64,000 bases of DNA. Source: Thermocrinis ruber. Lineage in GTDB: Bacteria > Aquificota > Aquificia > Aquificales > Aquificaceae. Shown here piece by piece: positions 1 through 64,000 of this stretch. A program made the position numbers and the translations under genes. Positions within the stretch are counted from its first letter, which is position 1; every line of letters begins with the position of its first letter. The notes under the pieces were generated by a model. That model worked only from the letters and a program-made list of their open reading frames with translations, searched no databases and had not been told where the DNA came from. Where the stretch lies: NCBI RefSeq assembly GCF_000512735.1, contig NZ_CP007028.1:124001-188000 (forward strand), in the 5' to 3' direction.

Positions 1-894
1 CTAAACCCTACAGGTTCCTTTAAGGACAGGGGCATGACCTTGGCTATTTCCAAGGCGGTGGAGGCAGGAAAGAAGGCAGTTATTTGCGCATCTACGGGGA
101 ACACTTCCGCTTCTGCCGCTGCGTACGCTGCAAAGGCTGGTCTTAAGGCTTATGTGCTTTTGCCGAAGGGTGCGGTAGCGTTGGGAAAGCTCTCCCAGGC
201 GGTGATCTATGGAGCACAGGTGATTGCCATTCAGGGTACCTTTGACGACGCTTTGGAGATTGTCCGGAAGCTTGGGGAGATTTTGCCGGTGGAGGTGGTA
301 AATTCTGTAAATCCCTACCGTATTGAGGGACAAAAGACGGGAGCCTTTGAGGTCTGCGATGCCCTTGGCTTTACACCCGATTATCACTTTATACCCGTTG
401 GCAACGCGGGCAACATCACCGCCTACTGGAAGGGCTACAAGGAGTATTACCAAAGGGGAAAAATTGAAAAACTGCCCAAGATGATGGGATGGCAAGCGGA
501 GGGTGCTGCGCCCATAGTGAAGGGCTACCCAATAAAAAACCCACAAACCATAGCCACCGCCATAAAGATCGGAAATCCCTACAGCTGGCAATCCGCCCTG
601 CAAGCTGCAAGGGAATCGGGAGGGCTCATTGATGCGGTTAGCGACGACGAAATACTCTACGCCTACAAGTTGGTGGCTTCAAAGGAGGGGATCTTCTGCG
701 AGCCTGCCTCCGCCGCATCGGTGGCGGGGTTAATAAAGCTCTGCAGGGAAGGGTTCTTTAAAGGGGGTGAGGTGGTGGTATGCACCCTGACGGGCAATGG
801 ACTAAAGGACCCAGACACCGCCATGAAGGTATGCCAACAGCCCATAAGCTTACCACCGGTTTTGGAGGAGGTGTTAAAGCTCATAGAAATCTAA
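1..894 (+). CDS. thrC: Threonine synthase (5' end outside window)
   Basis: PLP enzyme that converts O-phospho-L-homoserine to L-threonine in the cytosol. The frame is open from base 1, so the N-terminus lies upstream; 297 residues are visible. The first residues contain the family signature [10 protein letters not shown], whose lysine (codon 8 here) binds [15 protein letters not shown] follows, then the glycine-rich phosphate-binding [13 protein letters not shown], then LTGNGLKDP near the C-terminus. The length fits the short fold-type II form (about 350 residues) with some 50-60 residues missing. It ends only 33 bp before the RND gene, whose promoter and operator lie in that gap. Confidence 0.93.
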
Positions 895-898
895 TATA

Positions 899-921
899 CC
901 GACTGGTCGGTTGGTTATAAT
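899..921 (+). promoter_or_regulatory. TetR-type operator and -10 box of RND gene
   Basis: Bases 899-912 read ACCGACTGGTCGGT, a perfect 6-bp inverted repeat with a 2-bp centre, the form typical of TetR-family operators. TATAAT follows at 916-921, and the ATG is at 928, six bases later, with no Shine-Dalgarno sequence. The operator occupies the -35/-10 spacer, where a bound repressor would block RNA polymerase. No tetR gene is in the window. Palindrome and -10 are seen; the regulator family is inferred. Confidence 0.6.
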
Positions 922-927
922 AGCCCT

Positions 928-3900
928 ATGTATAAATTTTTCATAACTAGACCCGTCACCTCCTGGATGTTTATGATCTCCTTTATCCTCTTGGGTCTTT
1001 ATTCACTGCGAAACATTCCCATAGACAGATTGCCCGATGTGGATTTTCCTACTGTTTCAATAGTAACCACCTACCCGGGGGCAGACCCAAGCGTGGTGGA
1101 TGTGAACGTAACGAGGGTAATAGAGGACCAAATATCCACCATAAGCGGTATAGAAGCCATAACTTCTCAGAGTTTTTCCGGTATATCTCGGATCATCATT
1201 ACCTTCTCCCTTGAGAAGGATATAGACGTGGCAGCGCAGGAGGTTAGGGATGCGGTTCAAAGGGCTATGAGAAGGCTCCCGGAGGGTGTGGACCCGCCCG
1301 TGGTCAGAAAGGTGGATACATCCTTGGCGCCAATATTAGCCATTCTACTTCACTCAAAAACTGCAGACTATCAGACCTTAGCCTACTGGGCGGACAAGGT
1401 CATAAAAAGGGATTTTGAACGGATAGATGGCGTAGGGCAGGTGGATTTGGGGGGCTTTAGGGACAATGTAATGTGGGTTAGGATAGACCCACAGAAACTA
1501 TACTCAAGGAATCTCTCCATCCAGGATGTAATAGAAGCTATCGCCAAAAACCATCTGGACGCACCCGCGGGCGCCATCTACGGCAAAGAGAGAGAATACA
1601 TAATAAGGCTTTACGGCAAGGCAAAGGATGCAAAGGAGCTTGAAGAAATCGCCATCACTCCAAACCTGAAACTCAGGGATGTGGGCTATGCGGAGTTCGG
1701 AGAGGATGAAAAGAGAGGAATGGCAAGGTTCATGGGAGAGCAGGCGGTTGCCCTCATCATATACAAGCAGTCAAAAACCAACACGGTGGCGACCGCAGAA
1801 AAGGTTAAGCAAAGAATGGAGTATTGGAACAGGCAACTTCCCCCCGGCATGCGTATGGACATTACCTTTGACTCAAGCGTTTTCGTCAAGGACAGCGTCA
1901 AGGCAGCCATAGAGGAGATCATCATAGGAAGCCTTTTAACTGCGGTGGTAGTCTATTTCTTCCTCGGAAGCTTAAGGCTAACCCTCGTGCCCATATTTGC
2001 CATACCAATAACCCTTTTGGGAACGGTCTTTTTCCTGTACCAAACGGGGCAGTCTTTGAACACCTTTACGTTGCTTGCCCTTGCGGTGGCTGTGGGTATA
2101 GTCATAGACGACGCCATAGTGGTGTTAGAGAGCATATACAGAAGGAGAAAGGAAGAAGGGCTATCGCCCATGGAGTCCGCAATAAAAGGGACCCGTGTGG
2201 TGGTGTTTGCCCTCCTTGCATCCACCGCCTCTTTGGTGATCGTGTTCATTCCTATAGTGTTCCTGAAGGGAGTGGTGGGCAAACTCTTTGGGAGCTTTGC
2301 TTTAACCTTGATCGTAGCCATAGCCCTCTCCTACTTGGTGGCCATAAGCTTTACGCCTATGGCTGTTGCCCGTCTGGTGGACAAGGTAGGAGAAGAAAAC
2401 CCATTTACGAGGGCTTACGCCCGCTTTGAGGCTTTCTTTGACAAGCTTTTGAGGTGGTCCTTGGAGCACAAGTTGGTGGTGGTGGGTCTTTCTCTTGTAA
2501 GCGTGTTAGTTGGTTTTCAGTTTTTGAGAATGGTAAAAAAGGAGTTCTTTCCTCTTGTGGATGAGGGGAGGTTTTTGGTAAGGTTTGAAACGCCCGTAGG
2601 TTCCTCCTTTGAATATACGGAGCAAAAAACCAGGGAGGTAGAGGAAGTTATCAGGAAAAATCATTATGTGGATCGTTTTGGCTTGGCTATGGGACAGGGT
2701 GTAGCTGGCAGGCCCACCCTCAATGGTGGTTTAGCCTTTGTCTATCTAGTGGATAGGAGTAAAAGACCCCACCAGAGGGAAGTGATGGAGATGATGAGGA
2801 GGGAGCTGGCAAAGATAAGGGACATCAGGGTAAGTGTGGAGTCTGCGGGCATTATAGGTCCTGCGGGCGGTAGGCAGGTGGACCTGCAGTATGTAATAAA
2901 GGGTCCGGACATAGAGGAACTTCAAAGGATCTCGGAAAGATTAATAGCAGAATTCAGAGGAAGGCAAGGCTACAGGGACGTAGACACGGACCTGAGACTA
3001 AACGAACCTCAAGTGCATGTGAAGGTAAAGAGGGAAAAACTGGCAGACCTTGGGCTGAGCGTGGAGCAGATTTCCAACACCCTTAATGTCCTCTTCGGTA
3101 AATTCCAGCTGGGTACCTACGAGCTGGGTTCTGAGAGTTACAAACTTTACGTAAAGGCGGTCCCCGAGTTTGTTCAAAACATAGAAAACCTAAAAAAGGT
3201 CTATTTGAAGAACTTCAGAGGTGAGCTGGTGCCCTTAACGGAGGTGGTGGAGATACAAGAAACCACCGGCTATCAGGTGCTAAACAGATACAACAGGCAG
3301 TATTCTTTTTCCTTCTTTGCCAACCTTTCTGGCGAAAAGTCTTTGGCGGATGCGGTGGCGGAGCTTGAAGGATGGCTCAGGGCTAACCTTCCTCCCGGTT
3401 ATACCTTTGAGGCAACCGGTCAGGCAAAGGAGTTTGCCCGTTCCTTCCAAGGGCTAGGCTTTGCCCTCATCTTTGCTCTGGTGGGCGTTTATATGGTTTT
3501 GGCATCCCTCTTTGAGAGCTACAGGCATCCCTTTACGGTGCTCGTGATGGTGCCCTTGGCGGTTATGGGTGCCTTTGGTCTCTTGATACTTACAAATACC
3601 TCTTTGAGCGTTCCCTCCTACTTTGGCGTGATACTGTTGGTTGGGATCATAGTCAGGGACGCGGTGCTGTTCATTGAGAGAATAATCCAGCTTAGGAAGG
3701 AAGGACTCCAAACAAGGGAAGCCATCCTTCAGGCAAGAAGGGAAAGGCTAAGACCCATTCTGATGACCACCGTAACCATAGTTTCCGCACTGTTGCCCGT
3801 AGCCCTGGGGCTTACCGCCGGTGCAGAGTTAAGAAAGCCCTTAGCTTTGGTGGTTATAGGTGGTATCTTTACCGGTCTTCCACTCAGCTTGTTCCTACTG

Positions 3901-3957
3901 CCCGTTCTTTACGAGACCTTTGACAGAATTAAGCTAAGAAAGAAAGAAAACCTTTAG
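928..3957 (+). CDS. RND-family efflux transporter, HAE1/AcrB-like inner membrane pump
   Basis: Proton-driven exporter of the resistance-nodulation-division superfamily, 1009 residues, the usual size for a 12-TM pump. It begins MYKFFITRPVTSWM with the first TM at about 8-28. It has the duplicated plan: periplasmic loops, a TM block around 330-500 containing VGIVIDDAIVVLESI (TM4 acidic pair), a second porter region, and a second TM block around 850-1000 with VGIIVRDAVLFIERI. No adaptor or outer-membrane channel gene lies next to it, so partners must be encoded elsewhere. It overlaps the 3' end of convergent rnhC by 24 bp. Substrate unknown; the TetR-like operator suggests induction by a small molecule. 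Confidence 0.9.
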   Translation: MYKFFITRPVTSWMFMISFILLGLYSLRNIPIDRLPDVDFPTVSIVTTYPGADPSVVDVNVTRVIEDQISTISGIEAITSQSFSGISRIIITFSLEKDIDVAAQEVRDAVQRAMRRLPEGVDPPVVRKVDTSLAPILAILLHSKTADYQTLAYWADKVIKRDFERIDGVGQVDLGGFRDNVMWVRIDPQKLYSRNLSIQDVIEAIAKNHLDAPAGAIYGKEREYIIRLYGKAKDAKELEEIAITPNLKLRDVGYAEFGEDEKRGMARFMGEQAVALIIYKQSKTNTVATAEKVKQRMEYWNRQLPPGMRMDITFDSSVFVKDSVKAAIEEIIIGSLLTAVVVYFFLGSLRLTLVPIFAIPITLLGTVFFLYQTGQSLNTFTLLALAVAVGIVIDDAIVVLESIYRRRKEEGLSPMESAIKGTRVVVFALLASTASLVIVFIPIVFLKGVVGKLFGSFALTLIVAIALSYLVAISFTPMAVARLVDKVGEENPFTRAYARFEAFFDKLLRWSLEHKLVVVGLSLVSVLVGFQFLRMVKKEFFPLVDEGRFLVRFETPVGSSFEYTEQKTREVEEVIRKNHYVDRFGLAMGQGVAGRPTLNGGLAFVYLVDRSKRPHQREVMEMMRRELAKIRDIRVSVESAGIIGPAGGRQVDLQYVIKGPDIEELQRISERLIAEFRGRQGYRDVDTDLRLNEPQVHVKVKREKLADLGLSVEQISNTLNVLFGKFQLGTYELGSESYKLYVKAVPEFVQNIENLKKVYLKNFRGELVPLTEVVEIQETTGYQVLNRYNRQYSFSFFANLSGEKSLADAVAELEGWLRANLPPGYTFEATGQAKEFARSFQGLGFALIFALVGVYMVLASLFESYRHPFTVLVMVPLAVMGAFGLLILTNTSLSVPSYFGVILLVGIIVRDAVLFIERIIQLRKEGLQTREAILQARRERLRPILMTTVTIVSALLPVALGLTAGAELRKPLALVVIGGIFTGLPLSLFLLPVLYETFDRIKLRKKENL

Positions 3958-4692
3958 ATACCTTTCCTTATCCTTTATTTTTCTTGCAAGCTCCATTGCC
4001 TCTTTGCTTGCCCCCTTTGGTAGATTGTGTTTTTCCAGCCACCTTAAAAACTCAGCCCTTGCCTTCATGCTGGCACAGGCAACCTCCACCTTTTCCTCCG
4101 CTTTGTGTTCAAAGGATACCAAACTGCCAAAGGGACTTCGGTGGGAATAAGCATCCACCGTGATCTTGGCGGAGGGCTCCTTGGAAAGTATTTCTTTTAT
4201 CAGCTCCCTGTATGCCCAATCTAAAATCCTGTTTAGGTTTTTTCCCTCGCTGTGGAGGCGGTTTAGCTCCAGAGGTTCCAAAACCTTGCAGTAAAACTCT
4301 ACGTACCTTTCTAACATGGGAAGTTTTTTGAAAAGCTCTCCGTCTTGGATCTTTTTTGAATCCTTTGGTGCTAACTCAAGGACCTTGTGAAAGTTCTCCG
4401 GTCTAATTAGGGCACAGCAGACCACCAAGGGACCAAAAACATCCCCCTTGCCCGCCTCGTCGCAACCCACCAGAATACCCTCCGCTCGCACCAAAGCCAA
4501 AATCTCATCCTTCAAGCTTTCGGGATAATCCCCCTGAAGTAGCACACTGCCCGAAGGATAAAGGGTAATGTAAGCCTTGCCATCGGTAAAGCTGGCGTAG
4601 GCGTTTGGGACATCCCTTTTTTGAAAGCCCTTTTTGAGCAAAAGCTCCACCGCTTTTTGTAGATACTCTTTGGGAAGCTTTATAGAGGGCAT
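3934..4692 (-). CDS. rnhC: Ribonuclease HIII
   Basis: Removes RNA from RNA/DNA hybrids and single ribonucleotides from DNA. The protein has 252 residues. An N-terminal TBP-like substrate-binding part (about 1-70) precedes the catalytic core, which starts with GCDEAGKGDVFGP. D78-E79 are the first two acidic metal ligands, D111 lies in APKDSKK and D180 in ITVDAYSHR. The DEAGKGDVFGP form and the N-terminal domain favour HIII over HII. The start is ATG at 4692; a minus-strand TATAAT (4704-4699) sits six bases upstream, so the mRNA is probably leaderless. Confidence 0.88.
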   Translation of the reverse strand: MPSIKLPKEYLQKAVELLLKKGFQKRDVPNAYASFTDGKAYITLYPSGSVLLQGDYPESLKDEILALVRAEGILVGCDEAGKGDVFGPLVVCCALIRPENFHKVLELAPKDSKKIQDGELFKKLPMLERYVEFYCKVLEPLELNRLHSEGKNLNRILDWAYRELIKEILSKEPSAKITVDAYSHRSPFGSLVSFEHKAEEKVEVACASMKARAEFLRWLEKHNLPKGASKEAMELARKIKDKERYLKVFFLS

Positions 4693-4698
4693 TCAAAA

Positions 4699-4734
4699 AT
4701 TATAGCCACTTTCTAGCCTCGTGTGGATTAAAAT
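4699..4734. promoter_or_regulatory. Divergent promoters for rnhC and aldehyde dehydrogenase
   Basis: The 50-bp gap holds a minus-strand TATAAT (4704-4699), six bases before the rnhC ATG, and a plus-strand TAAAAT (4729-4734), eight bases before the dehydrogenase ATG at 4743. Neither start has a Shine-Dalgarno sequence. Both look like -10 boxes of leaderless transcripts; no clear TTGACA is visible for either. Confidence 0.5.
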
Positions 4735-4742
4735 TTAGCACT

Positions 4743-6179
4743 ATGATTGAGAAAAGGCTTATTTTGGGTGGAGAGTTTGTAAAAACAGATAACCTAGTGG
4801 AGATAAAGTATCCCTACACTCAGGAGACTGTTGCCAAGGTGTGCTTTGCTACGGAGGAGGAAGCCCTCAGGGCGGTGGAAATTGCCAAAGAGGGTGCAAA
4901 AGAGATGGCAAAGCTTACACCCTACGAAAGGTACAACTTGCTTATGAAAGCTGCCAAGCTCTTGGAGGAGAGGGCTGAAGAGTTTGCAAGGACCTTGGTC
5001 TTGGAAGTGGGAAAGACCATAAGAGAGGCAAGGACGGAAGTTCAGAGGGCTATCCAGACCCTCCTCTTTTCTGCGGAGGAAGCCAGAAGAATAGGTGGCG
5101 AGGTCATTCCCATAGATGCACATCCCAACGGAAGAGGAAAGTTTGGTTTTTATGTAAGGGAGCCGGTGGGCATAGTAAGTGCCATCACACCCTTTAACTT
5201 TCCGTTGAACCTTTCTATGCACAAGGTTGCTCCTGCCCTGGCGGCGGGTAATGCGGTTATCCTAAAGCCATCCGAGAGGACACCTTTGACCCCTCTGATG
5301 CTGGGAGAAATACTCCTTGAGGCGGGCTTTCCACCATCCGCCATTTCTGTGCTACCGGGCTTTGGAGAGGTAGGCAAGGTTATAACCACCCATCCGGATG
5401 TGAGGGTTGTTTCCTTTACGGGTAGCAGGAAGGTGGGTGAAATAATAGCCAGACAGTGCGGAATAAAAAAGCTTGTCCTTGAGCTTGGCTCCAACTCCGC
5501 CATAGTTTTGCACAAGGATGGAGACCTCCAAAAGGCTGTCCAGAAAACTGTCCTTGGTGGATACGCCATAGCGGGGCAAGTTTGCATCTCCGTTCAGAGG
5601 GTTTTTGTCCACGAAGACCTGTTTGAAGAGTTTCTGCAAAAGCTCTCCTCCGAGGTGGAAAAGCTCCGGGTGGGAGACCCTATGGACGAGAGGACCGATG
5701 TGGGTCCCATGATCTCTCCCGCTGAAGTGGAAAGAATTCAAAGCTGGATAGACGAGGCATTGCAGATGGGCTCAAAGCTCATAACTGGGGGTGTTGCTTG
5801 CGGTGATAAGGTTTCTAGTGTTCTGGCACCTACGGTGGTTAGCCTTGTTCCACCAAATGCCAAGCTTTTTAGAGAGGAAGCCTTTGCACCGGTGGTGGTA
5901 GTCAATCCTTACAGAGATGTGGAGGAAGCCATCAACTTGGTCAATGACTCCGACTACGGCTTACAGGTGGGTGTGTTTACTCAAAGTATAGACACCGCTT
6001 GGGCTTTTATAAAGGGCATAAAGGCGGGCGGAGTACTCATAAACGAGGGTCCCAACTTCCGGGCAGACCATATGCCCTACGGTGGCGTCAAGTTCTCGGG
6101 TGTAGGAAGGGAAGGTCCAAAGTACGCCATAGAGGACTATACGGAAATCAAGATGGTTATATTTAACCTCAATGGGTGA
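4743..6179 (+). CDS. NAD(P)-dependent aldehyde dehydrogenase
   Basis: Oxidises an aldehyde to the acid or an acyl derivative; 478 residues, normal for the ALDH superfamily. Active-site features are in order: N152 in TPFNFPLN, the cofactor-binding KPSERTP, the FTGSRKVG turn, general base E247 in LELGSNS, and nucleophile C281 in AGQVCISVQRV. The C-terminal part has EEAFAPVVVV and the PYGGVKFSGVGREG segment. The sequence resembles the GapN/lactaldehyde/succinate-semialdehyde branch, but the substrate cannot be read from motifs. It is head gene of a pair with ccdA, overlapping it by 8 bp. Confidence 0.88.
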   Translation: MIEKRLILGGEFVKTDNLVEIKYPYTQETVAKVCFATEEEALRAVEIAKEGAKEMAKLTPYERYNLLMKAAKLLEERAEEFARTLVLEVGKTIREARTEVQRAIQTLLFSAEEARRIGGEVIPIDAHPNGRGKFGFYVREPVGIVSAITPFNFPLNLSMHKVAPALAAGNAVILKPSERTPLTPLMLGEILLEAGFPPSAISVLPGFGEVGKVITTHPDVRVVSFTGSRKVGEIIARQCGIKKLVLELGSNSAIVLHKDGDLQKAVQKTVLGGYAIAGQVCISVQRVFVHEDLFEEFLQKLSSEVEKLRVGDPMDERTDVGPMISPAEVERIQSWIDEALQMGSKLITGGVACGDKVSSVLAPTVVSLVPPNAKLFREEAFAPVVVVNPYRDVEEAINLVNDSDYGLQVGVFTQSIDTAWAFIKGIKAGGVLINEGPNFRADHMPYGGVKFSGVGREGPKYAIEDYTEIKMVIFNLNG

Positions 6180-7005
6180 AGTTTCTTTATTTATAGCCTT
6201 TACTGCGGGCGTTTTGTCCTTTTTGTCTCCATGCGTTTTGCCTATTGTCCCGGGCTATCTTTCTTACCTTTCTGGTGTGGTAGGTGCGCAGGAACAACCC
6301 AAGGGCTTTAACTTCAAGGTATTTCTTGCTTCCATCCTCTTTGTTCTTGGTTTTTCCTTGGTCTTTACCCTCCTTGGGGCATCCGCCACCACTGTGGGGC
6401 AGTTTCTTAGAAGCTACCAGGACCTCATAGCCAAGGTGGGTGGCGGTGTGGTGGTTTTCTTTGGTCTTCACTTTGCGGGAGCCTTTTTGAGACCGAACTT
6501 TTTAAGGGAAATTCTTGGCTTTTCTGCCTTTTTAATAGCCCTTTACCTTTTTTCCGCCGTAAGCCAAAAACTGCTCTTTGACCTGCTTGGCATAGTACTG
6601 ATAGTTTTGTTTTTGTATGCCTTTGGTGTTCATGAAAAGCTATACGCCCAAAAAAGGCTTGAGGTAAAAGCCGGAGGTATTCCCATCTTTGGTGCCTTTT
6701 TAGTAGGCACTTTCTTTGCCTTTGGTTGGTCTCCCTGCATTGGACCAGTTCTTGGAAGCATTCTACTTTATGCATCCCAACAGGAGACTGCCACGCAGGG
6801 TGCCATGCTTTTGTTTTCTTACTCCATGGGCTTGGGTATTCCCTTTGTGGTGGCTGGAGGCTTACTCTCCTTGTTTTTGGGATTTGTGAGGAGCTTTGGA
6901 AGGTTCTTTGGTGTGGTAGAACTTGTAGGTGGCTTAGCCTTGATAATTCTGGGTGTGCTTTTGACCACTGGGTACCTTTCAATGCTTGCAAACCTCAGTT
7001 TTTAG
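6172..7005 (+). CDS. ccdA: CcdA/DsbD-type transmembrane thiol electron carrier
   Basis: Moves reducing equivalents from cytoplasmic thioredoxin across the membrane to periplasmic thiol proteins, often for cytochrome c maturation. The 277 residues are almost entirely hydrophobic, with six or more TM segments. The two redox cysteines are in FLSPCVLPIVPGYL (C21) and FGWSPCIGP (C189), the family's paired half-motifs. It is slightly longer than typical CcdA (about 220-240), with an extra hydrophobic section around 110-150. It overlaps the upstream dehydrogenase by 8 bp. The DsbC-like protein at 60.8 kb and the Sco protein at 25 kb are possible clients. Confidence 0.88.
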   Translation: MGEVSLFIAFTAGVLSFLSPCVLPIVPGYLSYLSGVVGAQEQPKGFNFKVFLASILFVLGFSLVFTLLGASATTVGQFLRSYQDLIAKVGGGVVVFFGLHFAGAFLRPNFLREILGFSAFLIALYLFSAVSQKLLFDLLGIVLIVLFLYAFGVHEKLYAQKRLEVKAGGIPIFGAFLVGTFFAFGWSPCIGPVLGSILLYASQQETATQGAMLLFSYSMGLGIPFVVAGGLLSLFLGFVRSFGRFFGVVELVGGLALIILGVLLTTGYLSMLANLSF

Positions 7006-7009
7006 ATGC

Positions 7010-7015
7010 TAAAAT
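7010..7015 (+). promoter_or_regulatory. -10 box upstream of leuB
   Basis: TAAAAT ends seven bases before the leuB ATG (7023). The 17-bp gap after ccdA contains no Shine-Dalgarno sequence, so a start of transcription at or next to the ATG is likely. Inferred from pattern only. Confidence 0.4.
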
Positions 7016-7022
7016 TCTTTAA

Positions 7023-8114
7023 ATGGCAGTCTACAAGATAGCAGTTTTAAAGGGAGATGGAATAGGTCCAGAGATCGTAAATTCAGCCCTTAGGGTTCTG
7101 AAAAGGTTGGGAGAGCTCTCCGGTGTTAGCTTTGAGTTTGAGGAGGGCTTGATCGGTGGCATAGCCATAGACCAAAAGGGCGAGCCATTACCTCAGGAGA
7201 CCTTGGAACTTTGCCTAAAGGCAGACGCAGTCCTTTTGGGTGCGGTGGGTGGACCCAAGTGGGATAACCTGCCCACATCCAAAAGACCCGAGAAGGGACT
7301 TTTGCAAATAAGGAAGGCTTTGGACCTCTATGCAAACCTCAGACCAGCCAAGGTTTATGAACCGCTCATCTCCGCATCACCGTTGAAAGAGGAAGTAGCC
7401 AGAGGCACAGACTTCATAGTAATAAGGGAACTAACGGGGGATGTGTATTACGGAGAGCCAAGGGGCATCTTTATTGAGAACGGAAAGAGGGTGGGAATAA
7501 ACACCATGAAATATACAGAGGACGAAATAAGAAGGGTGGTTAAAAAGGCTTTTGAGGTTGCCCTCAAGAGGAGGAAAAAACTAACCAGCGTGGATAAATC
7601 CAATGTGCTTGAGGTTAGCGGTCTCTGGAGGGACATTGTAGAGGAGGAGAAAAAGAACTACCCGGACGTAGAGGTGGAACACCTTTACGTGGATAACTGT
7701 GCCATGCAGATCGTCAGAAGACCATCCTCCTTTGACGTGATCGTTACGGGCAATATCTTTGGAGACATCCTCTCCGACGAGGCGGCAGTTATAACGGGCA
7801 GTTTGGGTATGCTACCTTCCGCAAGCCTTGGGGAAAAATACGCCCTTTATGAGCCAGTGCACGGCTCCGCTCCAGACATTGCAGGCAAAGGCATAGCCAA
7901 CCCAATAGCAACCATCCTCTCCACCGCCATGATGCTGAGATATTCTTTTAACTTGGAAAGGCTGGCGAGTGCCATAGAGAGGGCAGTGGAACTTACCCTA
8001 CAGAAGGGCTACCGAACTCCCGACATATACTCAGAGGGTTGCATAAAGGTGGGAACTGAGCAGATGACAGATGCTATAATAAACTCACTGGAGGAGATAT
8101 GGGAAGGCTTATAG
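7023..8114 (+). CDS. leuB: 3-isopropylmalate dehydrogenase
   Basis: Catalyses NAD-dependent oxidative decarboxylation of 3-isopropylmalate in leucine biosynthesis. The protein has 363 residues, standard length. Visible motifs are GDGIGPEIV at the N-terminus, [26 protein letters not shown] (substrate arginines), [15 protein letters not shown], the metal-binding [12 protein letters not shown] and [20 protein letters not shown]. The L.QIRK segment separates it from isocitrate dehydrogenase. No other leu genes are near. The 3' end overlaps the next gene by 16 bp. Confidence 0.96.
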
Positions 8115-9589
8115 TTCTTTTTATGCTCTTTTCCGCCATTGCCCTCTCCCAAGACTTAAAGGAAAGTTTAAAAGCCTTCTTTGGAAGGGAAGGCTATGTG
8201 CTAAAGGTAGAGGGAAACAAGATTTTGGTGGATGTAAAGGACCTAAAAAAGGGAGAGGAGCTCGTGCTTTTTAGGGAGGGCAAGGAGATTATCCACCCAG
8301 TAACCAAGCAATCTTTAGGTAAAGAGTTAGAGAAGGTTGGAAGGGCAGTGGTGGAGGAAGTGGGACAGAACTTTTCGGTGGCAAGGCTGGTAGAGGGTAA
8401 GGACGTCAAGGTTGGAGACAGGGCAAGGGTAGATATAAAGAGCGTATGCTTTGAAGGTTCCGAGGAGGGCTTCTTTTTGGTTAGCTCAGCCTTTCCCAAG
8501 GTGGAAAAGGGGAAAAACTGCCAATATGTGATAAAAGAGTTTGAAAGGGGCTACGGCGTTGAGTTTAACGGTTCTGCAGTAGCCTTCTTTGAAAAACAGA
8601 CCTTTAGTATGCCAAGAGCAAGCTTAGAAGACCTTAACTTGCTGGTTAGAGGTAAGTTTGTTAAGCAATTTTCAGGACTGCCCATCTCTGCGGATGTGGG
8701 AGATGTTTTTGGGGATGGAAGGGAATATTTGGTGGTTCTTTACTCCAACAGGGTAGAGGTCTATGAAATTTTAACCAGGGACATACTTTTAAAGGCTTCC
8801 TATCCTCTGCCCGCCGGTGTGGCGGTGTCTCTCACGACCGCAAAGGTGGGCGAGGAAAAGAGGGATTACATACTTGTAAGCATGATTTCTGGTGGCAAGG
8901 CAAGCTCGGTGATTTTAAAGGTGGTGGGTGGCGTCTTTGTGCCCGTGGTAAAGGACGTTCCCTATCTTTTTGGTGTCTTGGATAAGTCAAGACCAAAGGA
9001 GACCTTTTTGGGGCAGAGGTTTGAAACTGGCAAAGGTTTTGGCAACGTGGTAAGGCTCAGTTTGGAGGGAGATAAGCTAAGAGAGACGGGCGCCTTTTTA
9101 GCGCCACGGGGATTTCGTATTGATTCTGCCTTCTATTACAAAAACTATCTGGTTTTTGTGGATAGCTCTGGTAGGCTAAAAGTTTTTGAAGGGGATTCAG
9201 AGGTTTATTCTTCAGAGGTGGGCTTTGATGGTTCTTATGCCAGCGTAGAGTTGACAGTAGAAGGGAGGGGAAACTTCGTCTTTTATCCAAAGGCGGGCGT
9301 GGTAAGCGTGTTGAACTTTAACTTTGCCCTGGTGCCCAAAAACACTGCGGGGTCCATACTCAAGTTCCTCGACGTGCTTAAGTTCTCCCGTGGTGAGCTG
9401 GTGATGTTGGGAGAACAGAAGAAGAGTTTGATCTTTTCCAAAACGGTGAGGGGAAGTGAGTTTGTGGAGGCTATCCAATCGGTGGTAAGCACAAGGGACG
9501 GAAGGGTTTTTGTGATCACAGGAAGGGTTGGCACCATACCAGTTCAGAACAAAGGAGAGTTGTACGAGCTTGAGTTCAGACTCCTTTGA
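8099..9589 (+). CDS. Exported protein with FlgT-C-like and FG-GAP-like segments
   Basis: Function not known. The 496-residue protein begins with a signal peptide ([18 protein letters not shown]). Residues about 35-105 ([20 protein letters not shown], then [17 protein letters not shown]) resemble the C-terminal domain of flagellar assembly protein FlgT. From about 195 on, short beta-rich units such as [17 protein letters not shown] resemble FG-GAP/VCBS propeller blades. The start ATG (8099) has GGAGGAG just upstream and lies inside leuB. It converges on the flagellar block, overlapping its last gene by 14 bp. A periplasmic or surface role, perhaps flagellar, is an inference. Confidence 0.6.
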
Positions 9590-9809
9590 ACTTTCTAAGG
9601 TTTATAAGGCTCTGAGCCAAGGCGTTTTTGTAATCCTCTGCAAGGGCTATCAGATGCTCCACCAATCTTAGAATTTCCTCTAGTTCTTCCTTTTTTAGCC
9701 CTTCGAGGGAAAGTTCAGAGAATTCCTGCAATTTTTCAAGGGCTATGTCTATCTGCCTTTCCTTCAGGGCTAACTCACACTCCAGGAGCAACCTTTTGAG
9801 CTTTTCCAT
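9576..9809 (-). CDS. Small FliT/FlgN-like helical protein (putative flagellar chaperone)
   Basis: A 77-residue, wholly helical, Leu/Glu/Lys-rich protein with heptad-like spacing. It is the last gene of the flaG-fliD-fliS run and starts 35 bp inside fliS. FliT, the usual partner of FliD and often encoded after fliS, has similar size and composition, so a FliT-like chaperone role is suggested by position. The sequence alone has no decisive motif. Its 3' end overlaps the convergent exported-protein gene by 14 bp. Confidence 0.6.
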   Translation of the reverse strand: MEKLKRLLLECELALKERQIDIALEKLQEFSELSLEGLKKEELEEILRLVEHLIALAEDYKNALAQSLINLRKFKGV

Positions 9810-10179
9810 AATGGATCCTTTCCACCTCCTCCCAAGCGGACTTTAAGTTTTTGAGAATTTTTATCACCTTTTCCAACCTTTCCTTGTCTTCCTTTAGCAT
9901 CTGGTAGGTCAGTTCGTCCGTAAGAGATCTGTATATTTCCCTTAGGTTTTTTGCGATCTCTCCACCCTTTTCCATATCAAGGACTGCATCCAACACACTT
10001 ATTATTTCCAAAGCCCTTCCTATCTCCTCATACTTGCTTTTTTGCATGTCAAAGTCTTCTGTGTCTCCTATCTCAAGGGCGTTCTCAAGGCAGTTTATAG
10101 CCTTTTCGTAGAGCATTATAACGAGCCTTACTGGGTTTGCGTTTGCCACCATGTTTTCAAGATAGGGATTGTTTATCAT
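9775..10179 (-). CDS. fliS: Flagellar export chaperone FliS
   Basis: Cytoplasmic chaperone that binds the flagellin C-terminus and prevents premature polymerisation. The protein has 134 residues. The N-terminal signature NPYLENMVANANPVRLVIML, then YEKAINCLENA, is typical of FliS; the remainder forms the expected helical bundle. The start overlaps the fliD stop by 4 bp (ATGA type), so translation is probably coupled. Confidence 0.92.
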   Translation of the reverse strand: MINNPYLENMVANANPVRLVIMLYEKAINCLENALEIGDTEDFDMQKSKYEEIGRALEIISVLDAVLDMEKGGEIAKNLREIYRSLTDELTYQMLKEDKERLEKVIKILKNLKSAWEEVERIHYGKAQKVAPGV

Positions 10180-11507
10180 CTTCTACCTCCTTGCATTTCC
10201 GACAGGGATACTATAAAGTTCTTTATACGGTCCATCGTTTCTTGGGCTTGGTTCATGAACATTTCTACCTTTGAAAACTCAAGCTTTAACCTTTGTTCTT
10301 CCTGTAGGAGTTGTTCTCGAAACTTTGCCATATTCTGGGTCAATCTATCTATCCGGGATTGATAATCGCTTATGAAAGACTGAAAGTCTATCCTTGCCCT
10401 TTCCAAGTAGGATCCATAGTTGGTTTTTACGGTCTCCACCAAGCGTCTTAACTCCTGAGGGTCTTTATTTGCCAGTTCATCTATTGCAGAGCTGTTGAAA
10501 GTTAGGGTTCCATCTTCGTTGTAGCTAACTATGCCATACTTAAACAAGGGGTCAAGCATGCCCGCAAGGGAGTTTTTAACACCTGTAATAATCTGGTCTC
10601 CCTGAAATAGCCCCTTGTCTTTGTCTGTCATCTCATTTACCTGCTTAATCACCGCGTTGTATTTGGCAACAAAGTCTGCAAAAAAGTTCCTGACCCTTGA
10701 ATAGTCATCTACAATGGACACAGTTGCATCTCCTGTGGCTTTTAGTTCAAGGGTTAAACCGGGCAAGAGGTTTTCTATCCTGTTGGTGGGGCTTTGGACG
10801 ATTGTGGTCCCAACTTGGACCTTTGCGTTTTTAGCCTGTTGGAGAGGTGTATCGTCAAGGTCAGATTGACCGTTTATAACCAAACCGGAGGTGGAGATAA
10901 CATAAGTACCTGCATTCGCATCCGTTTCTACGGTAGACAAAGCCTCGCCCTTTTCCGAAAGCATGAGCTTATACTGGCTCCCATCGTAAAAAACGCTTGC
11001 TATTATTTTGCTTTCTGCAGATTTGTTAATCTTATCCACTAGGTCTTTGAGGGTGCCCGACCCTCCCTCTACGGTAAAGGTCTCCACATCCTCTGGGTTT
11101 GGACCTTTTTTGTAGGTTATGGTAAAAGCAGACCAACTTATGTTGGAACCAAGGTCAGAAACACCCCCTTTGGAAAGTCTAACTTCCTTTGAAGAGAGCT
11201 GAATTACGCTTAAGTTAAGGGTAACGTTTGGTGTTTCCGCAGTGGCTGTGGCTGTCAGGACATTGGTGTTGGAAGAGTTTGCAGATTTTGATTTAAAAAA
11301 GTCATCCACCGAAAGGTTTGAAAAGAGATTGTTGAAGGCGTCTATGGAGTTTGCAAGCTTTGAAAGGCTCTCCTGCTTAGCCTTTAGCTGATTTGCCTCA
11401 TTAGCCATTCTCTCAAGGGGCAAAGACTTCAAGCGAAGAAGCTGGTCCACTATATAGCCCCAGTCAAGCTTACCAGTCAAGTTGCTAAAGTATATTTCCC
11501 CAGCCAT
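10176..11507 (-). CDS. fliD: Flagellar hook-associated protein 2 (filament cap)
   Basis: Filament cap protein that drives flagellin assembly at the tip; secreted through the flagellar export apparatus, so no signal peptide is expected and none is seen. The 443 residues have the FliD layout: N-terminal segment with KLDWGYIVDQLLRLKSLPLE, a Thr/Ser/Val-rich middle, and a C-terminal coiled coil (QSRIDRLTQNMAKFREQLLQ) ending MNQAQETMDRIKNFIVSLS. It begins 3 bp after the flaG stop. Confidence 0.93.
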   Translation of the reverse strand: MAGEIYFSNLTGKLDWGYIVDQLLRLKSLPLERMANEANQLKAKQESLSKLANSIDAFNNLFSNLSVDDFFKSKSANSSNTNVLTATATAETPNVTLNLSVIQLSSKEVRLSKGGVSDLGSNISWSAFTITYKKGPNPEDVETFTVEGGSGTLKDLVDKINKSAESKIIASVFYDGSQYKLMLSEKGEALSTVETDANAGTYVISTSGLVINGQSDLDDTPLQQAKNAKVQVGTTIVQSPTNRIENLLPGLTLELKATGDATVSIVDDYSRVRNFFADFVAKYNAVIKQVNEMTDKDKGLFQGDQIITGVKNSLAGMLDPLFKYGIVSYNEDGTLTFNSSAIDELANKDPQELRRLVETVKTNYGSYLERARIDFQSFISDYQSRIDRLTQNMAKFREQLLQEEQRLKLEFSKVEMFMNQAQETMDRIKNFIVSLSEMQGGRR

Positions 11508-11509
11508 TT

Positions 11510-11881
11510 TTAAACCTTCCTTTCCATCAGCAGACCCAAAAGCTGATCTATGCGTTTCATTAGCTCCAAAAGATACTCAGGAGGGATCTGCCTTATAACT
11601 CTGTTGGTATCCTTTTCCATGATCTTTACCACGGGTATTTCAAGCTCTTGGTCTATGTCTATTTTAAGGTATTTGCTGAGCATGTCAAATTTCCTCTTTA
11701 CCTCCTCAATAAGCTTTTGCAACTCTTCAGGCTTTATATCCCTTTTTTCCTGTGCATCTTGAACCTGCTGGTCCACCTCCTTTTGGAGCTTTCTCAAAGC
11801 CCCATCCATAGGCTGGACTTGCTGTTGGTTTAATTTCACATCCACGTATTCAAAGCTTTGGTCTACTCTTCCAACCCTCAT
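11510..11881 (-). CDS. flaG: FlaG family flagellar protein
   Basis: A 123-residue protein whose C-terminal half (KRKFDMLSKYLKIDIDQELE, then IPVVKIMEKDTNRVIRQIPP) matches the FlaG family, which influences filament length. The N-terminus is Gln-rich and probably disordered. It sits between fliC and fliD, the normal family context. GGAG lies shortly before its ATG, after a hairpin that separates it from fliC. Confidence 0.88.
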   Translation of the reverse strand: MRVGRVDQSFEYVDVKLNQQQVQPMDGALRKLQKEVDQQVQDAQEKRDIKPEELQKLIEEVKRKFDMLSKYLKIDIDQELEIPVVKIMEKDTNRVIRQIPPEYLLELMKRIDQLLGLLMERKV

Positions 11882-11897
11882 GGTTTATTCTCCAAAG

Positions 11898-11918
11898 GGG
11901 GAGGGAAAAGACCTCCCC
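11898..11918 (-). terminator. Hairpin between fliC and flaG
   Basis: A 7-bp stem (GGGGAGG/CCTCCCC) with a 7-base loop lies in the 46-bp gap after the fliC stop. On the minus strand it is followed by only CTTT, so it may be a partial terminator or a 3' stabiliser that lowers flaG-fliD expression relative to flagellin. Confidence 0.45.
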
Positions 11919-11927
11919 GGAGGTTCA

Positions 11928-13565
11928 TTATCTGAGCAATTGGAGCACCAGCTGAGGAAGTGCGTTCGCCTGTGCCAACATAGCTATTGTGGATTGCATC
12001 TTTATCTGTAGTGATGTGAAGTTGGACATTTCTTCTGCATAGTCCGTGTTCCTTATTACGTTTTCCGCCTGCTTGGTGTTGTCGTAGGCCACTTTTTGGG
12101 CATCAAATATAGATTGGAGATTGTTCATAACAGCACCAATCTGAGACCTGACGGTATCCACCTTTTGCAGTGCCTTGGAAACGATCATCAGAGCACGTTC
12201 CGCTCCTGCGTTAGTAGACAGGTCTATGGTGTAGAGGTTGGAGAAGATCGCGGAAGATCCGGTAGTTATATCAAAGTTCAAGCCTTCGCCTGTACCTGAA
12301 ACACCACTGTAAGCAAGGGTGAAGGTTTCGTTGGCAGCTATGGTGATCCTTCCCACTTTCACTGCTGCGGAATAGCTGGTGGCGCCCGTATAGTCGTGAG
12401 ATACTGACATTATGTTTGCACCCTCCAAAAGCTGACGATAATCAATTACAATATCACCATCGTCAGCAGGGTTAATTATCTCTACTTCTGCCTCAATGGC
12501 AATGGTTTCACCGTTGGTGGTGACGAGTTTTAGTCTTCCGCCGTCGTTCATGGCGACTATGGGCACACCATTGGCAGAGGCTTGGGAGTTGATCTGGGAA
12601 ACGAGCTCGTCCAAGCCCATGGTATTTACACTTGAAACATCCACACTTGCAAAATTACTAATGGTGAAATTCTTTGTCCCATCGCCAACGTAGAAGTTCA
12701 GGTGTACTCTAGCTTCTCCAATTGTTGGAGTGCCAGTAACAGTAACAGGGCTGGTGTAAGCGTTTGCCACACTTGTATTAACCGCCTTTGCCTCTATACC
12801 TATTGCTTTTAGGTTTGAATTTTCGTTTATATTCTTTGCTAACTTTGCGGCGTCCACAAGCTCGGGTGTTCCGCTATACTGATACACCGTTGTGCCGTTT
12901 ATTCTTACATAATCTCCACTGTCCAACCTGAAATTTGCTGCACCTGCAATGCCTAAAGCACCTTCATTACCAGGTGTTGTATTGAGCAGGTTAGTCAAAG
13001 TGCCACCGTAATCTGCTACGCCAGAAGTATAAGTTGCACCCAGACCTTGCGCTATATGGGCACCGAGGCTCTGAGCCCTCACATCCGCTATGGAAACATT
13101 CACCACCTGATCCATTCTTGCGCCGTAGTGGATGTATTTGTCCCGGAATGTTCCATCAAGGAGTTTGATGCCGTTGTATTCGGTGTCTGTTCCGATCTTT
13201 TGGATGGCGTCTATTAGGTTGGCAACTTCCCTCTGCAGGGCAGCCCTTGCGTTGGGGTCGTTGATGTCGTTTGCTGCCCTTACCGCCCTTGAGTAGATGC
13301 CTTTTAGCCTGTCAAAGATCTGTCCGGACGCATTTTCTGCGATCCGTAGGGCAGATATACCTGTAGATATGTTCCTGTTGCCCTCTTGCAAACCGGTGGC
13401 AACCAGTGAAAGCTGGTCTGCTATAAACAGACCTGCGGCGTCGTCGGACGCCTCCAAAATCCTCATGCCAGTAGAAAGCCTAAGCAGAGATTTGCCCATC
13501 TCCCTCTGATTGACGAGATAGGCTGTGTGTGTGGATGCTGCTTCGTAGTTAAAGTTTACTCTCAT
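11928..13565 (-). CDS. fliC: Flagellin
   Basis: Filament subunit of 545 residues. The N-terminal D0/D1 motif is SLLRLSTGMRILEASDDAAG and the C-terminal counterpart ends NALPQLVLQLLR; between them lies a long Thr/Ala/Gly-rich variable region exposed on the filament. ATG at 13565 is chosen because an AAGGAGG sequence (13580-13574) sits eight bases upstream. A possible GTG start at 13574 would fall inside that ribosome-binding site. A sigma28-like promoter precedes the gene. Confidence 0.95.
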   Translation of the reverse strand: MRVNFNYEAASTHTAYLVNQREMGKSLLRLSTGMRILEASDDAAGLFIADQLSLVATGLQEGNRNISTGISALRIAENASGQIFDRLKGIYSRAVRAANDINDPNARAALQREVANLIDAIQKIGTDTEYNGIKLLDGTFRDKYIHYGARMDQVVNVSIADVRAQSLGAHIAQGLGATYTSGVADYGGTLTNLLNTTPGNEGALGIAGAANFRLDSGDYVRINGTTVYQYSGTPELVDAAKLAKNINENSNLKAIGIEAKAVNTSVANAYTSPVTVTGTPTIGEARVHLNFYVGDGTKNFTISNFASVDVSSVNTMGLDELVSQINSQASANGVPIVAMNDGGRLKLVTTNGETIAIEAEVEIINPADDGDIVIDYRQLLEGANIMSVSHDYTGATSYSAAVKVGRITIAANETFTLAYSGVSGTGEGLNFDITTGSSAIFSNLYTIDLSTNAGAERALMIVSKALQKVDTVRSQIGAVMNNLQSIFDAQKVAYDNTKQAENVIRNTDYAEEMSNFTSLQIKMQSTIAMLAQANALPQLVLQLLR

Positions 13566-13601
13566 AGCTTGCACCTCCTTATAAGGTCTTCCATTTTTTA
13601 G

Positions 13602-13627
13602 AAATCGGATTTAAGGAAAAATTTTTA
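13602..13627 (-). promoter_or_regulatory. Sigma28-like flagellin promoter
   Basis: On the minus strand TAAA (13627-13624), a 14-base spacer and TCCGATTT (13609-13602) match the FliA consensus TAAA-N15-GCCGATAA in the invariant CCGAT and in spacing within one base. It lies about 37 bp upstream of the fliC ATG, which has a strong Shine-Dalgarno sequence. Confidence 0.6.
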
Positions 13628-13667
13628 AGCTTGACGTTAATCATAGGAGAGCCTAAGACCTACCGCT

Positions 13668-13697
13668 TACAATATATAGCCAAACTCAAGAAGGAGG
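13668..13697 (+). promoter_or_regulatory. -10 box and RBS of ferredoxin gene
   Basis: TACAAT (13668-13673) lies 30 bp before the ferredoxin ATG (13704), and AAGGAGGT (13690-13697) is a near-perfect Shine-Dalgarno six bases before it. Unlike many starts in this window, this one has a conventional leader. Confidence 0.45.
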
Positions 13698-13703
13698 TAT
13701 AGC

Positions 13704-14036
13704 ATGGACTTTAGGCATGTTTTTGTTTGCGTTCAGCAAAGACCGCCAGGGCACCCTATGGGTTCCTGCTCAGACAGGCAGAGCAGGGAAGTCTTTCAGA
13801 GGTTTATGGAAAAGCAGCAGATGGACCCAGAACTCTTTATGAGCTGTATGATCACGCCTACCGGATGTTTAAACGCCTGCGGGGTAGGTCCGGTAGTGGT
13901 GGTCTATCCGGAGGGAGTTTGGTATGGAGGAGTTAGACCGCAGGATGTGGATGAGATCGTGGAAAAACACCTAAAGGGAGGAGAGGTTGTGGAGAGGTTG
14001 GTAGTATCTAAAGGAAAACCACCGGGTATGTTCTAA
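13704..14036 (+). CDS. Thioredoxin-like [2Fe-2S] ferredoxin
   Basis: Small electron carrier of 110 residues. The probable cluster ligands are C9 (FVCVQQRPPGHP), C22 (MGSC), C55 and C59 (TPTGCLNACG), the spacing I recall for the thioredoxin-fold ferredoxin Fd4 of Aquifex aeolicus; VVVVYPEGVWYGGVRPQDVD and the C-terminal KGKPPGMF also match that protein. C48 is an extra cysteine. It stands alone between fliC and hfq. The redox partner is not known. Confidence 0.9.
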   Translation: MDFRHVFVCVQQRPPGHPMGSCSDRQSREVFQRFMEKQQMDPELFMSCMITPTGCLNACGVGPVVVVYPEGVWYGGVRPQDVDEIVEKHLKGGEVVERLVVSKGKPPGMF

Positions 14037-14046
14037 ATGAGGGGCT

Positions 14047-14289
14047 TTAGCCCGCACCGGGCACCCCTTCCTCTTCAAACTCAATTTGGAGCTTTTCTGC
14101 GGGCACTATGGTGCTTATGGCGTGTTTATAGACTAAAGTTTGTTGTCTTCCATCTTCTACAAGAATGGTAAAGGTGTCAAAGGACCTGATCTTGCCTTGA
14201 ATCCGCACTCCGTTGATTAGAAAGATTGTCACCTTTACCTTTCTCTTCCTCGCAGTGTTCAAAAAAGCTTCCTGTAACCTATAGGACAT
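14047..14289 (-). CDS. hfq: RNA chaperone Hfq
   Basis: Sm-like hexameric RNA chaperone that assists small RNA-mRNA pairing. The 80-residue protein has the Sm1 segment (KVTIFLINGVRIQGKIRSFD) and the Sm2 segment ending YKHAISTIVP, the bacterial Hfq signature, followed by a short acidic tail. It overlaps the upstream DraG-like gene by 11 bp and belongs to the minus-strand run htpX-DraG-hfq. Confidence 0.95.
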   Translation of the reverse strand: MSYRLQEAFLNTARKRKVKVTIFLINGVRIQGKIRSFDTFTILVEDGRQQTLVYKHAISTIVPAEKLQIEFEEEGVPGAG

Positions 14290-15271
14290 GGTCCTGCCTC
14301 CTGGGGATGTTTTCCATCGTTATTTCCCAAAGCCTTTCAGATAGAGAAATATAATAATCTACCTTTTCCAATTTTTCAACAAGCTCTGTATCAAAGGCAG
14401 ACATTCCAAAGTAAGCACCCAAGTAGGCACCAACAAGATAACCTATAGCGTCCGTATCTCCACCAAACTTACCATAAGAATTCACCGCTTCAAAGAATGC
14501 CCTCTGAGGATTTTCTATGTTCTTAAGGAAAATAAAAAGGGACAAAGGGAAAGCTTCCAGGGCGTAGGAAGAGTTTCCAAGCTGGAATATTGCTTCCTCT
14601 AAACCGCTTCCTTCTTCCAAAAGTTCTTGGACCTTTTTTATAGCCCTTTTGTTTGCGTCATACTTTGCAAATTCCTGCAGGTGAGATAAGAGTTCAAGTC
14701 TTTCTGAAGTATCTTCCAGATTCCATTCTCCACTTACCAAATGGGAAATAAGAGCAGAGAGCATACCAGAGACATCGTAAATCTCTTTACTTCTGTGGGT
14801 TATCAGGCTCACAAGCCTTCCACCCTCTGCAGAAAGGTAAGGATTGTAAAAGTGAAATAGCCCTACTACCACACTCCTTAGAGCACCCTCTATGGAGGAA
14901 GAGTAAAAACCTGCAGACTCTAAGCTAATGCCGGAGGATAAAAGGTCTATAGCGGTCAAAAGGGTAGGGTCTGGGTAGCGATGGCTCTTTTCGTCTTTAC
15001 GCCATTTGAGGAGCTTTTCAAAAAAGTGATAGGGATCTATGGACTTTCTTTCCAAAATGCTCTCGAGCAAAAGGATGCTTATGGTGGTCTCGTCAGAGAC
15101 TTCCCATGGTTCAAAGCCAAAGGCAGGGCTTTTGGGATGTGGCTCCACAAAGCCCTCCACCGGACCACCATAAAAGCTATAAACCTCCTCCTCCGTTAGG
15201 TCCTCCACGCATTTACCTATGGCATCCCCAAGGGCGGAGCCCACAATAACTGCACTGAACTTATCTCCCAT
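14279..15271 (-). CDS. ADP-ribosylglycohydrolase family protein
   Basis: Predicted to remove ADP-ribose from a protein or nucleic acid. It is 330 residues long. The N-terminal GSALGDAIGKCVEDL and the DDTT-like WEVSDETTISILLLES correspond to the first metal-ligand region of DraG/ARH enzymes. The C-terminal GKFGGDTDAIGYLVGAYLGA is the second, very diagnostic, di-metal motif. No ADP-ribosyltransferase is nearby and the target is unknown. Its start overlaps the htpX stop by one base. Confidence 0.85.
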   Translation of the reverse strand: MGDKFSAVIVGSALGDAIGKCVEDLTEEEVYSFYGGPVEGFVEPHPKSPAFGFEPWEVSDETTISILLLESILERKSIDPYHFFEKLLKWRKDEKSHRYPDPTLLTAIDLLSSGISLESAGFYSSSIEGALRSVVVGLFHFYNPYLSAEGGRLVSLITHRSKEIYDVSGMLSALISHLVSGEWNLEDTSERLELLSHLQEFAKYDANKRAIKKVQELLEEGSGLEEAIFQLGNSSYALEAFPLSLFIFLKNIENPQRAFFEAVNSYGKFGGDTDAIGYLVGAYLGAYFGMSAFDTELVEKLEKVDYYISLSERLWEITMENIPRRQDHVL

Positions 15272-16137
15272 TAGTAGAGCCTACCCATTTTTCTTGCAAG
15301 CTCCTTCAATCTCTCTATCCTTTTTTCGGTGGATGGGTGGGTGGAAAAGAGCTCCCAAATTCCTCCGCCCTTGAGAGGGTTTTCAATAAAGAGATGGGCA
15401 GTACCTTGATTGACCTCTGCGGGAATTTGATACACATAGTTGTGTATTTTTTCCAGAGCCCTAGCCAATGCTAATGGGTCTCCACTGATTTTAGCCCCGG
15501 TTTCATCCGCCAAATACTCCCTTGAACGAGAGATCGCCATCTGAATGATCGTAGCTATTATGGGTGTGAGTACGATGAGGGCTATGCTTCCTATTAGGGA
15601 AAGTGGGTTCTTGTTTTCTTCATCCCTTGAGTGTCCAAAGATAAGCGCCCACTGGAGCATATTAACGAGGTAGGATATGGCTCCCGCAATGGTTGCCGCC
15701 ATGGTTGCCACCAGCACATCCCGGTTTTTTATATGTCCTATTTCGTGCGCCAAAACTCCTCTTAGTTCATCCCTATCAAGGAGCTGGAGGATGCCCGCAG
15801 TCACTGCCACCGCAGAGTGGCCGGGACCCCTACCGGTAGCAAAGGCGTTGGGCTGTTCCATGGGAACAAGGTATATTTTGGGCTTTGGTATGTTTGCCCT
15901 TTGGGCAAGCTCTTCCACCATCCGATGTAGCCAAGGAGCCTCTTCTTCCGTTATTTCCCGCGCGCCATACATTGCCAGCACAATCTTGTCTGAGAACCAG
16001 TAGGCTATAAAGTTCATAATACCCGCCAGTATCAGGGCAATGGTCATACCCGTTTTACCACCTATCAAATTCCCTACAAAGAGGAAAAGACCCGTCAGAA
16101 CACCAAGCAACAGCACGCTTCTAATCATGTATCCCAT
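15271..16137 (-). CDS. htpX: Membrane zinc protease HtpX (M48B)
   Basis: Quality-control metalloprotease of the inner membrane, 288 residues. Two N-terminal TM helices precede the catalytic HEIGHIKNRD (H131, E132, H135); two further hydrophobic stretches follow, then the third-ligand region EYLADETGAKISG. NAFATGRGP upstream of the zinc site is also family-specific. GGAGGT lies eight bases before the ATG. It heads the htpX-DraG-hfq run. Confidence 0.94.
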   Translation of the reverse strand: MGYMIRSVLLLGVLTGLFLFVGNLIGGKTGMTIALILAGIMNFIAYWFSDKIVLAMYGAREITEEEAPWLHRMVEELAQRANIPKPKIYLVPMEQPNAFATGRGPGHSAVAVTAGILQLLDRDELRGVLAHEIGHIKNRDVLVATMAATIAGAISYLVNMLQWALIFGHSRDEENKNPLSLIGSIALIVLTPIIATIIQMAISRSREYLADETGAKISGDPLALARALEKIHNYVYQIPAEVNQGTAHLFIENPLKGGGIWELFSTHPSTEKRIERLKELARKMGRLY

Positions 16138-16178
16138 GGAGAGACCTCCGGAGAATTTTTTTAAATATATTCTAATAT

Positions 16179-16643
16179 TTACCGCCAGTTTTTCAAGTCC
16201 CTTTCCATCTGCCTCTTTATGTCCCTCTCTCTGAGTTCCTCCCGGCGGTCGTGGATTTTTTTACCCTTTGCCAAAGCAATTTCTACCTTTACCTTTCCGT
16301 TTTTGAAGTAAACTCTGAGGGGGATTATGGTAAATCCTTTCTGCTGGACCTTGCCCAAGAGCCTGAGGATCTCCCTTTTGTGCAAGAGCAATTTTCTCTT
16401 TCTGAGGGGGTCGGGTGGCTTCAGTGTGGCATACCTGTATGGGGCTATGTAGAGGTTATAGAGCCAAGCCTCTCCGTTTTCTATACGCACAAAGCTGTCC
16501 TTAAAAGAAACAGTTTGTTTGTTTCTGAGGGCTTTAACTTCGGAGCCCTCAAGCACTATGCCCGCCTCGTAGGTTTCAATGATCTCATACTCTGCCTTTG
16601 CCTCTTTATTGAAAGCTACTGTAAATTCTTCAGTCTTCTTCAA
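16179..16643 (-). CDS. smpB: SsrA (tmRNA)-binding protein SmpB
   Basis: Binds tmRNA for trans-translation rescue of stalled ribosomes. The 154 residues show NKEAKAEYEIIETYEAGIVL, GSEVKALRNKQ, FVRIENGEAWLYN, KRKLLLHKREI and the basic C-terminal KGKKIHDRREELRERD, all typical. The start is TTG at 16643; a TATAAT box lies nine bases upstream and no Shine-Dalgarno is present, an unusual pairing. The tmRNA gene is not in the window. Confidence 0.93.
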   Translation of the reverse strand: MKKTEEFTVAFNKEAKAEYEIIETYEAGIVLEGSEVKALRNKQTVSFKDSFVRIENGEAWLYNLYIAPYRYATLKPPDPLRKRKLLLHKREILRLLGKVQQKGFTIIPLRVYFKNGKVKVEIALAKGKKIHDRREELRERDIKRQMERDLKNWR

Positions 16644-16651
16644 GGTGTTAA

Positions 16652-16658
16652 TATTATA
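16652..16658. promoter_or_regulatory. Shared bidirectional -10 element (smpB / permease)
   Basis: The 23-bp gap between divergent starts (TTG at 16643, ATG at 16667) contains one TATTATA element. It reads TATAAT on the minus strand (16658-16653) and TATTAT on the plus strand (16652-16657), nine bases before each start codon. Both transcripts would be leaderless or nearly so. Pattern seen; promoter activity inferred. Confidence 0.5.
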
Positions 16659-16666
16659 CAGGCTGG

Positions 16667-17725
16667 ATGGAAAGGGAGAAGTTTTTTAAGTACTCCGTTC
16701 TGACTAGCACCATTGGGCTTTTGATGGTAGTTTTGTATATACTCTTGCCTTTTATTACACCCATCCTCTGGGCTCTGATTTTCTCCTTTGTGCTCTATCC
16801 AGTTCATCAAAAACTAAAAAAGCTCCTCCCAGGGGCAACTCTTTCCGCTTTAATTCTCACTCTGCTTACCTTGCTCGTTATAGTGATACCCTTCGGAGTT
16901 TTGGGTGCCATAATCCTAAACCAAGCCATAGAGCTCTCTGTCTATCTTTTGAACTTTATTCAAAATCATACCTACCAGCAGTATCTGAGCTATTTGGAAG
17001 CCCTGTTGAAAAAATTCCTCCGCCAAGAGCAGGTGGAGGTCTTTTTGAACTATATAAAATCCGAAGAGTTTAGGTCTTTGGTGGTGGGAATGCTCAAGGG
17101 CACAAGCCAACAGCTACTTCAACTTTCCACAAACCTATTCACCTTTGCCCTCTCCTTTCTCTTTAAAAGCTTTATCTTCTTGCTTACCCTCTTTTTTATT
17201 TTGAGGGATGGCGAAAAGTTCGCAAGCTTTATTGAAAGATTTATACCTATGCACGAGGAGGATGTTAGGGAAATTTTTGGCACCGTCTATAAAACTGTTC
17301 TGGCTACTGCCTACGGTTCAGTGGTTGTAGGCTTTGTTCAAGGATTGCTCGGCGCTATTGGTTATGCTATAGCGGGCATTAAATACTATCCTCTTTTTGG
17401 TCTTGCCACCTTTTTTGCTTCTTTTGTCCCACCCTTTGGTGCAGGTGCGGTTTGGGCACCGCTGGTGGCTTATCTGTTTATCACCCAGAGCATAAAGTCT
17501 GCCATTTTTTTACTGATCTGGGGAATGTTCATAATTTCCACCGTTGACAACATCATCCGCCCTCTCATTATGAAAATTGGCGTGCAAATGCCATACATTG
17601 TGCTGTTCTTTTCCATCTTGGGAGGGATCATCGCCTTTGGCTTTGTGGGGATATTCCTGGGACCTATAATCTTTACTACGCTGTTTAGCCTTTTTGTGAT
17701 TTACGAGAGAAGAATTTTGAAGTAA
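16667..17725 (+). CDS. AI-2E family (PerM/YdiK-like) membrane permease
   Basis: A 352-residue polytopic membrane protein. It has the family plan: two N-terminal TMs (LPFITPILWALIFSFVLYPV), an amphipathic middle, and a C-terminal block with FIERFIPM, YGSVVVGFVQGLLGAIGYAI, FASFVPPFGAGAVWAPL, VDNIIRPLIM and a final pair of helices. Members export small molecules or ions; the substrate here is unknown. Confidence 0.88.
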   Translation: MEREKFFKYSVLTSTIGLLMVVLYILLPFITPILWALIFSFVLYPVHQKLKKLLPGATLSALILTLLTLLVIVIPFGVLGAIILNQAIELSVYLLNFIQNHTYQQYLSYLEALLKKFLRQEQVEVFLNYIKSEEFRSLVVGMLKGTSQQLLQLSTNLFTFALSFLFKSFIFLLTLFFILRDGEKFASFIERFIPMHEEDVREIFGTVYKTVLATAYGSVVVGFVQGLLGAIGYAIAGIKYYPLFGLATFFASFVPPFGAGAVWAPLVAYLFITQSIKSAIFLLIWGMFIISTVDNIIRPLIMKIGVQMPYIVLFFSILGGIIAFGFVGIFLGPIIFTTLFSLFVIYERRILK

Positions 17726-17729
17726 AGGT

Positions 17730-17978
17730 TCATCTAATGTATAGCCTTTCTATGGAAACTAGGATATCTTCAAAGAGCTCATTGGCGGTATCCTCTGTGT
17801 CAAGTTTTATTACAACCCTTTCTACGCTGTCCGTTTGGATCACTAAGTTATTTTTCGATACATACAAAAAAGCTATGTGAGAGTATGGCACAGCTACCCT
17901 ACGGTTTTCCTCCTCGTAGATTAGATACCTATCCTCAAGCTTCACTCCATACTTTAGATACCTTTCACTTCTTTTCAT
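17730..17978 (-). CDS. Hypothetical protein, 82 residues
   Basis: Unknown function. The ATG at 17978 overlaps the TGA of the upstream methyltransferase (ATGA), giving MKRSERYLKYG and 82 residues. Longer starts would run through the methyltransferase and translate a glycine-rich out-of-frame stretch. Predicted alternating beta strands (YLIYEEENRRVAVPYSHIAF) suggest a small beta-rich fold. Translationally coupled to the methyltransferase. Confidence 0.65.
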   Translation of the reverse strand: MKRSERYLKYGVKLEDRYLIYEEENRRVAVPYSHIAFLYVSKNNLVIQTDSVERVVIKLDTEDTANELFEDILVSIERLYIR

Positions 17979-18553
17979 TGCTTTACAAACATCGCATAAA
18001 AGCCGTAGGCGTAGGGTCCCACCTCCACCACCCTTCCTACCCTTAAACCCGCCTCTTCTAGGATCATTCCCACCTCCCACTCAGAATAAACCTCCTCGGG
18101 TGGTGGTCCTTTGTCCCTTTCCTCCTTCTTCCAGTCTATGAGGGCAAGGTAGCTAATGGGTTTGCTTACCCTTTCAAGCTCTTTTAAAAACTTCACTGGG
18201 TCCTCTAATTCATGAAATACAAAAGCCATGTATGTGAAATCTACCGTGTTGTCTGGGAGTGGAATTTGGTTCTCTTGGGACAGCAGAACCTCCACATTTT
18301 TGAGCCCAAGCTGGCTAACTTTGTTCCTTGCATACTCCACCGCCTCTGGGCTTATATCTATGGCATAGACCTTTCCGCTATCTGAGACCATTTTGGAAAG
18401 GTAAGGTAAATAAAAGCCTGCACCTGTGCCCACATCAAGAACTGTCATACCGGGCTTTAACCCAAAGGATTTGAGAACTGCCTCCGGGTCAAAAAGGCTA
18501 AGCCTTTCTGGATCGTCCAACTTCTTCAGTTTTTCTGGGTCAAACTTATGCAT
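17975..18553 (-). CDS. Class I SAM-dependent methyltransferase
   Basis: The 192-residue protein has Rossmann motif I TVLDVGTGAGFYLPYLS, motif II YAIDISPEAVEYA and a motif-IV-like DFTYMAFVFHELEDP. It resembles UbiE-like or small-molecule methyltransferases, but no substrate-specific motif is recognisable. Its ATG at 18553 is only 14 bp from the divergent mtnP start. Confidence 0.85.
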   Translation of the reverse strand: MHKFDPEKLKKLDDPERLSLFDPEAVLKSFGLKPGMTVLDVGTGAGFYLPYLSKMVSDSGKVYAIDISPEAVEYARNKVSQLGLKNVEVLLSQENQIPLPDNTVDFTYMAFVFHELEDPVKFLKELERVSKPISYLALIDWKKEERDKGPPPEEVYSEWEVGMILEEAGLRVGRVVEVGPYAYGFYAMFVKQ

Positions 18554-18567
18554 GTTAAGATTTTATC
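18554..18567. promoter_or_regulatory. 14-bp divergent intergenic region (methyltransferase / mtnP)
   Basis: Only 14 bases separate the two start codons. The minus strand offers TAAAAT at 18565-18560, six bases before the methyltransferase ATG. The plus strand offers the weaker TAAGAT at 18556-18561, six bases before the mtnP ATG. There is no room for either ribosome-binding site or a leader, so both mRNAs should be leaderless with -35 regions inside the opposite gene. Confidence 0.4.
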
Positions 18568-19401
18568 ATGCTCGGTATTATAGGTGGAAGCGGGCTTTAT
18601 AGAATGGATGGGTTAAAAAATCTCAGAGAGGTGTCCCTAAACACACCCTTCGGAGAGCCTTCTTCTCCTGTGATCTTAGGTGAGCTAAGCGGGAAGCAAG
18701 TTGCCTTCATATCAAGGCATGGGCTAAACCATCAGTATCCTCCCTCCCTTGTGCCATACAGGGCAAACCTTTGGGCTTTTAAGGAACTTGGAGTAAAAAG
18801 GGTCTTGGCTATTTCTGCGGTGGGGGCTATCAATGAGAGGTTTAAGCCGGGGGACTTTGTGGTGGTGGATGACCTCATAGATTTAACCAAAAGGCGGGAA
18901 GACACCTTTTATAAGGGTGCCTACTCAGTGGAAGTACAAGGAGAGGACAAACCCTCCAAGCTCCTGAGAGAAAAAAAGGTAGTTCATGTGGATATGACGC
19001 AGGCTTATTGCCCTCATATGAGAAAGGTTTTGATTGAAACTTTGGAAGAGTTAAAGCTCAGCTATCATCCCGCGGGCGTCTATGCCTGCACGGAGGGCCC
19101 AAGGTTTGAAACACCCGCAGAAATAAGGGCTATAAAGCTATTGGGTGGAGATGTGGTAGGTATGACCGGCTATCCGGAGGTTGCCTTGGCGAGGGAGCTC
19201 GGCATGTGCTGTGCGAGCCTTTGTGTAGTGGCAAACCCAGCGGCGGGCATTGCAGGCTATCGTCTAACCAGCGAGGAGGTTATTTTAATGATGAAAAACA
19301 AGGAAGAAGAGATAAAGAAAGTGTTAAGGTTATTTGTAGCAAATCTCCCAGAGGAGAGATTATGCAAATGTGAAGAATCTTTGGAAGGGGCGGAGGTTTA
19401 A
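18568..19401 (+). CDS. mtnP: S-methyl-5'-thioadenosine phosphorylase
   Basis: Phosphorolytic cleavage of methylthioadenosine to adenine and methylthioribose 1-phosphate (methionine/polyamine salvage). The 277 residues carry [36 protein letters not shown] (phosphate and substrate site), [34 protein letters not shown] and [11 protein letters not shown], all typical of MTAP/PNP family II. Guanosine or inosine specificity cannot be wholly excluded. It overlaps convergent radC by 4 bp. Confidence 0.93.
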
Positions 19402-20078
19402 AGAAGTCCGTTACTTCTGAACGAGAAAAACTCCTTTTGGTTAATGATAATGTGGTCTAAAAGTTCAAAACCCAACAGCTCGCAGGCTTGCTTTAGTCTT
19501 TTGGTGAACTCTATGTCTTCCTTTGATGGTCTTGCGTCTCCCTTTGGATGGTTGTGCAGGACGATCAAAGAACTGCATGCTTTTTTTACGGCGGTGTAGA
19601 GTATATCCTTTGGTTCTGCGTAAAGGGAGTTCATTTTACCTATGGCAACCACTTCGTAATCTACCACCTTGTTGGTTGGTGTAAGATAAAGGGCAATGAG
19701 ATGTTCCCTCCTTTCATCAAAGAGCACCTTTTTTTTGACAAAATTGTAGGCATCTTGCGGGTTGGAGATTTTAAAGTCTCCATAGGGGTCGTTTATCCTT
19801 TTGGCAAGTTCTATGACTGCTTTGAGTTGGCAAGCTTTAGCAAAGCCCAAACCTTTGATCTTCTTAGTTAGCTCCTCCACATCCATAGACATAAGCGTTT
19901 CCCATCCTAAGCTAACTACCTTGCTTGCTAAGCTTATAACATCCTCACCTTTTGTGCCAGAGCCGAAGATAACCGCCAAAAGTTCCTCATCCGATAAGTT
20001 GGATGCACCAAACTTGGCGAGCTTTTCCCGAGGGCGCAGGTCCTTGGGTAGTTCCCTTATGGACTTCTTTGGATACAT
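19398..20078 (-). CDS. radC: RadC family protein (JAB/MPN domain)
   Basis: A 226-residue protein. An N-terminal helix-hairpin-helix section ([20 protein letters not shown], then [20 protein letters not shown]) precedes a C-terminal JAMM-type zinc site, [15 protein letters not shown] (H175, H177, D188). The original DNA-repair assignment is doubtful in the literature. It is last in the minus-strand run from the 65-residue gene through murE; its ATG overlaps the previous stop by one base. Confidence 0.9.
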
Positions 20079-20335
20079 CAGGAGCCCAGCATAAAATCCA
20101 GGATGGACGCCTCTATCTGCACTTCCCAGTCCTGAAAGCTTTGATCTTTATTGCTTATTTGCAGGTACCCATCCCTTTCCAGATAGAGGATCAGCTTGGC
20201 TAAGTTGGCAAGACCGCAAAGCCTGGCGGACTGAAGATTTGTGAGCTTTACCTTTGGAAAGGGTGTTTCTGCCTCCTTGTAAATCCTCAAAAGTTCATCT
20301 CTCAGATGGTAATACAGGTTCTCCAGATCACACAT
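20078..20335 (-). CDS. Hypothetical protein, 85 residues
   Basis: No recognised family. The sequence is soluble, largely helical and Leu-rich with two cysteines (MCDLENL and SARLCGLANL). It overlaps murE by 8 bp upstream and radC by one base downstream, so it is probably translated in the same operon. Confidence 0.6.
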   Translation of the reverse strand: MCDLENLYYHLRDELLRIYKEAETPFPKVKLTNLQSARLCGLANLAKLILYLERDGYLQISNKDQSFQDWEVQIEASILDFMLGS

Positions 20336-21710
20336 TCAATACCTCCTTCACAACATCTTGGTCTTTAAAGGGATATTTTACTCCTTTTATTTCTTGGTAG
20401 TCTTCATGTCCTTTGCCTGCTATGAGGACTACATCTCCCTCTTTGGCGTTCTGCAAAGCGAACTTTATTGCTTCCTTTCTGTCCTTTTGCACAAAGACCT
20501 TTTGCTTTTGCTCTATGCCCTTCAAAATGTCCTCTATTATAGCTTCGGGTTCTTCCCACCTTGGGTTGTCGGAGGTTATAACCACAAAGTCTGCCCACTT
20601 TCCCGCAACCTTTCCCATCAAAGGTCTTTTGGTCTTATCCCTGTTGCCACCAGCACCAAAGACCACCCATAACTTGCCCTTTGTCAGTCTTCTGGCAGTG
20701 ATCAAAACCTTCTCCAAGGCATCTGGCGTGTGGGCATAATCTACTATTGCCAACTTCCCTTCCTTGAAAAAGGTCTCAAACCTGCCGGGAACGATTACCC
20801 TTTCTACACCGTGTTGTATTGTCTCCGCATCCAAGCCAAAGAGAAAGCCCACAAGGATGCCCAAACTGAGATTGTAAGCCTGAAATTCACCCCTTAGGTT
20901 GGAGGAAAATTTGTAGGTCCTACCTTCCCACTCAAGAGTAAGCTTGCTACCCTCAATAGATGTCTCAAAGTCTATTATTCTAAGATTTCCATTCCTTCCG
21001 TAAGTTATAGCTTTTCCTTTGAGCTCTTCTAAGATTCGCCTACCGTATTCATCGTCTATGTTTATTAAAGAATACTCCTGCGGGTACTCTACAAAGAGCC
21101 TCAGCTTTGCCCGAAAGTAGTTTTCCATAGAGCCATGATAGTCCAGATGATCCTGAGAGAGGTTGGTAAAGGCAGTTATAAAAAACTTTGTGCCCCAAAC
21201 ACGCCTTTGGTCTAAGGCATGGGAAGAAACCTCGCAGGCTACCACCTCTGCCCCATCCTCCAACATCTGCTTTAATGTACGGTGCCACTGGATAGGGTCC
21301 GGCGTCGTTCTTCCTTCATACTCGTATATTTTGTTTTTAAAGCGGTAGTATATGGTGCCTATAAGACCGGTGGGAATACCCCCTGCGTTGAGAACAGCTT
21401 CCACTATATGGCTACTTGTGGTCTTTCCGTTGGTGCCCGTTATACCCACTACTTTTAGCCTTTCGGAAGGTCTGCCAAAGAACTCATTAGCCAACTCTCC
21501 AAGAAATTTTCTGGTGTCTTCAACCTTGATGATCCTCTCGTCTTTTATTCCTACGTCCCTCTCCACAAATACCAAACTGGCACCTCTACTTAGGGCTTCT
21601 TGAACAAAGTTGTGTCCATCTGTGGAGGAACCCTTTATGGCCACAAAAACCCAACCTTCCTGAACTTCCTTTGAATTTTGGGTGATGCCCTTTATCTTGG
21701 AAGGCTCCAC
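20328..21710 (-). CDS. murE: UDP-MurNAc-tripeptide synthetase
   Basis: Adds the third residue of the peptidoglycan stem peptide in the cytosol. The 460 residues show the Mur ligase plan: N-terminal UDP-substrate domain (GWVFVAIKGSSTDGHNF), P-loop GITGTNGKTTSSH, TTPDPIQWHRTLKQML, SSHALDQRRVWG, FTNLSQDHLDYHGSMENYF and the C-terminal VVFGAGGNRDKTKRPLMG. The third-residue specificity loop reads TSDNPRWEEP; DNPR is usual for meso-diaminopimelate enzymes. It begins 6 bp after the preceding membrane-protein gene. Confidence 0.94.
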   Translation of the reverse strand: MEPSKIKGITQNSKEVQEGWVFVAIKGSSTDGHNFVQEALSRGASLVFVERDVGIKDERIIKVEDTRKFLGELANEFFGRPSERLKVVGITGTNGKTTSSHIVEAVLNAGGIPTGLIGTIYYRFKNKIYEYEGRTTPDPIQWHRTLKQMLEDGAEVVACEVSSHALDQRRVWGTKFFITAFTNLSQDHLDYHGSMENYFRAKLRLFVEYPQEYSLINIDDEYGRRILEELKGKAITYGRNGNLRIIDFETSIEGSKLTLEWEGRTYKFSSNLRGEFQAYNLSLGILVGFLFGLDAETIQHGVERVIVPGRFETFFKEGKLAIVDYAHTPDALEKVLITARRLTKGKLWVVFGAGGNRDKTKRPLMGKVAGKWADFVVITSDNPRWEEPEAIIEDILKGIEQKQKVFVQKDRKEAIKFALQNAKEGDVVLIAGKGHEDYQEIKGVKYPFKDQDVVKEVLNV

Positions 21711-21716
21711 CTTAGA

Positions 21717-22247
21717 CTATTTTAACTCAGAAAGGTATATTTCCGCCCTCTTCCAACCATCCCAGCCTTTCACAAACACATCCTCTATGCTTTTTATGTT
21801 AAGTTTCCTGAGCCTCTTGTATTCGCTTAGGTCCTCCAAAAACCTCTTTAATTGTTCTTCTTCGTCAAAATAGTACAGGTCCTTTCCCTCCCGCGCCACG
21901 CAGTAATAGTCCTCTTTGACAAAGCCCATGCATACTGGACATCTGGTGCCCTTTGGTGGTGGCTTTGGAGGCCTGAGCTTTTCTTCCCGCTTTTCCTTAA
22001 AAGCATAAAAGCCCAAGGCAAGTATAAAACCCGCAAAAACAGATTCTATAGCAAAGGACTGGATAGCCGAAATCTTCCCACTAACAAAACCAAAGAGGGA
22101 TATAAGAATACCCGAGGCGGTGAGCCCCGCAGTGATAAAAACATGCTTGAGGGCGACCCCTTTGAATATGAAGAGTAGCGTCATAAGAAAGCCAAAAACC
22201 TCAAGGAGCCTTGAAGCAAAGATCAGAAGGTATCCTGCGTCACTCAT
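21717..22247 (-). CDS. Membrane protein with C-terminal CPVC (NosL/YHS-like) segment
   Basis: Unknown function, 176 residues. Three or four TM helices occupy about 5-85. A basic, Pro-rich linker (KLRPPKPPPK) follows, then TRCPVCMGFVKEDYYCVARE and a YYFDEEEQLKRFLEDL helix. The short CPVC unit followed by an aromatic strand and helix resembles the metal-binding repeats of NosL and YHS/TRASH proteins. Position just after the cytochrome oxidase genes makes a copper or oxidase-assembly role thinkable; this is inference. Confidence 0.65.
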   Translation of the reverse strand: MSDAGYLLIFASRLLEVFGFLMTLLFIFKGVALKHVFITAGLTASGILISLFGFVSGKISAIQSFAIESVFAGFILALGFYAFKEKREEKLRPPKPPPKGTRCPVCMGFVKEDYYCVAREGKDLYYFDEEEQLKRFLEDLSEYKRLRKLNIKSIEDVFVKGWDGWKRAEIYLSELK

Positions 22248-22437
22248 TGGTTTTTTCCGGCAACTTTGTGGGTTTAAAAAGAGGAAGCTTTCTTATGTTC
22301 TTTAGTCTATACACGAAGTATTCCCTGTTTTTTTCGGAGAGTGCCATACCCAAAAGACCCGTCATAAAACTTGCCAAAACAAACATGCCCAAAATTATAC
22401 CCACAAGCCTTACCCTTTTTCTTCTCTCCATATCCAT
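22240..22437 (-). CDS. Small single-TM protein, 65 residues
   Basis: MDMERRKRVRLVG is followed by one TM helix (about 11-33) and a basic cytoplasmic or periplasmic tail ending LPEKTNE. It lies 77 bp downstream of coxA beyond a hairpin and overlaps the next gene by 8 bp. No family is recognised; an oxidase accessory peptide is possible because of its position. Confidence 0.55.
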   Translation of the reverse strand: MDMERRKRVRLVGIILGMFVLASFMTGLLGMALSEKNREYFVYRLKNIRKLPLFKPTKLPEKTNE

Positions 22438-22461
22438 CTTAAACTCTCCCTTTTTACAAAG

Positions 22462-22481
22462 CCCCGCCCAAGGGGGCGGGG
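22462..22481 (-). terminator. GC-rich hairpin after coxA
   Basis: A perfect 8-bp stem CCCCGCCC/GGGCGGGG with a 4-base loop lies 34 bp past the coxA stop. On the minus strand it is followed by CTTTG, a weak U-tract. It probably ends or attenuates the cox transcript before the small membrane genes. Confidence 0.6.
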
Positions 22482-22514
22482 AGTTTTGGCCACAGCACGA
22501 GGCGCACCATAAGC

Positions 22515-24161
22515 TTATATGTGGGTGTGATAACCCTTATAGTATGCGTAGGGATGCCAGTCTTCGGGCACCTCTACGGGGTACTTTTTGAAGTTGTGAG
22601 GTCCAACGGGGGTGTCTGTCATGGTCCATTCGAGGGATGGAGAACCCCATGGATTGTCGGGTGCCTTTGGACCCCAGAGGCTCTTGATCCAGTTGATAAA
22701 GCTAAGCAAGATTCCTATTCCGAGTATTACCGCACCAACAGTTTGGATCTGCATCAAGCTAACCCATTCGGGAATAGGTGGATAGTCTGCGTACCTTCTT
22801 GGCATACCGTGAACCATTCCCATATACATTTGGAAGAAGTAGAAGATGTTGGAGCCGATCAGCATCAACCAAAAGCTTAGCTTTGCAAGCCCTTCCGAAT
22901 ACATCTTGCCTATAATCTTTGGATACCAATAATACATACCGCTGAAGGCTCCAAAGGTAAGTGCCATACCAAGCACATAGTGGAAGTGTCCTACTACGAA
23001 TAGAGAGTCAGATACACCAAGGTCTATGGACACCATGGCGTTTGGAATGCCCGTAAGACCTCCTATCAGGAACATGAGAATTCCACCCAACGTAAAGAGC
23101 ATGGGCGCATTGAACCTTATGGCACCCTTGTGCAAGGTTGCCACCCAGTTGAAGATCTTTATACCCGTCGGCACTGCCACAAAGAGGGTTGTATAAGAAA
23201 AGATCACCCTTGCCCAGTCTGGCACACCGGAGACGAACATGTGATGGACCCAAGTAAAGAAACCAACCGACGCTATGGCGTAAATAGCGAGCATCATGGA
23301 TATGTATCCAAATATGGGCTTTCTGGACATGGTGGATATTACCTCAGAGAACACACCGAAGGCTGGAAGGATCATGATATAAACAACTGGGTGAGAGTAG
23401 AACCAGAGAAGGTGTTGGTAAAACAGTGGGTCTCCACCCAAGGCTGGGTTGTAAAAGTTTGTTCCAAGATATTTGTCAGTGAAGAGAAGGGCTACTGCTC
23501 CCAGAAGGGCTGGCACACCAAAGAGGTTTATAAGGCTCGCTGCCATTATGGAGTGCACAAAGAGGTTTAACTTTGTCCATCCAAGACCCTTTGCCCTAAG
23601 GCTAACAATGGTAGTGATCATGTTCACAGAACCTGCGGTGGATGATACTCCATAAAGGGTGACTATGGCAACGTATAGGATGGTAGAACCTGCGTTCTCG
23701 TTTATAGAATAGGGAGGGTATCCAGTCCATAGCATCATGATCCAGTTTTGGGGAATGAGGGTAAGAAGCACCAGCACGCTGGCACCAAAGAAAGCCCAGT
23801 ATCCAAAGGCGTTTAGCCTCGGGAAGGCAACATCCTTCGCCCCTATCATCAGGGGAACAAGTATGTTGGCAAAGCCACCTACCCAAACATTGACCGCCCA
23901 CCAGAGCAGGATAACCGCACCGTGTCCAGTAAGCAGATAGTTGTAAAGGTCTGCCCCAGTTTTACCAAAGAGGGAGGGTAGTTGAATACCGGGTACAGTC
24001 TGCTCAAATCTTATCAGCATACCAAAGAGACCTGCTACCGCAAAGTATAGGAGCACTGTTACAAGGTAGAGCATACCTACCTTTTTGTGGTCTGTGGTAA
24101 AGAGCCATTCTTTTAAGGTGGCTCCGTACCATGGAATTGAAGGAGCTTTTGCTACCGCCAT
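22515..24161 (-). CDS. coxA: Cytochrome c oxidase subunit I (A2-type)
   Basis: Catalytic haem-copper subunit reducing O2 to water and pumping protons; 548 residues, 12 or more TMs. The haem ligand is in LLTGHGAVILLWW and the CuB ligands are H257 and the HH pair in TWVHHMFVSG; HFHYVLGMALTFG holds the binuclear haem ligands. Helix VI reads FYSHPVVYIMILPAFG (Y255-Y261): the usual Glu of GHPEVY is Val and the YS pair is present, the mark of A2-type oxidases. The cross-link Tyr (Y261) and the K-channel lysine (PTGIKIFNW) remain. Confidence 0.96.
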   Translation of the reverse strand: MAVAKAPSIPWYGATLKEWLFTTDHKKVGMLYLVTVLLYFAVAGLFGMLIRFEQTVPGIQLPSLFGKTGADLYNYLLTGHGAVILLWWAVNVWVGGFANILVPLMIGAKDVAFPRLNAFGYWAFFGASVLVLLTLIPQNWIMMLWTGYPPYSINENAGSTILYVAIVTLYGVSSTAGSVNMITTIVSLRAKGLGWTKLNLFVHSIMAASLINLFGVPALLGAVALLFTDKYLGTNFYNPALGGDPLFYQHLLWFYSHPVVYIMILPAFGVFSEVISTMSRKPIFGYISMMLAIYAIASVGFFTWVHHMFVSGVPDWARVIFSYTTLFVAVPTGIKIFNWVATLHKGAIRFNAPMLFTLGGILMFLIGGLTGIPNAMVSIDLGVSDSLFVVGHFHYVLGMALTFGAFSGMYYWYPKIIGKMYSEGLAKLSFWLMLIGSNIFYFFQMYMGMVHGMPRRYADYPPIPEWVSLMQIQTVGAVILGIGILLSFINWIKSLWGPKAPDNPWGSPSLEWTMTDTPVGPHNFKKYPVEVPEDWHPYAYYKGYHTHI

Positions 24162-24175
24162 GGCTTTACCTCCTT

Positions 24176-24919
24176 TTATTGGGTTGTAATATTAGCTTCA
24201 ATGCTTGAAGTTTGTTGGGCTGGCTCGGCTCCACCAAGCCACTTGTTGAACTCTTCCTCGGGAACAACCTTTAAGATCGCAAACATCCTTGCGTGCCAGG
24301 TTCCGCAGTATTCCCTGCAAAAGACAAAGTATTCACCGGGCTTGTTGATTTGGAACCAAAGCTTTGTGATCCTACCGGGCACCGCATCCTCGGTGATCTT
24401 TGCAGGATGCACAAAGAAGGAGTGGATCACATCCCTTGAGGTTAGATAGACCTTAACGGGTTTGCCAGCAGGTATGTATGCCTTTTGTTCTTCTGGGGCT
24501 GTGAATCCTTCCGGGTTAAAGAAGGCATAAACCTTCTTTCCGTTGGGATACTCAAACTCCCAACCCCACATGAAGGCAACCACTTTGAGCTCCAAGGCAC
24601 CCTCTGGGGCGTTCCTCTGCTTTACAAAGTTTGCGAAGGAGTAGGTGCCCAAAAACAGCACGATGATGGTGGGTATGACAGTCCAGACAACCTCAAGGGC
24701 AGTGTTTCCTTCAATGTGCTCTCCTTCCTCACGCTCTCCCTTTTTGTAGCGATACTTGATGGCAAAGTAAATGGAGGGAATGGCTACTATGAGGTAAATT
24801 ATGACCGCTACCCAGAACCATACCTTTACTGAGTTCTCCCAGTAAACCCTCGGGTAGGCAAGCACCTCCTCTGCAAAAACTGACCCAGTGAGGGCAAGCA
24901 GTGTTAATAGGTACTTCAT
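24176..24919 (-). CDS. coxB: Cytochrome c oxidase subunit II (CuA)
   Basis: Accepts electrons from cytochrome c at a binuclear CuA centre facing the periplasm. The 247 residues comprise a signal peptide (MKYLLTLLALTGSVFA), two TM helices (about 30-105), the aromatic MWGWEFEYP and a cupredoxin domain. CuA ligands are visible in VIHSFFVHP and FVFCREYCGTWHARM. There is no fused cytochrome c domain. It lies between sco and coxA. Confidence 0.95.
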   Translation of the reverse strand: MKYLLTLLALTGSVFAEEVLAYPRVYWENSVKVWFWVAVIIYLIVAIPSIYFAIKYRYKKGEREEGEHIEGNTALEVVWTVIPTIIVLFLGTYSFANFVKQRNAPEGALELKVVAFMWGWEFEYPNGKKVYAFFNPEGFTAPEEQKAYIPAGKPVKVYLTSRDVIHSFFVHPAKITEDAVPGRITKLWFQINKPGEYFVFCREYCGTWHARMFAILKVVPEEEFNKWLGGAEPAQQTSSIEANITTQ

Positions 24920-24921
24920 GG

Positions 24922-25698
24922 CTACACCTCCTTTGCTCTTTTAATAAAGGCGTAAGCAAGGGTAAAACTACCCAAAGTAAAGCCGGCTATAGCAAAGAGT
25001 ACCACAGGGTTTAGTCCATACTTGCCTGTGTTGGGGTCGTACTTGTAGCAGACCATGAAGGCTATATCCACTATGGTGTTTTTGGTGATCCTGAAGGTCT
25101 CCGCCTCCGCTAAAGCGATCCTAAAATCCGTTTCCCTCGGAGATATACCATACAGGTATCTTGATACCTTACCCTCTGGGTCTATAAATATCACCACGTT
25201 GGGATGGACAAAAACCCTGTCCTGCCTTGAGTAGAAGAACCTATAGCCCAAAGACTGAGATAACTTCTTTATATCCTCTTCCTTCATAATGCCAAAGGTC
25301 CAGCGGGAGGAGGGAGAGATACCCAGCTTTTTCTTGAACTCCTGCAAATCTCTTAGGGTATCCTCCTTGTCAAAGGAAAGAACAATTCCCCTAAAGTCTT
25401 TGCTTATGTTTTTGGATGCCTCTATGGCGTTTTTGATTATGAGAGGGCACGCGGAGTCGCAGGTGTAGTAGCCGAGGATCAGGGCGGTAGGATGTCCCTT
25501 TATGTAGTCCAGAAGTTTGTGGGTTCTTCCGTGTTCGTCGGTAAATTCCACATCTGCAACCTGTTTACCCAAATACTTCTCCTCTTCAATTTTCAAGATT
25601 GTTGGGTCAAAAAAGCCTTCATGGTCTTTGGGCATTGGTACAGCCCAGCTAAGGGTTAAGACCCCAAACACGGTAAGCAGGACTAACACCCACCTCAT
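24922..25698 (-). CDS. SCO1/SenC copper chaperone
   Basis: Thioredoxin-fold protein that delivers copper to CuA of subunit II. The 258 residues have a signal peptide (VLLTVFGVLTLSWA), the copper-binding YYTCDSACPLIIKN (CxxxC) and the third ligand His in VFVHPNVVIFIDPEG. The extension at the C-terminus (NPVVLFAIAGFTLGSFTLAY) is an extra TM helix, so the protein is anchored at its end. It sits inside the cox operon, 3 bp from both neighbours. Confidence 0.92.
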   Translation of the reverse strand: MRWVLVLLTVFGVLTLSWAVPMPKDHEGFFDPTILKIEEEKYLGKQVADVEFTDEHGRTHKLLDYIKGHPTALILGYYTCDSACPLIIKNAIEASKNISKDFRGIVLSFDKEDTLRDLQEFKKKLGISPSSRWTFGIMKEEDIKKLSQSLGYRFFYSRQDRVFVHPNVVIFIDPEGKVSRYLYGISPRETDFRIALAEAETFRITKNTIVDIAFMVCYKYDPNTGKYGLNPVVLFAIAGFTLGSFTLAYAFIKRAKEV

Positions 25699-25701
25699 GG
25701 C

Positions 25702-26478
25702 TTAAAAGGTTCCGTAAGAACCTACTATATAGGCAGTGCCGGCTACCAAAAGCCAAGCTAGATCCACAAAGTGCCAGTAAAAGCTTGCAGCCTTTATTGG
25801 GGTGATCTTTCCAAGGGCTTTACCGCTTGTTAGCAAAAGCACCAACTGCATACCTATTCCTACGATAACGTGGGAGGCGTGCACACCGGTTAGCATGTAA
25901 AAACCAGTACCATACATGTTTGAGCTTATTGTGAAGCCCTTTTCCCAAAGGTGCATCCACTCCCAAGCGTGCAAAGCTATGAACAGAGTGCCAAGCACCA
26001 TAGTTGCTATAAGCCACATCCGGTATCCACCAAGATCATTATGCTCCAAAGCCTTCTCCGCCTTCCATATGGTAAAGCTTGAAGCCCAAAGGATAAGGGT
26101 CAGAAGACCTACGAGGGGCAAGTTCATTCCACCCTCTGGAATCCATTTAGTAACCCACTCAGTGGCGTGTGTAACCCTTGCCATCCAAAAGCCCGCAAAG
26201 ATTGAGCCGAATATTACGACTTCCGCAAAGACAAACCAAACTATACCCTGAAAGCCAAGCCCTTGGTCCGGCTCCTTTGAGAAGTGCTCATTAGCCCAAC
26301 CTATTACACCTATTACCAAAAGCACAAGGGCTACGCCTGCAAGTATTAGACCCACGAGACTCCATCCCCATCCAAAATACGCAACCGCCGCTAAAGAGAG
26401 AACTAAAGGCACCAAACCTACTGGTAAGCCCCATGGGCTTGTTTCGTGATGTGCTACATGTGTTTCTTCATGCGCCAT
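25702..26478 (-). CDS. coxC: Cytochrome c oxidase subunit III
   Basis: Integral membrane subunit of the oxidase, 258 residues, about seven TM helices. Recognisable segments are KEPDQGLGFQGIVWFVFAE, FIALHAWEWMHLWEKG, MYGTGFYMLTGVHASHVIVG and the C-terminal FYWHFVDLAWLLVAGTAYIV. It is the first gene of the coxC-sco-coxB-coxA operon and is preceded by a full sigma70 promoter and AAGGAGGTGC as ribosome-binding site. Confidence 0.94.
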   Translation of the reverse strand: MAHEETHVAHHETSPWGLPVGLVPLVLSLAAVAYFGWGWSLVGLILAGVALVLLVIGVIGWANEHFSKEPDQGLGFQGIVWFVFAEVVIFGSIFAGFWMARVTHATEWVTKWIPEGGMNLPLVGLLTLILWASSFTIWKAEKALEHNDLGGYRMWLIATMVLGTLFIALHAWEWMHLWEKGFTISSNMYGTGFYMLTGVHASHVIVGIGMQLVLLLTSGKALGKITPIKAASFYWHFVDLAWLLVAGTAYIVGSYGTF

Positions 26479-26507
26479 TTTTGCACCTCCTTATGGTTTT
26501 AATTATT

Positions 26508-26536
26508 GATATAAATCATCTTTCCTCTTTTGTCAA
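26508..26536 (-). promoter_or_regulatory. Sigma70 promoter of the cox operon
   Basis: On the minus strand TTGACA (26536-26531), a 17-base spacer and TATATC (26513-26508) form a near-consensus promoter. The expected start point is near 26501, giving a leader of about 22 nt with AAGGAGG. It is the clearest -35/-10 pair in the window. Confidence 0.7.
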
Positions 26537-26578
26537 GTCTAAACTATATGATTTTTTAACTTTTTTGTCGTTTTATGA

Positions 26579-26606
26579 TGTTAAATTTGTGTTAAATTGT
26601 GTTAAA
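26579..26606. repeat. Three TGTTAAA direct repeats upstream of cox operon
   Basis: TGTTAAA occurs at 26579, 26590 and 26600, that is 11 and 10 bp apart, one helical turn. On the cox strand they read TTTAACA. The array ends 42 bp upstream of the cox -35 box. Direct repeats at this pitch are typical of PhoB/OmpR-family response regulators, and TTAACA units 11 bp apart also precede phoU (43.4 kb). The 394-bp gap (26479-26872) holds nothing else except the cox promoter, a coding-like relic and the uppS -10 box. Confidence 0.5.
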
Positions 26607-26693
26607 AATATAAAAGTTAATGAAATGCTTGAACAAAGCTTATCGGAAAAACTCTCTAAGATGGACAAAACGAGAAAATGTTAATTTTTTTAG

Positions 26694-26867
26694 CTCCACG
26701 ATGGTATAAATGACAATAAAGGAGACAAATTATCTATAGACGATTTCATACTTAGCATTCCAAAGAAACCTCCTGTAGAACCTTCCTACCACATTCCTCT
26801 TCCCAACTCACATGCTACGGTCCCTCTCGCAAAGCTGTCTGAAAAGGATCAGTTTGGTTATAATTAA
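26694..26867 (+). pseudogene. Coding-like remnant without start codon
   Basis: Fifty-seven open codons run up to the TAA at 26865-26867 but contain no ATG, GTG or TTG. The translation includes DDFILSIPKKPPVEPSYHIP and ends LSEKDQFGYN, not low-complexity. In the same frame, beyond a TAA and a TAG, lies a further stretch from the ATG at 26625 (MLEQSLSEKLSKMDKTRKC). It may be the decayed end of a lost gene or chance; no family recognised. Confidence 0.25.
26859..26864 (+). promoter_or_regulatory. -10 box upstream of uppS
   Basis: TATAAT ends eight bases before the uppS ATG at 26873; no Shine-Dalgarno lies between. It overlaps the last codons of the coding-like remnant. A leaderless or near-leaderless transcript is inferred. 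Confidence 0.5.
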
Positions 26868-26872
26868 CAACA

Positions 26873-27559
26873 ATGCTGAAAATACCTAGGCACATAGCGG
26901 TCATAATGGACGGTAATGGGAGGTGGGCAAAGGAAAGAGGTCTGCCAAGGATAGCAGGACATTATGAAGGCGTAAAAAGGGCAGAAGAAGTAGTCTATGC
27001 ATGTCAGGAGCTAGGCGTGGAGTTTTTGACACTGTACACCTTTTCCACAGAAAACTGGAAAAGACCCAAGGAAGAAATAAAAGCCCTCTTTGAGCTTTTT
27101 GAGAACTATTTAACCAAAAAAGTTCCAGAGTTAAAAAAGAGAGACATAAAGCTGAAGTTTATAGGAAGGAGAGACAGACTTCCTAAAAGCACTCTGAAGG
27201 TTATGGATTACGCGGAAAAAGAAACAAAGAACTGTACATCCCTTACGGTTATTTTGGCAGTGGATTACGGAGGTAGGGATGAGATAATTAGGGCAGTAAA
27301 CAAACTGTTAAACTCTGGCATAAAGAGTATAACTGAAGAACAATTTGCCCAATTTCTAGACCTTGTGGGTATTCCAGAACCTGATTTGCTTATTAGAACC
27401 GCCGGAGAAGAGAGAGTATCCAACTTTCTACTTTGGCATATTGCCTATACTGAATTTTACTTTTCACCGGTTTATTGGCCCGATTTTACAAAGGAAGAGC
27501 TCATAAAGGCCTTGGAAGACTTTTCCTGCAGGGAGAGAAAATTCGGTGCGGTTCTCTAA
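26873..27559 (+). CDS. uppS: Undecaprenyl diphosphate synthase (cis-prenyltransferase)
   Basis: Makes the C55 lipid carrier for cell-wall and polysaccharide synthesis by cis-condensation of isopentenyl diphosphate. The 228 residues show HIAVIMDGNGRWAKERGLPR (catalytic Asp), GHYEGVKRAEEV, TLYTFSTENWKRP and the C-terminal PDLLIRTAGEERVSNFLLWH then YTEFYFSPVYWPDF, all diagnostic. It overlaps cdsA by 14 bp, the common uppS-cdsA pairing. Confidence 0.96.
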   Translation: MLKIPRHIAVIMDGNGRWAKERGLPRIAGHYEGVKRAEEVVYACQELGVEFLTLYTFSTENWKRPKEEIKALFELFENYLTKKVPELKKRDIKLKFIGRRDRLPKSTLKVMDYAEKETKNCTSLTVILAVDYGGRDEIIRAVNKLLNSGIKSITEEQFAQFLDLVGIPEPDLLIRTAGEERVSNFLLWHIAYTEFYFSPVYWPDFTKEELIKALEDFSCRERKFGAVL

Positions 27560-28247
27560 AGGGAGGGAAGGTGTAGGTCTTCTCATAGGCGTAGCAACTT
27601 TTCTATCTGCCTTTCTTCCGAATTCTATGTTTTTACTCTTTCTGTGTCTCTTAGCCTTTGGTATGGCAAGGGAATTGGGAAAGGCTTTGGGAGCTTCAGA
27701 GGTTTCTTATCTTGCCCCTTTAGTACTTGTTTTATCTGTTTTTAGTTTTGAGCTTGGAATCGCTGGAGTTCTACTGCTTGCTTTCTTGTTTGCATACCTT
27801 AGGTGGTCCTTGGACTGTCTTTTGAAGGCGGTTTTTGTACTTATTTACGCTGGTTTTTTACCGATATATTTGTATATGGTCAAGAGCCAAAGTTCGTGGG
27901 AACTTATTAAGTTAGTCTTTTTTGCATACACGGTGGATACTGCCTCTTATTATGCGGGTAAGCTTTTTGGTAAAAGACCTTTGGCGGTTAGGTTATCCCC
28001 TAAAAAGACCTGGGAAGGTTTGGCGGGCGGTATGCTTGGTGGTATGCTCTTTTTTTACTTTATTAATAAGCCCGTACTCCTTGCAGTGCCTTTTGTTCTT
28101 ATCGCCTTAGCGGGAGACCTCTTCAAAAGCTTTATTAAAAGACAGGTGGGAATTAAAGACTTTTCTAACCTGCTTGGAGAACATGGTGGTTTAGTGGATA
28201 GATTTGATTCGGTGCTCTTTGTTGCGATTTTTTGGAAATTCCTATAA
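27546..28247 (+). CDS. cdsA: Phosphatidate cytidylyltransferase
   Basis: Converts phosphatidate and CTP to CDP-diacylglycerol in the membrane. The 233 residues have about seven TMs; the C-terminal signature includes DTASYYAGKLFGKRPLAVRL, SPKKTWEGLAGG and the GDLFKSFIKRQVGIKDFSNL then GEHGGLVDRFDS region. GTG start at 27546 inside uppS. The pairing with uppS supports the call. Confidence 0.94.
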   Translation: MRFSKGREGVGLLIGVATFLSAFLPNSMFLLFLCLLAFGMARELGKALGASEVSYLAPLVLVLSVFSFELGIAGVLLLAFLFAYLRWSLDCLLKAVFVLIYAGFLPIYLYMVKSQSSWELIKLVFFAYTVDTASYYAGKLFGKRPLAVRLSPKKTWEGLAGGMLGGMLFFYFINKPVLLAVPFVLIALAGDLFKSFIKRQVGIKDFSNLLGEHGGLVDRFDSVLFVAIFWKFL

Positions 28248-28268
28248 TATTGAATAGGAGGGGTTGAG

Positions 28269-30005
28269 ATGAAAAAATTGTTGTTAATTATTTTATGTGC
28301 GCTTGTAAATCTTGCCTATGCCACTACACTCCGGGAGATGAGGTTCGAAAACACTAAGCTTGAGACTGTTCTCAAAGCCCTGTTTCAGGTGGCAGAGTTA
28401 AATGTGATCTTTGACCCAAACATAAGCGCAGACCTGCAAAAGCCTGTTAGCGTATCTGTTTTTAAGCCTATGCCCATTGGGGAGGCTATTAACCTTATTC
28501 TCAAAGAGTACGGCCTTATAGCAGTTCCTGTGGATACTAAGGTTTATAGGATCACAAAGGCTGGAGAACTGACGCTAAGTGTGGGAGCCCTTGGAGAAGA
28601 CCAGGTTAGAAAAATAGTGAGTTTTCTAAAGGAGAGGGTAAGTCCTTCTGCGGAGATCGTAATAGATAGAACCCTTGGGACTATTTACATAAGGGACGAG
28701 GAGGCAAGGATTAAAAGGTTGGAGCCAGCCCTAAGGGATTTTCAAAGAGTAGCTGAAAGGATAGCCCCCGTAGAAGAGAGAATAACAAGGGTCTTTTATC
28801 TGAAAAATATAGACGTGGAAGAGGCGTACAGGTTGATTTTACCGAAAATTAAAAAGGACACAGTTATAACCAAGGTACCAACCTTTAACGCCTTGGTAAT
28901 AACCGACACACCCTCTCAAATTGAAGAATACACCAAAACACTTAAAAGTTTTCTAACTGAAACTCCAAGGGAAAGAAGACCAATAACTAAAATCTTCTAC
29001 CTTAAATACATATCCCCCGAAGAGTTTATAAGGATGATAGAACCTCTCAGGTCTGAGGCGGGTGTAATATTGAGTGGGGGAGGATTTAAAGTGGAAACTG
29101 CACCCCAACAACCCCAAGCAGTTGCAGGACAACAGGCACAAGCCCAAGTGCAAACAGCACCTACCCCTATCCTAAAAGAGTTCAACGCAGTAATGATCAC
29201 AGACTACCCAGAGGTAATAGAAAACATAATGGATAGGTTCAAAGAATACATAAGCGAGGAGCCTGTAAGAATTAGAATTGAGGCGAGGATAACAGAAGTA
29301 AGCGAGGAAGCCCTTAGGGAGTTGGGAATAAATTGGAACGCTTTGTTTTCTAATGCACCAGTTCCACAGGCTTGGTTTGGTGGGGTAGGTTCAAACGTAA
29401 GAGCGGAATCTCCTCCACCACCATGGTGGCCGATCCCTGGTCTTTCTCCTGAGCCGGGCGGAATAGCCATATTTACTTATCATAAAGGTATGCTAAACGC
29501 CCTCAATTTAAGGATATCCGCCCTAGAGAGAATAGCAGCCATAAAAAACATTGCAAAGCCCTCAGTTTTAACCATCAACGGACAGAAGGCTACTATAAAG
29601 CAAGGCATCCAGGTGCCTTATCAAACTGCAGCGGTGGGTGCGGGTGGAACTGCTGTTCCAAACATTCAATTTAAAGACGTAGTATTACAGCTTGATGTAA
29701 CTCCTATAGTCTCTCCAGATGGAAGGATAATGATGGAAATTGAGCTAAAGAGAGATACGCTTGGCATACAAACTCCTGTTGGACCTGCCATAAACACAAA
29801 GGAGGTTAAGACTAAAGTTATCGTGGAAGACGGACAAACTATCGTTATAGGCGGAGTTATAGATGAACAGAACAACACAACCAATGAGGGAATTCCCAGG
29901 TTGGTTAGAGTGCCCCTTCTTAAATATCTTTTCGGGCAAGAGAGGGTAAATACCCGGAATAGCGAACTACTCATATTCATAACTCCATTGCTTGTGAGAC
30001 AATGA
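28269..30005 (+). CDS. pilQ: Secretin (PilQ/GspD-like outer-membrane channel)
   Basis: Outer-membrane pore for type IV pili or type II secretion, 578 residues. A signal peptide (about 1-19) is followed by an N0/STN-like domain (LKALFQVAELNVIFDPN), repeated secretin N-type modules (RVFYLKNIDVEEAYRLI and KIFYLKYISPEEFIRMI), a Gln/Ala-rich linker around 285-300 and the C-terminal secretin core with VIVEDGQTIVIGGVI and RVPLLKYLFGQERVN. The arrangement fits PilQ better than GspD, but no pilMNOP genes are adjacent. GGAGG lies before the ATG. Confidence 0.85.
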   Translation: MKKLLLIILCALVNLAYATTLREMRFENTKLETVLKALFQVAELNVIFDPNISADLQKPVSVSVFKPMPIGEAINLILKEYGLIAVPVDTKVYRITKAGELTLSVGALGEDQVRKIVSFLKERVSPSAEIVIDRTLGTIYIRDEEARIKRLEPALRDFQRVAERIAPVEERITRVFYLKNIDVEEAYRLILPKIKKDTVITKVPTFNALVITDTPSQIEEYTKTLKSFLTETPRERRPITKIFYLKYISPEEFIRMIEPLRSEAGVILSGGGFKVETAPQQPQAVAGQQAQAQVQTAPTPILKEFNAVMITDYPEVIENIMDRFKEYISEEPVRIRIEARITEVSEEALRELGINWNALFSNAPVPQAWFGGVGSNVRAESPPPPWWPIPGLSPEPGGIAIFTYHKGMLNALNLRISALERIAAIKNIAKPSVLTINGQKATIKQGIQVPYQTAAVGAGGTAVPNIQFKDVVLQLDVTPIVSPDGRIMMEIELKRDTLGIQTPVGPAINTKEVKTKVIVEDGQTIVIGGVIDEQNNTTNEGIPRLVRVPLLKYLFGQERVNTRNSELLIFITPLLVRQ

Positions 30006-30622
30006 GGGCTAAGTTCAGGCTTTCAGATGTAAAGGATTTAGAGGGGTTAATCTACAAGCTTTCCGAGGTCGGTGTGAGCGTGGCCGATATATACCGCCAG
30101 CTTGCGGAGGAGAAAGAAAAGAATATAGAATTCTACGTAGAAAAGGACAAGGTTCAAGCGGTAAGCTCTGCTATAAAGGAGTTTTGCCAATTTGAAGTTG
30201 TTTATGAAGTGCAAGAGAACAAATGGATTCCCTTTCTTTTGCTTGGAACTCTTTGGCTAGACAGTGCCCTTCTTTATGTTCTCTTAAAGCTATCTTTTCT
30301 CTCTGAAGATTTCAACTACTTTTTAAGCCAAATCTTTGGCTCAAACAAACTGGTGGCTTTTGTGAAGGGTTTGGTTAGCCTTTTGGCTATCTTAGTTTAT
30401 TATTTGGGATTTATTTTTGCCAGAGGGACCACACCAGTAGGTAAGTTCTTTGGTTTGAAGATAGAAAGGGACCATGTTTACGCAGTAGTTCTCTTCAGCT
30501 TACCATTGATTGCCTTTTACCTTCTTCAGTTTAATCAAACCTTTATAAAAATCTTAGGGCTCTTTGCTTTGAGTTTATGTGTGGTAATGCCCTTCTACCT
30601 AAAGGACTCCGTTAGGGGTTAA
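30002..30622 (+). CDS. Membrane protein with RDD-like segment
   Basis: Function unknown, 206 residues, starting in the secretin stop codon (ATGA). A soluble N-terminal part (about 1-75, coiled-coil-prone, AEEKEKNIEFYVEKDK) precedes about five hydrophobic segments. ARGTTPVGKFFGLKI resembles the G.TPGK..LGL motif of RDD-family proteins, and a TM with LDSALLY precedes it. Coupling to the secretin suggests a role with that system, unproven. Confidence 0.5.
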   Translation: MRAKFRLSDVKDLEGLIYKLSEVGVSVADIYRQLAEEKEKNIEFYVEKDKVQAVSSAIKEFCQFEVVYEVQENKWIPFLLLGTLWLDSALLYVLLKLSFLSEDFNYFLSQIFGSNKLVAFVKGLVSLLAILVYYLGFIFARGTTPVGKFFGLKIERDHVYAVVLFSLPLIAFYLLQFNQTFIKILGLFALSLCVVMPFYLKDSVRG

Positions 30623-30625
30623 AAT
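30620..30625 (+). promoter_or_regulatory. -10 box upstream of nfeD
   Basis: TAAAAT begins in the stop codon of the preceding gene and ends nine bases before the nfeD ATG (30635). No Shine-Dalgarno is visible. Inferred leaderless start. Confidence 0.4.
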
Positions 30626-30634
30626 TTCATTGTT

Positions 30635-31894
30635 ATGGTCGTCCTGCTTATTTTGCTTACCTTTCTCACCCTCTCCTTTGCCAAGGTCTATTATGCCAAG
30701 TGGGAGGATGCGGTAAGCCCTATAATGGTGGAATACATAAAAAGGAGCTTAGCAAAGGCAGAAAAAGAAGGGGCTGGTGTTTTTATCCTTGAACTGAACA
30801 CACCTGGCGGTTTGGAAACCTCCATGAGGCAGGTGGTTCAGGAGTTTCAAAGAACTCCTATTCCCGTTGTGGTTTATGTGTATCCACCGGGAGGAAGGGC
30901 AGCTTCTGCGGGTGCTATAATTACTGCCTCCGCAGACATTGCAGTGATGGCTCCGGGTACCAACATAGGTGCGGCGCATCCGGTACAGGCTACTGGGGAG
31001 AGGATGGAGGAAACAATGAAAGAAAAGGTTGTACAAGATATGCTTGCCTTTGTTAGGTCTATAGCAAAGGAGAAGGGTAGAAATCCAAGCATTCTTGAAA
31101 AGATGGTAAAGGAAAGCATATCCTTAACACCTGACGAAGCCCTAAAAGAGGGTGTAATAGACTTTATCGCAAGTAATAGACAAGAACTTTTAGAAAAGCT
31201 AAACGGTAGAAAGGTAAAGAAACACGGAAAAGAAATAACCATAAAAACTCTGGGTGTGCCTGTGGTCGAGGTAGAGGAGAGCTTGAGGGAATCCTTTCTG
31301 AAGGTTATAACTAATCCCACCATAGCCTATATGCTACTGCTTATAGGTTTTTATGGCATATTCTTTGAGCTTTACAATCCGGGTGCGGTGGTGCCCGGAG
31401 CGGTGGGTGTTGTTAGCTTATTGCTGGGTCTTTATGGTCTTGGGATCATAGGTATAAATTGGTTGGGACTTTTGCTGATATTGGCGGGCATACTACTTTT
31501 GGCTTTGGAGCTTGTTACGCCAACCTTTGGTGGATTAGCGATAGCCGGTGCTATAGCGTTGGCCATAGGTTCCTTGGTGCTCATAAGCCCAGACTCTCCT
31601 TACGGAGATATACCCATATCCATAATAGCCACTATGGTGCTTACCACTGTTTTCTTCTTTTTAGTGGTAGGTAGGCTGGGCCTAAAAGCCCAAAAGAGAA
31701 AGAAAATGACCGGTTATGAGGAACTGATAGGAGAAGAGGGGGTAGCCATGGTAGATTTTGAGAAAGGTAAAGGCAAAGTTTTTATTAAAGGTGAAATATG
31801 GAACGCAGTAAGTGAGGATGATATTAAGAAGGATGATATTGTGATAGTGGAACAAGTGAAGGGGCTTACTCTGTATGTTAAAAAGGCTAAGTAG
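30635..31894 (+). CDS. NfeD family membrane serine protease (ClpP-like)
   Basis: A 419-residue membrane-bound protease related to the stomatin-associated NfeD1b group. A short signal peptide precedes a ClpP/crotonase-fold domain (LELNTPGGLETSM, then PPGGRAASAGAIITASADIA with the probable nucleophile S91). Several TM helices (about 225-345) and a C-terminal OB-fold NfeD domain (LIGEEGVAMVDFEKGKGKVF) follow. The usual stomatin partner is not adjacent. The stop overlaps the convergent gene by 8 bp. Confidence 0.9.
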   Translation: MVVLLILLTFLTLSFAKVYYAKWEDAVSPIMVEYIKRSLAKAEKEGAGVFILELNTPGGLETSMRQVVQEFQRTPIPVVVYVYPPGGRAASAGAIITASADIAVMAPGTNIGAAHPVQATGERMEETMKEKVVQDMLAFVRSIAKEKGRNPSILEKMVKESISLTPDEALKEGVIDFIASNRQELLEKLNGRKVKKHGKEITIKTLGVPVVEVEESLRESFLKVITNPTIAYMLLLIGFYGIFFELYNPGAVVPGAVGVVSLLLGLYGLGIIGINWLGLLLILAGILLLALELVTPTFGGLAIAGAIALAIGSLVLISPDSPYGDIPISIIATMVLTTVFFFLVVGRLGLKAQKRKKMTGYEELIGEEGVAMVDFEKGKGKVFIKGEIWNAVSEDDIKKDDIVIVEQVKGLTLYVKKAK

Positions 31895-32270
31895 TCTCTT
31901 CCAGCTCTTCTTTTGTAAATCTATGATGGCAAAATGGACATACCAGAGCCTTTCTATGCACTTCTGAATAGCACACTGAACATCTCTTTTTGCCTTTCAA
32001 AAGCAAAAACAGATTTATATGAAAGATTTGCTTTATCAGGAAGTAAACTATTAAAAAGCCAAAGATTATAGTCCAACCTTTTAAGGGAGTAATCGGTTCA
32101 AAGCTTTTGACCCAAAAGTATGTGGTGGCTATAGACGCTATCCAAAAGGCGGGCTTTCTATCTAAAAATACCTGAACGAGGATTTGAATTAGTGCCATGT
32201 AAACAAAAAACTGAAAAAGTGGATTGCGGAAAAGAGGTTCAAGAAAGTTTAGAAGCTCCAAGCTTTCCAA
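31887..32270 (-). CDS. Membrane protein with C-terminal zinc ribbon
   Basis: Unknown function, 127 residues. Three hydrophobic segments occupy about 10-90, then a zinc-ribbon-like tail, RCSVCYSEVHRKALVCPFCH, with two CxxC pairs. It starts 32 bp inside the preceding 85-residue gene. Small membrane proteins ending in zinc ribbons are common, but no specific role can be given. Confidence 0.65.
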   Translation of the reverse strand: MESLELLNFLEPLFRNPLFQFFVYMALIQILVQVFLDRKPAFWIASIATTYFWVKSFEPITPLKGWTIIFGFLIVYFLIKQIFHINLFLLLKGKKRCSVCYSEVHRKALVCPFCHHRFTKEELEETT

Positions 32271-32496
32271 ACCCCCTCAGGAAGGTATTCAGTAAAAAAC
32301 CAATAAGAAAACCGCCCATTAAAGGGATAGTTTTGATCAAACTTCCTTCCATAAGGAACACTGCTATTATTATAGCAAAAATGAAAATCCTTAGCGGATA
32401 AGTAAAAAGTGCTAAAGACGTACCTTTTTTAAAAAGTCTATAAAGTACCTCCACATAGAGGGCACCCAGACCATCCCCCACGAAAAATTCAAGCAT
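32239..32496 (-). CDS. Small membrane protein, 85 residues
   Basis: No recognised family. It has an N-terminal amphipathic part (GDGLGALYVEVLYRLFKKGT) and two TM helices (about 35-75). It begins 8 bp after the Nfu-like gene and overlaps the zinc-ribbon gene, so the three probably form one transcript. Confidence 0.55.
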   Translation of the reverse strand: MLEFFVGDGLGALYVEVLYRLFKKGTSLALFTYPLRIFIFAIIIAVFLMEGSLIKTIPLMGGFLIGFLLNTFLRGFGKLGASKLS

Positions 32497-32504
32497 TCAA
32501 GCCT

Positions 32505-32768
32505 TTAAAAGCCAAAGGTGGTTGGTATATCCAAGTTGACGTCTCTTACTTCTTTTATCTCGGGGAATCTACTCTTTAGAGCCCTTTCAATGCCTGCCTT
32601 TAGGGTAAGCACAGACATTCCACAGCCTGAACAGGCTCCCAACATTCTAACCAAGACTACGCCATCTTCCTGCACATCCACAAGCTCTACATCTCCACCG
32701 TCAAACCTGAGGGCTGGCCTGATCTCATCCAAAACTGCCTCTATCTCTTCCCTTGTTGGCATAGCCAT
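32505..32768 (-). CDS. NifU C-terminal domain (Nfu-type) Fe-S scaffold
   Basis: An 87-residue stand-alone Nfu domain that carries nascent Fe-S clusters to client proteins. Diagnostic LRFDGGDVELVDVQEDGVVL is followed by GACSGCGMSVLTLKAGIERA, whose CxxC binds the cluster at a dimer interface. A Shine-Dalgarno (AAAGGAGG) lies before the ATG. Candidate clients include the [2Fe-2S] ferredoxin at 13.7 kb. Confidence 0.93.
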   Translation of the reverse strand: MAMPTREEIEAVLDEIRPALRFDGGDVELVDVQEDGVVLVRMLGACSGCGMSVLTLKAGIERALKSRFPEIKEVRDVNLDIPTTFGF

Positions 32769-32827
32769 GTTTAACCTCCTTTAGAAAAGAATATAATCAA
32801 CCAAAGGCTTATCTTCAATAACAAAGA

Positions 32828-33823
32828 TCATACTTTAGCAGTTCTTTCCAATCCAGGTGTGGAATACAGCTCCTCCTTTATGGCGGATAAGAGCATTTCA
32901 AGGGCAGATTGATAATCTTGGGCTTTTATTTTGCAACCGCTTGCATACTTGTGCCCGCCTCCACCGAGCCTTTCCGCAATTTTTGCTACGTCCACCTTTC
33001 CTTTAGATCTAAGGGAAACTTTAAAAACTCCCTCATCGGGTTTTTCTATTAGAGCAAAGGCAACCTCCACGCCCTCTATGGACCTCGGATAATTTACCAA
33101 ACCCTCGCTGTCTGAGTATTCTGTACCTGTTTCCTTAAAGAACCTATCAAGGATGACTACACCAGCAATAAGACCATCTTCATAGCAAGCTAGAGTTTCA
33201 AGAACCTTGGAAATGAGCTTCATTTTATTCAAAGATTCCCTTTCGCTAAACATCACATAAGTCTTGTAAGGGTCAGCTCCAAGCTGGACCAATTCCTTTG
33301 CCATCTCAAAGACTTCCGCGGTGGTGTTGGAGTATCTGAAAAAGCCCGTATCCGTTGCCAAACCGGAATACAAGCATTGGGCTATATCTTGGTCTATGCA
33401 ATCTTTGTCCCAGCTCTTTAAGAGCTTGTATACTATGCTTGCGGTTGCCGGTTCAGAGTAGTCTATGTAATCCCACTCCCCGTAAAATTCACCACCTATG
33501 TGGTGGTCTATGCGTGCCCTTTTAATAGCCTTTACTTCCGCACCTATTCGGTAAAAACCGGAAGCGTCCACCACGATGGCAAGGTCATAAACCTCTTGGG
33601 TGGGAAGCTTTATCACCTCTTCCACATGGGGAAGGAAGTCAAGAAAGTGGGGCACCTTGTCTCTACAACCCACACTGACCCTTTTGCCCTTCTTTTTCAA
33701 AAATAGATATAAGGCAAGGGCTGAGCCAAGGGTGTCCGCATCGGGGCTTTCGTGGCTTGCTATGAGTATAGAACCTTTTTCTTCTTTTAGAAGTTCAATC
33801 AGTGGTATCGTCTCCACCTTCAT
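32828..33823 (-). CDS. nrnA: DHH/DHHA1 phosphoesterase (NrnA-like)
   Basis: Predicted nanoRNase / 3'-phosphoadenosine 5'-phosphate phosphatase with a Mn-dependent DHH active site. The 331 residues contain ASHESPDADTLGSALAL (motif I), VVDASGFYRIG, RIDHHIGGEFYG (the DHH motif), a TATDTGFFRYSN segment and the DHHA1 GGGHKYASGCKI near the C-terminus. The length is standard for NrnA. No RecJ-type extensions are present. SD-like GGAGGTGC precedes the ATG. Confidence 0.9.
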   Translation of the reverse strand: MKVETIPLIELLKEEKGSILIASHESPDADTLGSALALYLFLKKKGKRVSVGCRDKVPHFLDFLPHVEEVIKLPTQEVYDLAIVVDASGFYRIGAEVKAIKRARIDHHIGGEFYGEWDYIDYSEPATASIVYKLLKSWDKDCIDQDIAQCLYSGLATDTGFFRYSNTTAEVFEMAKELVQLGADPYKTYVMFSERESLNKMKLISKVLETLACYEDGLIAGVVILDRFFKETGTEYSDSEGLVNYPRSIEGVEVAFALIEKPDEGVFKVSLRSKGKVDVAKIAERLGGGGHKYASGCKIKAQDYQSALEMLLSAIKEELYSTPGLERTAKV

Positions 33824-33856
33824 AATGCACCTCCAAGTTATTTAAATATAAATCGT

Positions 33857-35254
33857 TCAACCCCTTTTTACCCAGCTTATTGGTCCGTAATGGACTTCCA
33901 TAGCACATTGAACTATAGACTCAGAAAGGGAAGGATGGGAAAATATTGAGCTGGCAAGGAAGTCTACCCTAATATTTGCCTTCATAAGATGCACCACTTG
34001 GTGGATCAACTCTCCTGCATGGGGACCAACTATGTGGCACCCGAGTATATTTCCTGTCTGTTTATCCACCACGAGCCTAACAAAGCCCTCATCCTCTCCG
34101 TCATCCATAGCCTTTGGGTTAGACATAAAGGAAACCACACCCACCGCACAGTCATAACCTTCGTCTTCTGCCTGATCCTCCGTTAGCCCTACAGAGGCAA
34201 CCTCGTAGGCGCTGTATATGATCTTGGGCATGAGTTTGTCGTTTCTGACGTTATCCCTATCTTCGAGCATGTGGCTAACAGCTACCTTGCCCTCATACAT
34301 AGACTTGTGGGCAAGCATCAAGGGTGATGTAATATCCCCACAGGCGTATATGTTCTCTACGGAAGTTTGGCAGTATTCATTAACTTTTACAAAGCCCCTG
34401 CTATCCTTTTCCACACCAACTTCCTCCAAACCTATGCCCTCCGTGTTTGGCTTTCTACCAACGCCCAACAAGATACAATCTACCTCTACAACGGAACCAT
34501 CCGAGATGCTGACCTTTAATCTACCGTCTTCTTCAGAGTACCCAGTTACCTTAGCTTTCAACCTAACATCTACTCCAAGCCTTTTTAGCTTCCTTGCAAG
34601 ATATCTGGAGGATTCCTCGGGTATGTCTGGAGAGGGCAAGAGCCTGTCTAAAAGCTCCACTAAAACCACATCCACACCGTACATTCTGAATATGTAGGCA
34701 AACTCCACACCCACCGCACCACCACCCACTATCAGCATACGCCTTGGAAATTCTCTCAAACTCCAAATTTGGTCTGTGTTGAAAATCCTTTTGCCGTCTG
34801 CGGGTAAATCCTTCAAGTCTGCACAGGATGAACCGGTAGCCAAAAGAATGTAGCGGGTCTTTAAGGTAATGTCCGAACCTTCCACGTAGACAGTGTTTTT
34901 GTCCTTGAGAATACCCCTTCCGTAGAATATGGGAATACCCAGCTTTTGGGCAAACTTTTTGAAGTTCTCTCTTATGGTAAGCACCACTTGGTCTCTACCC
35001 TCTGCCAACGTTCGAAGGTCAAGGCTTAGCTTTTCTACCTTTATGCCATAGTTCTGTGCCTTTGATAACTTTTCCAACAAGTAAGCGCCGTGTCTCATAT
35101 ACTTGGATGGAATACAGCCCCTGTTCAGACAAGAACCTCCCACCGTCTCTGGAGAAAGTTCCACAAAGGCAACCTTCATACCCCGGCGGTAGGCGTAAAG
35201 TCCCGCCTCATAACCACCACTGCCTGCACCCACTATAACCAAGTCAAACTCCAT
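33857..35254 (-). CDS. lpdA: Dihydrolipoamide dehydrogenase (E3) family flavoprotein
   Basis: FAD/NAD disulfide oxidoreductase, 465 residues. It has VIVGAGSGGYEAGLYAYRRG (FAD), the redox pair GGSCLNRGCIPSK (C42, C47), GGGAVGVEFAYIFRMYG (NAD), YACGDITSPLMLAH and the interface motif FSHPSLSESI. The His-containing C-terminal segment supports lipoamide dehydrogenase over mercuric reductase. No 2-oxoacid dehydrogenase genes are near, so it may serve a glycine-cleavage or lipoate-dependent sulfur system elsewhere. It overlaps the preceding 69-residue gene by 11 bp. Confidence 0.88.
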   Translation of the reverse strand: MEFDLVIVGAGSGGYEAGLYAYRRGMKVAFVELSPETVGGSCLNRGCIPSKYMRHGAYLLEKLSKAQNYGIKVEKLSLDLRTLAEGRDQVVLTIRENFKKFAQKLGIPIFYGRGILKDKNTVYVEGSDITLKTRYILLATGSSCADLKDLPADGKRIFNTDQIWSLREFPRRMLIVGGGAVGVEFAYIFRMYGVDVVLVELLDRLLPSPDIPEESSRYLARKLKRLGVDVRLKAKVTGYSEEDGRLKVSISDGSVVEVDCILLGVGRKPNTEGIGLEEVGVEKDSRGFVKVNEYCQTSVENIYACGDITSPLMLAHKSMYEGKVAVSHMLEDRDNVRNDKLMPKIIYSAYEVASVGLTEDQAEDEGYDCAVGVVSFMSNPKAMDDGEDEGFVRLVVDKQTGNILGCHIVGPHAGELIHQVVHLMKANIRVDFLASSIFSHPSLSESIVQCAMEVHYGPISWVKRG

Positions 35255-35453
35255 TCTTTTTGTTCCTCCTTCTTTCCTTATAGACCGCCTGCCTACACTG
35301 CCTTATTATGGTTCTGTATTTGTAATACACAGATGGCTCTTTGATGGGTAGCTTGTAATACTTTTCCAGAAGTAGCATAATGTCTTCGGTGGTCAAGTAT
35401 TTATGGTTCCTTATTAGCCCCTTTATGTATTTAACTATACGAGTCTCTTTCAT
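35244..35453 (-). CDS. Small basic protein, possible HTH
   Basis: A 69-residue, strongly basic protein with no recognised family. The segment YLTTEDIMLLLEKYYKLPIK may form a helix-turn-helix; the C-terminus is rich in Arg and Lys (KERRRNKKNG). It heads the lpdA transcript, and a minus-strand TATACT (35469-35464) sits ten bases before its ATG. Confidence 0.5.
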   Translation of the reverse strand: MKETRIVKYIKGLIRNHKYLTTEDIMLLLEKYYKLPIKEPSVYYKYRTIIRQCRQAVYKERRRNKKNGV

Positions 35454-35489
35454 CTGGGAATTAAGTATATACCAAACCTAAGTTTGTGT

Positions 35490-35495
35490 TATAAT
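35490..35495 (+). promoter_or_regulatory. -10 box upstream of atpB
   Basis: TATAAT overlaps an ATG at 35494, so that upstream ATG cannot be the start if this is the promoter. Ten bases later comes the ATG at 35506, which I take as the start. Confidence 0.5.
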
Positions 35496-35505
35496 GATTA
35501 TCAAC

Positions 35506-36165
35506 ATGGAAGGTTTGAGCGTAAGTCATGTATATACGGGACTTTTGGCGATGGCGATTTCTGTGGTTTTAGTTTTACTTGCAGGCAAACCCTCCATAAG
35601 ACCTACCAAATTCCAAGCCCTTTGGGAGGGATACATAAGGTTTGTTAGGGGTATGGTTATAGAAAACATGGGACATGAGGGTTTAAGGTATGTGCCTCTA
35701 ATATCCGCTATTGGTCTTTTTGTGTTTTTTTCCAACCTTTTGGGAATGGTGCCTGGGCTGGAGGCACCCACCGCTAACGTAAACACCAACTTAGCCCTTG
35801 CCCTAATTGTGTTTCTCTTCTACAACATAGAAGGCTTTAGACTACACGGTGTGGGATATCTAAAGCACTTTATGGGACCCAGTCCTTACTTGGCTCCCGT
35901 TTTCTTTCCCATAGAGGTCATTTCCCATTTGGCAAGACCCATAACCCTAACACTCAGGCTTTTTGCCAACATGAAGGGAGGAGCTATGATTCTGGCAGTT
36001 TTGGTGGGCCTTGTGGTGCAAAACTACCTTATAATGGCCCTCTCTCCTATAGCCCTGCTGTTTATAATCGCTATAAAGTTTTTGGCGGTTTTCATACAGG
36101 CATACATATTTATGATCCTTTCCACCGTTTATTTGGCTGGTGCGGTAGCCCATGAAGAACATTGA
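35506..36165 (+). CDS. atpB: ATP synthase F0 subunit a
   Basis: Membrane proton channel subunit of F1F0 ATP synthase. From ATG 35506 (MEGLSVSH) it has 219 residues and five or six TM helices. The conserved HLARPITLTLRLFANMKGG helix carries the essential arginine, and KFLAVFIQAYIFMILSTVYL is the last helix. An in-frame ATG at 35494 adds four residues but lies in the -10 box. It is followed 26 bp later by atpE; the other ATP synthase genes are elsewhere. Confidence 0.94.
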   Translation: MEGLSVSHVYTGLLAMAISVVLVLLAGKPSIRPTKFQALWEGYIRFVRGMVIENMGHEGLRYVPLISAIGLFVFFSNLLGMVPGLEAPTANVNTNLALALIVFLFYNIEGFRLHGVGYLKHFMGPSPYLAPVFFPIEVISHLARPITLTLRLFANMKGGAMILAVLVGLVVQNYLIMALSPIALLFIIAIKFLAVFIQAYIFMILSTVYLAGAVAHEEH

Positions 36166-36179
36166 AAATTTCATAATAA

Positions 36180-36485
<306 letters not shown>

Positions 36486-36490
36486 GAGGT

Positions 36491-36511
36491 GGGGGCTTGC
36501 TCCCCCCTTTT
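36491..36511 (+). terminator. Terminator after atpE
   Basis: Five G (36491-36495), a 6-base loop and a C run (36502-36507) form a GC-rich stem, followed by TTTT. It lies 5 bp past the atpE stop and should end the atpBE transcript before rpmH. Confidence 0.7.
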
Positions 36512-36525
36512 GGAGGTAAAAGAAC

Positions 36526-36672
36526 ATGGCGACTAAAAGGAATATTACACACCTTTCAAACAGGAAGAGGAGGCGTAAAAGCGGATTTTTGGCACGGATG
36601 TCCTCCAAAAGCGGGAGAAAGATAATAGCAAGAAGGCGCAAGAAAGGCAGAAAGGTGCTTGCACCTAGGTGA
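36526..36672 (+). CDS. rpmH: 50S ribosomal protein L34
   Basis: A 48-residue ribosomal protein. The core [20 protein letters not shown] and [16 protein letters not shown] are unmistakable L34; the N-terminal [10 protein letters not shown] differs from the usual MKRTYQPS start. GGAGGT (36512-36517) is the ribosome-binding site. In most bacteria rnpA follows; here the stop overlaps the GTG of yidD. Confidence 0.95.
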
Positions 36673-36875
36673 AGAGGCTTGCCATCCTTCTTATAAGGCT
36701 TTGGCAGAGGTTTATCTCTCCTCTGTATCCGCCCTCTTGCCGGTATTACCCCACGTGCTCTGAATATGCTATAATGGCGGTAGAGAAATACGGTGTGATA
36801 AAAGGGATCGCTAAAGCCCTATGGCGCATAGTGAGGTGCAATCCCTTTTCCAAAGGAGGCGTTGATTATCCCTGA
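36669..36875 (+). CDS. yidD: Membrane protein insertion efficiency factor YidD
   Basis: A 68-residue protein that assists YidC-dependent membrane insertion. The signature [20 protein letters not shown] with the three conserved cysteines (the third in [11 protein letters not shown]) is complete. GTG start overlaps the rpmH stop (GTGA), and the stop overlaps the yidC ATG. Its direct junction with rpmH leaves no space for rnpA. Confidence 0.95.
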
Positions 36876-38380
36876 TGCAAAGGCAGGATATTGACCCTAA
36901 AAAGCTGTTTGCGATCGTTGTTTTGGCAACTCTTTTCATATTTGCTTACCAGGCTTACCTTATCCTTTTCCCTCCGCAGAGTACCAAAAGTCAAGGAAAC
37001 CAGACCATAAAAGAAGAGAAGGCGCCCCAAGAGGTACCTCAGCTCTTGCTGGGAACTACAAGGGAAAAGTTAAAGCCCACAAACCTTGTGAGCTACAAAT
37101 CTGAGAACTTTGAGCTTGTCTTTGCCCAAGAAGGTGGAAGACTGGTTGGATTCAGGGACCTAAAATACAACAGAGAGCTTATTACAGAGGAAGAAAAAAG
37201 GCTAAACCTGTTTCCCCTTGAGGTATTCACTGGGGATCCAAACATTGACCTTGCGCTGAACTCAGAGGGCTATGAGGTAAAGGTAGAGGGCAACAGAATA
37301 AGGCTAAGCCTCAAAAAAGAAAACTGGAGCATAGAAAAGATTTTGGAGGACAAGGGAAATTACTTTGTGCTCTCTGTGGTTGGCAAAAACCTCCCACCTC
37401 TGTTTGTATCCTCCGGTCTTCAGGTAAGGGAAGAGGACTTCTACACCCACTCGGGTCCTGTACTAAAGGTGGGAGAGAGGGTTTTAAGGTTGGAGATAAA
37501 GGACATCCAATCTAAAGAGCTTATAGTTGGAGATATAAAGTTTGCGGGTGTGGAAAGTAGATACTACTTTAAGGGTTTTCAGGGTGATATATCCGCCTCT
37601 GCAGTGTACAGAGTGGGCGAAAAGGATAGCCTAGTTCTTGTTAGGGCAGAAAAACCTCTAAACCTCTACATGGGTGCCAAGGAATACAGCCGTCTAAAGC
37701 CCTTGGGTCTTTCGGATGTTATAGACTATGGTAGCCTCAAGCTTTTGGTAAAACCCCTCTTCCTGTTTATGTATTGGATCTATGAACATCTTAACTCTTG
37801 GGTCTTTTCCATCCTTGCCCTTACCCTTATTGTCAGACTTTTGATGTTTCCCCTTACCTACAAGAGCACCATTTCTATGATGAAGCTTTCGGAGCTTGCA
37901 CCAAAGATGCAACAGCTTAAAGAAAAATACAAAGACGACCCTGTAAAGTTTCAGGAGGAAATGATCAAGCTCTACTCGGAGGTGGGCTTCAACCCTGCTT
38001 CGGGTTGTCTGCCTATACTCTTACAAATACCCGTTTTCTTTGCCCTCTATAAGGTTCTAACCATAACCGCAGACCTACAGCTTGCTAAGTTTTTATGGAT
38101 AGGTAGCTTGGCAGAAAAGGATCCCTTTTATATCTTACCCGTGCTCATGGGAATAACCATGATCGCCCAACAGTTCATAAGCCCATCCCCTGAAAAATCT
38201 CAAAACTTTATGATGTATATATCGTCGGTTGTGTTCACCTTCCTCTTTGCCAACTTTCCTTCCGGTTTGGTACTCTATTGGACCTTTAACAACATCATAA
38301 GCTTGGCTCAGAGCTACATTATAAAGAAGCTAACCACAAAGCCAAAGGTAAAGGAAGGGAAAAAGGGCAAGAAAAAATGA
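36875..38380 (+). CDS. yidC: Membrane protein insertase YidC
   Basis: Inserts and folds inner-membrane proteins, with or without SecYEG. The 501 residues are organised as in Gram-negative YidC: TM1 (about 12-31), a large periplasmic P1 domain (about 50-290) and a C-terminal five-TM core. The core includes SWVFSILALTLIVRLLMFPL, the cytoplasmic coiled loop KMQQLKEKYKDDPVKFQEEM, NPASGCLPILLQIPVFFALY and FPSGLVLYWTFNNIISLAQ. A basic tail ends GKKGKKK. Coupled to yidD upstream and hldD downstream. Confidence 0.96.
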   Translation: MQRQDIDPKKLFAIVVLATLFIFAYQAYLILFPPQSTKSQGNQTIKEEKAPQEVPQLLLGTTREKLKPTNLVSYKSENFELVFAQEGGRLVGFRDLKYNRELITEEEKRLNLFPLEVFTGDPNIDLALNSEGYEVKVEGNRIRLSLKKENWSIEKILEDKGNYFVLSVVGKNLPPLFVSSGLQVREEDFYTHSGPVLKVGERVLRLEIKDIQSKELIVGDIKFAGVESRYYFKGFQGDISASAVYRVGEKDSLVLVRAEKPLNLYMGAKEYSRLKPLGLSDVIDYGSLKLLVKPLFLFMYWIYEHLNSWVFSILALTLIVRLLMFPLTYKSTISMMKLSELAPKMQQLKEKYKDDPVKFQEEMIKLYSEVGFNPASGCLPILLQIPVFFALYKVLTITADLQLAKFLWIGSLAEKDPFYILPVLMGITMIAQQFISPSPEKSQNFMMYISSVVFTFLFANFPSGLVLYWTFNNIISLAQSYIIKKLTTKPKVKEGKKGKKK

Positions 38381-39291
38381 GGGTTCTTATCACCGGTGGT
38401 GCGGGTTTTATTGGCTCCAACCTGGCAAAGGAACTGCAAAACACCTATCCCAAGGCAAAGATTTGGGTTTTGGACAATTTTTCCTCTGGGCACTTTAAAA
38501 ACCTGCTGGGCTTTAAAGGGGAGGTGATCACCGCAGACCTATCGGAGCCATCCCTCTGGGAGTGGCTAAAAAGAAACTTCCACTTTGATGTGGTTTTCCA
38601 TCAGGGTGCAATAACAGACACCACTGTAATGGACCAGTTTAAGATGCTAAGGGTTAATGCAGACAGCATGAGGTTTATACTGGATGCGGTCCTTGCATGG
38701 AATGCAAAGCTCATATATGCCTCCTCCGCCGGCGTCTATGGAAACAGCCCATCACCCATGAAAGAAGGAGAAGGAGAATTTCCAGAAAACCCTTACGGCT
38801 TTTCTAAGTTGATGATGGACCGAATAGCCCTGAACTTCATAGAGGAGAACCCACATATAAAAGTTGTGGGTCTGAGATACTTCAACGTGTATGGACCAGG
38901 GGAAAGCTATAAGGGAAAGACTGCCAGCATGGTCTATCAGCTATACAGACAGATGAAGGAAGGGAAAAGACCGAGGCTTTTCAAGTGGGGAGAGCAGAGG
39001 AGAGATTTTGTTTATGTAAAGGATGTGATAAGGGCAAACCTGCTGGCAATGGAGAGGGATGTTTCTGGTATTTTCAACATAGCTACTGGCGTTGCAAGAA
39101 GCTTTAATGAGATAGTTTCCATTCTAAACCAGCTTTTGGGCACCAACTTAGAACCCGATTACTTTGATTGCCCCTACGACTTTTATCAGAACTACACCCA
39201 GGCGGACATAACCAAGGCAAGGGAGCTTTTGGGCTACGAACCTCAATATAGCTTAGAAGAAGGCATAAAGGATTATCTTAAACATCTGTGA
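38377..39291 (+). CDS. hldD: ADP-L-glycero-D-manno-heptose 6-epimerase
   Basis: Short-chain dehydrogenase-type epimerase for LPS inner-core heptose. The 304 residues have GGAGFIGSNLAKEL (NAD binding), HQGAITDTTVMDQ, the catalytic Y140xxxK144 in NPYGFSKLMMD, RYFNVYGPGESYKGKTAS and QRRDFVYVKDVI. The TDTTVMD and GESYKG elements are specific for HldD over UDP-glucose epimerases. The pathway partners gmhA and rfaE2 are also in this window but not adjacent. It overlaps both neighbours by 4 bp. Confidence 0.88.
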   Translation: MRVLITGGAGFIGSNLAKELQNTYPKAKIWVLDNFSSGHFKNLLGFKGEVITADLSEPSLWEWLKRNFHFDVVFHQGAITDTTVMDQFKMLRVNADSMRFILDAVLAWNAKLIYASSAGVYGNSPSPMKEGEGEFPENPYGFSKLMMDRIALNFIEENPHIKVVGLRYFNVYGPGESYKGKTASMVYQLYRQMKEGKRPRLFKWGEQRRDFVYVKDVIRANLLAMERDVSGIFNIATGVARSFNEIVSILNQLLGTNLEPDYFDCPYDFYQNYTQADITKARELLGYEPQYSLEEGIKDYLKHL

Positions 39292-40268
39292 ACTGGGAAG
39301 AGGTCCTCAACGCCCTTGGAGAGGGGGTTTTGGTTTTAAAAGGTTCAGAGGTAACCTTTGTCAACCGTTTTTTGGTAGAAAACCAGCTTGTTAGAGAAGA
39401 CTGGAAAGGAAAACACTACTACGAGGCAATAAAAAGCCTACCCTTTATATCCATCGTAGGAAGAGCTCTTGGTAAAGACTCTCTTTCTGAGGAATTTCAA
39501 TATCTAGAAAGGTTCTACAGAGTAGTTTCAAAGAGGATAGGCGAGATGCTTGTCTGCGAGGTTTCCGATGTTAGCTCTGTGAGGAAATACGAGCAATCAA
39601 AGAGGGAGTTTGTGGATAACGCCTCCCACGAGCTGAAAACACCCATATCGGTTTTAAGGGGCATAGTGGAAACCCTTTTGGAGGAGGAAGAAGACCAAAG
39701 AAAAAGGCATTTTTTAGAGAAAGCTTTAAGAAGAGTAGAACAGATGCAAAACTTGGTGGAGGACCTGCTAACATTAACCAAGCTTGAATCGGGCAGGGAG
39801 AGGTTAAACCTTTCGGAGTTCAAGCTGAGAGAATTAGTGGAAGAGGTCTACGACAGCCTTGAGCAGGAGTTTGTAAAAAAGGAGGTTAGCTTTGAAAACT
39901 TGGTAAGTGAAGACTTTAAAATGTTTGCAGACAGGCAGAAGCTCTTTTTACTTTTGAGAAATCTTATGGACAACGCGGTAAAGTATAACAAAAGAGGAGG
40001 GAAAGTGTGGGTGCGGGCAAAAAAGGAGGGAAATAAACAGATCCTAGAGGTTGAAGACACGGGCATAGGCATTCCACCGGAGCATGTTCCCTTCATATTT
40101 GAGAGGTTTTACAGGGTAGATAAAGGAAGGTCTAGAGAAATGGGTGGCACAGGCTTGGGACTTTCCATAGTAAAGCACATTGTTTTTTTGCACGGAGGGG
40201 AGATAATGGTTCATTCTGAACCCGGAGAGGGAAGTAGGTTTTCTATCGTGATACCAATGTACAATTAA
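39288..40268 (+). CDS. PhoR-like sensor histidine kinase (no TM)
   Basis: A 326-residue kinase. Residues about 1-95 form a PAS-like sensor domain without any TM helix. The dimerisation domain has the phospho-acceptor H114 in FVDNASHELKTPI; the ATPase domain has LLRNLMDNAVKYN (N box), EDTGIGIPPEHVPFIFERFY (G1/F) and GGTGLGLSIV (G2). The order and SHELKTP...FIFERFYRVD pattern is that of PhoR. No response regulator is adjacent, but phoU with a Pho-box-like promoter lies 3 kb downstream. GTG start overlaps the hldD stop. Confidence 0.85.
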   Translation: MNWEEVLNALGEGVLVLKGSEVTFVNRFLVENQLVREDWKGKHYYEAIKSLPFISIVGRALGKDSLSEEFQYLERFYRVVSKRIGEMLVCEVSDVSSVRKYEQSKREFVDNASHELKTPISVLRGIVETLLEEEEDQRKRHFLEKALRRVEQMQNLVEDLLTLTKLESGRERLNLSEFKLRELVEEVYDSLEQEFVKKEVSFENLVSEDFKMFADRQKLFLLLRNLMDNAVKYNKRGGKVWVRAKKEGNKQILEVEDTGIGIPPEHVPFIFERFYRVDKGRSREMGGTGLGLSIVKHIVFLHGGEIMVHSEPGEGSRFSIVIPMYN

Positions 40269-40295
40269 ATATAAAATTAAGAAGGAGGATTTAAC

Positions 40296-40790
40296 TTGGA
40301 ATTAGACATAGTTCAGTATGATTTGGATGAGGCTACAAAAAATAGGCTTGAAAATGTCATTAAGAATTTTGTGTCTAAAAGCGGTTCTATGCTGGCAGTT
40401 CTCTGCGACGATGCAGGACGGGTACTATCCTACGATTCAAGGGTGCCTTTGGAAGAGTATAAATCGGAGTTCATTACCAGTATAGTCAGCGGTATATTTG
40501 GTGCTTCTTTGGAAATGTCCAAGCTGTTAGAACTGGAAGAACTGGACCTTATTCAGTTTGAAGGTAAGACCCTTAATGTGATCATAAAGCATATAAAACC
40601 AAGGTTCTTGCTTGGCGTTTTGGTTAAGAAAACAACCTCTATAGGAACTGTCCGTTTGTTTCTGAAGGAGGCGAGCGTTGAATTGGAAGAAATCCTAAAG
40701 GAAATGAAGAGTATACCCCAAAAGACAATAAAGATAGATGTAGAAACCTTGGAAGAGAAGTTGCGTGAGATAATAGGAGGCATTGAATGA
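40296..40790 (+). CDS. Roadblock/LC7 (MglB-like) domain protein
   Basis: A 164-residue protein; about 15-120 look like a Roadblock/LC7 domain (KSGSMLAVLCDDAGRVLSYD then strands and a long helix SIVSGIFGASLEMSKLL), the fold that in MglB acts as GTPase-activating partner of MglA. The C-terminal 40 residues are a helical extension. The start is TTG at 40296, chosen because AAGGAGG (40282-40288) sits seven bases upstream. A TAAAAT at 40272-40277 could give the operon its own promoter. The stop overlaps the GTPase start (ATGA). Confidence 0.7.
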   Translation: MELDIVQYDLDEATKNRLENVIKNFVSKSGSMLAVLCDDAGRVLSYDSRVPLEEYKSEFITSIVSGIFGASLEMSKLLELEELDLIQFEGKTLNVIIKHIKPRFLLGVLVKKTTSIGTVRLFLKEASVELEEILKEMKSIPQKTIKIDVETLEEKLREIIGGIE

Positions 40791-41356
40791 AGTTAAAAAT
40801 AGTTTATTTTGGGTCCAGTTTGGCTGGTAAAAGCACTAATATAAAACATCTTTATTCTATTTTGAAAGAAAAGAATATGGTAAAGGGTGACCTAATTACT
40901 GTGGAAACTGAAGAAAACAGGACACTTTTTGTAGAAATGTTCATAAGCAGTATAAACCTGTTTGGTATAGATCTTGAAATAAAGCTTTTAACCACACCAG
41001 GTCAATTTAGACTACATCCTTTAAGAAAAGCCATAATGAAGGGTGTAGATGGGTTGGTGTTCGTGGTAGATAGCAGTGCAGAAAGGGAGCGTATAAACTT
41101 CTTAGTTATGAGGGAAACAGCTGCAGTTTTGAAGGAGATGGGAGAGGACCTTTTAAATTTTCCTGTGGTTGTTCAGTATAACAAGAGGGACCTACCGGAC
41201 GCTATGGATATAGATACTATGGAGATGATGTATAATCCGTGGGGCACTGATTATGTTGAAGCAGTTGCCATAGAAGGAAAGGGAGTGCTGGAAACCTTTA
41301 TAAAAATTGTAAGAAACGTGCTTATAAGTAAAAATGCAAAGGATAGAGTTGTATAA
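40787..41356 (+). CDS. MglA-like small Ras-type GTPase
   Basis: A 189-residue GTPase. The P-loop is GSSLAGKST (9-17), switch II region LLTTPGQF (67-74) carries the PGQ of MglA/Arf-like proteins, and the base-specificity motif is YNKRDLP (132-135 NKRD). MglA family members act as polarity or motility switches together with Roadblock proteins. The preceding gene is such a protein, and the two are translationally coupled; the following gene starts 23 bp inside this one. Bases in this stretch are visibly A+T-rich. Confidence 0.85.
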   Translation: MKLKIVYFGSSLAGKSTNIKHLYSILKEKNMVKGDLITVETEENRTLFVEMFISSINLFGIDLEIKLLTTPGQFRLHPLRKAIMKGVDGLVFVVDSSAERERINFLVMRETAAVLKEMGEDLLNFPVVVQYNKRDLPDAMDIDTMEMMYNPWGTDYVEAVAIEGKGVLETFIKIVRNVLISKNAKDRVV

Positions 41357-42488
41357 AGATTTAAACTTAGAAAGCGTAAATTTGAAAGAAATATTCAGGG
41401 AAATTCAGGATAAATCGGAATCTGGTTATTTAAAGATAACATACTGGGATCAGGAGGATTATATATTCTACGCAGGCGGTAAGCCAATAGGCGGAGCTAC
41501 CTACGACAGACAGGGTAGGAAAATGACACTTGATTATCTGAATTATAGGATAAGAAACTATAACGGTACTCTTTCATTTTATAAACTTCCTACACTGGAA
41601 GTTCTTGTTTTTAAGTATAAAGAGTTAAAATTTCCAACACCTTACAATTTTGTTTCTTACGGTGACGAATTTTTGGCACCAGTAAAAACTACCATGGTAG
41701 ATCCAAACAGGGTTCTACAGCAGGTAAAGAGGTCCCATCTGAATGGTTATATTGTAATTGGCGACGATGAAAATTATAAGTGTATGCTATTCTTGCAAGG
41801 AGGAAACTCCATTGCCTTTTATAATGGTAAGCAGTTTATAAGGAAAGGCAATGTAAGATTTTCTGTAAAACGGGAGACAGATTATGTTGGTGTTTATTCT
41901 ACAGAACCTGAGTTCTCTTTGTTGCTTTCCTGTATGGACACCTTAAAACTTGATGAGGAGTATGATTTTAAAAGCAAGGAAGAGCTGGAAGCTATTGAAA
42001 AAAGTATAACTTCAAGAAAATCTACTTGTCTATTGGATGCCACTTTGAGCAACGGAGACAGGCTTTACCAGTTCTTTTACAGCGGAGCTTTCATTGTAAG
42101 AATACTTCACAGCAGGGAAGAACTGGCTTCAGCAAGCAGAATTGATATAAAACCTGGCACGGAAAATAGGCTCAAGGTTTTTTCTATAGATGTTCCCTTG
42201 GAGATTGGAAGTGTTAATGTTGAGTTTGTATATGAGGATGCAGATAGAAAGGTATATACTTCCTATGTACCAGAGGATAAGGTCACAAAGCTCAAGAAAT
42301 TTTTTATAGAGGAGATTGGTCCGATAGGTAGTTTCCTTTGGAACAGAATACTTAAAAGTAATGGTTTAGACGAAGCAAAGCTTAGCAAGGACGATTTTGA
42401 AAAGTTGGTAAATATACTCAGGGATGAAATACCTGATGAGAGGCATAGAGATAAATTCATTGAAAAAGTAAGGAGGTTAGAAACATGA
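41334..42488 (+). CDS. PATAN/DUF4388-like two-repeat protein, possible GTPase effector
   Basis: No firm family. The 384 residues contain two similar units: SGYLKITYWDQEDYIFYAGG near 31-50 and NGYIVIGDDENYKCMLFLQGG near 137-157, the pattern of DUF4388/PATAN domains seen in bacterial signalling proteins. A beta-rich middle follows. The C-terminal helical part (EEIGPIGSFLWNRIL...LSKDDFEKLVNIL) resembles the small helical domain that ends several PATAN proteins with GTPase partners. Overlaps of 23 bp (upstream) and 4 bp (downstream) tie it to the operon. Confidence 0.6.
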   Translation: MQRIELYKDLNLESVNLKEIFREIQDKSESGYLKITYWDQEDYIFYAGGKPIGGATYDRQGRKMTLDYLNYRIRNYNGTLSFYKLPTLEVLVFKYKELKFPTPYNFVSYGDEFLAPVKTTMVDPNRVLQQVKRSHLNGYIVIGDDENYKCMLFLQGGNSIAFYNGKQFIRKGNVRFSVKRETDYVGVYSTEPEFSLLLSCMDTLKLDEEYDFKSKEELEAIEKSITSRKSTCLLDATLSNGDRLYQFFYSGAFIVRILHSREELASASRIDIKPGTENRLKVFSIDVPLEIGSVNVEFVYEDADRKVYTSYVPEDKVTKLKKFFIEEIGPIGSFLWNRILKSNGLDEAKLSKDDFEKLVNILRDEIPDERHRDKFIEKVRRLET

Positions 42489-43387
42489 AGTTTATACCGC
42501 CAAAAAGTATAAGATGGAAGGTAGGTCTGCCAATGCTTTTTGTAGGCTTGGTATCTGGCTTGGGAGTTGGTTATTACACCTATAAACAGGAGGTGGATAA
42601 CGCCAAGCTCTTAGCCCAAGAGAAAATAAAGATAGCCTTGACTTTTTCAAAGGCCTCAAGGGCTTATGTAAGGGAAGTTCTAAGACCAAAAATAGACCAG
42701 CTTTTAGCTTCTGCCTCTGGATGTATAAAGGAGGACTTTATTTTAGAAGCTCAATCCTCCAGCTTTTTTACTGCATCCATATTCAGGGCGGTAAGTGAGG
42801 AATTGCCAGACTTTAAGCTAAGGCAGGTGGCGTTCAATCCAATAAACCCCAAAAACAACCCGGACGAAACCGAAGCCAAAATAATAGCCTTTTTAAGACA
42901 AAATTTAGCTAAGGAATACTCTGGTGTGATTGAGAAGGGAGGAGATAGATACTTTTTTTACGCTTCCGCAGTAGTGGTAGAGAGCGGATGTCTCAAATGC
43001 CACTATTCCATAGAAGCAATGCCAAAAGCTTTACAGGCTATTTACAAACCAACTCAAGATCCAAAGTGGGAGGTGGGAAAAGTGCAAGGTGCGGTGGTTG
43101 TTTCTATGCCCTTTGAGAAGGTTATTCTGAGAGCTCAGTTGGAAGGTTTAAAAAATGGACTTCTAGTGTTTGGAGTGTTCTTTGGTATAACCCTCTTGCT
43201 GTTGATAGTCCTTGATAGATTGGTGTTTAGACCTTTGGAACTTCTTGAAAGGAAGGCAGAGGAAATAGCTAAGGGTAATGTGGATGAACCAATTGAAATA
43301 AAAGGAGAAGACGAGATTGGCAGGCTGGCACAAGCCTTTGAAAGGATGCGTGTAAGCATAAAGAAGGTTATGGACCTGCTAAAGTAA
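42485..43387 (+). CDS. Membrane c-haem (DUF3365-like) sensor with HAMP, no output domain
   Basis: A 300-residue membrane protein. TM1 (about 13-31) and TM2 (about 224-245) flank a periplasmic domain with a single covalent-haem motif CLKCH (169-173), in the context of the DUF3365/Tll0287-like PAS domain (RQVAFNPINPKNNPDETEAK). A cytoplasmic HAMP helix pair (LERKAEEIAKGNVDEPIEIK, then DEIGRLAQAFERM) ends the protein at 300, with no kinase, cyclase or chemotaxis domain. It is the last gene of the Roadblock-GTPase-PATAN operon, overlapping by 4 bp. A redox, NO or CO sensor is plausible. Confidence 0.8.
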   Translation: MKFIPPKSIRWKVGLPMLFVGLVSGLGVGYYTYKQEVDNAKLLAQEKIKIALTFSKASRAYVREVLRPKIDQLLASASGCIKEDFILEAQSSSFFTASIFRAVSEELPDFKLRQVAFNPINPKNNPDETEAKIIAFLRQNLAKEYSGVIEKGGDRYFFYASAVVVESGCLKCHYSIEAMPKALQAIYKPTQDPKWEVGKVQGAVVVSMPFEKVILRAQLEGLKNGLLVFGVFFGITLLLLIVLDRLVFRPLELLERKAEEIAKGNVDEPIEIKGEDEIGRLAQAFERMRVSIKKVMDLLK

Positions 43388-43390
43388 TTT

Positions 43391-43424
43391 CTTAACAGAT
43401 TTTTAACAATGCTGACGTTATAAT
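43391..43424 (+). promoter_or_regulatory. Pho-box-like promoter of phoU
   Basis: Two TTAACA hexamers (43392-43397 and 43403-43408) repeat with an 11-bp period. A TATAAT box lies at 43419-43424, ten bases after the second repeat, and no -35 hexamer is present. This is the layout of PhoB/PhoP-activated promoters, in which the repeats replace the -35. GGAGGT (43432-43437) precedes the phoU ATG at 43444. Confidence 0.6.
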
Positions 43425-43443
43425 TCTACCTTGGAGGTTTGGC

Positions 43444-44127
43444 ATGAAGCTACATGCGGAGATAGAAGAGACAAAACAGCTCGTTCTAAAAATGGCAGAG
43501 CTTGTACGGACTGCGGTTGATAAGGCTATAGACTCTTTGAATAAGCAGGATGTCAACTTGGCGGAGGAGATCATAAAGGGGGATGATGCCATAGACCAGT
43601 TGGAAGTGGAGATAGAAAGGCGTTGTATAAGGATGATTGCCCTCTATCAGCCGGAGGCGGTGGACCTCAGGCTAATAATGGGTATGTACAAGGTGGTTTC
43701 CGATTTGGAAAGGATAGGGGATGAAGCGGAAAATATAGCACAAAGGTCAATTTTATTGGCGCAGGAGCCTCCACTGAAGCCTTACGTAAATCTAACCTTG
43801 ATGGCAAACACCGTGAAAACCATGATTGAGGATGCGGTAATTAGCTTTTTCCACAGGGATGTGGAGCTTGCAAAGAAGGTTATAGAAAGGGACGATATGG
43901 TGGATGAGCTATACCATCAGTTGGAAAGGGAGCTGATAACCTACGTCATGGAGGACCCAAGAAATATAAAAAGGGTTATAAGCCTTTCCTTTGTGGCAAG
44001 ACACTTTGAGAGAATGGCAGACCACGCAGAAAACATTGCAGAAATGGCCATTTATTGGTCTGAGGGAGAGCTAATAAAGCATCAGCATATAGTGGAGAGG
44101 AAGGCAAAAGAGGAAAAGGCTGAGTGA
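43444..44127 (+). CDS. phoU: Phosphate uptake regulator PhoU
   Basis: Cytosolic negative regulator of the Pho response and phosphate transport, 227 residues. The two three-helix repeats are clear: about 1-110 with RCIRMIALYQPEAVDLRLIM and ELERIGDEAENIA-type sequence (DLERIGDEAENIAQRS), and about 115-220 with SLSFVARHFERMADHAENIAE, both metal-binding E/D-rich motifs. No pst transporter genes follow, unusual for phoU. GTGA overlap with tmk. Confidence 0.93.
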   Translation: MKLHAEIEETKQLVLKMAELVRTAVDKAIDSLNKQDVNLAEEIIKGDDAIDQLEVEIERRCIRMIALYQPEAVDLRLIMGMYKVVSDLERIGDEAENIAQRSILLAQEPPLKPYVNLTLMANTVKTMIEDAVISFFHRDVELAKKVIERDDMVDELYHQLERELITYVMEDPRNIKRVISLSFVARHFERMADHAENIAEMAIYWSEGELIKHQHIVERKAKEEKAE

Positions 44128-44732
44128 AAGGCTTTCTTATAAGCTTTGAGGGAATAGACGGTTCTGGCAAAAGCACGCAAGCCCGTAAGCTGTATGAGTT
44201 TTTAAAGGAAGAAGGCTACGAGGTCTCCCTCTATAGAGACCCAGGTTCTACTCCCCTGGCAGAACAGATAAGGGAGCTGATAATAAACTACGCTATGGAC
44301 CCAATCACAGAGCTTTTGCTCTTTGAGAGTGCAAGGTCTAGCTTAGTGTGGGAGAAAATATTCCCAGACCTGACCAGTGGAAAGATTGTAATAGTAGATC
44401 GGTTTATAGACTCTACGACCGCTTACCAGGGCTACGGAAGGGAGATAAACTTAGGAACTGTTAGCATTTTAAATCACATAGCCACAAGGGGAAGAAAACC
44501 AGACCTTACCTTTATACTTAACCTACCCTTGGAGTTGGCCCTGCATAGGTTGAAAGAACAAAAGACCAAGTTTGAAGAGCCGAACTACCTAAAGAGGGTC
44601 AGGGACGGATACCTTCAGATTTTCTATTCTGAAAAGGAGAGGGACATAAGGTTGATAGATGCCAGCAGGTCAGAGGAGGAGGTTTTTGAGGAAATAAAAA
44701 CCATAACCTTGGGAAAGCTTAAGGTATTGTAA
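44124..44732 (+). CDS. tmk: Thymidylate kinase
   Basis: Phosphorylates dTMP to dTDP. The 202 residues include FEGIDGSGKSTQARKLYEFL (P-loop), YRDPGSTPLAEQIREL (the DPG-containing DRX-like region), IVDRFIDSTTAYQGYGR and the LID-like HRLKEQKTKFEE. GTG start at 44124 overlaps the phoU stop. Confidence 0.94.
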   Translation: MKGFLISFEGIDGSGKSTQARKLYEFLKEEGYEVSLYRDPGSTPLAEQIRELIINYAMDPITELLLFESARSSLVWEKIFPDLTSGKIVIVDRFIDSTTAYQGYGREINLGTVSILNHIATRGRKPDLTFILNLPLELALHRLKEQKTKFEEPNYLKRVRDGYLQIFYSEKERDIRLIDASRSEEEVFEEIKTITLGKLKVL

Positions 44733-44735
44733 AAT
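44730..44735 (+). promoter_or_regulatory. -10 box upstream of glgA
   Basis: TAAAAT overlaps the tmk stop codon region and lies 13 bases before the glgA ATG (44749); no Shine-Dalgarno is visible. A leader of about 6-7 nt is inferred. Confidence 0.35.
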
Positions 44736-44748
44736 AAAAAGCTAAACC

Positions 44749-46206
44749 ATGCGGGTGGTTATGGTTGCCAGTGAAAGCGCTCCATATTTGAAGACGGGAG
44801 GGTTGGGAGATGTGATCCACTCCCTTTCCAAAGCCCTTACAAAGCTTGGGCATACAGTTTATGTAATAATGCCAAAGTACGCCAAGCTAAAAAGGAGCGT
44901 AGAGAGAAAGGTAAAGGAGGGGATGAAAATATACATTGACCATCAGTGGAGAGAGTTTGACCTTTATGAAGACATTCTGGACCATGTTAGATATTTTTTC
45001 ATAGACTACAAACCCTACTACGGAAGGGAATATGTCTACGCACCACCAAAGGGGGATTACTACGACAATGCCCTGAGGTTTGGCTTTTTGTCTATGGCAA
45101 GTCTTCAGGTTATAAGGGAGTTGGAACTAAAGCCGGAGGTTATCCATATCCACGACTGGCATACGGGAATTCTGCCCTTGTATAAGTCCTTGTATTACCC
45201 AGACTTAGAGAGAGTTCCCGTTGTGTTTACCATCCACAATGCCATGCATCAGGGCATTTTTGATGCCCATTCTCTACCCGCTTTAAACCTACCATGGGAG
45301 GTATTCCACCCTTACGGGGGCATAGAGTTTTACGGGAAGATAAACTTCATGAAGGCGGGGATACTGTTCTGTGATGTTTTGACCACAGTTAGCCCATCCT
45401 ATGCGGAGGAATTGAAAGCTAACTGCTATGGTTTGGAGGGCGTTATAAGGGAAAAGAAATACTTTTTTGGTATTCTCAATGGCATAGATTACGATGTGTG
45501 GAACCCGGAGAAGGACGAACTTATCTTTGCCAGATATAACATTAAGAGCTTCAAAAGGGGTAAGTTAAAGAATAAAACTCACCTTAAGGAGATCTTTGGA
45601 TTGAAAACTGAAAACTATAGACCTCTTATAGGCATAGTGGCAAGGCTTACCGTCCAGAAGGGCTTTGACCTAATATTTTCCTCCGCAGAGGAGATCGTAA
45701 AAGAGGGCTTTGATATGTTGGTTTTGGGTTCTGGCGAGGAAAAATACCAGGAGATGCTCGTGGAATTAAGTAAAAAGTTTCCAAACAACATCAAAGCTCG
45801 CATTGAGTATAGCGAAGAGCTTGCCCACAAGATATACGCGGGTGCAGATATGTTCTTGATGCCATCCCTCTTTGAACCCTGCGGAATATCTCAGATGATC
45901 GCCATGCGGTATGGAACTGTGCCAGTGGTAAGGTGGGTGGGCGGGCTAAAAGACACCGTCAAAGACTTTTTGAAGGACCCAGAAAACGGCACGGGCTTTG
46001 CCTTTGAAAATTTTGAGCCAAGGGACATGATGTCTGCCTTGCTTCGGGCAAGGGTCTTTTATGATATGGAGTTCTGCAACTCCGAGAAGGTGTGGTCTGA
46101 AATCGTAAAGCGGTGTATGAGGCAGGACTTTTCTTGGGAAAGGAGTGCCAGAGAATATGAGTCCGCTTACACCACCGCAAGGGTGCTGAGGTTCTATGAT
46201 AGTTGA
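44749..46206 (+). CDS. glgA: Glycogen synthase (GT5)
   Basis: Transfers glucose from ADP-glucose to growing alpha-1,4-glucan. The 485 residues start with VASESAPYLKTGGLGDVIHS, whose KTGGL binds the nucleotide sugar, then HIHDWHTGILPLY, FTIHNAMHQGIFD, GILNGIDYDVWNP, RLTVQKGFDLI and the C-terminal catalytic FEPCGISQMIAMRYGTVPVV. All are typical of bacterial GlgA. A glucan phosphorylase gene at 51.5 kb supplies the degrading side. It overlaps rfaE2 by 11 bp. Confidence 0.95.
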   Translation: MRVVMVASESAPYLKTGGLGDVIHSLSKALTKLGHTVYVIMPKYAKLKRSVERKVKEGMKIYIDHQWREFDLYEDILDHVRYFFIDYKPYYGREYVYAPPKGDYYDNALRFGFLSMASLQVIRELELKPEVIHIHDWHTGILPLYKSLYYPDLERVPVVFTIHNAMHQGIFDAHSLPALNLPWEVFHPYGGIEFYGKINFMKAGILFCDVLTTVSPSYAEELKANCYGLEGVIREKKYFFGILNGIDYDVWNPEKDELIFARYNIKSFKRGKLKNKTHLKEIFGLKTENYRPLIGIVARLTVQKGFDLIFSSAEEIVKEGFDMLVLGSGEEKYQEMLVELSKKFPNNIKARIEYSEELAHKIYAGADMFLMPSLFEPCGISQMIAMRYGTVPVVRWVGGLKDTVKDFLKDPENGTGFAFENFEPRDMMSALLRARVFYDMEFCNSEKVWSEIVKRCMRQDFSWERSAREYESAYTTARVLRFYDS

Positions 46207-46666
46207 GCTCAAAGAACTTTTGGAACTTTTGGAGAAGGTCCGAGGAAAAAAGAAAATAGTTTTCACCAACGGTTGTTTTGATATACTCCATGCGGGGCAT
46301 GCGGATTATTTGAACAGGGCAAAATCTCTGGGGGATATTTTGGTGGTGGGCATCAACTCGGATGCCTCCGTGAGAAGAATAAAGGGTGAAAAAAGACCCA
46401 TACTGCCACAGCAAATGCGTGCCTATCTTTTGGACAATCTAAAGCCGGTGGATTATGTGGTGATCTTTGAGGAAGACACACCTTTGGAACTGATAAAAGC
46501 CATAAAGCCGGATGTTTTGGTAAAGGGTGCAGACTGGGATTTAGAACGCATAGTAGGGGCGGACTTTGTACTCTCCTATGGCGGAAGGGTGGAAAGGATA
46601 CCCTTCTCCTTTGATATATCCACCAGTAAGGTCATTGAAAGGGTTTTGGATCTTTACTGCAAGTGA
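46196..46666 (+). CDS. rfaE2: Heptose 1-phosphate adenylyltransferase (RfaE domain II)
   Basis: A 156-residue cytidylyltransferase-fold enzyme with the HxGH-type site FTNGCFDILHAGHADYLNRA, then VGINSDASVRRIKGEKRPI and FSFDISTSKVIERV near the end. It corresponds to the C-terminal half of HldE, which activates heptose 1-phosphate to ADP-heptose. The kinase half is not attached. gmhA and hldD of the same pathway are in this window. Confidence 0.9.
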   Translation: MIVELKELLELLEKVRGKKKIVFTNGCFDILHAGHADYLNRAKSLGDILVVGINSDASVRRIKGEKRPILPQQMRAYLLDNLKPVDYVVIFEEDTPLELIKAIKPDVLVKGADWDLERIVGADFVLSYGGRVERIPFSFDISTSKVIERVLDLYCK

Positions 46667-46672
46667 TATAAT
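46667..46672 (+). promoter_or_regulatory. -10 box upstream of 39-codon ORF and carB
   Basis: TATAAT starts just after the rfaE2 stop codon and ends eight bases before the ATG at 46681. It would transcribe the small ORF and carB; carB itself has GGAGGAG, 16 bp before its ATG. Confidence 0.5.
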
Positions 46673-46680
46673 TTTTAACG

Positions 46681-46800
46681 ATGCTTGCCCAAAGGTTAAA
46701 AGCTCCTTCTCAAGACAACCCTTCAAACGACACGCAAATGGGTTTTATCTTTGTGTGCACAGACAAAAGCGAGAAATATATGTTTTACGGTGAAACATAG
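46681..46800 (+). CDS. 39-residue small protein upstream of carB
   Basis: An ATG eight bases after a TATAAT box opens a 39-codon frame ending TAG at 46800. The translation starts [15 protein letters not shown] and its second half reads [20 protein letters not shown]. The hydrophobic GFIFVC strand followed by charged residues looks like real protein. It lies 17 bp before carB with the carB ribosome-binding site right after its stop. It could be a leader peptide, a truncated gene or a standalone small protein; no family recognised. Confidence 0.4.
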
Positions 46801-46817
46801 GAGGAGCTAACAAAGCT

Positions 46818-48491
46818 ATGCCAAAGGATACATCCATAAAAAGCATACTTATAATAGGCTCTGGACCCATAGTTATAGGGCAAGCGGCGGAGTTTGATTA
46901 TTCGGGCACACAAGCTTGCAAAGCCCTAAAGGAGGAGGGCTACAGGGTTATTTTGGTCAACTCAAACCCGGCCACCATAATGACAGACCCAAACATGGCA
47001 GACAGAACCTACATAGAGCCTTTGACCTTAGATATATTAGAAGCCATCATAAAAAAGGAAAGACCAGACGCCCTCCTGCCTACCCTTGGGGGACAAACTG
47101 CCCTAAACTTGGCAGTAAATCTGTACGAGGAAGGTATTCTTGATCGCTACGGTGTGAGGCTAATAGGGGCAAACTATCAAGCTATAAAGAAGGGGGAAGA
47201 CAGGAAGCTCTTTGCCCAGTCTATGAGAAAGATAGGATTGAAGGTTCCAGAAAACGCGGTAGTATCATCTGTAGAGGAGGCGCTCAAGGCTGTAAAAGAT
47301 ATAGGTTTTCCCGTAATTCTCAGACCAGCCTTTACCCTTGGTGGAACCGGTGGTTCCATTGCATACAACATAGAGGAATTCAAAGAAAAGGTAGAAATAG
47401 CCCTAAAGACCTCGCCCATTCATCAGGTGCTTTTAGACAAGTCTCTGATCGGTTGGAAGGAGTATGAGTTTGAGGTGGTAAGGGACAAAAAGGACAATGT
47501 GATCATAGTTTGCTCCATTGAAAACTTTGACCCAATGGGTGTGCATACGGGAGACTCTATAACTGTTGCACCCGCCCAAACCCTTACAGACAAGGAGTAT
47601 CAGATTCTCAGGGATGCGTGCATAGAGATCATGAGAGAGATCGGAGTGGATACGGGAGGTTCCAACATCCAGTTTGCGGTGAATCCAGAAAACGGAGATT
47701 TCTATGTTATAGAAATGAACCCAAGGGTATCAAGATCTTCCGCCTTAGCATCAAAGGCTACGGGCTTTCCTATAGCCAAGGTGGCGGCAAAATTGGCAGT
47801 GGGCTATACCCTTGATGAGCTTAAAAACGAAATCACAAAGCATACACCCGCCAGCTTTGAGCCTTCCATAGACTATGTGGTAGTTAAAATCCCACGCTTT
47901 GACTTTGCCAAATTCCCAGAGACGGACAGAACTTTGACAACAATGATGAAGTCGGTGGGTGAGGTAATGGCAATAGGTAGGACTTTCAAAGAAGCCCTTT
48001 TAAAGGCAATAAGAAGCTTGGAAATGGACAGGTATGGGCTATATTTACCTCAGGTGCAAAAACTATCGGATGAGGAGTTAAGGAAGATGATAAGAACACC
48101 CAACCCAGACAGACTTTGGCATTTGGCTGAAGCCTTCAGGAGGGGCTGGAGTGTGGAAGAGCTTTATGAGCTTTCTCACATAGACAGATGGTTCCTGTAT
48201 AACTTAAAACAGGTGGTAGATTTTGAAAAAAGGCTAGTGGAAGAAGCGTTGGACGGGGAACTTTTAAGACAGGCAAAAGAGCTTGGTTATTCGGATATAG
48301 AGATCGCAAGGCTTAAAGGGACCACAGAGGACCAAATAAGACAACTGAGGGAGACCTATGGAATAGTTCCCGCCTTTAAAGGAGTGGATACGTGTGCAGG
48401 AGAGTTCTTTGCCTACACGCCCTACTACTACTCTACTTACGAAAGACCCTATTACCACCTGCAAGAAGGTGTCATTCTTGATGAAGATTGA
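46818..48491 (+). CDS. carB1: Carbamoyl-phosphate synthase large subunit, N-terminal half
   Basis: Carries the carboxyphosphate-forming half of CarB. The 557 residues run from [20 protein letters not shown] through [76 protein letters not shown] and the oligomerisation domain, ending EGVILDED where an intact 1070-residue CarB would continue into the carbamate-kinase half. The next gene is unrelated, so the gene is split. I recall the same in Aquifex, where carB is two distant genes. Confidence 0.93.
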
Positions 48492-48494
48492 GCA

Positions 48495-48500
48495 TAAAAT
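48495..48500 (+). promoter_or_regulatory. -10 box upstream of S2P protease
   Basis: TAAAAT just after the carB stop ends nine bases before the ATG at 48510, with no Shine-Dalgarno between. Confidence 0.4.
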
Positions 48501-48509
48501 TAAAAAGCC

Positions 48510-49151
48510 ATGAACCTTCAGGAGATGATTATAGCCATCCCTGCCATTATGATGGCGGTTATACTTCATGAATACGCCCATGGATGGGTTGCCTACAAGA
48601 TGGGAGATAGCACCGCCAAAGAGTATGGCAGGCTTACTATAAATCCTATACCTCACATAGACCCTCTGGGAACTATTATTTTTCCAGCAATACTTCTTTT
48701 GCTAGGCTCACCTATACTCTTTGGTTGGGCAAAGCCTGTTCCCATAAATCCCTTCAGGTTTAGGGACCTTAGGGTTGGCACCTTTTTTGTGTCTATTGCG
48801 GGTGTTTCTATGAACTTGGCTTTAGCCTTTCTCTTTGGGCTTCTCTTCAGATTGTCCCATGGGGGATATTTGGACTTTCTTGGTTCTGCTGTACTTGAGC
48901 CTCTTGAGATCTTCTTTGTGAAATCGGTAATGATCAACACCGTTTTGGCAGTTTTCAACATGGTGCCCATTCCTCCCTTGGACGGTAGCAGGGCGATTAT
49001 GAGCTTCTTTTCTCTCAAACACTGGGAGCTTTTTTACAGGTTTGAAATGTATGGCTTTTTGGTAATAATGGTCCTGCTCTTTACGGGCATCCTGCAAAAG
49101 ATCATTGCACCTCCCATACTTTTTCTTTACAGTTTATTTTTAGGATTATGA
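48510..49151 (+). CDS. Site-2 protease family (M50) membrane metalloprotease
   Basis: A 213-residue intramembrane protease of the YwhC/SREBP-like short type, with four to six TMs and no PDZ domain. The zinc motif is ILHEYAHGW (H20, E21, H24) and the third-ligand motif is NMVPIPPLDGSRAI. The stop overlaps the next start by 4 bp. Confidence 0.92.
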   Translation: MNLQEMIIAIPAIMMAVILHEYAHGWVAYKMGDSTAKEYGRLTINPIPHIDPLGTIIFPAILLLLGSPILFGWAKPVPINPFRFRDLRVGTFFVSIAGVSMNLALAFLFGLLFRLSHGGYLDFLGSAVLEPLEIFFVKSVMINTVLAVFNMVPIPPLDGSRAIMSFFSLKHWELFYRFEMYGFLVIMVLLFTGILQKIIAPPILFLYSLFLGL

Positions 49152-49579
49152 GGTCGTGGAGTTATTTAATACAGGTTAGGGCACAGTTTGAAGATGGAAG
49201 GGTGGAGGAGGAAGGGGTGCTTTATGTGGTGTCGCTTCCTTCAGACCCAACGCTTTTAAAGGAAGTGGAAATGGAGTGCTACGCGGTTTCCTACATACCC
49301 TTTCAGACGGTATTAAGAGTGGCACAGGCTTATGCATTGGGCACAGACGCACAGATCCAAGACTTACAAAGCTACCACCTACAGGGCTACAGGGAAGACA
49401 TGGACCTTTACATCTTCCAAGAAGGGGTGGGTTTTAAGGAGGGCTTGACGAAAGCTTATGAGCTCATACTTAACTTACTCAAAAAGAAGGGGAAGGTAGT
49501 AAAAATAGAGCCTGTAGTGGATGTGGGCACGCCACCTATGGAAGTTATGATGGAGTGTTTGAGGTCTGCCTTAGCCTAA
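49148..49579 (+). CDS. Hypothetical protein, 143 residues
   Basis: No family recognised. A soluble, alpha/beta-looking protein (SYLIQVRAQFEDGRVEEEGV, later KEGLTKAYELILNLLKKKGK). It is translationally coupled to the protease (ATGA) and its 3' end overlaps the convergent DUF151 gene by 9 bp. Confidence 0.6.
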   Translation: MRSWSYLIQVRAQFEDGRVEEEGVLYVVSLPSDPTLLKEVEMECYAVSYIPFQTVLRVAQAYALGTDAQIQDLQSYHLQGYREDMDLYIFQEGVGFKEGLTKAYELILNLLKKKGKVVKIEPVVDVGTPPMEVMMECLRSALA

Positions 49580-50053
49580 TCCTTTTTCAAAATCCTCGGG
49601 CTTTATATTCTCCAACCATTCTCTGAGCTTTTTCTTTTCTTCGTCTTCTTCTGGTTTTGGCACCCTGGACTTTTCCAAAACACTCTCTTCTACGAATATT
49701 GGTGCAGAAAAACGCAATGCTATGTTGATAGCATCGCTGGGTCTTGAGTCAATGATCAAACGATTGTTTCCTTGGAGTATATGCACCTCTGCATAATAGG
49801 TGCTGTCTCTCAGGTCGTTGATTACCACCTTATCTACCACTCCACCCATTTGAGTGATAACGTTTTTCATCAGCTCGTAGGTCATGGGTCTTGGTGGTTC
49901 CACATTCTGAAGCTGTCTGAGGATGCTGTCCGCCTCAAAAATTCCTATCCATATGGGAAGGACTGTTTCGTCATCGTCCTTTGCCTTTAGTACCACTATG
50001 GGCATCTGAGACACTGGGTCCAGGGTAATGCCGTGAACCACCATCTCTAACAT
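49571..50053 (-). CDS. Bifunctional nuclease domain protein (DUF151)
   Basis: The 160-residue protein starts MLEMVVHGITLDPVSQMPIV and has LPIWIGIFEADSI, PRPMTYELMKNV and SRPSDAINIALRFSAPIFVE, the defining features of the DUF151/BFN family found in thermophiles and plants. Nuclease activity has been reported for the plant homologue; the bacterial role is not settled. SD-like GAGGAGG precedes the ATG. Confidence 0.9.
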   Translation of the reverse strand: MLEMVVHGITLDPVSQMPIVVLKAKDDDETVLPIWIGIFEADSILRQLQNVEPPRPMTYELMKNVITQMGGVVDKVVINDLRDSTYYAEVHILQGNNRLIIDSRPSDAINIALRFSAPIFVEESVLEKSRVPKPEEDEEKKKLREWLENIKPEDFEKGLG

Positions 50054-50072
50054 TTTTGCTCCTCCTCTTTAT

Positions 50073-50081
50073 TAAAATATA
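50073..50081. promoter_or_regulatory. Divergent -10 region (DUF151 / LolD-like)
   Basis: TAAAAT (50073-50078, plus) ends eight bases before the GTG start at 50087. The overlapping minus-strand TATATT (50081-50076) would serve the DUF151 gene, which has a normal ribosome-binding site. Only 33 bp separate the two genes. Confidence 0.35.
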
Positions 50082-50086
50082 AGCCT

Positions 50087-50737
50087 GTGATTTTGGTTGA
50101 AAACGTTCACAAGGTTTATCCCGACGGCACGAGGGCATTAAAGGGTGTAAGCTTTAGGATAGAAAAAGGGGAATTTGTGGGCTTGATGGGACCTTCTGGC
50201 TCTGGCAAAAGCACCCTATTGCACATCATAGCTGGCTTGGACAAGCCCACAGAGGGAAGGGTACTGGTGGATGGAAAAGACATCACCCGCATGAACGAAG
50301 ACCAACTGGCAGAGTTCAGAAAGAACAATATAGCCTTTATTTTTCAGTTCTACTACCTTTTGGAGGACTTTACCGCCTTAGAAAACCTTGTATTAATAGG
50401 ACAGTTGGCTGGGCAAAGGGAGCCCAAAAAGAGAGCCTTGGAGCTTTTGAACTTTCTGAGGCTTTCCCACAGGGCTAACCACAAACCCTATCAACTATCG
50501 GGGGGAGAACAGCAAAGGACAGCCATAGGCAGGGCATTGATGCTAAAGCCTAAGCTCATACTGGCGGACGAGCCCACTGGCAACTTGGATTTGGAAGAAG
50601 GTAAGAGAATTTTTGAGCTTTTTTTGGAACTCAGGGATAAGGAGGGTATCACTTTCTTGATAGCAACCCACAACCAAGAGATGACAAAGTATTTTGACAG
50701 GGTTTTGAGGATCAGGGATGGACTTTTGGAAAATTGA
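50087..50737 (+). CDS. ABC transporter ATP-binding protein, LolD/MacB type
   Basis: ATPase of 216 residues. Walker A is GPSGSGKSTLLHIIAGL, the Q-loop FIFQFYYLLEDFTALEN is the FQ..LL pattern of LolD/FtsE/MacB proteins, the signature is LSGGEQQRTAIGRAL and Walker B ILADEPTGNLD. No permease gene is adjacent; nadC follows with a 20-bp overlap. A lipoprotein-release or MacB-type export role is likely but the partner is elsewhere. GTG start. Confidence 0.88.
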   Translation: MILVENVHKVYPDGTRALKGVSFRIEKGEFVGLMGPSGSGKSTLLHIIAGLDKPTEGRVLVDGKDITRMNEDQLAEFRKNNIAFIFQFYYLLEDFTALENLVLIGQLAGQREPKKRALELLNFLRLSHRANHKPYQLSGGEQQRTAIGRALMLKPKLILADEPTGNLDLEEGKRIFELFLELRDKEGITFLIATHNQEMTKYFDRVLRIRDGLLEN

Positions 50738-51551
50738 CAGGGTTCTTTTGCAATTCCTTGAGGAGGACATAGGTCACGGAGATATAACCACCGAGGGCGT
50801 TTTTAGAGGAGAAAGGGCTCGGGCGGTAATGGTGGCAAAGGAAGGGGGAATCTGTGCGGGGCTACCTTTTTCCGTTAGGGTTTTTGAACTTTTGGGTGGT
50901 GTGAAGGTTTTAAAATCTATGGCGGAGGGGGAACGTTTTAAAAGGGGGGATGTGATTTTGGAGCTGGAGGGTCCTGCGGATGTGCTTTTGAAGGGGGAAA
51001 GGGTTGCCCTCAACCTACTTCAAAGACTGAGTGGTATAGCAACCCTAACGGGGGAGTTTGTGAAAAGGCTTGAGGGGACAAAGACCAAGCTATTGGACAC
51101 AAGAAAGACAACGCCAGGGCTTAGGTTCTTTGAAAAGTATGCGGTGAGGGTAGGTGGTGGCACCAACCATCGCTTTGCCCTTTACGATATGGTCCTCATA
51201 AAGGATAACCACAAGAGGGTGGCTGGTTCCCTCTCCGAGGCGGTAAAAAGGGTAAGGGAAAGGCTTGGACCTGCATATAAAGTAGAGGTAGAGGTGGAAA
51301 GCTTGCAGGAGTTGGAGGAAGCCCTTGCCTGTGAGGTGGACATAGTAATGCTGGACAACTTTGGCTTGGAGGAGGTGAGGCAAGCGTTGAAGCTCATAAA
51401 GGGAAGGGTGAAGGTGGAGGTATCTGGCAACATAACCCTTGAAAATGTCAGAGATTATGCCCTGGAGGGTGTGGATTATATCTCCACCGGTGCCATTACA
51501 CACTCCGCCAGATGGGTGGATGTTAGTATGAATATAATAGAAGTGTTATGA
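50718..51551 (+). CDS. nadC: Quinolinate phosphoribosyltransferase
   Basis: Makes nicotinate mononucleotide from quinolinate and PRPP in de novo NAD synthesis. The 277 residues show LEEDIGHGDITTEGVF, LNLLQRLSGIATLTGEFV, LLDTRKTTPGLRFFEKYAVR, GGGTNHRFALYDMVLIKDNH, VEVEVESLQELEEAL, MLDNFGLEEVRQA and EVSGNITLENVRDYA, the complete NadC pattern. It overlaps glgP by 4 bp. nadK, also of NAD metabolism, is 3 kb downstream. Confidence 0.96.
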   Translation: MDFWKIDRVLLQFLEEDIGHGDITTEGVFRGERARAVMVAKEGGICAGLPFSVRVFELLGGVKVLKSMAEGERFKRGDVILELEGPADVLLKGERVALNLLQRLSGIATLTGEFVKRLEGTKTKLLDTRKTTPGLRFFEKYAVRVGGGTNHRFALYDMVLIKDNHKRVAGSLSEAVKRVRERLGPAYKVEVEVESLQELEEALACEVDIVMLDNFGLEEVRQALKLIKGRVKVEVSGNITLENVRDYALEGVDYISTGAITHSARWVDVSMNIIEVL

Positions 51552-53227
51552 TCGCATACTTTGTGATGGAAGTAGGTATTGAGGATAGAATTCCCACCTA
51601 CAGTGGAGGGTTGGGGACGCTGGCGGGTGATACGCTTTATGCCTTCGCGGACTTGGGCATTCCTGCGGTGGGTGTAACCCTTCTATACAGAAAGGGCTAT
51701 GTTTCACAAAAGCTAACTCCAAGTGGAATGCAACTGGATTTTGACACCACGTGGGATTATAAGAAAATACTAAAGCCTACAAGGATATACTTGGACATAA
51801 GCTTCGGAGACCTTGATCAGAAATTTGCCGCTTGGGAGTATTCCCTGTTGGGAAGGGAAGAGGTAAAGGTTTTCTTTTTGGATGCAAACCTTCCGGAGAA
51901 CGACCCAGAGATAAGAAAGCTTAACGACAGGCTGTACGGCGATGATGGAATCTACAGACTTAGGCAGGAGATTCTTTTGGGTATTGGTGGATACAGACTT
52001 TTGAAGGCTCTAGGCTACAATGTCAGCGTCTATCATATCAACGAAAGCCACTCCGCCTTCTTGGTGGTGGAGCTACTTAAGGAGCTTGGTAGCAAGGAGG
52101 AGGTTCGTAAGAAGTGTGTCTTTACGACCCATACGCCTGTAGCTGTTGGACACGACAGATTTCCGGTGGATATGGTAAAGCAGGAGTTAAAAAAATACGA
52201 CCATATAAATTGGGACGAAGAGGCAGAAGATGGCTTTATAAACCTCTCAAAGCTTGCTCTAAAATACAGCGAAAGGATTAACGCAGTTTCTTACAAACAC
52301 ATGTTTGTGTCTGCAAACCTTTTCCCAGAATGTTCAAAAACATCTCAGAGCAACTGCAAAATAGATTATGTGACCAACGGCGTCTACCATAAAAGGTGGA
52401 TTCACGAGGAGATACAGGAGCTTTTGAACGAATACCTGCCCGATTGGGACGAAAATCCCATACTGCTTGGACAGGTGTACAATGTGCCCTCTGAGCTTTT
52501 GCTTAAAGCTCACATGAAGGTAAAGAGTGAGCTTGTAAACTTGGTAAACAAACTTACAGATACCAGTTTTTCGGATGATGTGCTAACCATAGGCATTGCA
52601 AGGAGGGTAACAGCATACAAGAGGAACAATCTGATACTCCAAGATTTAGAAAGGCTAAAGTACATAGCAGAGCATAAGGGAGAGATACAGCTTCTTTTTG
52701 CGGGAAAAGCCCATCCAAAGGATAGCGTTGGTAAAGAGATGATCGCAGACATAATAAACAGGGCAAAAAAACTTAAAGAGATGACAAAAAGCGTAAAGAT
52801 AGCCTTTTTGGAAAACTATAGCATAGAGATGGCAAAGTTAATCATAGCGGGGTGTGATGTGTGGTTAAACGTTCCAAAGAGACCTTACGAAGCCTGTGGT
52901 ACCAGCGGTATGAAGGCGGGCATGAACGGAGTTTTGAACTTTAGCACTTGGGATGGGTGGTGGTTGGAGGGTGGCATTGAGGGAATAAACGGTTGGGGAA
53001 TAGGACCGAGGACCAAGTGGGATGACCTAACCGAGTCAGACGACAAAGAAGATTTGGAGGACATATACGGAAAGCTTTCCCACATAATAATACCTACTTT
53101 TTATAATAGAAAGGACGAATGGGTCAGGATGATGAAAAATAGCATCGCTACCATCGGTCCTTACTTCAATACCTATAGGATGGTGAACGAATATTTAGGT
53201 AAAATATACCAAATTGGTTTGAGGTGA
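51548..53227 (+). CDS. glgP: Alpha-glucan phosphorylase (short GT35 type)
   Basis: Phosphorolysis of glycogen or maltodextrin to glucose 1-phosphate using PLP. At 559 residues it belongs to the short archaeal/bacterial branch (canonical enzymes about 800). Motifs: EVGIEDRIPTYSGGLGTLAG, HINESHSAFLVVELL, TTHTPVAVGHDRF, VTNGVYHKRW, GIARRVTAYKRNNL and the PLP-lysine region EACGTSGMKAGMNGVLNFST. It pairs functionally with glgA. Confidence 0.93.
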   Translation: MIAYFVMEVGIEDRIPTYSGGLGTLAGDTLYAFADLGIPAVGVTLLYRKGYVSQKLTPSGMQLDFDTTWDYKKILKPTRIYLDISFGDLDQKFAAWEYSLLGREEVKVFFLDANLPENDPEIRKLNDRLYGDDGIYRLRQEILLGIGGYRLLKALGYNVSVYHINESHSAFLVVELLKELGSKEEVRKKCVFTTHTPVAVGHDRFPVDMVKQELKKYDHINWDEEAEDGFINLSKLALKYSERINAVSYKHMFVSANLFPECSKTSQSNCKIDYVTNGVYHKRWIHEEIQELLNEYLPDWDENPILLGQVYNVPSELLLKAHMKVKSELVNLVNKLTDTSFSDDVLTIGIARRVTAYKRNNLILQDLERLKYIAEHKGEIQLLFAGKAHPKDSVGKEMIADIINRAKKLKEMTKSVKIAFLENYSIEMAKLIIAGCDVWLNVPKRPYEACGTSGMKAGMNGVLNFSTWDGWWLEGGIEGINGWGIGPRTKWDDLTESDDKEDLEDIYGKLSHIIIPTFYNRKDEWVRMMKNSIATIGPYFNTYRMVNEYLGKIYQIGLR

Positions 53228-53232
53228 TAGCC

Positions 53233-54117
53233 ATGAACAAAAGGGAGCTTATAAATCTTTTGCTTTACGATGTGGCTTTGGAGCATTCTGCCATAGTGCA
53301 GTATCTTTATCACATTTTCTTAATAACCGACGCAAACATCACCGCTGAGATAGAGCAAATTGCCAGACAGGAGATGAGGCATTTAAAGTGGTTTGCTCAA
53401 AAGGTGGTTCAGTTGGGTGGTGAGGTGGTCCTGAACAGACTGGAGGATATGATCGTTATAGGTGGTCCCGATTGGGCGAGTATGCTTTCAGAAGACGTAA
53501 AAGCGGAGGAAATGGCCATTGAAATATACACAAAGCAGTTGGATATGGTAAAGGACGATTCGGTAAAAAGACTGCTTGAAAGGGTCATAAGGGATGAAAA
53601 CTTTCACAGAATAGAGTTCAGTGAGCTGAAGGAAAAGGTGATGGAAGGTATTGTGTGCATGCAGGAGGAACCGAAGAGGGCAGACCCGAAGGTTATAGAA
53701 GTTCTAAACAAGTTCCTCCAAGAGGAGTACCAGAGCATAATAAACTACCTTTATCAGTTCTTCCACTCAAAGGACCTAAACCACAGGGACACAATGCTTG
53801 ATATAGCAATAGAGAGCATGGTGCATATGGGTAAGTTGGGAGAGGCCATTGGTGAGTTAGGTGGTATGCCAGACATAAGGGCAGACCTGGGCAGGAAGGA
53901 CAGAAAAACTATGCAAGAGAGCCTTGCGGAAGACATAAAGTTTGAACAGGAAGCGGGCGGAGATTACAGAAAGGAACTTGGGCACATAGAGGATGAGAGA
54001 GTGAAAAAACTTTTTGAGTTCATAGAGAGCCAAGAGGAATATCACAAACACATGCTGATGGAACTTTTCAAAAAGATGAGAAGGCTAACGGTGGGAGATC
54101 TGAGGAAGAAAGAATGA
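53233..54117 (+). CDS. Two-domain ferritin-like diiron protein
   Basis: A 294-residue protein made of two ferritin-like four-helix units. Unit 1 (about 1-140) has [29 protein letters not shown] and [12 protein letters not shown] with E/ExxH ligands. Unit 2 (about 155-290) has [36 protein letters not shown] and [11 protein letters not shown]; here ExxH appears as SMVHM, so one diiron site may be altered. It resembles bacterioferritin/DUF-type oxidative-stress proteins. ATG 53233 is chosen over GTG 53224 because GAGGTG (53221-53226) is then the ribosome-binding site. Confidence 0.8.
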
Positions 54118-54677
54118 TTGACCTGGTGATAAACTCATTCAGGGAAAGTGCAGACGTAAAGCTTGCCTTTGTGGAGATGTACGCGGAGAGGCTTTTGGAG
54201 GTGGGAAAGATCATAGCAAACGCCCTAAAGGAGGGGAATAAGGTTCTGCTCTTTGGAAATGGGGGATCCGCAGCGGACGCCCAACACATTGCCGCAGAAA
54301 TCGTGGGAAGGTTCAAAAAGGAAAGGAGAGCCCTGCCTGCCATAGCCCTAACCACGGACACATCCATCCTAACTGCAGTGGGTAACGACTACGGATTTGA
54401 AACGATCTTTGAAAGGCAGGTGGAAGCCCTGTGTATGCCCGGGGATATAGTCATAGGCATATCCACCTCCGGCGAGTCTGAGAATGTAATAAGAGGACTA
54501 AAAAAAGCCCGCGACCTTGGTGCAACCACGGTAGCCCTTACGGGGAAGAAGGGAGGAAGGTTGATTGATATAGCCCACTACTGCTTCGTGGTTCCCTCTT
54601 ACGATACCGCAAGAATACAAGAGTGCCACATTACCATAGGACATGTGCTCTGTGAGATCATAGACCACTATTTATGA
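54114..54677 (+). CDS. gmhA: Phosphoheptose isomerase
   Basis: SIS-domain enzyme converting sedoheptulose 7-phosphate to D-glycero-D-manno-heptose 7-phosphate, the first step to LPS heptose. The 187 residues include [56 protein letters not shown] and the C-terminal [16 protein letters not shown], all specific for GmhA. Coupled on both sides by ATGA overlaps. Confidence 0.95.
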
Positions 54678-55471
54678 AGGTTTTACTTTTTGTAAAAAAC
54701 TCTCCCAACGCTATAAACACCGCAGAAGCCCTTGAGAAATTCTTAGAGAATAAAAAAATACAGGTGGAATTTTTTGTGAACGAACCCGGTAAAAAACCAA
54801 GGGAAGGAGATTACGCGTTAACTTTGGTGGTGGGTGGGGACGGCACCTTTTTGGCTGGGGCCCGCTTTTCTGCAGTCAGAAACATCCCAATAATGGGAGT
54901 AAATGAGGGAAAGTTTGGTTTTTTGACGGAGATAGACAGGGATGAAGCCTTTGAGTATGTAGAAAAGGCTTTGGATGGAAAGCTAAAACCTCAAAAAAGA
55001 ATGTTAATCTGTGCCTTTGTGGATGGAAAGCTCGTGGGACATTACCTTAACGATGTGGTGCTTTCTAAACTAAACTTGGCAAGGATGATGGAGGTGGAGG
55101 TCTTTGCGCAGGATGAGTTTATGGTCAGGGTCTATGGGGATGGGGTGATAATCTCCACACCCACTGGCTCCACCGCCTACGCCCTCTCTGCAGGAGGTCC
55201 CATAATACACCCAACCATGGAAGCCCTTCTGTTTGTTCCCATATGCCCACATACCCTTTCCAACAGACCTATGCTTATACCTCCCGATTTTCGCATCAAG
55301 CTAATTTCTAACATGCCCACCTTTTTGACCCTTGACGGGCAGGAAGGCATAGAGGTTAGCCCAAGGCAGGAGGTTTGGGTGGAAAAGTCACCCTTTTATT
55401 GCACCCTATACACCCATCCTCATAGAAGCTTTTTCTACATCCTCAGGGAAAAACTCAAGTGGGGAAGGTAG
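54674..55471 (+). CDS. nadK: NAD kinase
   Basis: Phosphorylates NAD to NADP. The 265 residues have the catalytic [13 protein letters not shown] (GGDGT 54-58), [12 protein letters not shown], the NDVVLSK segment and [20 protein letters not shown], then [12 protein letters not shown]. The final 22 codons overlap the 3' end of the convergent PHP gene by 66 bp. Confidence 0.95.
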
Positions 55472-56482
55472 CACAATTACAGCTGCGGGCTTTAATCCCA
55501 AGTAAAGCCTTCCGAGTTTGAAAGCGTAGCTAAAGCATACATAGACATTTCTACCCTCTGCAAGTGGCAAAATCAAGTTCTCACCCAAATAGAAATCTCT
55601 GCCTTTTTCTGTAAAATGTACCACCAGAAGGGGTCCGTGCGGAGCTAGAAGCCTTAACTTTCCCTCCTCCACGTAAGCCATAAAGGGTTTTCTTTGAAAG
55701 GAAATCAGGTTCAAGCCCGACCTTAGTGCGCTGGTCAGTTCTTCCGCAGAATTAATCGGCTTTGGTGAGATTAAGAGGTTTCTCATCAAATAAAAGGAGT
55801 GTTCATAGGAAGGGAATAAAAACCTTATTCCTACCTCCCGTATATACACTTTTGTGTGATGGTCCAGCCCACCCAAAGCTGGGTTTTTCCATCCCTCTTG
55901 CATATACCTTTGGACATACTTTTCCACCGGCAAGACCTTTTTTAAAAGCTCAAGGGCTCTATTCTTTAAAAAGGGATAAAGTAGCACAGTACCAAAGAGA
56001 AAGAAAAAGAACTTACCTTTATCTTCCAAAAGGGCATCCTTTAGGTCTATGAGTTCCAAAAAGTATCCATCCCTTTCCAATTTCCATCTGTATTTCTCTT
56101 TAAAGGGATGGGCTATTACCTTTAGGCTACCTATCTCAAGGAGGTCTCCAAGCAAGCCTTTTTCTCCTTCAATTTTTCTTTCTACACCCGCAAGGCACCT
56201 TTGGTTGCAAAAATTTTTAAAGTGGTTGCTGTCGTGGTCTGTTATCAGGGCAAAGTCTATGCCCTCCGCCTCCATGGCGCTGTATATATCCTCTGGCTTT
56301 CCCAAAGAATCGTAAGAAAACTGGGTGTGGATATGAACCTGGTAAGAATACACATAGAGTTTTGGCAGTTTTTGGGGCAGTTGGTCGGCGGGTATAGCTT
56401 TTACCCACCTTAGGGGCAGGGCAAAGAGAAAGACAAAGTATGCAAAAAATAAAGTCAGGACAAAGAGCCCGAACTCTATCAC
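55406..56482 (-). CDS. Membrane-anchored PHP-domain phosphoesterase
   Basis: A 358-residue protein. One N-terminal TM (about 3-24) precedes a PHP domain with VHIHTQFSYDS (H50, H52) and ALITDHDSNHF, metal-binding motifs of the family, then IAHPFKEKYRW and GLDHHTKVY. A hydrophobic stretch (KFFFFLFGTVLLYPF) interrupts the domain. The substrate is unknown; PHP enzymes act on polynucleotides, histidinol phosphate or sugar phosphates. It follows trpS by a 4-bp overlap and overlaps nadK by 66 bp at the 3' end. Confidence 0.8.
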   Translation of the reverse strand: MIEFGLFVLTLFFAYFVFLFALPLRWVKAIPADQLPQKLPKLYVYSYQVHIHTQFSYDSLGKPEDIYSAMEAEGIDFALITDHDSNHFKNFCNQRCLAGVERKIEGEKGLLGDLLEIGSLKVIAHPFKEKYRWKLERDGYFLELIDLKDALLEDKGKFFFFLFGTVLLYPFLKNRALELLKKVLPVEKYVQRYMQEGWKNPALGGLDHHTKVYIREVGIRFLFPSYEHSFYLMRNLLISPKPINSAEELTSALRSGLNLISFQRKPFMAYVEEGKLRLLAPHGPLLVVHFTEKGRDFYLGENLILPLAEGRNVYVCFSYAFKLGRLYLGLKPAAVIVLPSPLEFFPEDVEKASMRMGV

Positions 56483-57660
56483 AATTTCATCTTCTCCCTA
56501 ACTTCCTCCAAGGTTTGTTTTGCGGTCTGCCTTGCCTTCTCGGAGCCTTCCAAGAATATGTCTTTGAGCTCCTTTAGGGAACCCTCCACCTGTGCCCTCC
56601 TTTCCCTTATGGGCTCCAAAAAGGCGTTCAAGCCCTCAAACATTAGCCTTTTACAATCTACGCATCCAAGGGCACCACTTTTGCAGTCTGCCTCTATCTG
56701 TTTTGTTTGCTCTGGATTGGTGAAGATCTTATGGTAGGAGAAGACGGGGCAAAGGTGAGGTCTGCCGGGGTCTCCTTTTCTGAGCTTTTGGGGGTCTGTA
56801 AAGAACTTCATCACCTTTTGCTGAACCTCCTCTTTGCTGTCCGCAAAGTATATGGCGTTGTTGTATGACTTGCTCATCTTTCTGCCATCCGTTCCCAAAA
56901 GCCGGGGTGTTTCCGTTAGCAGTGCCTTGGGTTCTGGAAAGACCTCTCCGTAGAGCTGGTTGAACCTTCTGGCGATCTCACGGGTAAGCTCTATGTGAGG
57001 CAGTTGGTCCTCTCCCACGGGCACCGCCTCCGCCTTGTAGATGAGTATATCCACCGCCTGCAAAACAGGATAGCCCAAAAAGCCGTAGGTGTCTGTATCG
57101 TAAAAGTCCCTCTTTGACACATTTAGCTTACTTAGTATCTCCGGTTCAAGTATTCCATCAAAGACAGTCCTTACAAAGGTTTCCGAGATGGTGTCCAAAA
57201 GGGTCTCCTCCAAGGCTTCAAAGTCCTCCACCTTGTAGGGTAGCTTAGCCAAAAACTCTTTTACCAGATCCCTTATCCCTCCCTTAAAGCTGAGCTCTAA
57301 GTCGGCGATCTTTAAAAGGTTGTACTTCATATCCTTGTAGGTGGGGTTCCACTCAAGCCAACTTTTTGGCGTGATCATAGAAAAAATCAAAAAGAGCTCC
57401 AGCTCCTCCTTTACATGGGATTGGATAAAGAGCACGCTCTTGTTTGGGTCTAAGCCCAAGGCGATCCAGTCTATCATTACCTGCTCAATGTTCTCCTTTA
57501 TCTGCTCGGGGTTTTTGTAGCTGGTGGTCAATGCGTGCCAGTCTGCGATCATGTAATAGGTTTCGTGGTTCTTTTGGAGTTCTATCCAGTTTTTTATTAC
57601 GCCAAAGTAATGTCCCAGATGGAGCTTTCCCGTTGGTCTCATACCGCTTAAAACTCGCAT
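56479..57660 (-). CDS. trpS: Tryptophanyl-tRNA synthetase
   Basis: Class I aminoacyl-tRNA synthetase, 393 residues. The HIGH-like motif is KLHLGHYFG (14-17), the tryptophan site includes MIADWHALTT, and the KMSKS loop is DGRKMSKSYNNAIYFAD. It is longer than the typical 330 because of an insertion after GKAP-like GDPGRPHLCPV, including GCVDCKR (CxxC) with extra Cys, perhaps a metal or Fe-S site as in some thermophile TrpRS. Its stop overlaps the PHP start. Confidence 0.93.
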   Translation of the reverse strand: MRVLSGMRPTGKLHLGHYFGVIKNWIELQKNHETYYMIADWHALTTSYKNPEQIKENIEQVMIDWIALGLDPNKSVLFIQSHVKEELELFLIFSMITPKSWLEWNPTYKDMKYNLLKIADLELSFKGGIRDLVKEFLAKLPYKVEDFEALEETLLDTISETFVRTVFDGILEPEILSKLNVSKRDFYDTDTYGFLGYPVLQAVDILIYKAEAVPVGEDQLPHIELTREIARRFNQLYGEVFPEPKALLTETPRLLGTDGRKMSKSYNNAIYFADSKEEVQQKVMKFFTDPQKLRKGDPGRPHLCPVFSYHKIFTNPEQTKQIEADCKSGALGCVDCKRLMFEGLNAFLEPIRERRAQVEGSLKELKDIFLEGSEKARQTAKQTLEEVREKMKL

Positions 57661-57667
57661 GGTACTA

Positions 57668-58339
57668 CTATTTTAAACATTCCCATAAAAATCTAAGCGT
57701 TGTCCAATAGCCGGATGCATAAATTCTTCTGATTTCCCACTTACTTGGGCTTTGGGCATAGGTTCCCTTTATGGTAGTAAAGGCATATTGATAACCCGCC
57801 TTCTTTACCATTTCTACCACTTCCCTGTTGTGGTCTCCGTATGGATAGCAAAAGCTCTTTACCTCAACGCCAAGCTTGTCTTCCAAAAGCTTCTTTGAGT
57901 CCTCTATCTCTCTGCGTGCCTCTGGGGGAGGGATTTTTGTCAAGAAGGGATGGGTGAGGGTATGCGAACCAATCTCTACGCCCTCCTTTACGAGAAAGGA
58001 AAGCTCCTCCCAGTTCATTATGGGTTTTATCGCATTCACCTTTCGGTAGTCCCAACGGTTGAACTGCCCTACCAACTTGGCGGGCACAAAGACTATGGCG
58101 TGAGCCTTTAGGGCTTTGATAACCGGGAAGGCGTTTTCCAAAAAGTCCCTGTAAGCGTCGTCAAAGGTAAGTAGCACACCTTTGCCCGTAGGTTCAAGCT
58201 CTTGAGGCTTAACAAACCTGAAGTTAAGTCTGTTTAAGAGGTTTAGCCAACGTTTGAACTTTTCTGGTTTAACGTAGAGGGATTTCAGCCGGGCATTCTT
58301 TGGTGGTTCTCCCACATTGTGAAACATAAAGACTTTCAT
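57668..58339 (-). CDS. Polysaccharide deacetylase family protein
   Basis: NodB-homology (CE4) enzyme of 223 residues. Motif 1 is LLTFDDAYRDF (DD pair), motif 2 GSHTLTHPFLT (HxxxH zinc ligands) and CYPYGDHNREVVEMVKKAGY matches motif 3. No signal peptide is evident, so it may act on a cytoplasmic or lipid-linked glycan. Coupled to the upstream protein kinase (ATGA). Confidence 0.9.
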   Translation of the reverse strand: MKVFMFHNVGEPPKNARLKSLYVKPEKFKRWLNLLNRLNFRFVKPQELEPTGKGVLLTFDDAYRDFLENAFPVIKALKAHAIVFVPAKLVGQFNRWDYRKVNAIKPIMNWEELSFLVKEGVEIGSHTLTHPFLTKIPPPEARREIEDSKKLLEDKLGVEVKSFCYPYGDHNREVVEMVKKAGYQYAFTTIKGTYAQSPSKWEIRRIYASGYWTTLRFLWECLK

Positions 58340-59151
58340 AATAGCCTCTGTGCAAGCATATAGTTTATGAGTTCCTTGGCGGTTTTGAACCTCTTTTCGT
58401 GGTCCTTTTCAAGCATAAGCCCTAACAACGTCTGGACTTTTGGGGATATTCCCTCCGGCATAGTGTATATAACCAGCTTGTTCCTTCTCAACTTCTCTTG
58501 CTCATCCTCTGCGTCAAAGGGAGATTTGCCCGTAAGGGTAAAGTAAAGAACGCATCCCAAGGAGAATATATCACTGCTCCTGTGAATTTGATTTTTGAAA
58601 ACCTCCGGTGCTATGTATCCCACCGTTCCCTTTATGTCTATTATACCCGAGTATCCTCTTACCCTAAGTAGGCTGAAATCTCCAAGCTTCCAAAGGATGC
58701 TCTTCATGACCCTTTTGCCAAAGATGTTGTCGGGCTTTATGTCTCCGTGTATGTAGCCTCTGTTGTGTAGAAACTCCAAGCCTTTGGCAACTTGGAATAT
58801 TACCTTAAGGGCTTCTCCTTCCTCAAGGGGACCATGCTTTGCAACGTAATGCTTAAGATTCCCAACGTCCATAAACTCGTAGATCAAAAAGAGCTCTCCT
58901 CTGTCCTTTTTATAAAGGTAGCTCTGCATGGTTAGGATATGGGGATGGTTAAAGAGTATGTGGGTTTGGGCTTCCTTCCAAAGGTAGGGTAGCATAGTTT
59001 TGTCCCTTGCCACCTTCAGCGCCACAATTTGCCCTGCATATCTTCCCTTTAGCACCTCCACCTTATAGACCTCTCCAAAGTTTCCTACGCCGATCAAGTC
59101 TATGACCCTATACATTCCCAGCAAGATGTCTCCTTCTTTATAAAGGCTCAT
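58336..59151 (-). CDS. Serine/threonine protein kinase (Hanks type)
   Basis: A 271-residue kinase with no TM or sensor domain. Gly loop IGVGNFGEVYKV, invariant K46 in VALKVARD, catalytic loop YIHGDIKPDNIFG (D137; Arg of HRD is Gly), metal loop GDFS (D158; DFG Gly is Ser) and activation segment GTVGYIAPEVF. The last part ends at about the C-lobe. The HGD/DFS changes leave catalytic Lys and Asp in place, so activity is possible. A minus-strand TATACT (59171-59166) lies 14 bases before the ATG. Confidence 0.88.
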   Translation of the reverse strand: MSLYKEGDILLGMYRVIDLIGVGNFGEVYKVEVLKGRYAGQIVALKVARDKTMLPYLWKEAQTHILFNHPHILTMQSYLYKKDRGELFLIYEFMDVGNLKHYVAKHGPLEEGEALKVIFQVAKGLEFLHNRGYIHGDIKPDNIFGKRVMKSILWKLGDFSLLRVRGYSGIIDIKGTVGYIAPEVFKNQIHRSSDIFSLGCVLYFTLTGKSPFDAEDEQEKLRRNKLVIYTMPEGISPKVQTLLGLMLEKDHEKRFKTAKELINYMLAQRLL

Positions 59152-59198
59152 TCCCTTACCTTCTAAGTATAAACCCTCTGGAAATTCCGCCCAAAGGG

Positions 59199-59204
59199 TA
59201 TAAT
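59199..59204 (+). promoter_or_regulatory. -10 box upstream of CtpA-like protease
   Basis: TATAAT lies 13 bases before the ATG at 59218; no Shine-Dalgarno is visible. A leader of about 6-8 nt is inferred. Confidence 0.4.
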
Positions 59205-59217
59205 ATTTCCACTCACA

Positions 59218-60327
59218 ATGGGCATTCCTTTCTTACTGATCATCTTACTGGCTTACCTTTCTTATGCCCAAGAACAATGTTCAAAAGAGGAAACCTTAAA
59301 CAAGCTAAGGGAGTATATCATGCGGTATCACCTCTGGAAGAATAAGTTTTCGGAACTTCCACAGTGGAAGGATGAATCGGAAGCCATAGCTTTTTTGCGC
59401 TCAAAAGGAGACAAGTGGACCACCATAACAAAGCTTGAGGAGGACAGAACTTGGTATTCAGAAGCAAAGCTCTTTGGATTGGGTATTAGGTGGAACGACG
59501 AGGGGGTAATCGTAAAGGTCTTTGAAGGTTCGCCCGCAGAAAAGGCAGGGTTAAAAAAAGGAGACATCATCTACTCAATAAACGGGGAGACGGATAAAAG
59601 TAAGTGGAGCTCTGCTATAAGAAACACACCTGCCAACACACCGGTAAAGCTTGAGATCATACGCAACGGATTCTTTGAAAGCCTTGAGGTGCAAAAGGGA
59701 TACTTTACCATAAATCCTATTGAAGAAAAAAGGATTATAAACTTAGGAGACAAAAAAATAGGCTACGTTCATCTTGTGAATTTTACAAACCCAACGATAA
59801 GGGAATTTAGACAAACTATGGAAGAATTTGAAAGGGAAGGAATAGATGGGCTGATCATAGACCTTAGCAACAACAGCGGAGGTTTAATAGGTGTTGCAAA
59901 GGCTCTTGCGGATATGCTTTTGGGTGGGGAGGGAGTGATGTTTTACCTGGAGACATCCTCAGGGGGTCTCAGTGTTTATGAGTTCAAGTCAGAAAAAGCC
60001 TTTAAAAAGCCTATATTTGTAATAGTGAACAAAAATACAGCCTCCGCTGCGGAGCTTTTGGCGAGCCTTCTAAAAAGGTACGCAAAGGCATTCGTAGCTG
60101 GCGAGAGAACTGTGGGCAAGTATGTGGGTAGCAATATGTACCCCTTGAACGACTGTGGTTTAGTCCTCAGGCTCGTTACTTTTGCTATGAAGCTTCCTGA
60201 TGGCACTTTGGTAGTTGGAGAAAAAGGTATGGAACCAGACTGTCCTGCAGAAGGTGGCAATTTGGAAAAGGCTCTGGAGTGCTTTAAGAGTGCTATAAAT
60301 TTAGGAGTTCTTTCAGCTTCTCCTTAA
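59218..60327 (+). CDS. ctpA: C-terminal processing peptidase (S41) with PDZ domain
   Basis: Periplasmic serine protease, 369 residues: signal peptide (1-18), PDZ domain (about 85-160, GIRWNDEGVIVKVFEGSPAE) and S41 core (IIDLSNNSGGLIGVAKALAD). The nucleophile is S276 in NKNTASAAELLASLL and the base K301 in GERTVGKYVG, 25 residues later as the family requires. The NSGG loop replaces the usual RNNPGG. It overlaps the convergent kinase gene by 35 bp. Confidence 0.88.
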   Translation: MGIPFLLIILLAYLSYAQEQCSKEETLNKLREYIMRYHLWKNKFSELPQWKDESEAIAFLRSKGDKWTTITKLEEDRTWYSEAKLFGLGIRWNDEGVIVKVFEGSPAEKAGLKKGDIIYSINGETDKSKWSSAIRNTPANTPVKLEIIRNGFFESLEVQKGYFTINPIEEKRIINLGDKKIGYVHLVNFTNPTIREFRQTMEEFEREGIDGLIIDLSNNSGGLIGVAKALADMLLGGEGVMFYLETSSGGLSVYEFKSEKAFKKPIFVIVNKNTASAAELLASLLKRYAKAFVAGERTVGKYVGSNMYPLNDCGLVLRLVTFAMKLPDGTLVVGEKGMEPDCPAEGGNLEKALECFKSAINLGVLSASP

Positions 60328-60802
60328 CCTTGTGTTCGTTCTCTGAGGTGTCTAAGGTGGGAACTCCCTCCGGCGGTTCAAAAATCTCCTTCTGGCGTAG
60401 GTAAGTTTCTACTCCCGCGTCCGATATATCCTGCCTTGAGGAGAGCCTTTTTATGATCTCTTCCTCTTTGGCAATCACCCAGATAAAAACCGCAGAAGGG
60501 AACCGTTCCTTTACCTTCTCTCTCTGCCAAGCCCTCAAAAAAGTTGCATCCAAAACTACGTTTTTGCCCTCCTTTAGCTTTTCTTCCGCCAAATCAAGCA
60601 TCCTCTCATAGACCCTCCTTGTCCATTCTTCGGAGTATATGCCCTCCGAAAAGCCCACCTTTACTTTTTGGGTAGGTTCAATACCTGCCATTTCCTTTCT
60701 TATTTGGTCGCTTCTGATCCACTCAAAGCCAAACTCCCTGTGGAGGATATTTGCCACAAAGGATTTACCACTGCCCGATAGACCAATAAGAACCACGATC
60801 AC
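60293..60802 (-). CDS. P-loop AAA-type small-molecule kinase
   Basis: A 169-residue ATPase of the AAA_33 group. P-loop is VLIGLSGSGKSFVAN; the Walker-B-like strand is VVLDATFLRA; QRE...R gives the lid. The group contains kinases of sugars, nucleosides and antibiotics; the substrate cannot be read. GTG start overlaps the upstream stop (GTGA). Confidence 0.7.
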   Translation of the reverse strand: MIVVLIGLSGSGKSFVANILHREFGFEWIRSDQIRKEMAGIEPTQKVKVGFSEGIYSEEWTRRVYERMLDLAEEKLKEGKNVVLDATFLRAWQREKVKERFPSAVFIWVIAKEEEIIKRLSSRQDISDAGVETYLRQKEIFEPPEGVPTLDTSENEHKVKEKLKELLNL

Positions 60803-61299
60803 TTTTTAACACCCATAATCTTTAAAAGCTCTGGATTGTAGCCCTCAATAACTTTGTAGTCTTTTAGTATTATGTTATAAGGCGTTCCGCCCACATTGAG
60901 AGACTCTGCCAGCCTTATGTGCTCATCCACAAGGGGGCATCTTGGCACCTTGGGTGGTTTTCCATCAAACTTGCCGGAGAACACTTCATCTAAGGCTTTT
61001 ATGGGCTCCTTTGAGCAGGCTATGTAGTCTGCCTTTGCCCTGCTCTCTTCGTGCCCTCTGAAGGGTATTAGAAATATATAAACCTTCACTTTGTCTGGCA
61101 CCTTCTTTAGCTCCTGCCACTCTTTCCTGCAATGCCCACAATCTGGGTTCATAAAGGTGATGAGCTTTGCCTTTCCTCTACCAAAGACTATGGCTTTTTT
61201 AAGTGGAATCTGCCTTACCTGCTCTTTCACAAACTCCTGATAGAGGTCTTGGGCAAAGAGAAAACCAAAGAGCACAAGTAAAGACAACAACGCTTTCAT
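60799..61299 (-). CDS. Periplasmic DsbC/G-like thiol-disulfide protein
   Basis: A signal peptide (MKALLSLLVLFGFLFAQ) is followed by a thioredoxin fold with active site NPDCGHCRKEW (C54-G-H-C57), a helical insert with YIACSKEP and PRCPLVDEH (extra Cys) and the cis-Pro region NVGGTPYNIIL. The 166 residues lack the DsbC dimerisation domain. CcdA (6.2 kb) would keep it reduced. GGGAGGT precedes the ATG. Confidence 0.85.
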   Translation of the reverse strand: MKALLSLLVLFGFLFAQDLYQEFVKEQVRQIPLKKAIVFGRGKAKLITFMNPDCGHCRKEWQELKKVPDKVKVYIFLIPFRGHEESRAKADYIACSKEPIKALDEVFSGKFDGKPPKVPRCPLVDEHIRLAESLNVGGTPYNIILKDYKVIEGYNPELLKIMGVKK

Positions 61300-61320
61300 G
61301 AAAAACCTCCCGCAAACACA

Positions 61321-61330
61321 AATTATAATT
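61321..61330. promoter_or_regulatory. Palindromic -10 element (DsbC-like / V4R-like)
   Basis: AATTATAATT is self-complementary and gives TATAAT on both strands (61324-61329 plus, 61327-61322 minus). The minus copy fits the DsbC-like gene with a leader of about 15 nt and a ribosome-binding site. The plus gene also has a nearer TAAAAT at 61345-61350 and GAAGGAGA (61356-61363). Confidence 0.4.
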
Positions 61331-61369
61331 CCTCTTTAAAGCATTAAAATAGGTAGAAGGAGAGAAGCC

Positions 61370-61795
61370 ATGGTAGACCCAGATATACTTCTTTTGGCCA
61401 TAGTAAATATGTCAGAGGGTGTTAGAGCCCTTATAGGGGACAAGGGTGCCAAAGCGGTTCTCAGAGATGCGGGAAGGAAATCGGGACCAAAGCTTTTGGA
61501 AAGCCTGATAGGGCACTTTCCCGAGGTACTGGATAAGGAAGAAGCCCTCAAGAGGGCGTGCATAATACTTGAAGACTTGGGATTTGCAAAAAGTATAAAA
61601 AAAGAGAATGGAAATGTTGTGATAGAAGAGGACATATTCACGGACGCTATAATGGGAGAAAACCTGCTGGACTCTCCGATTATATATTTCTTTGCGGGCT
61701 TAATAGAGGGCTTTGTTTCCTTTATGAGCGACCAAAAGGTTACTTTGGTGCCAGAGGTAGTTGAAAGGGGCAAGATCGTATACAAATATTCATAG
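61370..61795 (+). CDS. V4R/HNOB-like small-molecule-binding protein (tentative)
   Basis: Not firmly recognised, 141 residues, soluble. Helices with AGRKSGPKLLESLIGHFP, then ACIILEDLGFAKSIKKENGN and an alternating strand/helix end (SPIIYFFAGLIEGFVSFMSD, VTLVPEVVERGKIVYKY) follow the layout of V4R/4-vinyl-reductase-like domains, which bind small ligands. The terminal Cys-rich motif of zinc-binding V4R proteins is absent. The stop overlaps the convergent gene by 6 bp. Confidence 0.55.
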   Translation: MVDPDILLLAIVNMSEGVRALIGDKGAKAVLRDAGRKSGPKLLESLIGHFPEVLDKEEALKRACIILEDLGFAKSIKKENGNVVIEEDIFTDAIMGENLLDSPIIYFFAGLIEGFVSFMSDQKVTLVPEVVERGKIVYKYS

Positions 61796-62392
61796 ATGGC
61801 ATAGGCTGTTTAAGAGCCTAAGATGAAAGCCTTTACCGTCAAACTCCAACAGGCTTATGCCTGTGTTGTCCATGTGAATGTTCCATAGGTTGTTTAGAGT
61901 TATTCCAGTAGTCAAACACACAATGGCGTGCAGAGTGCCCCCGTGGGCTACTACGCATACCTTTTGATGTGGCAGTTTCTTTAAGTCCTCCAAAAAACCG
62001 CCCACCCTCTTTTCAAACTCCCCCATATCCTCCTGGGTGGGTAAAGGATGGCTTACTGGGTCCCTCAACCAGTTGGTAAAGGTTTCCCTATACTCCTCCA
62101 CTAAACTCCAAAAGTGTTTGCCTTCAAAGTCTCCAAAGGACATCTCCCTGATCCTTTCATCTACCTTTAGGGGAACTTCCAAAACATCGCTTATGGTTTG
62201 GGCGGTTTTGTATGCCCTCCTTTGGGGTGATGTGATCACAAGCTCTATGCCTTTGTCTTTGAGTGCTTCTGCACAAAGGCGCGCTTGGACAAAGCCTAAG
62301 GGAGTTAGGTCGCTGTCAAGCCTTCCCTGAAATATTCCCTTTTCGTTAAATTCGCTCTGGGCGTGCCTTACGAGAAAGATGAGCTTTTTCAT
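61790..62392 (-). CDS. Histidine phosphatase (phosphoglycerate mutase-like)
   Basis: A 200-residue member of the histidine phosphatase family. LVRHAQSEFNEKGIFQGRLD holds the phospho-accepting His, TSPQRRAYKTAQTI the second Arg, REMSFGDFEGK the acid-base Glu and VAHGGTLHAIVC the second His. It may be a phosphoserine phosphatase (PspA-like) as in Hydrogenobacter, or another cofactor-independent phosphatase. ATG 62392 is used; an in-frame GTG at 62410 lies inside the ffs RNA. It should be read through from the ffs promoter. Confidence 0.88.
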   Translation of the reverse strand: MKKLIFLVRHAQSEFNEKGIFQGRLDSDLTPLGFVQARLCAEALKDKGIELVITSPQRRAYKTAQTISDVLEVPLKVDERIREMSFGDFEGKHFWSLVEEYRETFTNWLRDPVSHPLPTQEDMGEFEKRVGGFLEDLKKLPHQKVCVVAHGGTLHAIVCLTTGITLNNLWNIHMDNTGISLLEFDGKGFHLRLLNSLCHL

Positions 62393-62399
62393 TCTGAAA

Positions 62400-62479
62400 A
62401 GCCCCCGCACCCGGGACGGCGGGCTTACCGTTGCTCCCTTTCGGGCCTGGCGGGGTTCACCCTGTCCCGTTGCGAGGGT
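62400..62479 (-). ncRNA. ffs: Signal recognition particle 4.5S RNA
   Basis: The minus strand contains the conserved SRP core, GTGAACCCCGCCAGGCCCG then AAAGGGAGCAACGGTAAGC, with the GGAA-type tetraloop region written CCCGAAAGGG. The flanks pair (CGCA with TGCG and CGGGAC with GTCCCG), closing the rod, and a T-run (62396-62400) follows. The length is about 80 nt, the short 4.5S type without an Alu domain. A minus-strand TATAAT at 62491-62486 puts the start near 62479. Confidence 0.9.
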
Positions 62480-62481
62480 AG

Positions 62482-64000
<1,519 letters not shown>

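Follow-up and report, generated by a model that had tools for sequence, protein, structure and literature searches.

A putative split haem receptor feeding an MglA/MglB-like GTPase switch in Thermocrinis ruber

Four overlapping open reading frames on the + strand of Thermocrinis ruber, P1 to P4, lie at positions 40296-43387 of the window, the whole stretch of 64,000 nucleotides from contig NZ_CP007028.1 that was analysed. They probably encode a split receptor in which the haem receptor P4 and the adaptor P3, bearing a STAC domain, feed an MglA/MglB-like switch formed by P2 and P1; we put the probability of this reading at roughly 60%. Judged from the sequences, the STAC domain of P3 probably docks on P4 and relays its signal to the MglA-like P2 and the MglB-like P1.

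Under this scenario, P4 would be the membrane half of the receptor, stopping at HAMP and a conserved amphipathic tail, and P3 would supply the missing cytosolic half, with its STAC domain docking on the HAMP domain or tail of P4 and its three-repeat N-terminal part engaging the GTPase P2, for which P3 might serve as effector, exchange factor or scaffold. The MglB-like P1 would set the cycle of P2. An altered state of the haem, through redox most probably and NO as second choice, would change the HAMP domain of P4 and with it the binding or posture of STAC, such that the GTPase is recruited or switched at the membrane. The cellular output may be type IV pili, as with other MglA proteins. If correct, bacterial Ras-like GTPases would gain a dedicated transmembrane haem-based input.

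The operon and its MglA/MglB-like pair

The successive genes overlap by 4, 23 and 4 bp. An earlier note on this DNA had described four genes with these overlaps, and the coordinates of the open reading frames agree; each motif it listed (GSSLAGKST, TTPGQF, NKRD, CLKCH, EIGPIG and HAMP) was also found. Profile searches confirmed the Roadblock, Ras-like GTPase and c-haem HAMP families and matched P3 to no Pfam family. The genes are flanked by a PhoR-like kinase gene and phoU; as only 27 bp separate the kinase gene from P1, co-transcription with upstream genes may occur.

P1 (40296..40790, + strand; 164 aa, TTG start) is well supported by sequence as an MglB-like Roadblock/LC7 protein. Its Pfam match to Robl_LC7 (PF03259, 5.7e-5) scores 23.2 bits against a cut-off of 23, and a profile from 15 homologues of the family retrieved MglB (6h5b_B) first, at 8.4e-18. 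P2 (40787..41356, +; 189 aa), a small Ras-like GTPase with the motifs GSSLAGKST, ENRTLF, TTPGQ and NKRD, matches Arf/Ras in Pfam and T. thermophilus MglA (3t12_A) at 1.6e-36, with eukaryotic Arf far behind at 3e-6. In the alignment, TEENRTLF of P2 lies over TEDERTLF of T. thermophilus MglA, and P2 has an Arg where MglA carries its intrinsic arginine finger, in the G2 region. MglA groups 2-5 have a Thr in the G2 region and GTPGQ (PMC4316618). Retention of the G2 Arg, and TTPGQ rather than GTPGQ, make P2 a well-supported candidate for an MglA-like GTPase with group-1 features.

The pair is homologous by sequence to MglA and MglB of Thermus thermophilus and Myxococcus xanthus, the G2 Arg and the Gln of PGQ both being kept in P2. 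The likeness does not extend to the input: Myxococcus uses RomR and Frz, and neither a dedicated transmembrane receptor nor a STAC adaptor is described for its MglA/MglB in the literature searched. The earlier note had likened the locus to the actinobacterial conservons (Cvn; MglA group 2), which are also four-gene operons with a Roadblock protein, a GTPase and a membrane receptor. However, P4 has no histidine kinase domain, P3 has no match to CvnC or to any family in Pfam, and the conservon reading was ruled out on these grounds; in addition, P2 has group-1 rather than group-2 features, and the operon has a STAC adaptor instead.

P3 carries a C-terminal STAC domain

The AlphaFold2 model of whole P3 (41334..42488, +; 384 aa), built from four sequences, has a pLDDT of 83.7 and consists of three alpha/beta repeats followed by a four-helix C-terminus. 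The repeats are mutually related in hhalign (R1-R2 95%, R1-R3 71%), giving three where two had been described before. Nor could the DUF4388/PATAN label attached to the protein be established. PF14332 (DUF4388) was absent from P3 and found in one of 18 orthologues, at 0.0069, and the repeats reached only 6% against a DUF4388-protein profile in hhalign, leaving DUF4388 unsupported for the N-terminal part. True DUF4388 proteins do occur in the T. ruber genome, encoded at two paralogous loci, L002 and L003. A search of the whole model against the PDB with Foldseek returned sliding-clamp look-alikes only (TM about 0.1), which were discarded.

Makarova reportedly noted MglA/MglB genes near PATAN proteins in 2006. 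Such PATAN-associated loci resemble the present one in that genes for a GTPase, a Roadblock protein or both adjoin one for a multi-domain adaptor (PMC4316618); in contrast, that description includes no HAMP receptor, and P3 fails the DUF4388 assignment and carries STAC.

By profile match and modelled fold, the C-terminus of P3 (residues about 314-383; 42273..42482, +) is a STAC domain like Af1502. A profile of this domain, from an alignment of 29 proteins in several Aquificota families, matched Af1502 (5a1q) at 2.3e-4, the next best match being at 0.17. A separate model of the domain (pLDDT 84.7) has four helices, and Foldseek against the PDB placed two 5a1q chains on top (probability 1.00, TM 0.61/0.69, rmsd 2.4 Å) with nothing else above a probability of 0.15. 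The modelled bundle is made of two hairpins, as in STAC domains, with IGPIGS between h1 and h2 where the STAC consensus is LGPx(x)A; GP is kept in all 29 proteins and the Ala is mostly replaced. A helix bundle at IGPIG had been recognised earlier, and it is present, with four helices, but its STAC identity had been missed, and its most plausible role is to dock on the receptor. The P3 gene is the only STAC gene found in the T. ruber genome.

P4 is a predicted haem receptor ending in HAMP

P4 (42485..43387, +; 300 aa) is laid out as a first transmembrane helix, a periplasmic sCache_heme domain, a second transmembrane helix, HAMP and a tail. In Pfam it matches the Tll0287-like family (sCache_heme, PF11845) at 1.5e-30 and HAMP at 2.2e-14; a profile of the sensor domain matches Tll0287 (5b82) at 1.2e-7, and the c-haem attachment motif CXXCH is present as CLKCH (42989..43003, +). 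The protein stops seven residues past HAMP, its sole cytosolic part, and has no output domain. For P4 and its relatives the closest solved HAMP is that of Af1503 (3.2e-13). The tail, ERMRVSIKKVMDLLK (also as RMRVSIKKVMDLLK), is conserved and has its counterpart in Af1503 as ERLRRSLKVAMESLEE; HAMP and tail together (43217..43384, +) are the proposed docking site for STAC.

A further cysteine, Cys80 (42722..42724, +), is a candidate axial ligand of the haem. The spacing from it to the haem His downstream is 93 residues, both in T. ruber P4 and in 13 orthologues from the Aquificaceae (48-67% identical). L081 and the less closely related receptors of families f2 and f5 have no equivalent, and the two plasmid receptors for which a full translation was made have, CXXCH aside, no cysteine at that place. 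The profile match between P4 and Tll0287 stops short of Cys80, such that the residue is not aligned with the axial Cys of Tll0287.

An alternative reading is that P4 senses nitric oxide and that the GTPase module mounts the response. A reported NO sensor of P. azotoformans (WP_033902098) belongs to the same domain family (sCache_heme; DUF3365/Tll0287-like) and shares the layout of P4, with a c-haem Cache domain, two transmembrane helices and HAMP (PMC12889525). However, this NO-binding, HAMP-linked protein is without an axial Cys and the redox-type protein has one, whereas P4 of the Aquificaceae has its third Cys at a constant distance. In addition, P4 and cytochrome cd1 nitrite reductase (nirS) show no association among near-complete Aquificaceae genomes (Fisher p = 1), and a link of P4 to denitrification was dropped for that reason. 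We therefore regard NO as an unlikely signal, though one to be kept in mind.

The extra Cys at constant spacing leans towards a redox signal in P4; the "redox or gas" wording of the earlier note is still right as a hedge. Together with the contrast drawn in PMC12889525, this spacing leads us to predict that P4 is linked to signalling and has a Cys/His-ligated haem, a combination that would not fit the simple division made there. No downstream partner of the HAMP-only sCache_heme form was found in the text consulted, and, if the split receptor exists, HAMP-only haem receptors lately described as NO sensors would gain candidate partners.

HAMP-terminated receptors are encoded beside STAC proteins

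The workings of the HAMP domain were established on Af1503 of Archaeoglobus fulgidus, a receptor without recognisable output since it ends at HAMP. The fusion of STAC to recognisable effectors, encoded beside effector-less receptors, offers a testable proposal for how such receptors signal. HAMP is the sole cytosolic part of Af1503, and translation of its gene is coupled to that of the Af1502 gene (PMC4834066). P4 and P3 resemble this pair in the HAMP-terminated receptor, the tail (ERLRRSLKVAM in Af1503), the four-helix STAC partner and the coupling, their own genes overlapping by 4 bp. They differ in that Af1502, at 68 aa, consists of nothing but STAC and belongs to an operon that also encodes a putative metal-ion transporter, whereas P3 joins STAC to three repeats in one adaptor protein; moreover, the P4 sensor has a c-haem motif, and P3 and P4 are encoded with an MglA/MglB-like pair. 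That work links STAC domains to solute transport and kinases and does not report docking on HAMP, even for Af1502 (PMC4834066). A link between STAC and a GTPase was not found in the literature searched.

The pairing was surveyed within Aquificota and a small set of plasmids. In eight genomes, a STAC gene lies within about 1.5 kb of nine of the 11 HAMP-terminated proteins and of none of the 17 other HAMP proteins examined; L142 and L143 end at HAMP and have no STAC neighbour. All 11 have an R[ML]RxS-type tail, and a loosened pattern matches one internal HAMP. Across Aquificota, the two genes stay neighbours while their surroundings vary: the receptor may have a c-haem sensor, a dCache_3 sensor or no sensor, the adaptor may begin with three repeats, with DUF4388 or with a Roadblock-like part, and the GTPases at these loci are group-1-like or of a TTVAMDF/GTPGQ type. 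In one genus (g3), a dCache_3-HAMP receptor that shares the tail has an additional P3 paralogue beside it. In family f2, a bare TM-HAMP protein is followed by a STAC protein that begins with a Roadblock-like part; next come a Roadblock protein, a DUF4388 protein and a GTPase, the last of the GTPGQ type. The top three PDB matches of the Roadblock-like part are MglB, at E-values of only 0.07-0.12, and hhalign gives 57% to P1. In family f5, a c-haem HAMP receptor has a DUF4388-STAC protein as neighbour, and the pair lacks an adjoining GTPase gene.

Six Pseudomonadota plasmids encode a DUF3365-HAMP receptor and then, at gaps of -8 to +42 bp, a Ser/Thr kinase with two C-terminal STAC-like domains. 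As whole proteins these kinases match STAC at 1e-10 to 3e-3 (hmmsearch, Z = 1000); single copies have weak E-values, the best 7e-5 and several about 1. A seventh match, in Rippkaea, has no STAC gene next to it on its plasmid. A scan of the whole collection for P3 with a single stringent peptide pattern gave three loci, all in Aquificota. HAMP-STAC may be a general trans-acting socket by which HAMP-terminated receptors with interchangeable sensors address unrelated STAC-bearing effectors. Aquificota would use it for Ras-like GTPase modules, Pseudomonadota for Ser/Thr kinases and archaea for free-standing STAC. In the Aquificaceae, an MglA switch would then take its input directly from a redox sensor with covalent haem. 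We consider the odds of this wider reading to be about even.

The same observations bear on a second alternative, in which the STAC domain of P3 tethers the GTPase at the receptor's membrane site and the haem domain sets where or when the complex forms rather than the GTPase cycle. Polar localisation largely underlies MglA/MglB action in Myxococcus (PMC4316618, PMC11580455), and a PilT-family ATPase is encoded in 64/64 Aquificaceae genomes, which would suit such a role but, being universal, is uninformative and cannot discriminate. No other part is exchanged as readily as the sensor, which points to a variety of inputs more than to a simple anchor, and we judge pure localisation improbable. 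As to the output of the proposed split receptor, flhA shows no association with the operon, and a flagellar output was dropped; Hydrogenobacter-type genomes keep the operon without flhA, and flagella are not required for its presence.

Inheritance and base composition

The order P1-P2-P3-P4 recurs in seven other Aquificaceae genera, so the gene order pointed out earlier is not confined to T. ruber. The 23-bp overlap of the GTPase and P3 genes is usually kept there, and the flanks are unrelated between genomes: phoR/phoU here, glyA/mog-like, flhA/proS or glnE/pyrG elsewhere. Among 42 near-complete Aquificaceae genomes, which belong to one family and are not independent, P1, P2 and P3 are all present in 25 and all absent in 17 with no exception, at ortholog cut-offs chosen by hand. 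Every one of the 25 genomes with P1-P3 also encodes a receptor of the haem or dCache kind. The conserved order and the joint presence or absence of the genes speak for a functional unit. They also uphold the part of the earlier note that saw a one-input module in which a c-haem receptor is joined to a Roadblock protein and GTPase via a third protein; its DUF4388/PATAN identity for that protein found no firm support, and the STAC docking part had escaped it.

The haem receptor and the Roadblock/GTPase/P3 set could instead be separate functions that travel together through shared transcription only. One genome (G002) has P4 without P1-P3, and in another (G057) the four genes are spread over three places, either of which would fit such a history. 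However, in G057 all four genes were kept, the overlaps are conserved across rearranged genomes, P1-P3 are inherited all or none and always come with a receptor, and HAMP-STAC pairs occur in Aquificota, on Pseudomonadota plasmids and in an archaeon (PMC4834066). Shared transcription alone is accordingly very unlikely in our estimate.

Six congeners of T. ruber lack the P1-P3 set. One congeneric genome (G051) has neither P3 nor P4 and only distant paralogues of P1 and P2, and its gene order is too scrambled to reveal an empty insertion site. Two 60-base lines at 41341-41460 had been singled out as low in G+C, hinting at a separate origin. Their counts, 17 and 20, are correct, but 12 and 58 of the 1,066 lines of the window, respectively, are equally low or lower. 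The real outlier is the operon as a whole, with a GC3 of 0.35-0.43 against 0.47-0.55 in eight neighbouring genes, which is consistent with transfer, if no proof of it.

Genomic context of the operon

The four-gene operon (P1-P4) sits between phoU and the gene for a PhoR/PnpS-like kinase (window 39288-40268; 326 aa). No transmembrane segment is evident in this kinase, which is apparently a soluble PhoR. Within the operon, the genes for the GTPase and the three-repeat adaptor P3 overlap by 23 bp (window 41334-41356), an arrangement conserved in most orthologous operons. Two other loci in the same genome encode a small GTPase, together with DUF4388 protein(s) at C1:1007600 (L002) and with DUF4388 protein(s) and a Roadblock protein at C1:1139915 (L003). 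No STAC gene was detected at these two loci, the genome having one in total.

HAMP-terminated proteins at other loci

At locus L099 (G009:C1:42000-54000), two TM-HAMP proteins in tandem are followed by a 231-aa STAC protein. Loci L142 and L143 each encode a 145-aa protein that ends in HAMP and carries the C-terminal tail motif, with no STAC gene nearby. As both genomes encode a single STAC gene located elsewhere, it is possible that these HAMP proteins share a distant STAC protein in trans. Six Pseudomonadota plasmids (L106, L108, L110-L113) encode a DUF3365-HAMP receptor along with a Ser/Thr kinase bearing tandem STAC-like domains, and type VI secretion genes (tagF, tssM, tssB/C, tssH) adjoin the receptor/kinase pair at five of the six loci.

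Follow-up and report, generated by a model that had tools for sequence, protein, structure and literature searches.

A predicted Pho box in place of the -35 element of phoU and a putative phosphate regulon in Thermocrinis ruber

Introduction

Bacterial phosphate regulons are recognized by the operators of their response regulators. The PhoP box of Bacillus subtilis has a TTAACA-like half-site repeated at the same spacing as the sequence described below, and the PHO box of Escherichia coli stands where a -35 element would otherwise be, its targets including pst, phosphatase and phoU genes. In the part of the source available, the E. coli box bound by PhoB is described as two 11-nt direct repeats that are occupied head to tail (PMC4415409). 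A 2026 survey of 926 genomes lists, in the part of it available, Aquificales among the taxa having genomes with neither an identified PhoP nor an identified PhoR; by its own account the selection favoured genes in clusters with phoU or pst and may have missed divergent unlinked homologues (PMC13170248). In the titles and abstract beginnings of the open-licence literature, no paper on a Pho box in Aquificales, Aquifex, Hydrogenobacter or Thermocrinis was among the matches listed, and for TTAACA together with PhoP the titles and abstract beginnings likewise gave none on a Bacillus Pho box.

The phoU promoter

The window, a stretch of 64,000 nucleotides of Thermocrinis ruber DNA (C1:124001-188000), lies within a single contig of 1,521,037 bp. 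Upstream of its phoU gene, at 43392-43408 on the forward strand, is TTAACAGATTTTTAACA, in which two TTAACA half-sites separated by GATTT form direct repeats with an 11-bp period. Ten bases separate the end of this operator (43408) from a -10 element, TATAAT at 43419-43424 (+), with the start codon of phoU at 43444. The operator occupies the -35 place, and the best -35 candidate for this TATAAT, at spacings of 14-19, agrees with TTGACA at 2/6 positions. A consensus scan of 43200-43600 found no sigma-70 promoter, and no terminator was found in a scan of the same interval ahead of phoU. An earlier note made from the letters of this DNA had described just this arrangement, paired repeats of 11-bp period ten bases before TATAAT with no -35, and had likened it to the geometry of PhoB/PhoP-activated promoters; the sequence and the -35 scan confirm the description, and the likeness is supported by the repeat period and by the operator standing in the -35 place. 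On sequence grounds the repeat is, with high confidence, a predicted Pho box: it would serve a PhoB-type response regulator as operator and replace the -35 of the phoU promoter.

The gene itself (43444-44127, +) scores 221.8 bits on TIGR02135 against a cut-off of 130.25, and has two PhoU domains (PF01895); no other PhoU gene was found in this genome. Its closest named counterparts are in four Thermocrinis MAGs at 96-98% identity, in a search from which records of its own genome may be excluded. The next gene (44124-44732, +), which we take by eye to be thymidylate kinase, overlaps the phoU stop by 4 bases and is probably co-transcribed with phoU. On the other side, a gene for a Tll0287-like/HAMP protein (42485-43387, +) has its stop 4 bases ahead of the operator. 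It is the last of a set filling 40296-43387, between phoU and the kinase gene considered below, that comprises a Roadblock protein, an MglA-like GTPase, a 384-aa unknown and the Tll0287/HAMP protein. By coordinates, the corresponding gap in three relatives (G001, G002 and G004) is too small for these genes. A similar pair by eye, of GTPase and large protein, precedes an MtrA-like regulator (L037:3571-5561).

The box across the genome

Expected numbers of N5 pairs were derived from the density of TTAACA, 25 in the window on both strands. By chance 0.005 exact TTAACA-N5-TTAACA would be expected per window and 0.12 per 1.52 Mb; the numbers observed are 2 and 7. Allowing up to one mismatch there are 23 boxes in the genome versus 1 for a reversed-pattern control. 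Over all spacings between N0 and N30 there are 19 exact TTAACA pairs, seven of them N5, and one N16 pair spans three half-sites in 11-bp steps, so that the 11-bp period is the preferred spacing among exact pairs in this genome. Some near-exact sites are inside genes, and some exact boxes have no recognized gene behind them.

The seven exact boxes are at phoU, at pstSCAB, at phoX, at an operon for a TonB receptor and phoD, at dnaA, at ctaE and in the interval between phoX and a DUF2334 operon. That at C1:578949 precedes a small ORF and then pstSCAB, which is not adjacent to phoU. At phoX, whose product matches PF05787 (E 1e-154), four half-sites follow one another in 11-bp steps, the third being TTAACC. 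Another heads the operon TonB receptor/exbB/exbD/tonB/phoD, phoD being identified by PF09423 (E 2e-76). The same box is, then, at pstSCAB, phoX and the phoD operon of the genome that has it at phoU. The earlier note had proposed a search for the repeats before pst or phosphatase genes, and these three loci are what such a search yields. Its remark that phoU has no pst genes beside it is borne out, pstSCAB being elsewhere in the genome. Its suggestion that phosphate control may run through the phoU promoter alone is contradicted, because pst, phoX and phoD carry boxes of their own.

When the box was combined with a -10 in the form box + N9 + TANNNT, up to two mismatches gave 16 places in the genome versus 2 in the control. 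Perfect matches are in two places only, ahead of pst and of the phoD operon, and with one mismatch the combination occurs at the DUF2334 operon, phoX, an operon for small proteins and a P-type ATPase, a 69-aa ORF and C1:1246055. The phoU promoter is two mismatches from this form because its -10 sits one base further on.

An exact box lies between the end of phoX and the DUF2334 operon, and alongside it a one-mismatch box faces that operon. Downstream of the one-mismatch box are genes for a DUF2334 protein, a PHP-glycosyltransferase and a glycosyltransferase (L030:2295-6299, -), and the operon could serve to remodel lipids or surface sugars when phosphate is limiting. In several genera and two genomes of family f3, the operon that encodes a P-type ATPase together with a 121-aa protein and small proteins (L032:2881-5855, and L110, L111, L199, L163, L181 and L182) carries a box that is exact or differs at one position; this operon is possibly an unrecognized member of the Pho regulon. 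The 69-aa ORF (L035:5514-5723, -) has a Pho box plus a -10. No Pfam family matches its protein, and a search of 37 genomes matched the ORF in 5. Across seven loci, its box is present, with the -10, in G000, G004, G012, G023 and G035 and absent in G048 and G050; G000 and G012, the latter of a different genus, have nearly the same box, near flank and gene.

Conservation in relatives

Of 61 genomes, 59 gave a match to phoU. The survey of its box took loci from 50 of the 59, nine genomes being left out, and 48 loci were readable after two (L042 and L061) were dropped because their upstream DNA was too short. With a best score of at least 10/12 counted as retention, 18 of the 48, the present locus included, keep the box: all six loci of genus g1, three of three in g7, four of four in g10, four of four in g11 and the single locus of g2. 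Two of the 18 are weak, G027 (10/12, p ~0.04) and G007 (10/12, p ~0.07). The other 30 score 9 or less (15 from the f1 genera g3, g4, g5, g6 and g9, five from f2 and ten from f3). Conservation at the same gene is therefore found within a clade and not across the order, with g2 a weak case. Absence of the repeats from close relatives, which the earlier note would have held against its proposal, did not occur within the genus, where 6/6 readable loci carry the box. By eye, the sequence 5′ of the box differs between the genera that keep it, and an AT-rich -10-like hexamer, unscored, follows the box in most of their loci.

Over all 61 genomes there are 119 exact boxes versus 15 control hits, divided between families as 85 versus 6 in f1, 13 versus 5 in f2 and 21 versus 4 in f3, the excess in f2 being small. 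A subset of the 119 places, 83 distinct boxes including seven from the present genome, was classified after identical sequences from different genomes had been merged, close relatives among them not being independent. Directly ahead of classical phosphate genes are 29 of the 83: pstS 13 (one of them, L122, by eye), phoU 8, phoX 4, phoD 1, the receptor gene of a phoD operon 2 and phoB 1. The remaining 54 are elsewhere, five at dnaA and 49 at other genes or at none recognized.

The candidate kinase and regulator

The earlier note had pointed to a PhoR-like kinase gene 3 kb upstream of phoU, and that identification is supported. The gene (39288-40268, +) encodes a histidine kinase with HisKA and HATPase domains (PF00512/PF02518) whose two best NCBIfam models are PnpS (294.8 bits) and phoR_proteo (TIGR02966, 267.1 bits). 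Both scores are below the equivalog cut-offs, 400 and 334.2 respectively, and the protein is therefore termed PhoR-like. In relatives it is linked to phoU or phoB. The best kinase match adjoins phoU, within 60 bases, in all nine f3 genomes compared, the copy in G051 being interrupted by stop codons. In G002, G004 and G001 it is upstream of phoU at about 40, 70 and 390 bases, respectively. Judged by these models and neighbourhoods, the kinase is likely to be PhoR.

Three genes in the genome encode an OmpR-type effector domain. PhoB is the best NCBIfam model for one of them only, an orphan at C1:1424956-1425621 (-), the best models of the others being MtrA and RppA. Since its 214.1 bits on TIGR02154 fall short of the PhoB equivalog cut-off of 296.2, the orphan is named PhoB-like. 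Among solved structures it is closest to mycobacterial PhoP and RegX3, and its effector domain aligns with that of E. coli PhoB and also matches CpxR and PmrA. The DRT-DVH of the E. coli PhoB recognition helix is kept and the positions that follow differ, differences that would suit another half-site.

We infer the following sequence of events. Low phosphate would activate the PhoR-like kinase, which would phosphorylate the orphan PhoB-like regulator; two molecules of the latter would bind the two 11-bp repeats head to tail and so hold or recruit sigma-70 polymerase at TATAAT. Transcription of phoU would then rise together with that of pstSCAB, phoX and phoD, carriers of the same box, and PhoU may in turn feed back on PstSCAB and PhoR.

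Alternative explanations

That the phoU repeats represent a common feature of promoters, or a chance repeat in AT-rich DNA, might be argued from the window, where sites with up to two mismatches show no excess (9 found versus 9.5 expected from shuffles), and from the 30 of 48 phoU loci with no such box. Against this are the excess of exact matches across the genome, the fixed spacing of the half-sites and the conservation of the box while its flanks change. The phoU repeat is not a chance occurrence, and this first explanation is improbable in the extreme. A more substantial alternative, though still one that we consider rather unlikely, is that phoU is mainly read through from the yidC-phoR-Tll0287 run and that the box only modulates its expression. 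Read-through is possible because the genes ahead of phoU are tightly packed on the same strand, with 56 bases from stop to start and no terminator found; however, the box persists in relatives where the upstream sequence differs.

The regulon could also be real and its regulator other than the PhoB-like protein, the box being bound by the MtrA-like protein at C1:1009541 or by the third OmpR-type regulator, C1:1101993. OmpR-family regulators often bind tandem repeats, C1:1101993 and its kinase are encoded on the phoD strand, some 3 kb downstream of that gene, and the PhoB model gives the MtrA-like protein 205 bits and C1:1424956 214. Nevertheless, PhoB is the best model for C1:1424956 alone. 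In G009, G011 and G018 the best match to this regulator neighbours the best PhoR match, and in G011 an exact box is directly ahead of it, so that either of the other regulators is quite improbable as the one that binds. The preferred reading remains that of a Pho box at phoU which the orphan PhoB-like regulator would bind.

Boxes at dnaA and ctaE

The box at dnaA (genome C1:9-25; L038:9-25), TTAACAATTTCTTAACA, is a perfect Pho-type 17-mer with its 11-mer in tandem, and ends 20 bases before the start of the dnaA ORF. Six genomes of the genus (G000, G001, G002, G004, G005 and G006) have the identical 17-mer, one of them with a DnaA that is only 77% identical; the seventh, G003, lacks it, as do 13 loci from other genera. 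A -10 at +9 is lacking, so that the effect of PhoB on dnaA may be repression or tuning instead. That the Thermocrinis phosphate regulon reaches dnaA in this way, which would couple chromosome replication to phosphate supply, is a speculative extension that we regard as doubtful.

The second exact box of the window (26579-26595, -) is 100 bp before ctaE and is probably not a functional Pho box, as it has no -10 at +9 and is poorly kept in relatives. Only two of 16 ctaE-like loci score above 9/12, this one and, in G004, a paralogue (11/12); in G002 and G003 the orthologous loci score 8. By eye, a promoter of the form TTGACA-17-TATATC lies between the box and ctaE and recurs in G002 and G003.

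Comparison with known systems

From the perspective of known phosphate switches, the resemblance to E. coli extends to an operator that takes the -35 position and to pst, phosphatase and phoU genes as its targets. The half-site is different, TTAACA here and a CTGTCAT core there, and in contrast to E. coli phoU is separate from pst and the phosphatases are PhoX and PhoD. Half-site and spacing are instead like those of the Bacillus subtilis PhoP box, though here they are in an Aquificales genome and PhoB is the NCBIfam model that the candidate regulator fits best. Among solved structures the closest to the PhoU protein is that of Aquifex aeolicus (1T72, E 6e-103), an entry on the protein alone; the phoU box is missing from several Aquificaceae genera, which are designated here by number.

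The two direct repeats of 11-bp period are again as in the E. coli PHO box, as described in the available part of PMC4415409. This type of switch is well known, and it is met here in an order for which the survey, in the part of it available, identified neither PhoP nor PhoR in some genomes (PMC13170248). The boxes, together with a phoU-linked kinase and an orphan PhoB-like regulator, would fill the Aquificales gap as it appears in that part of the survey. They offer a testable regulon in a thermophile and, where the survey's selection leaned on clustering with phoU or pst, a way to find unlinked regulators by tracing the operator rather than the gene neighbourhood.
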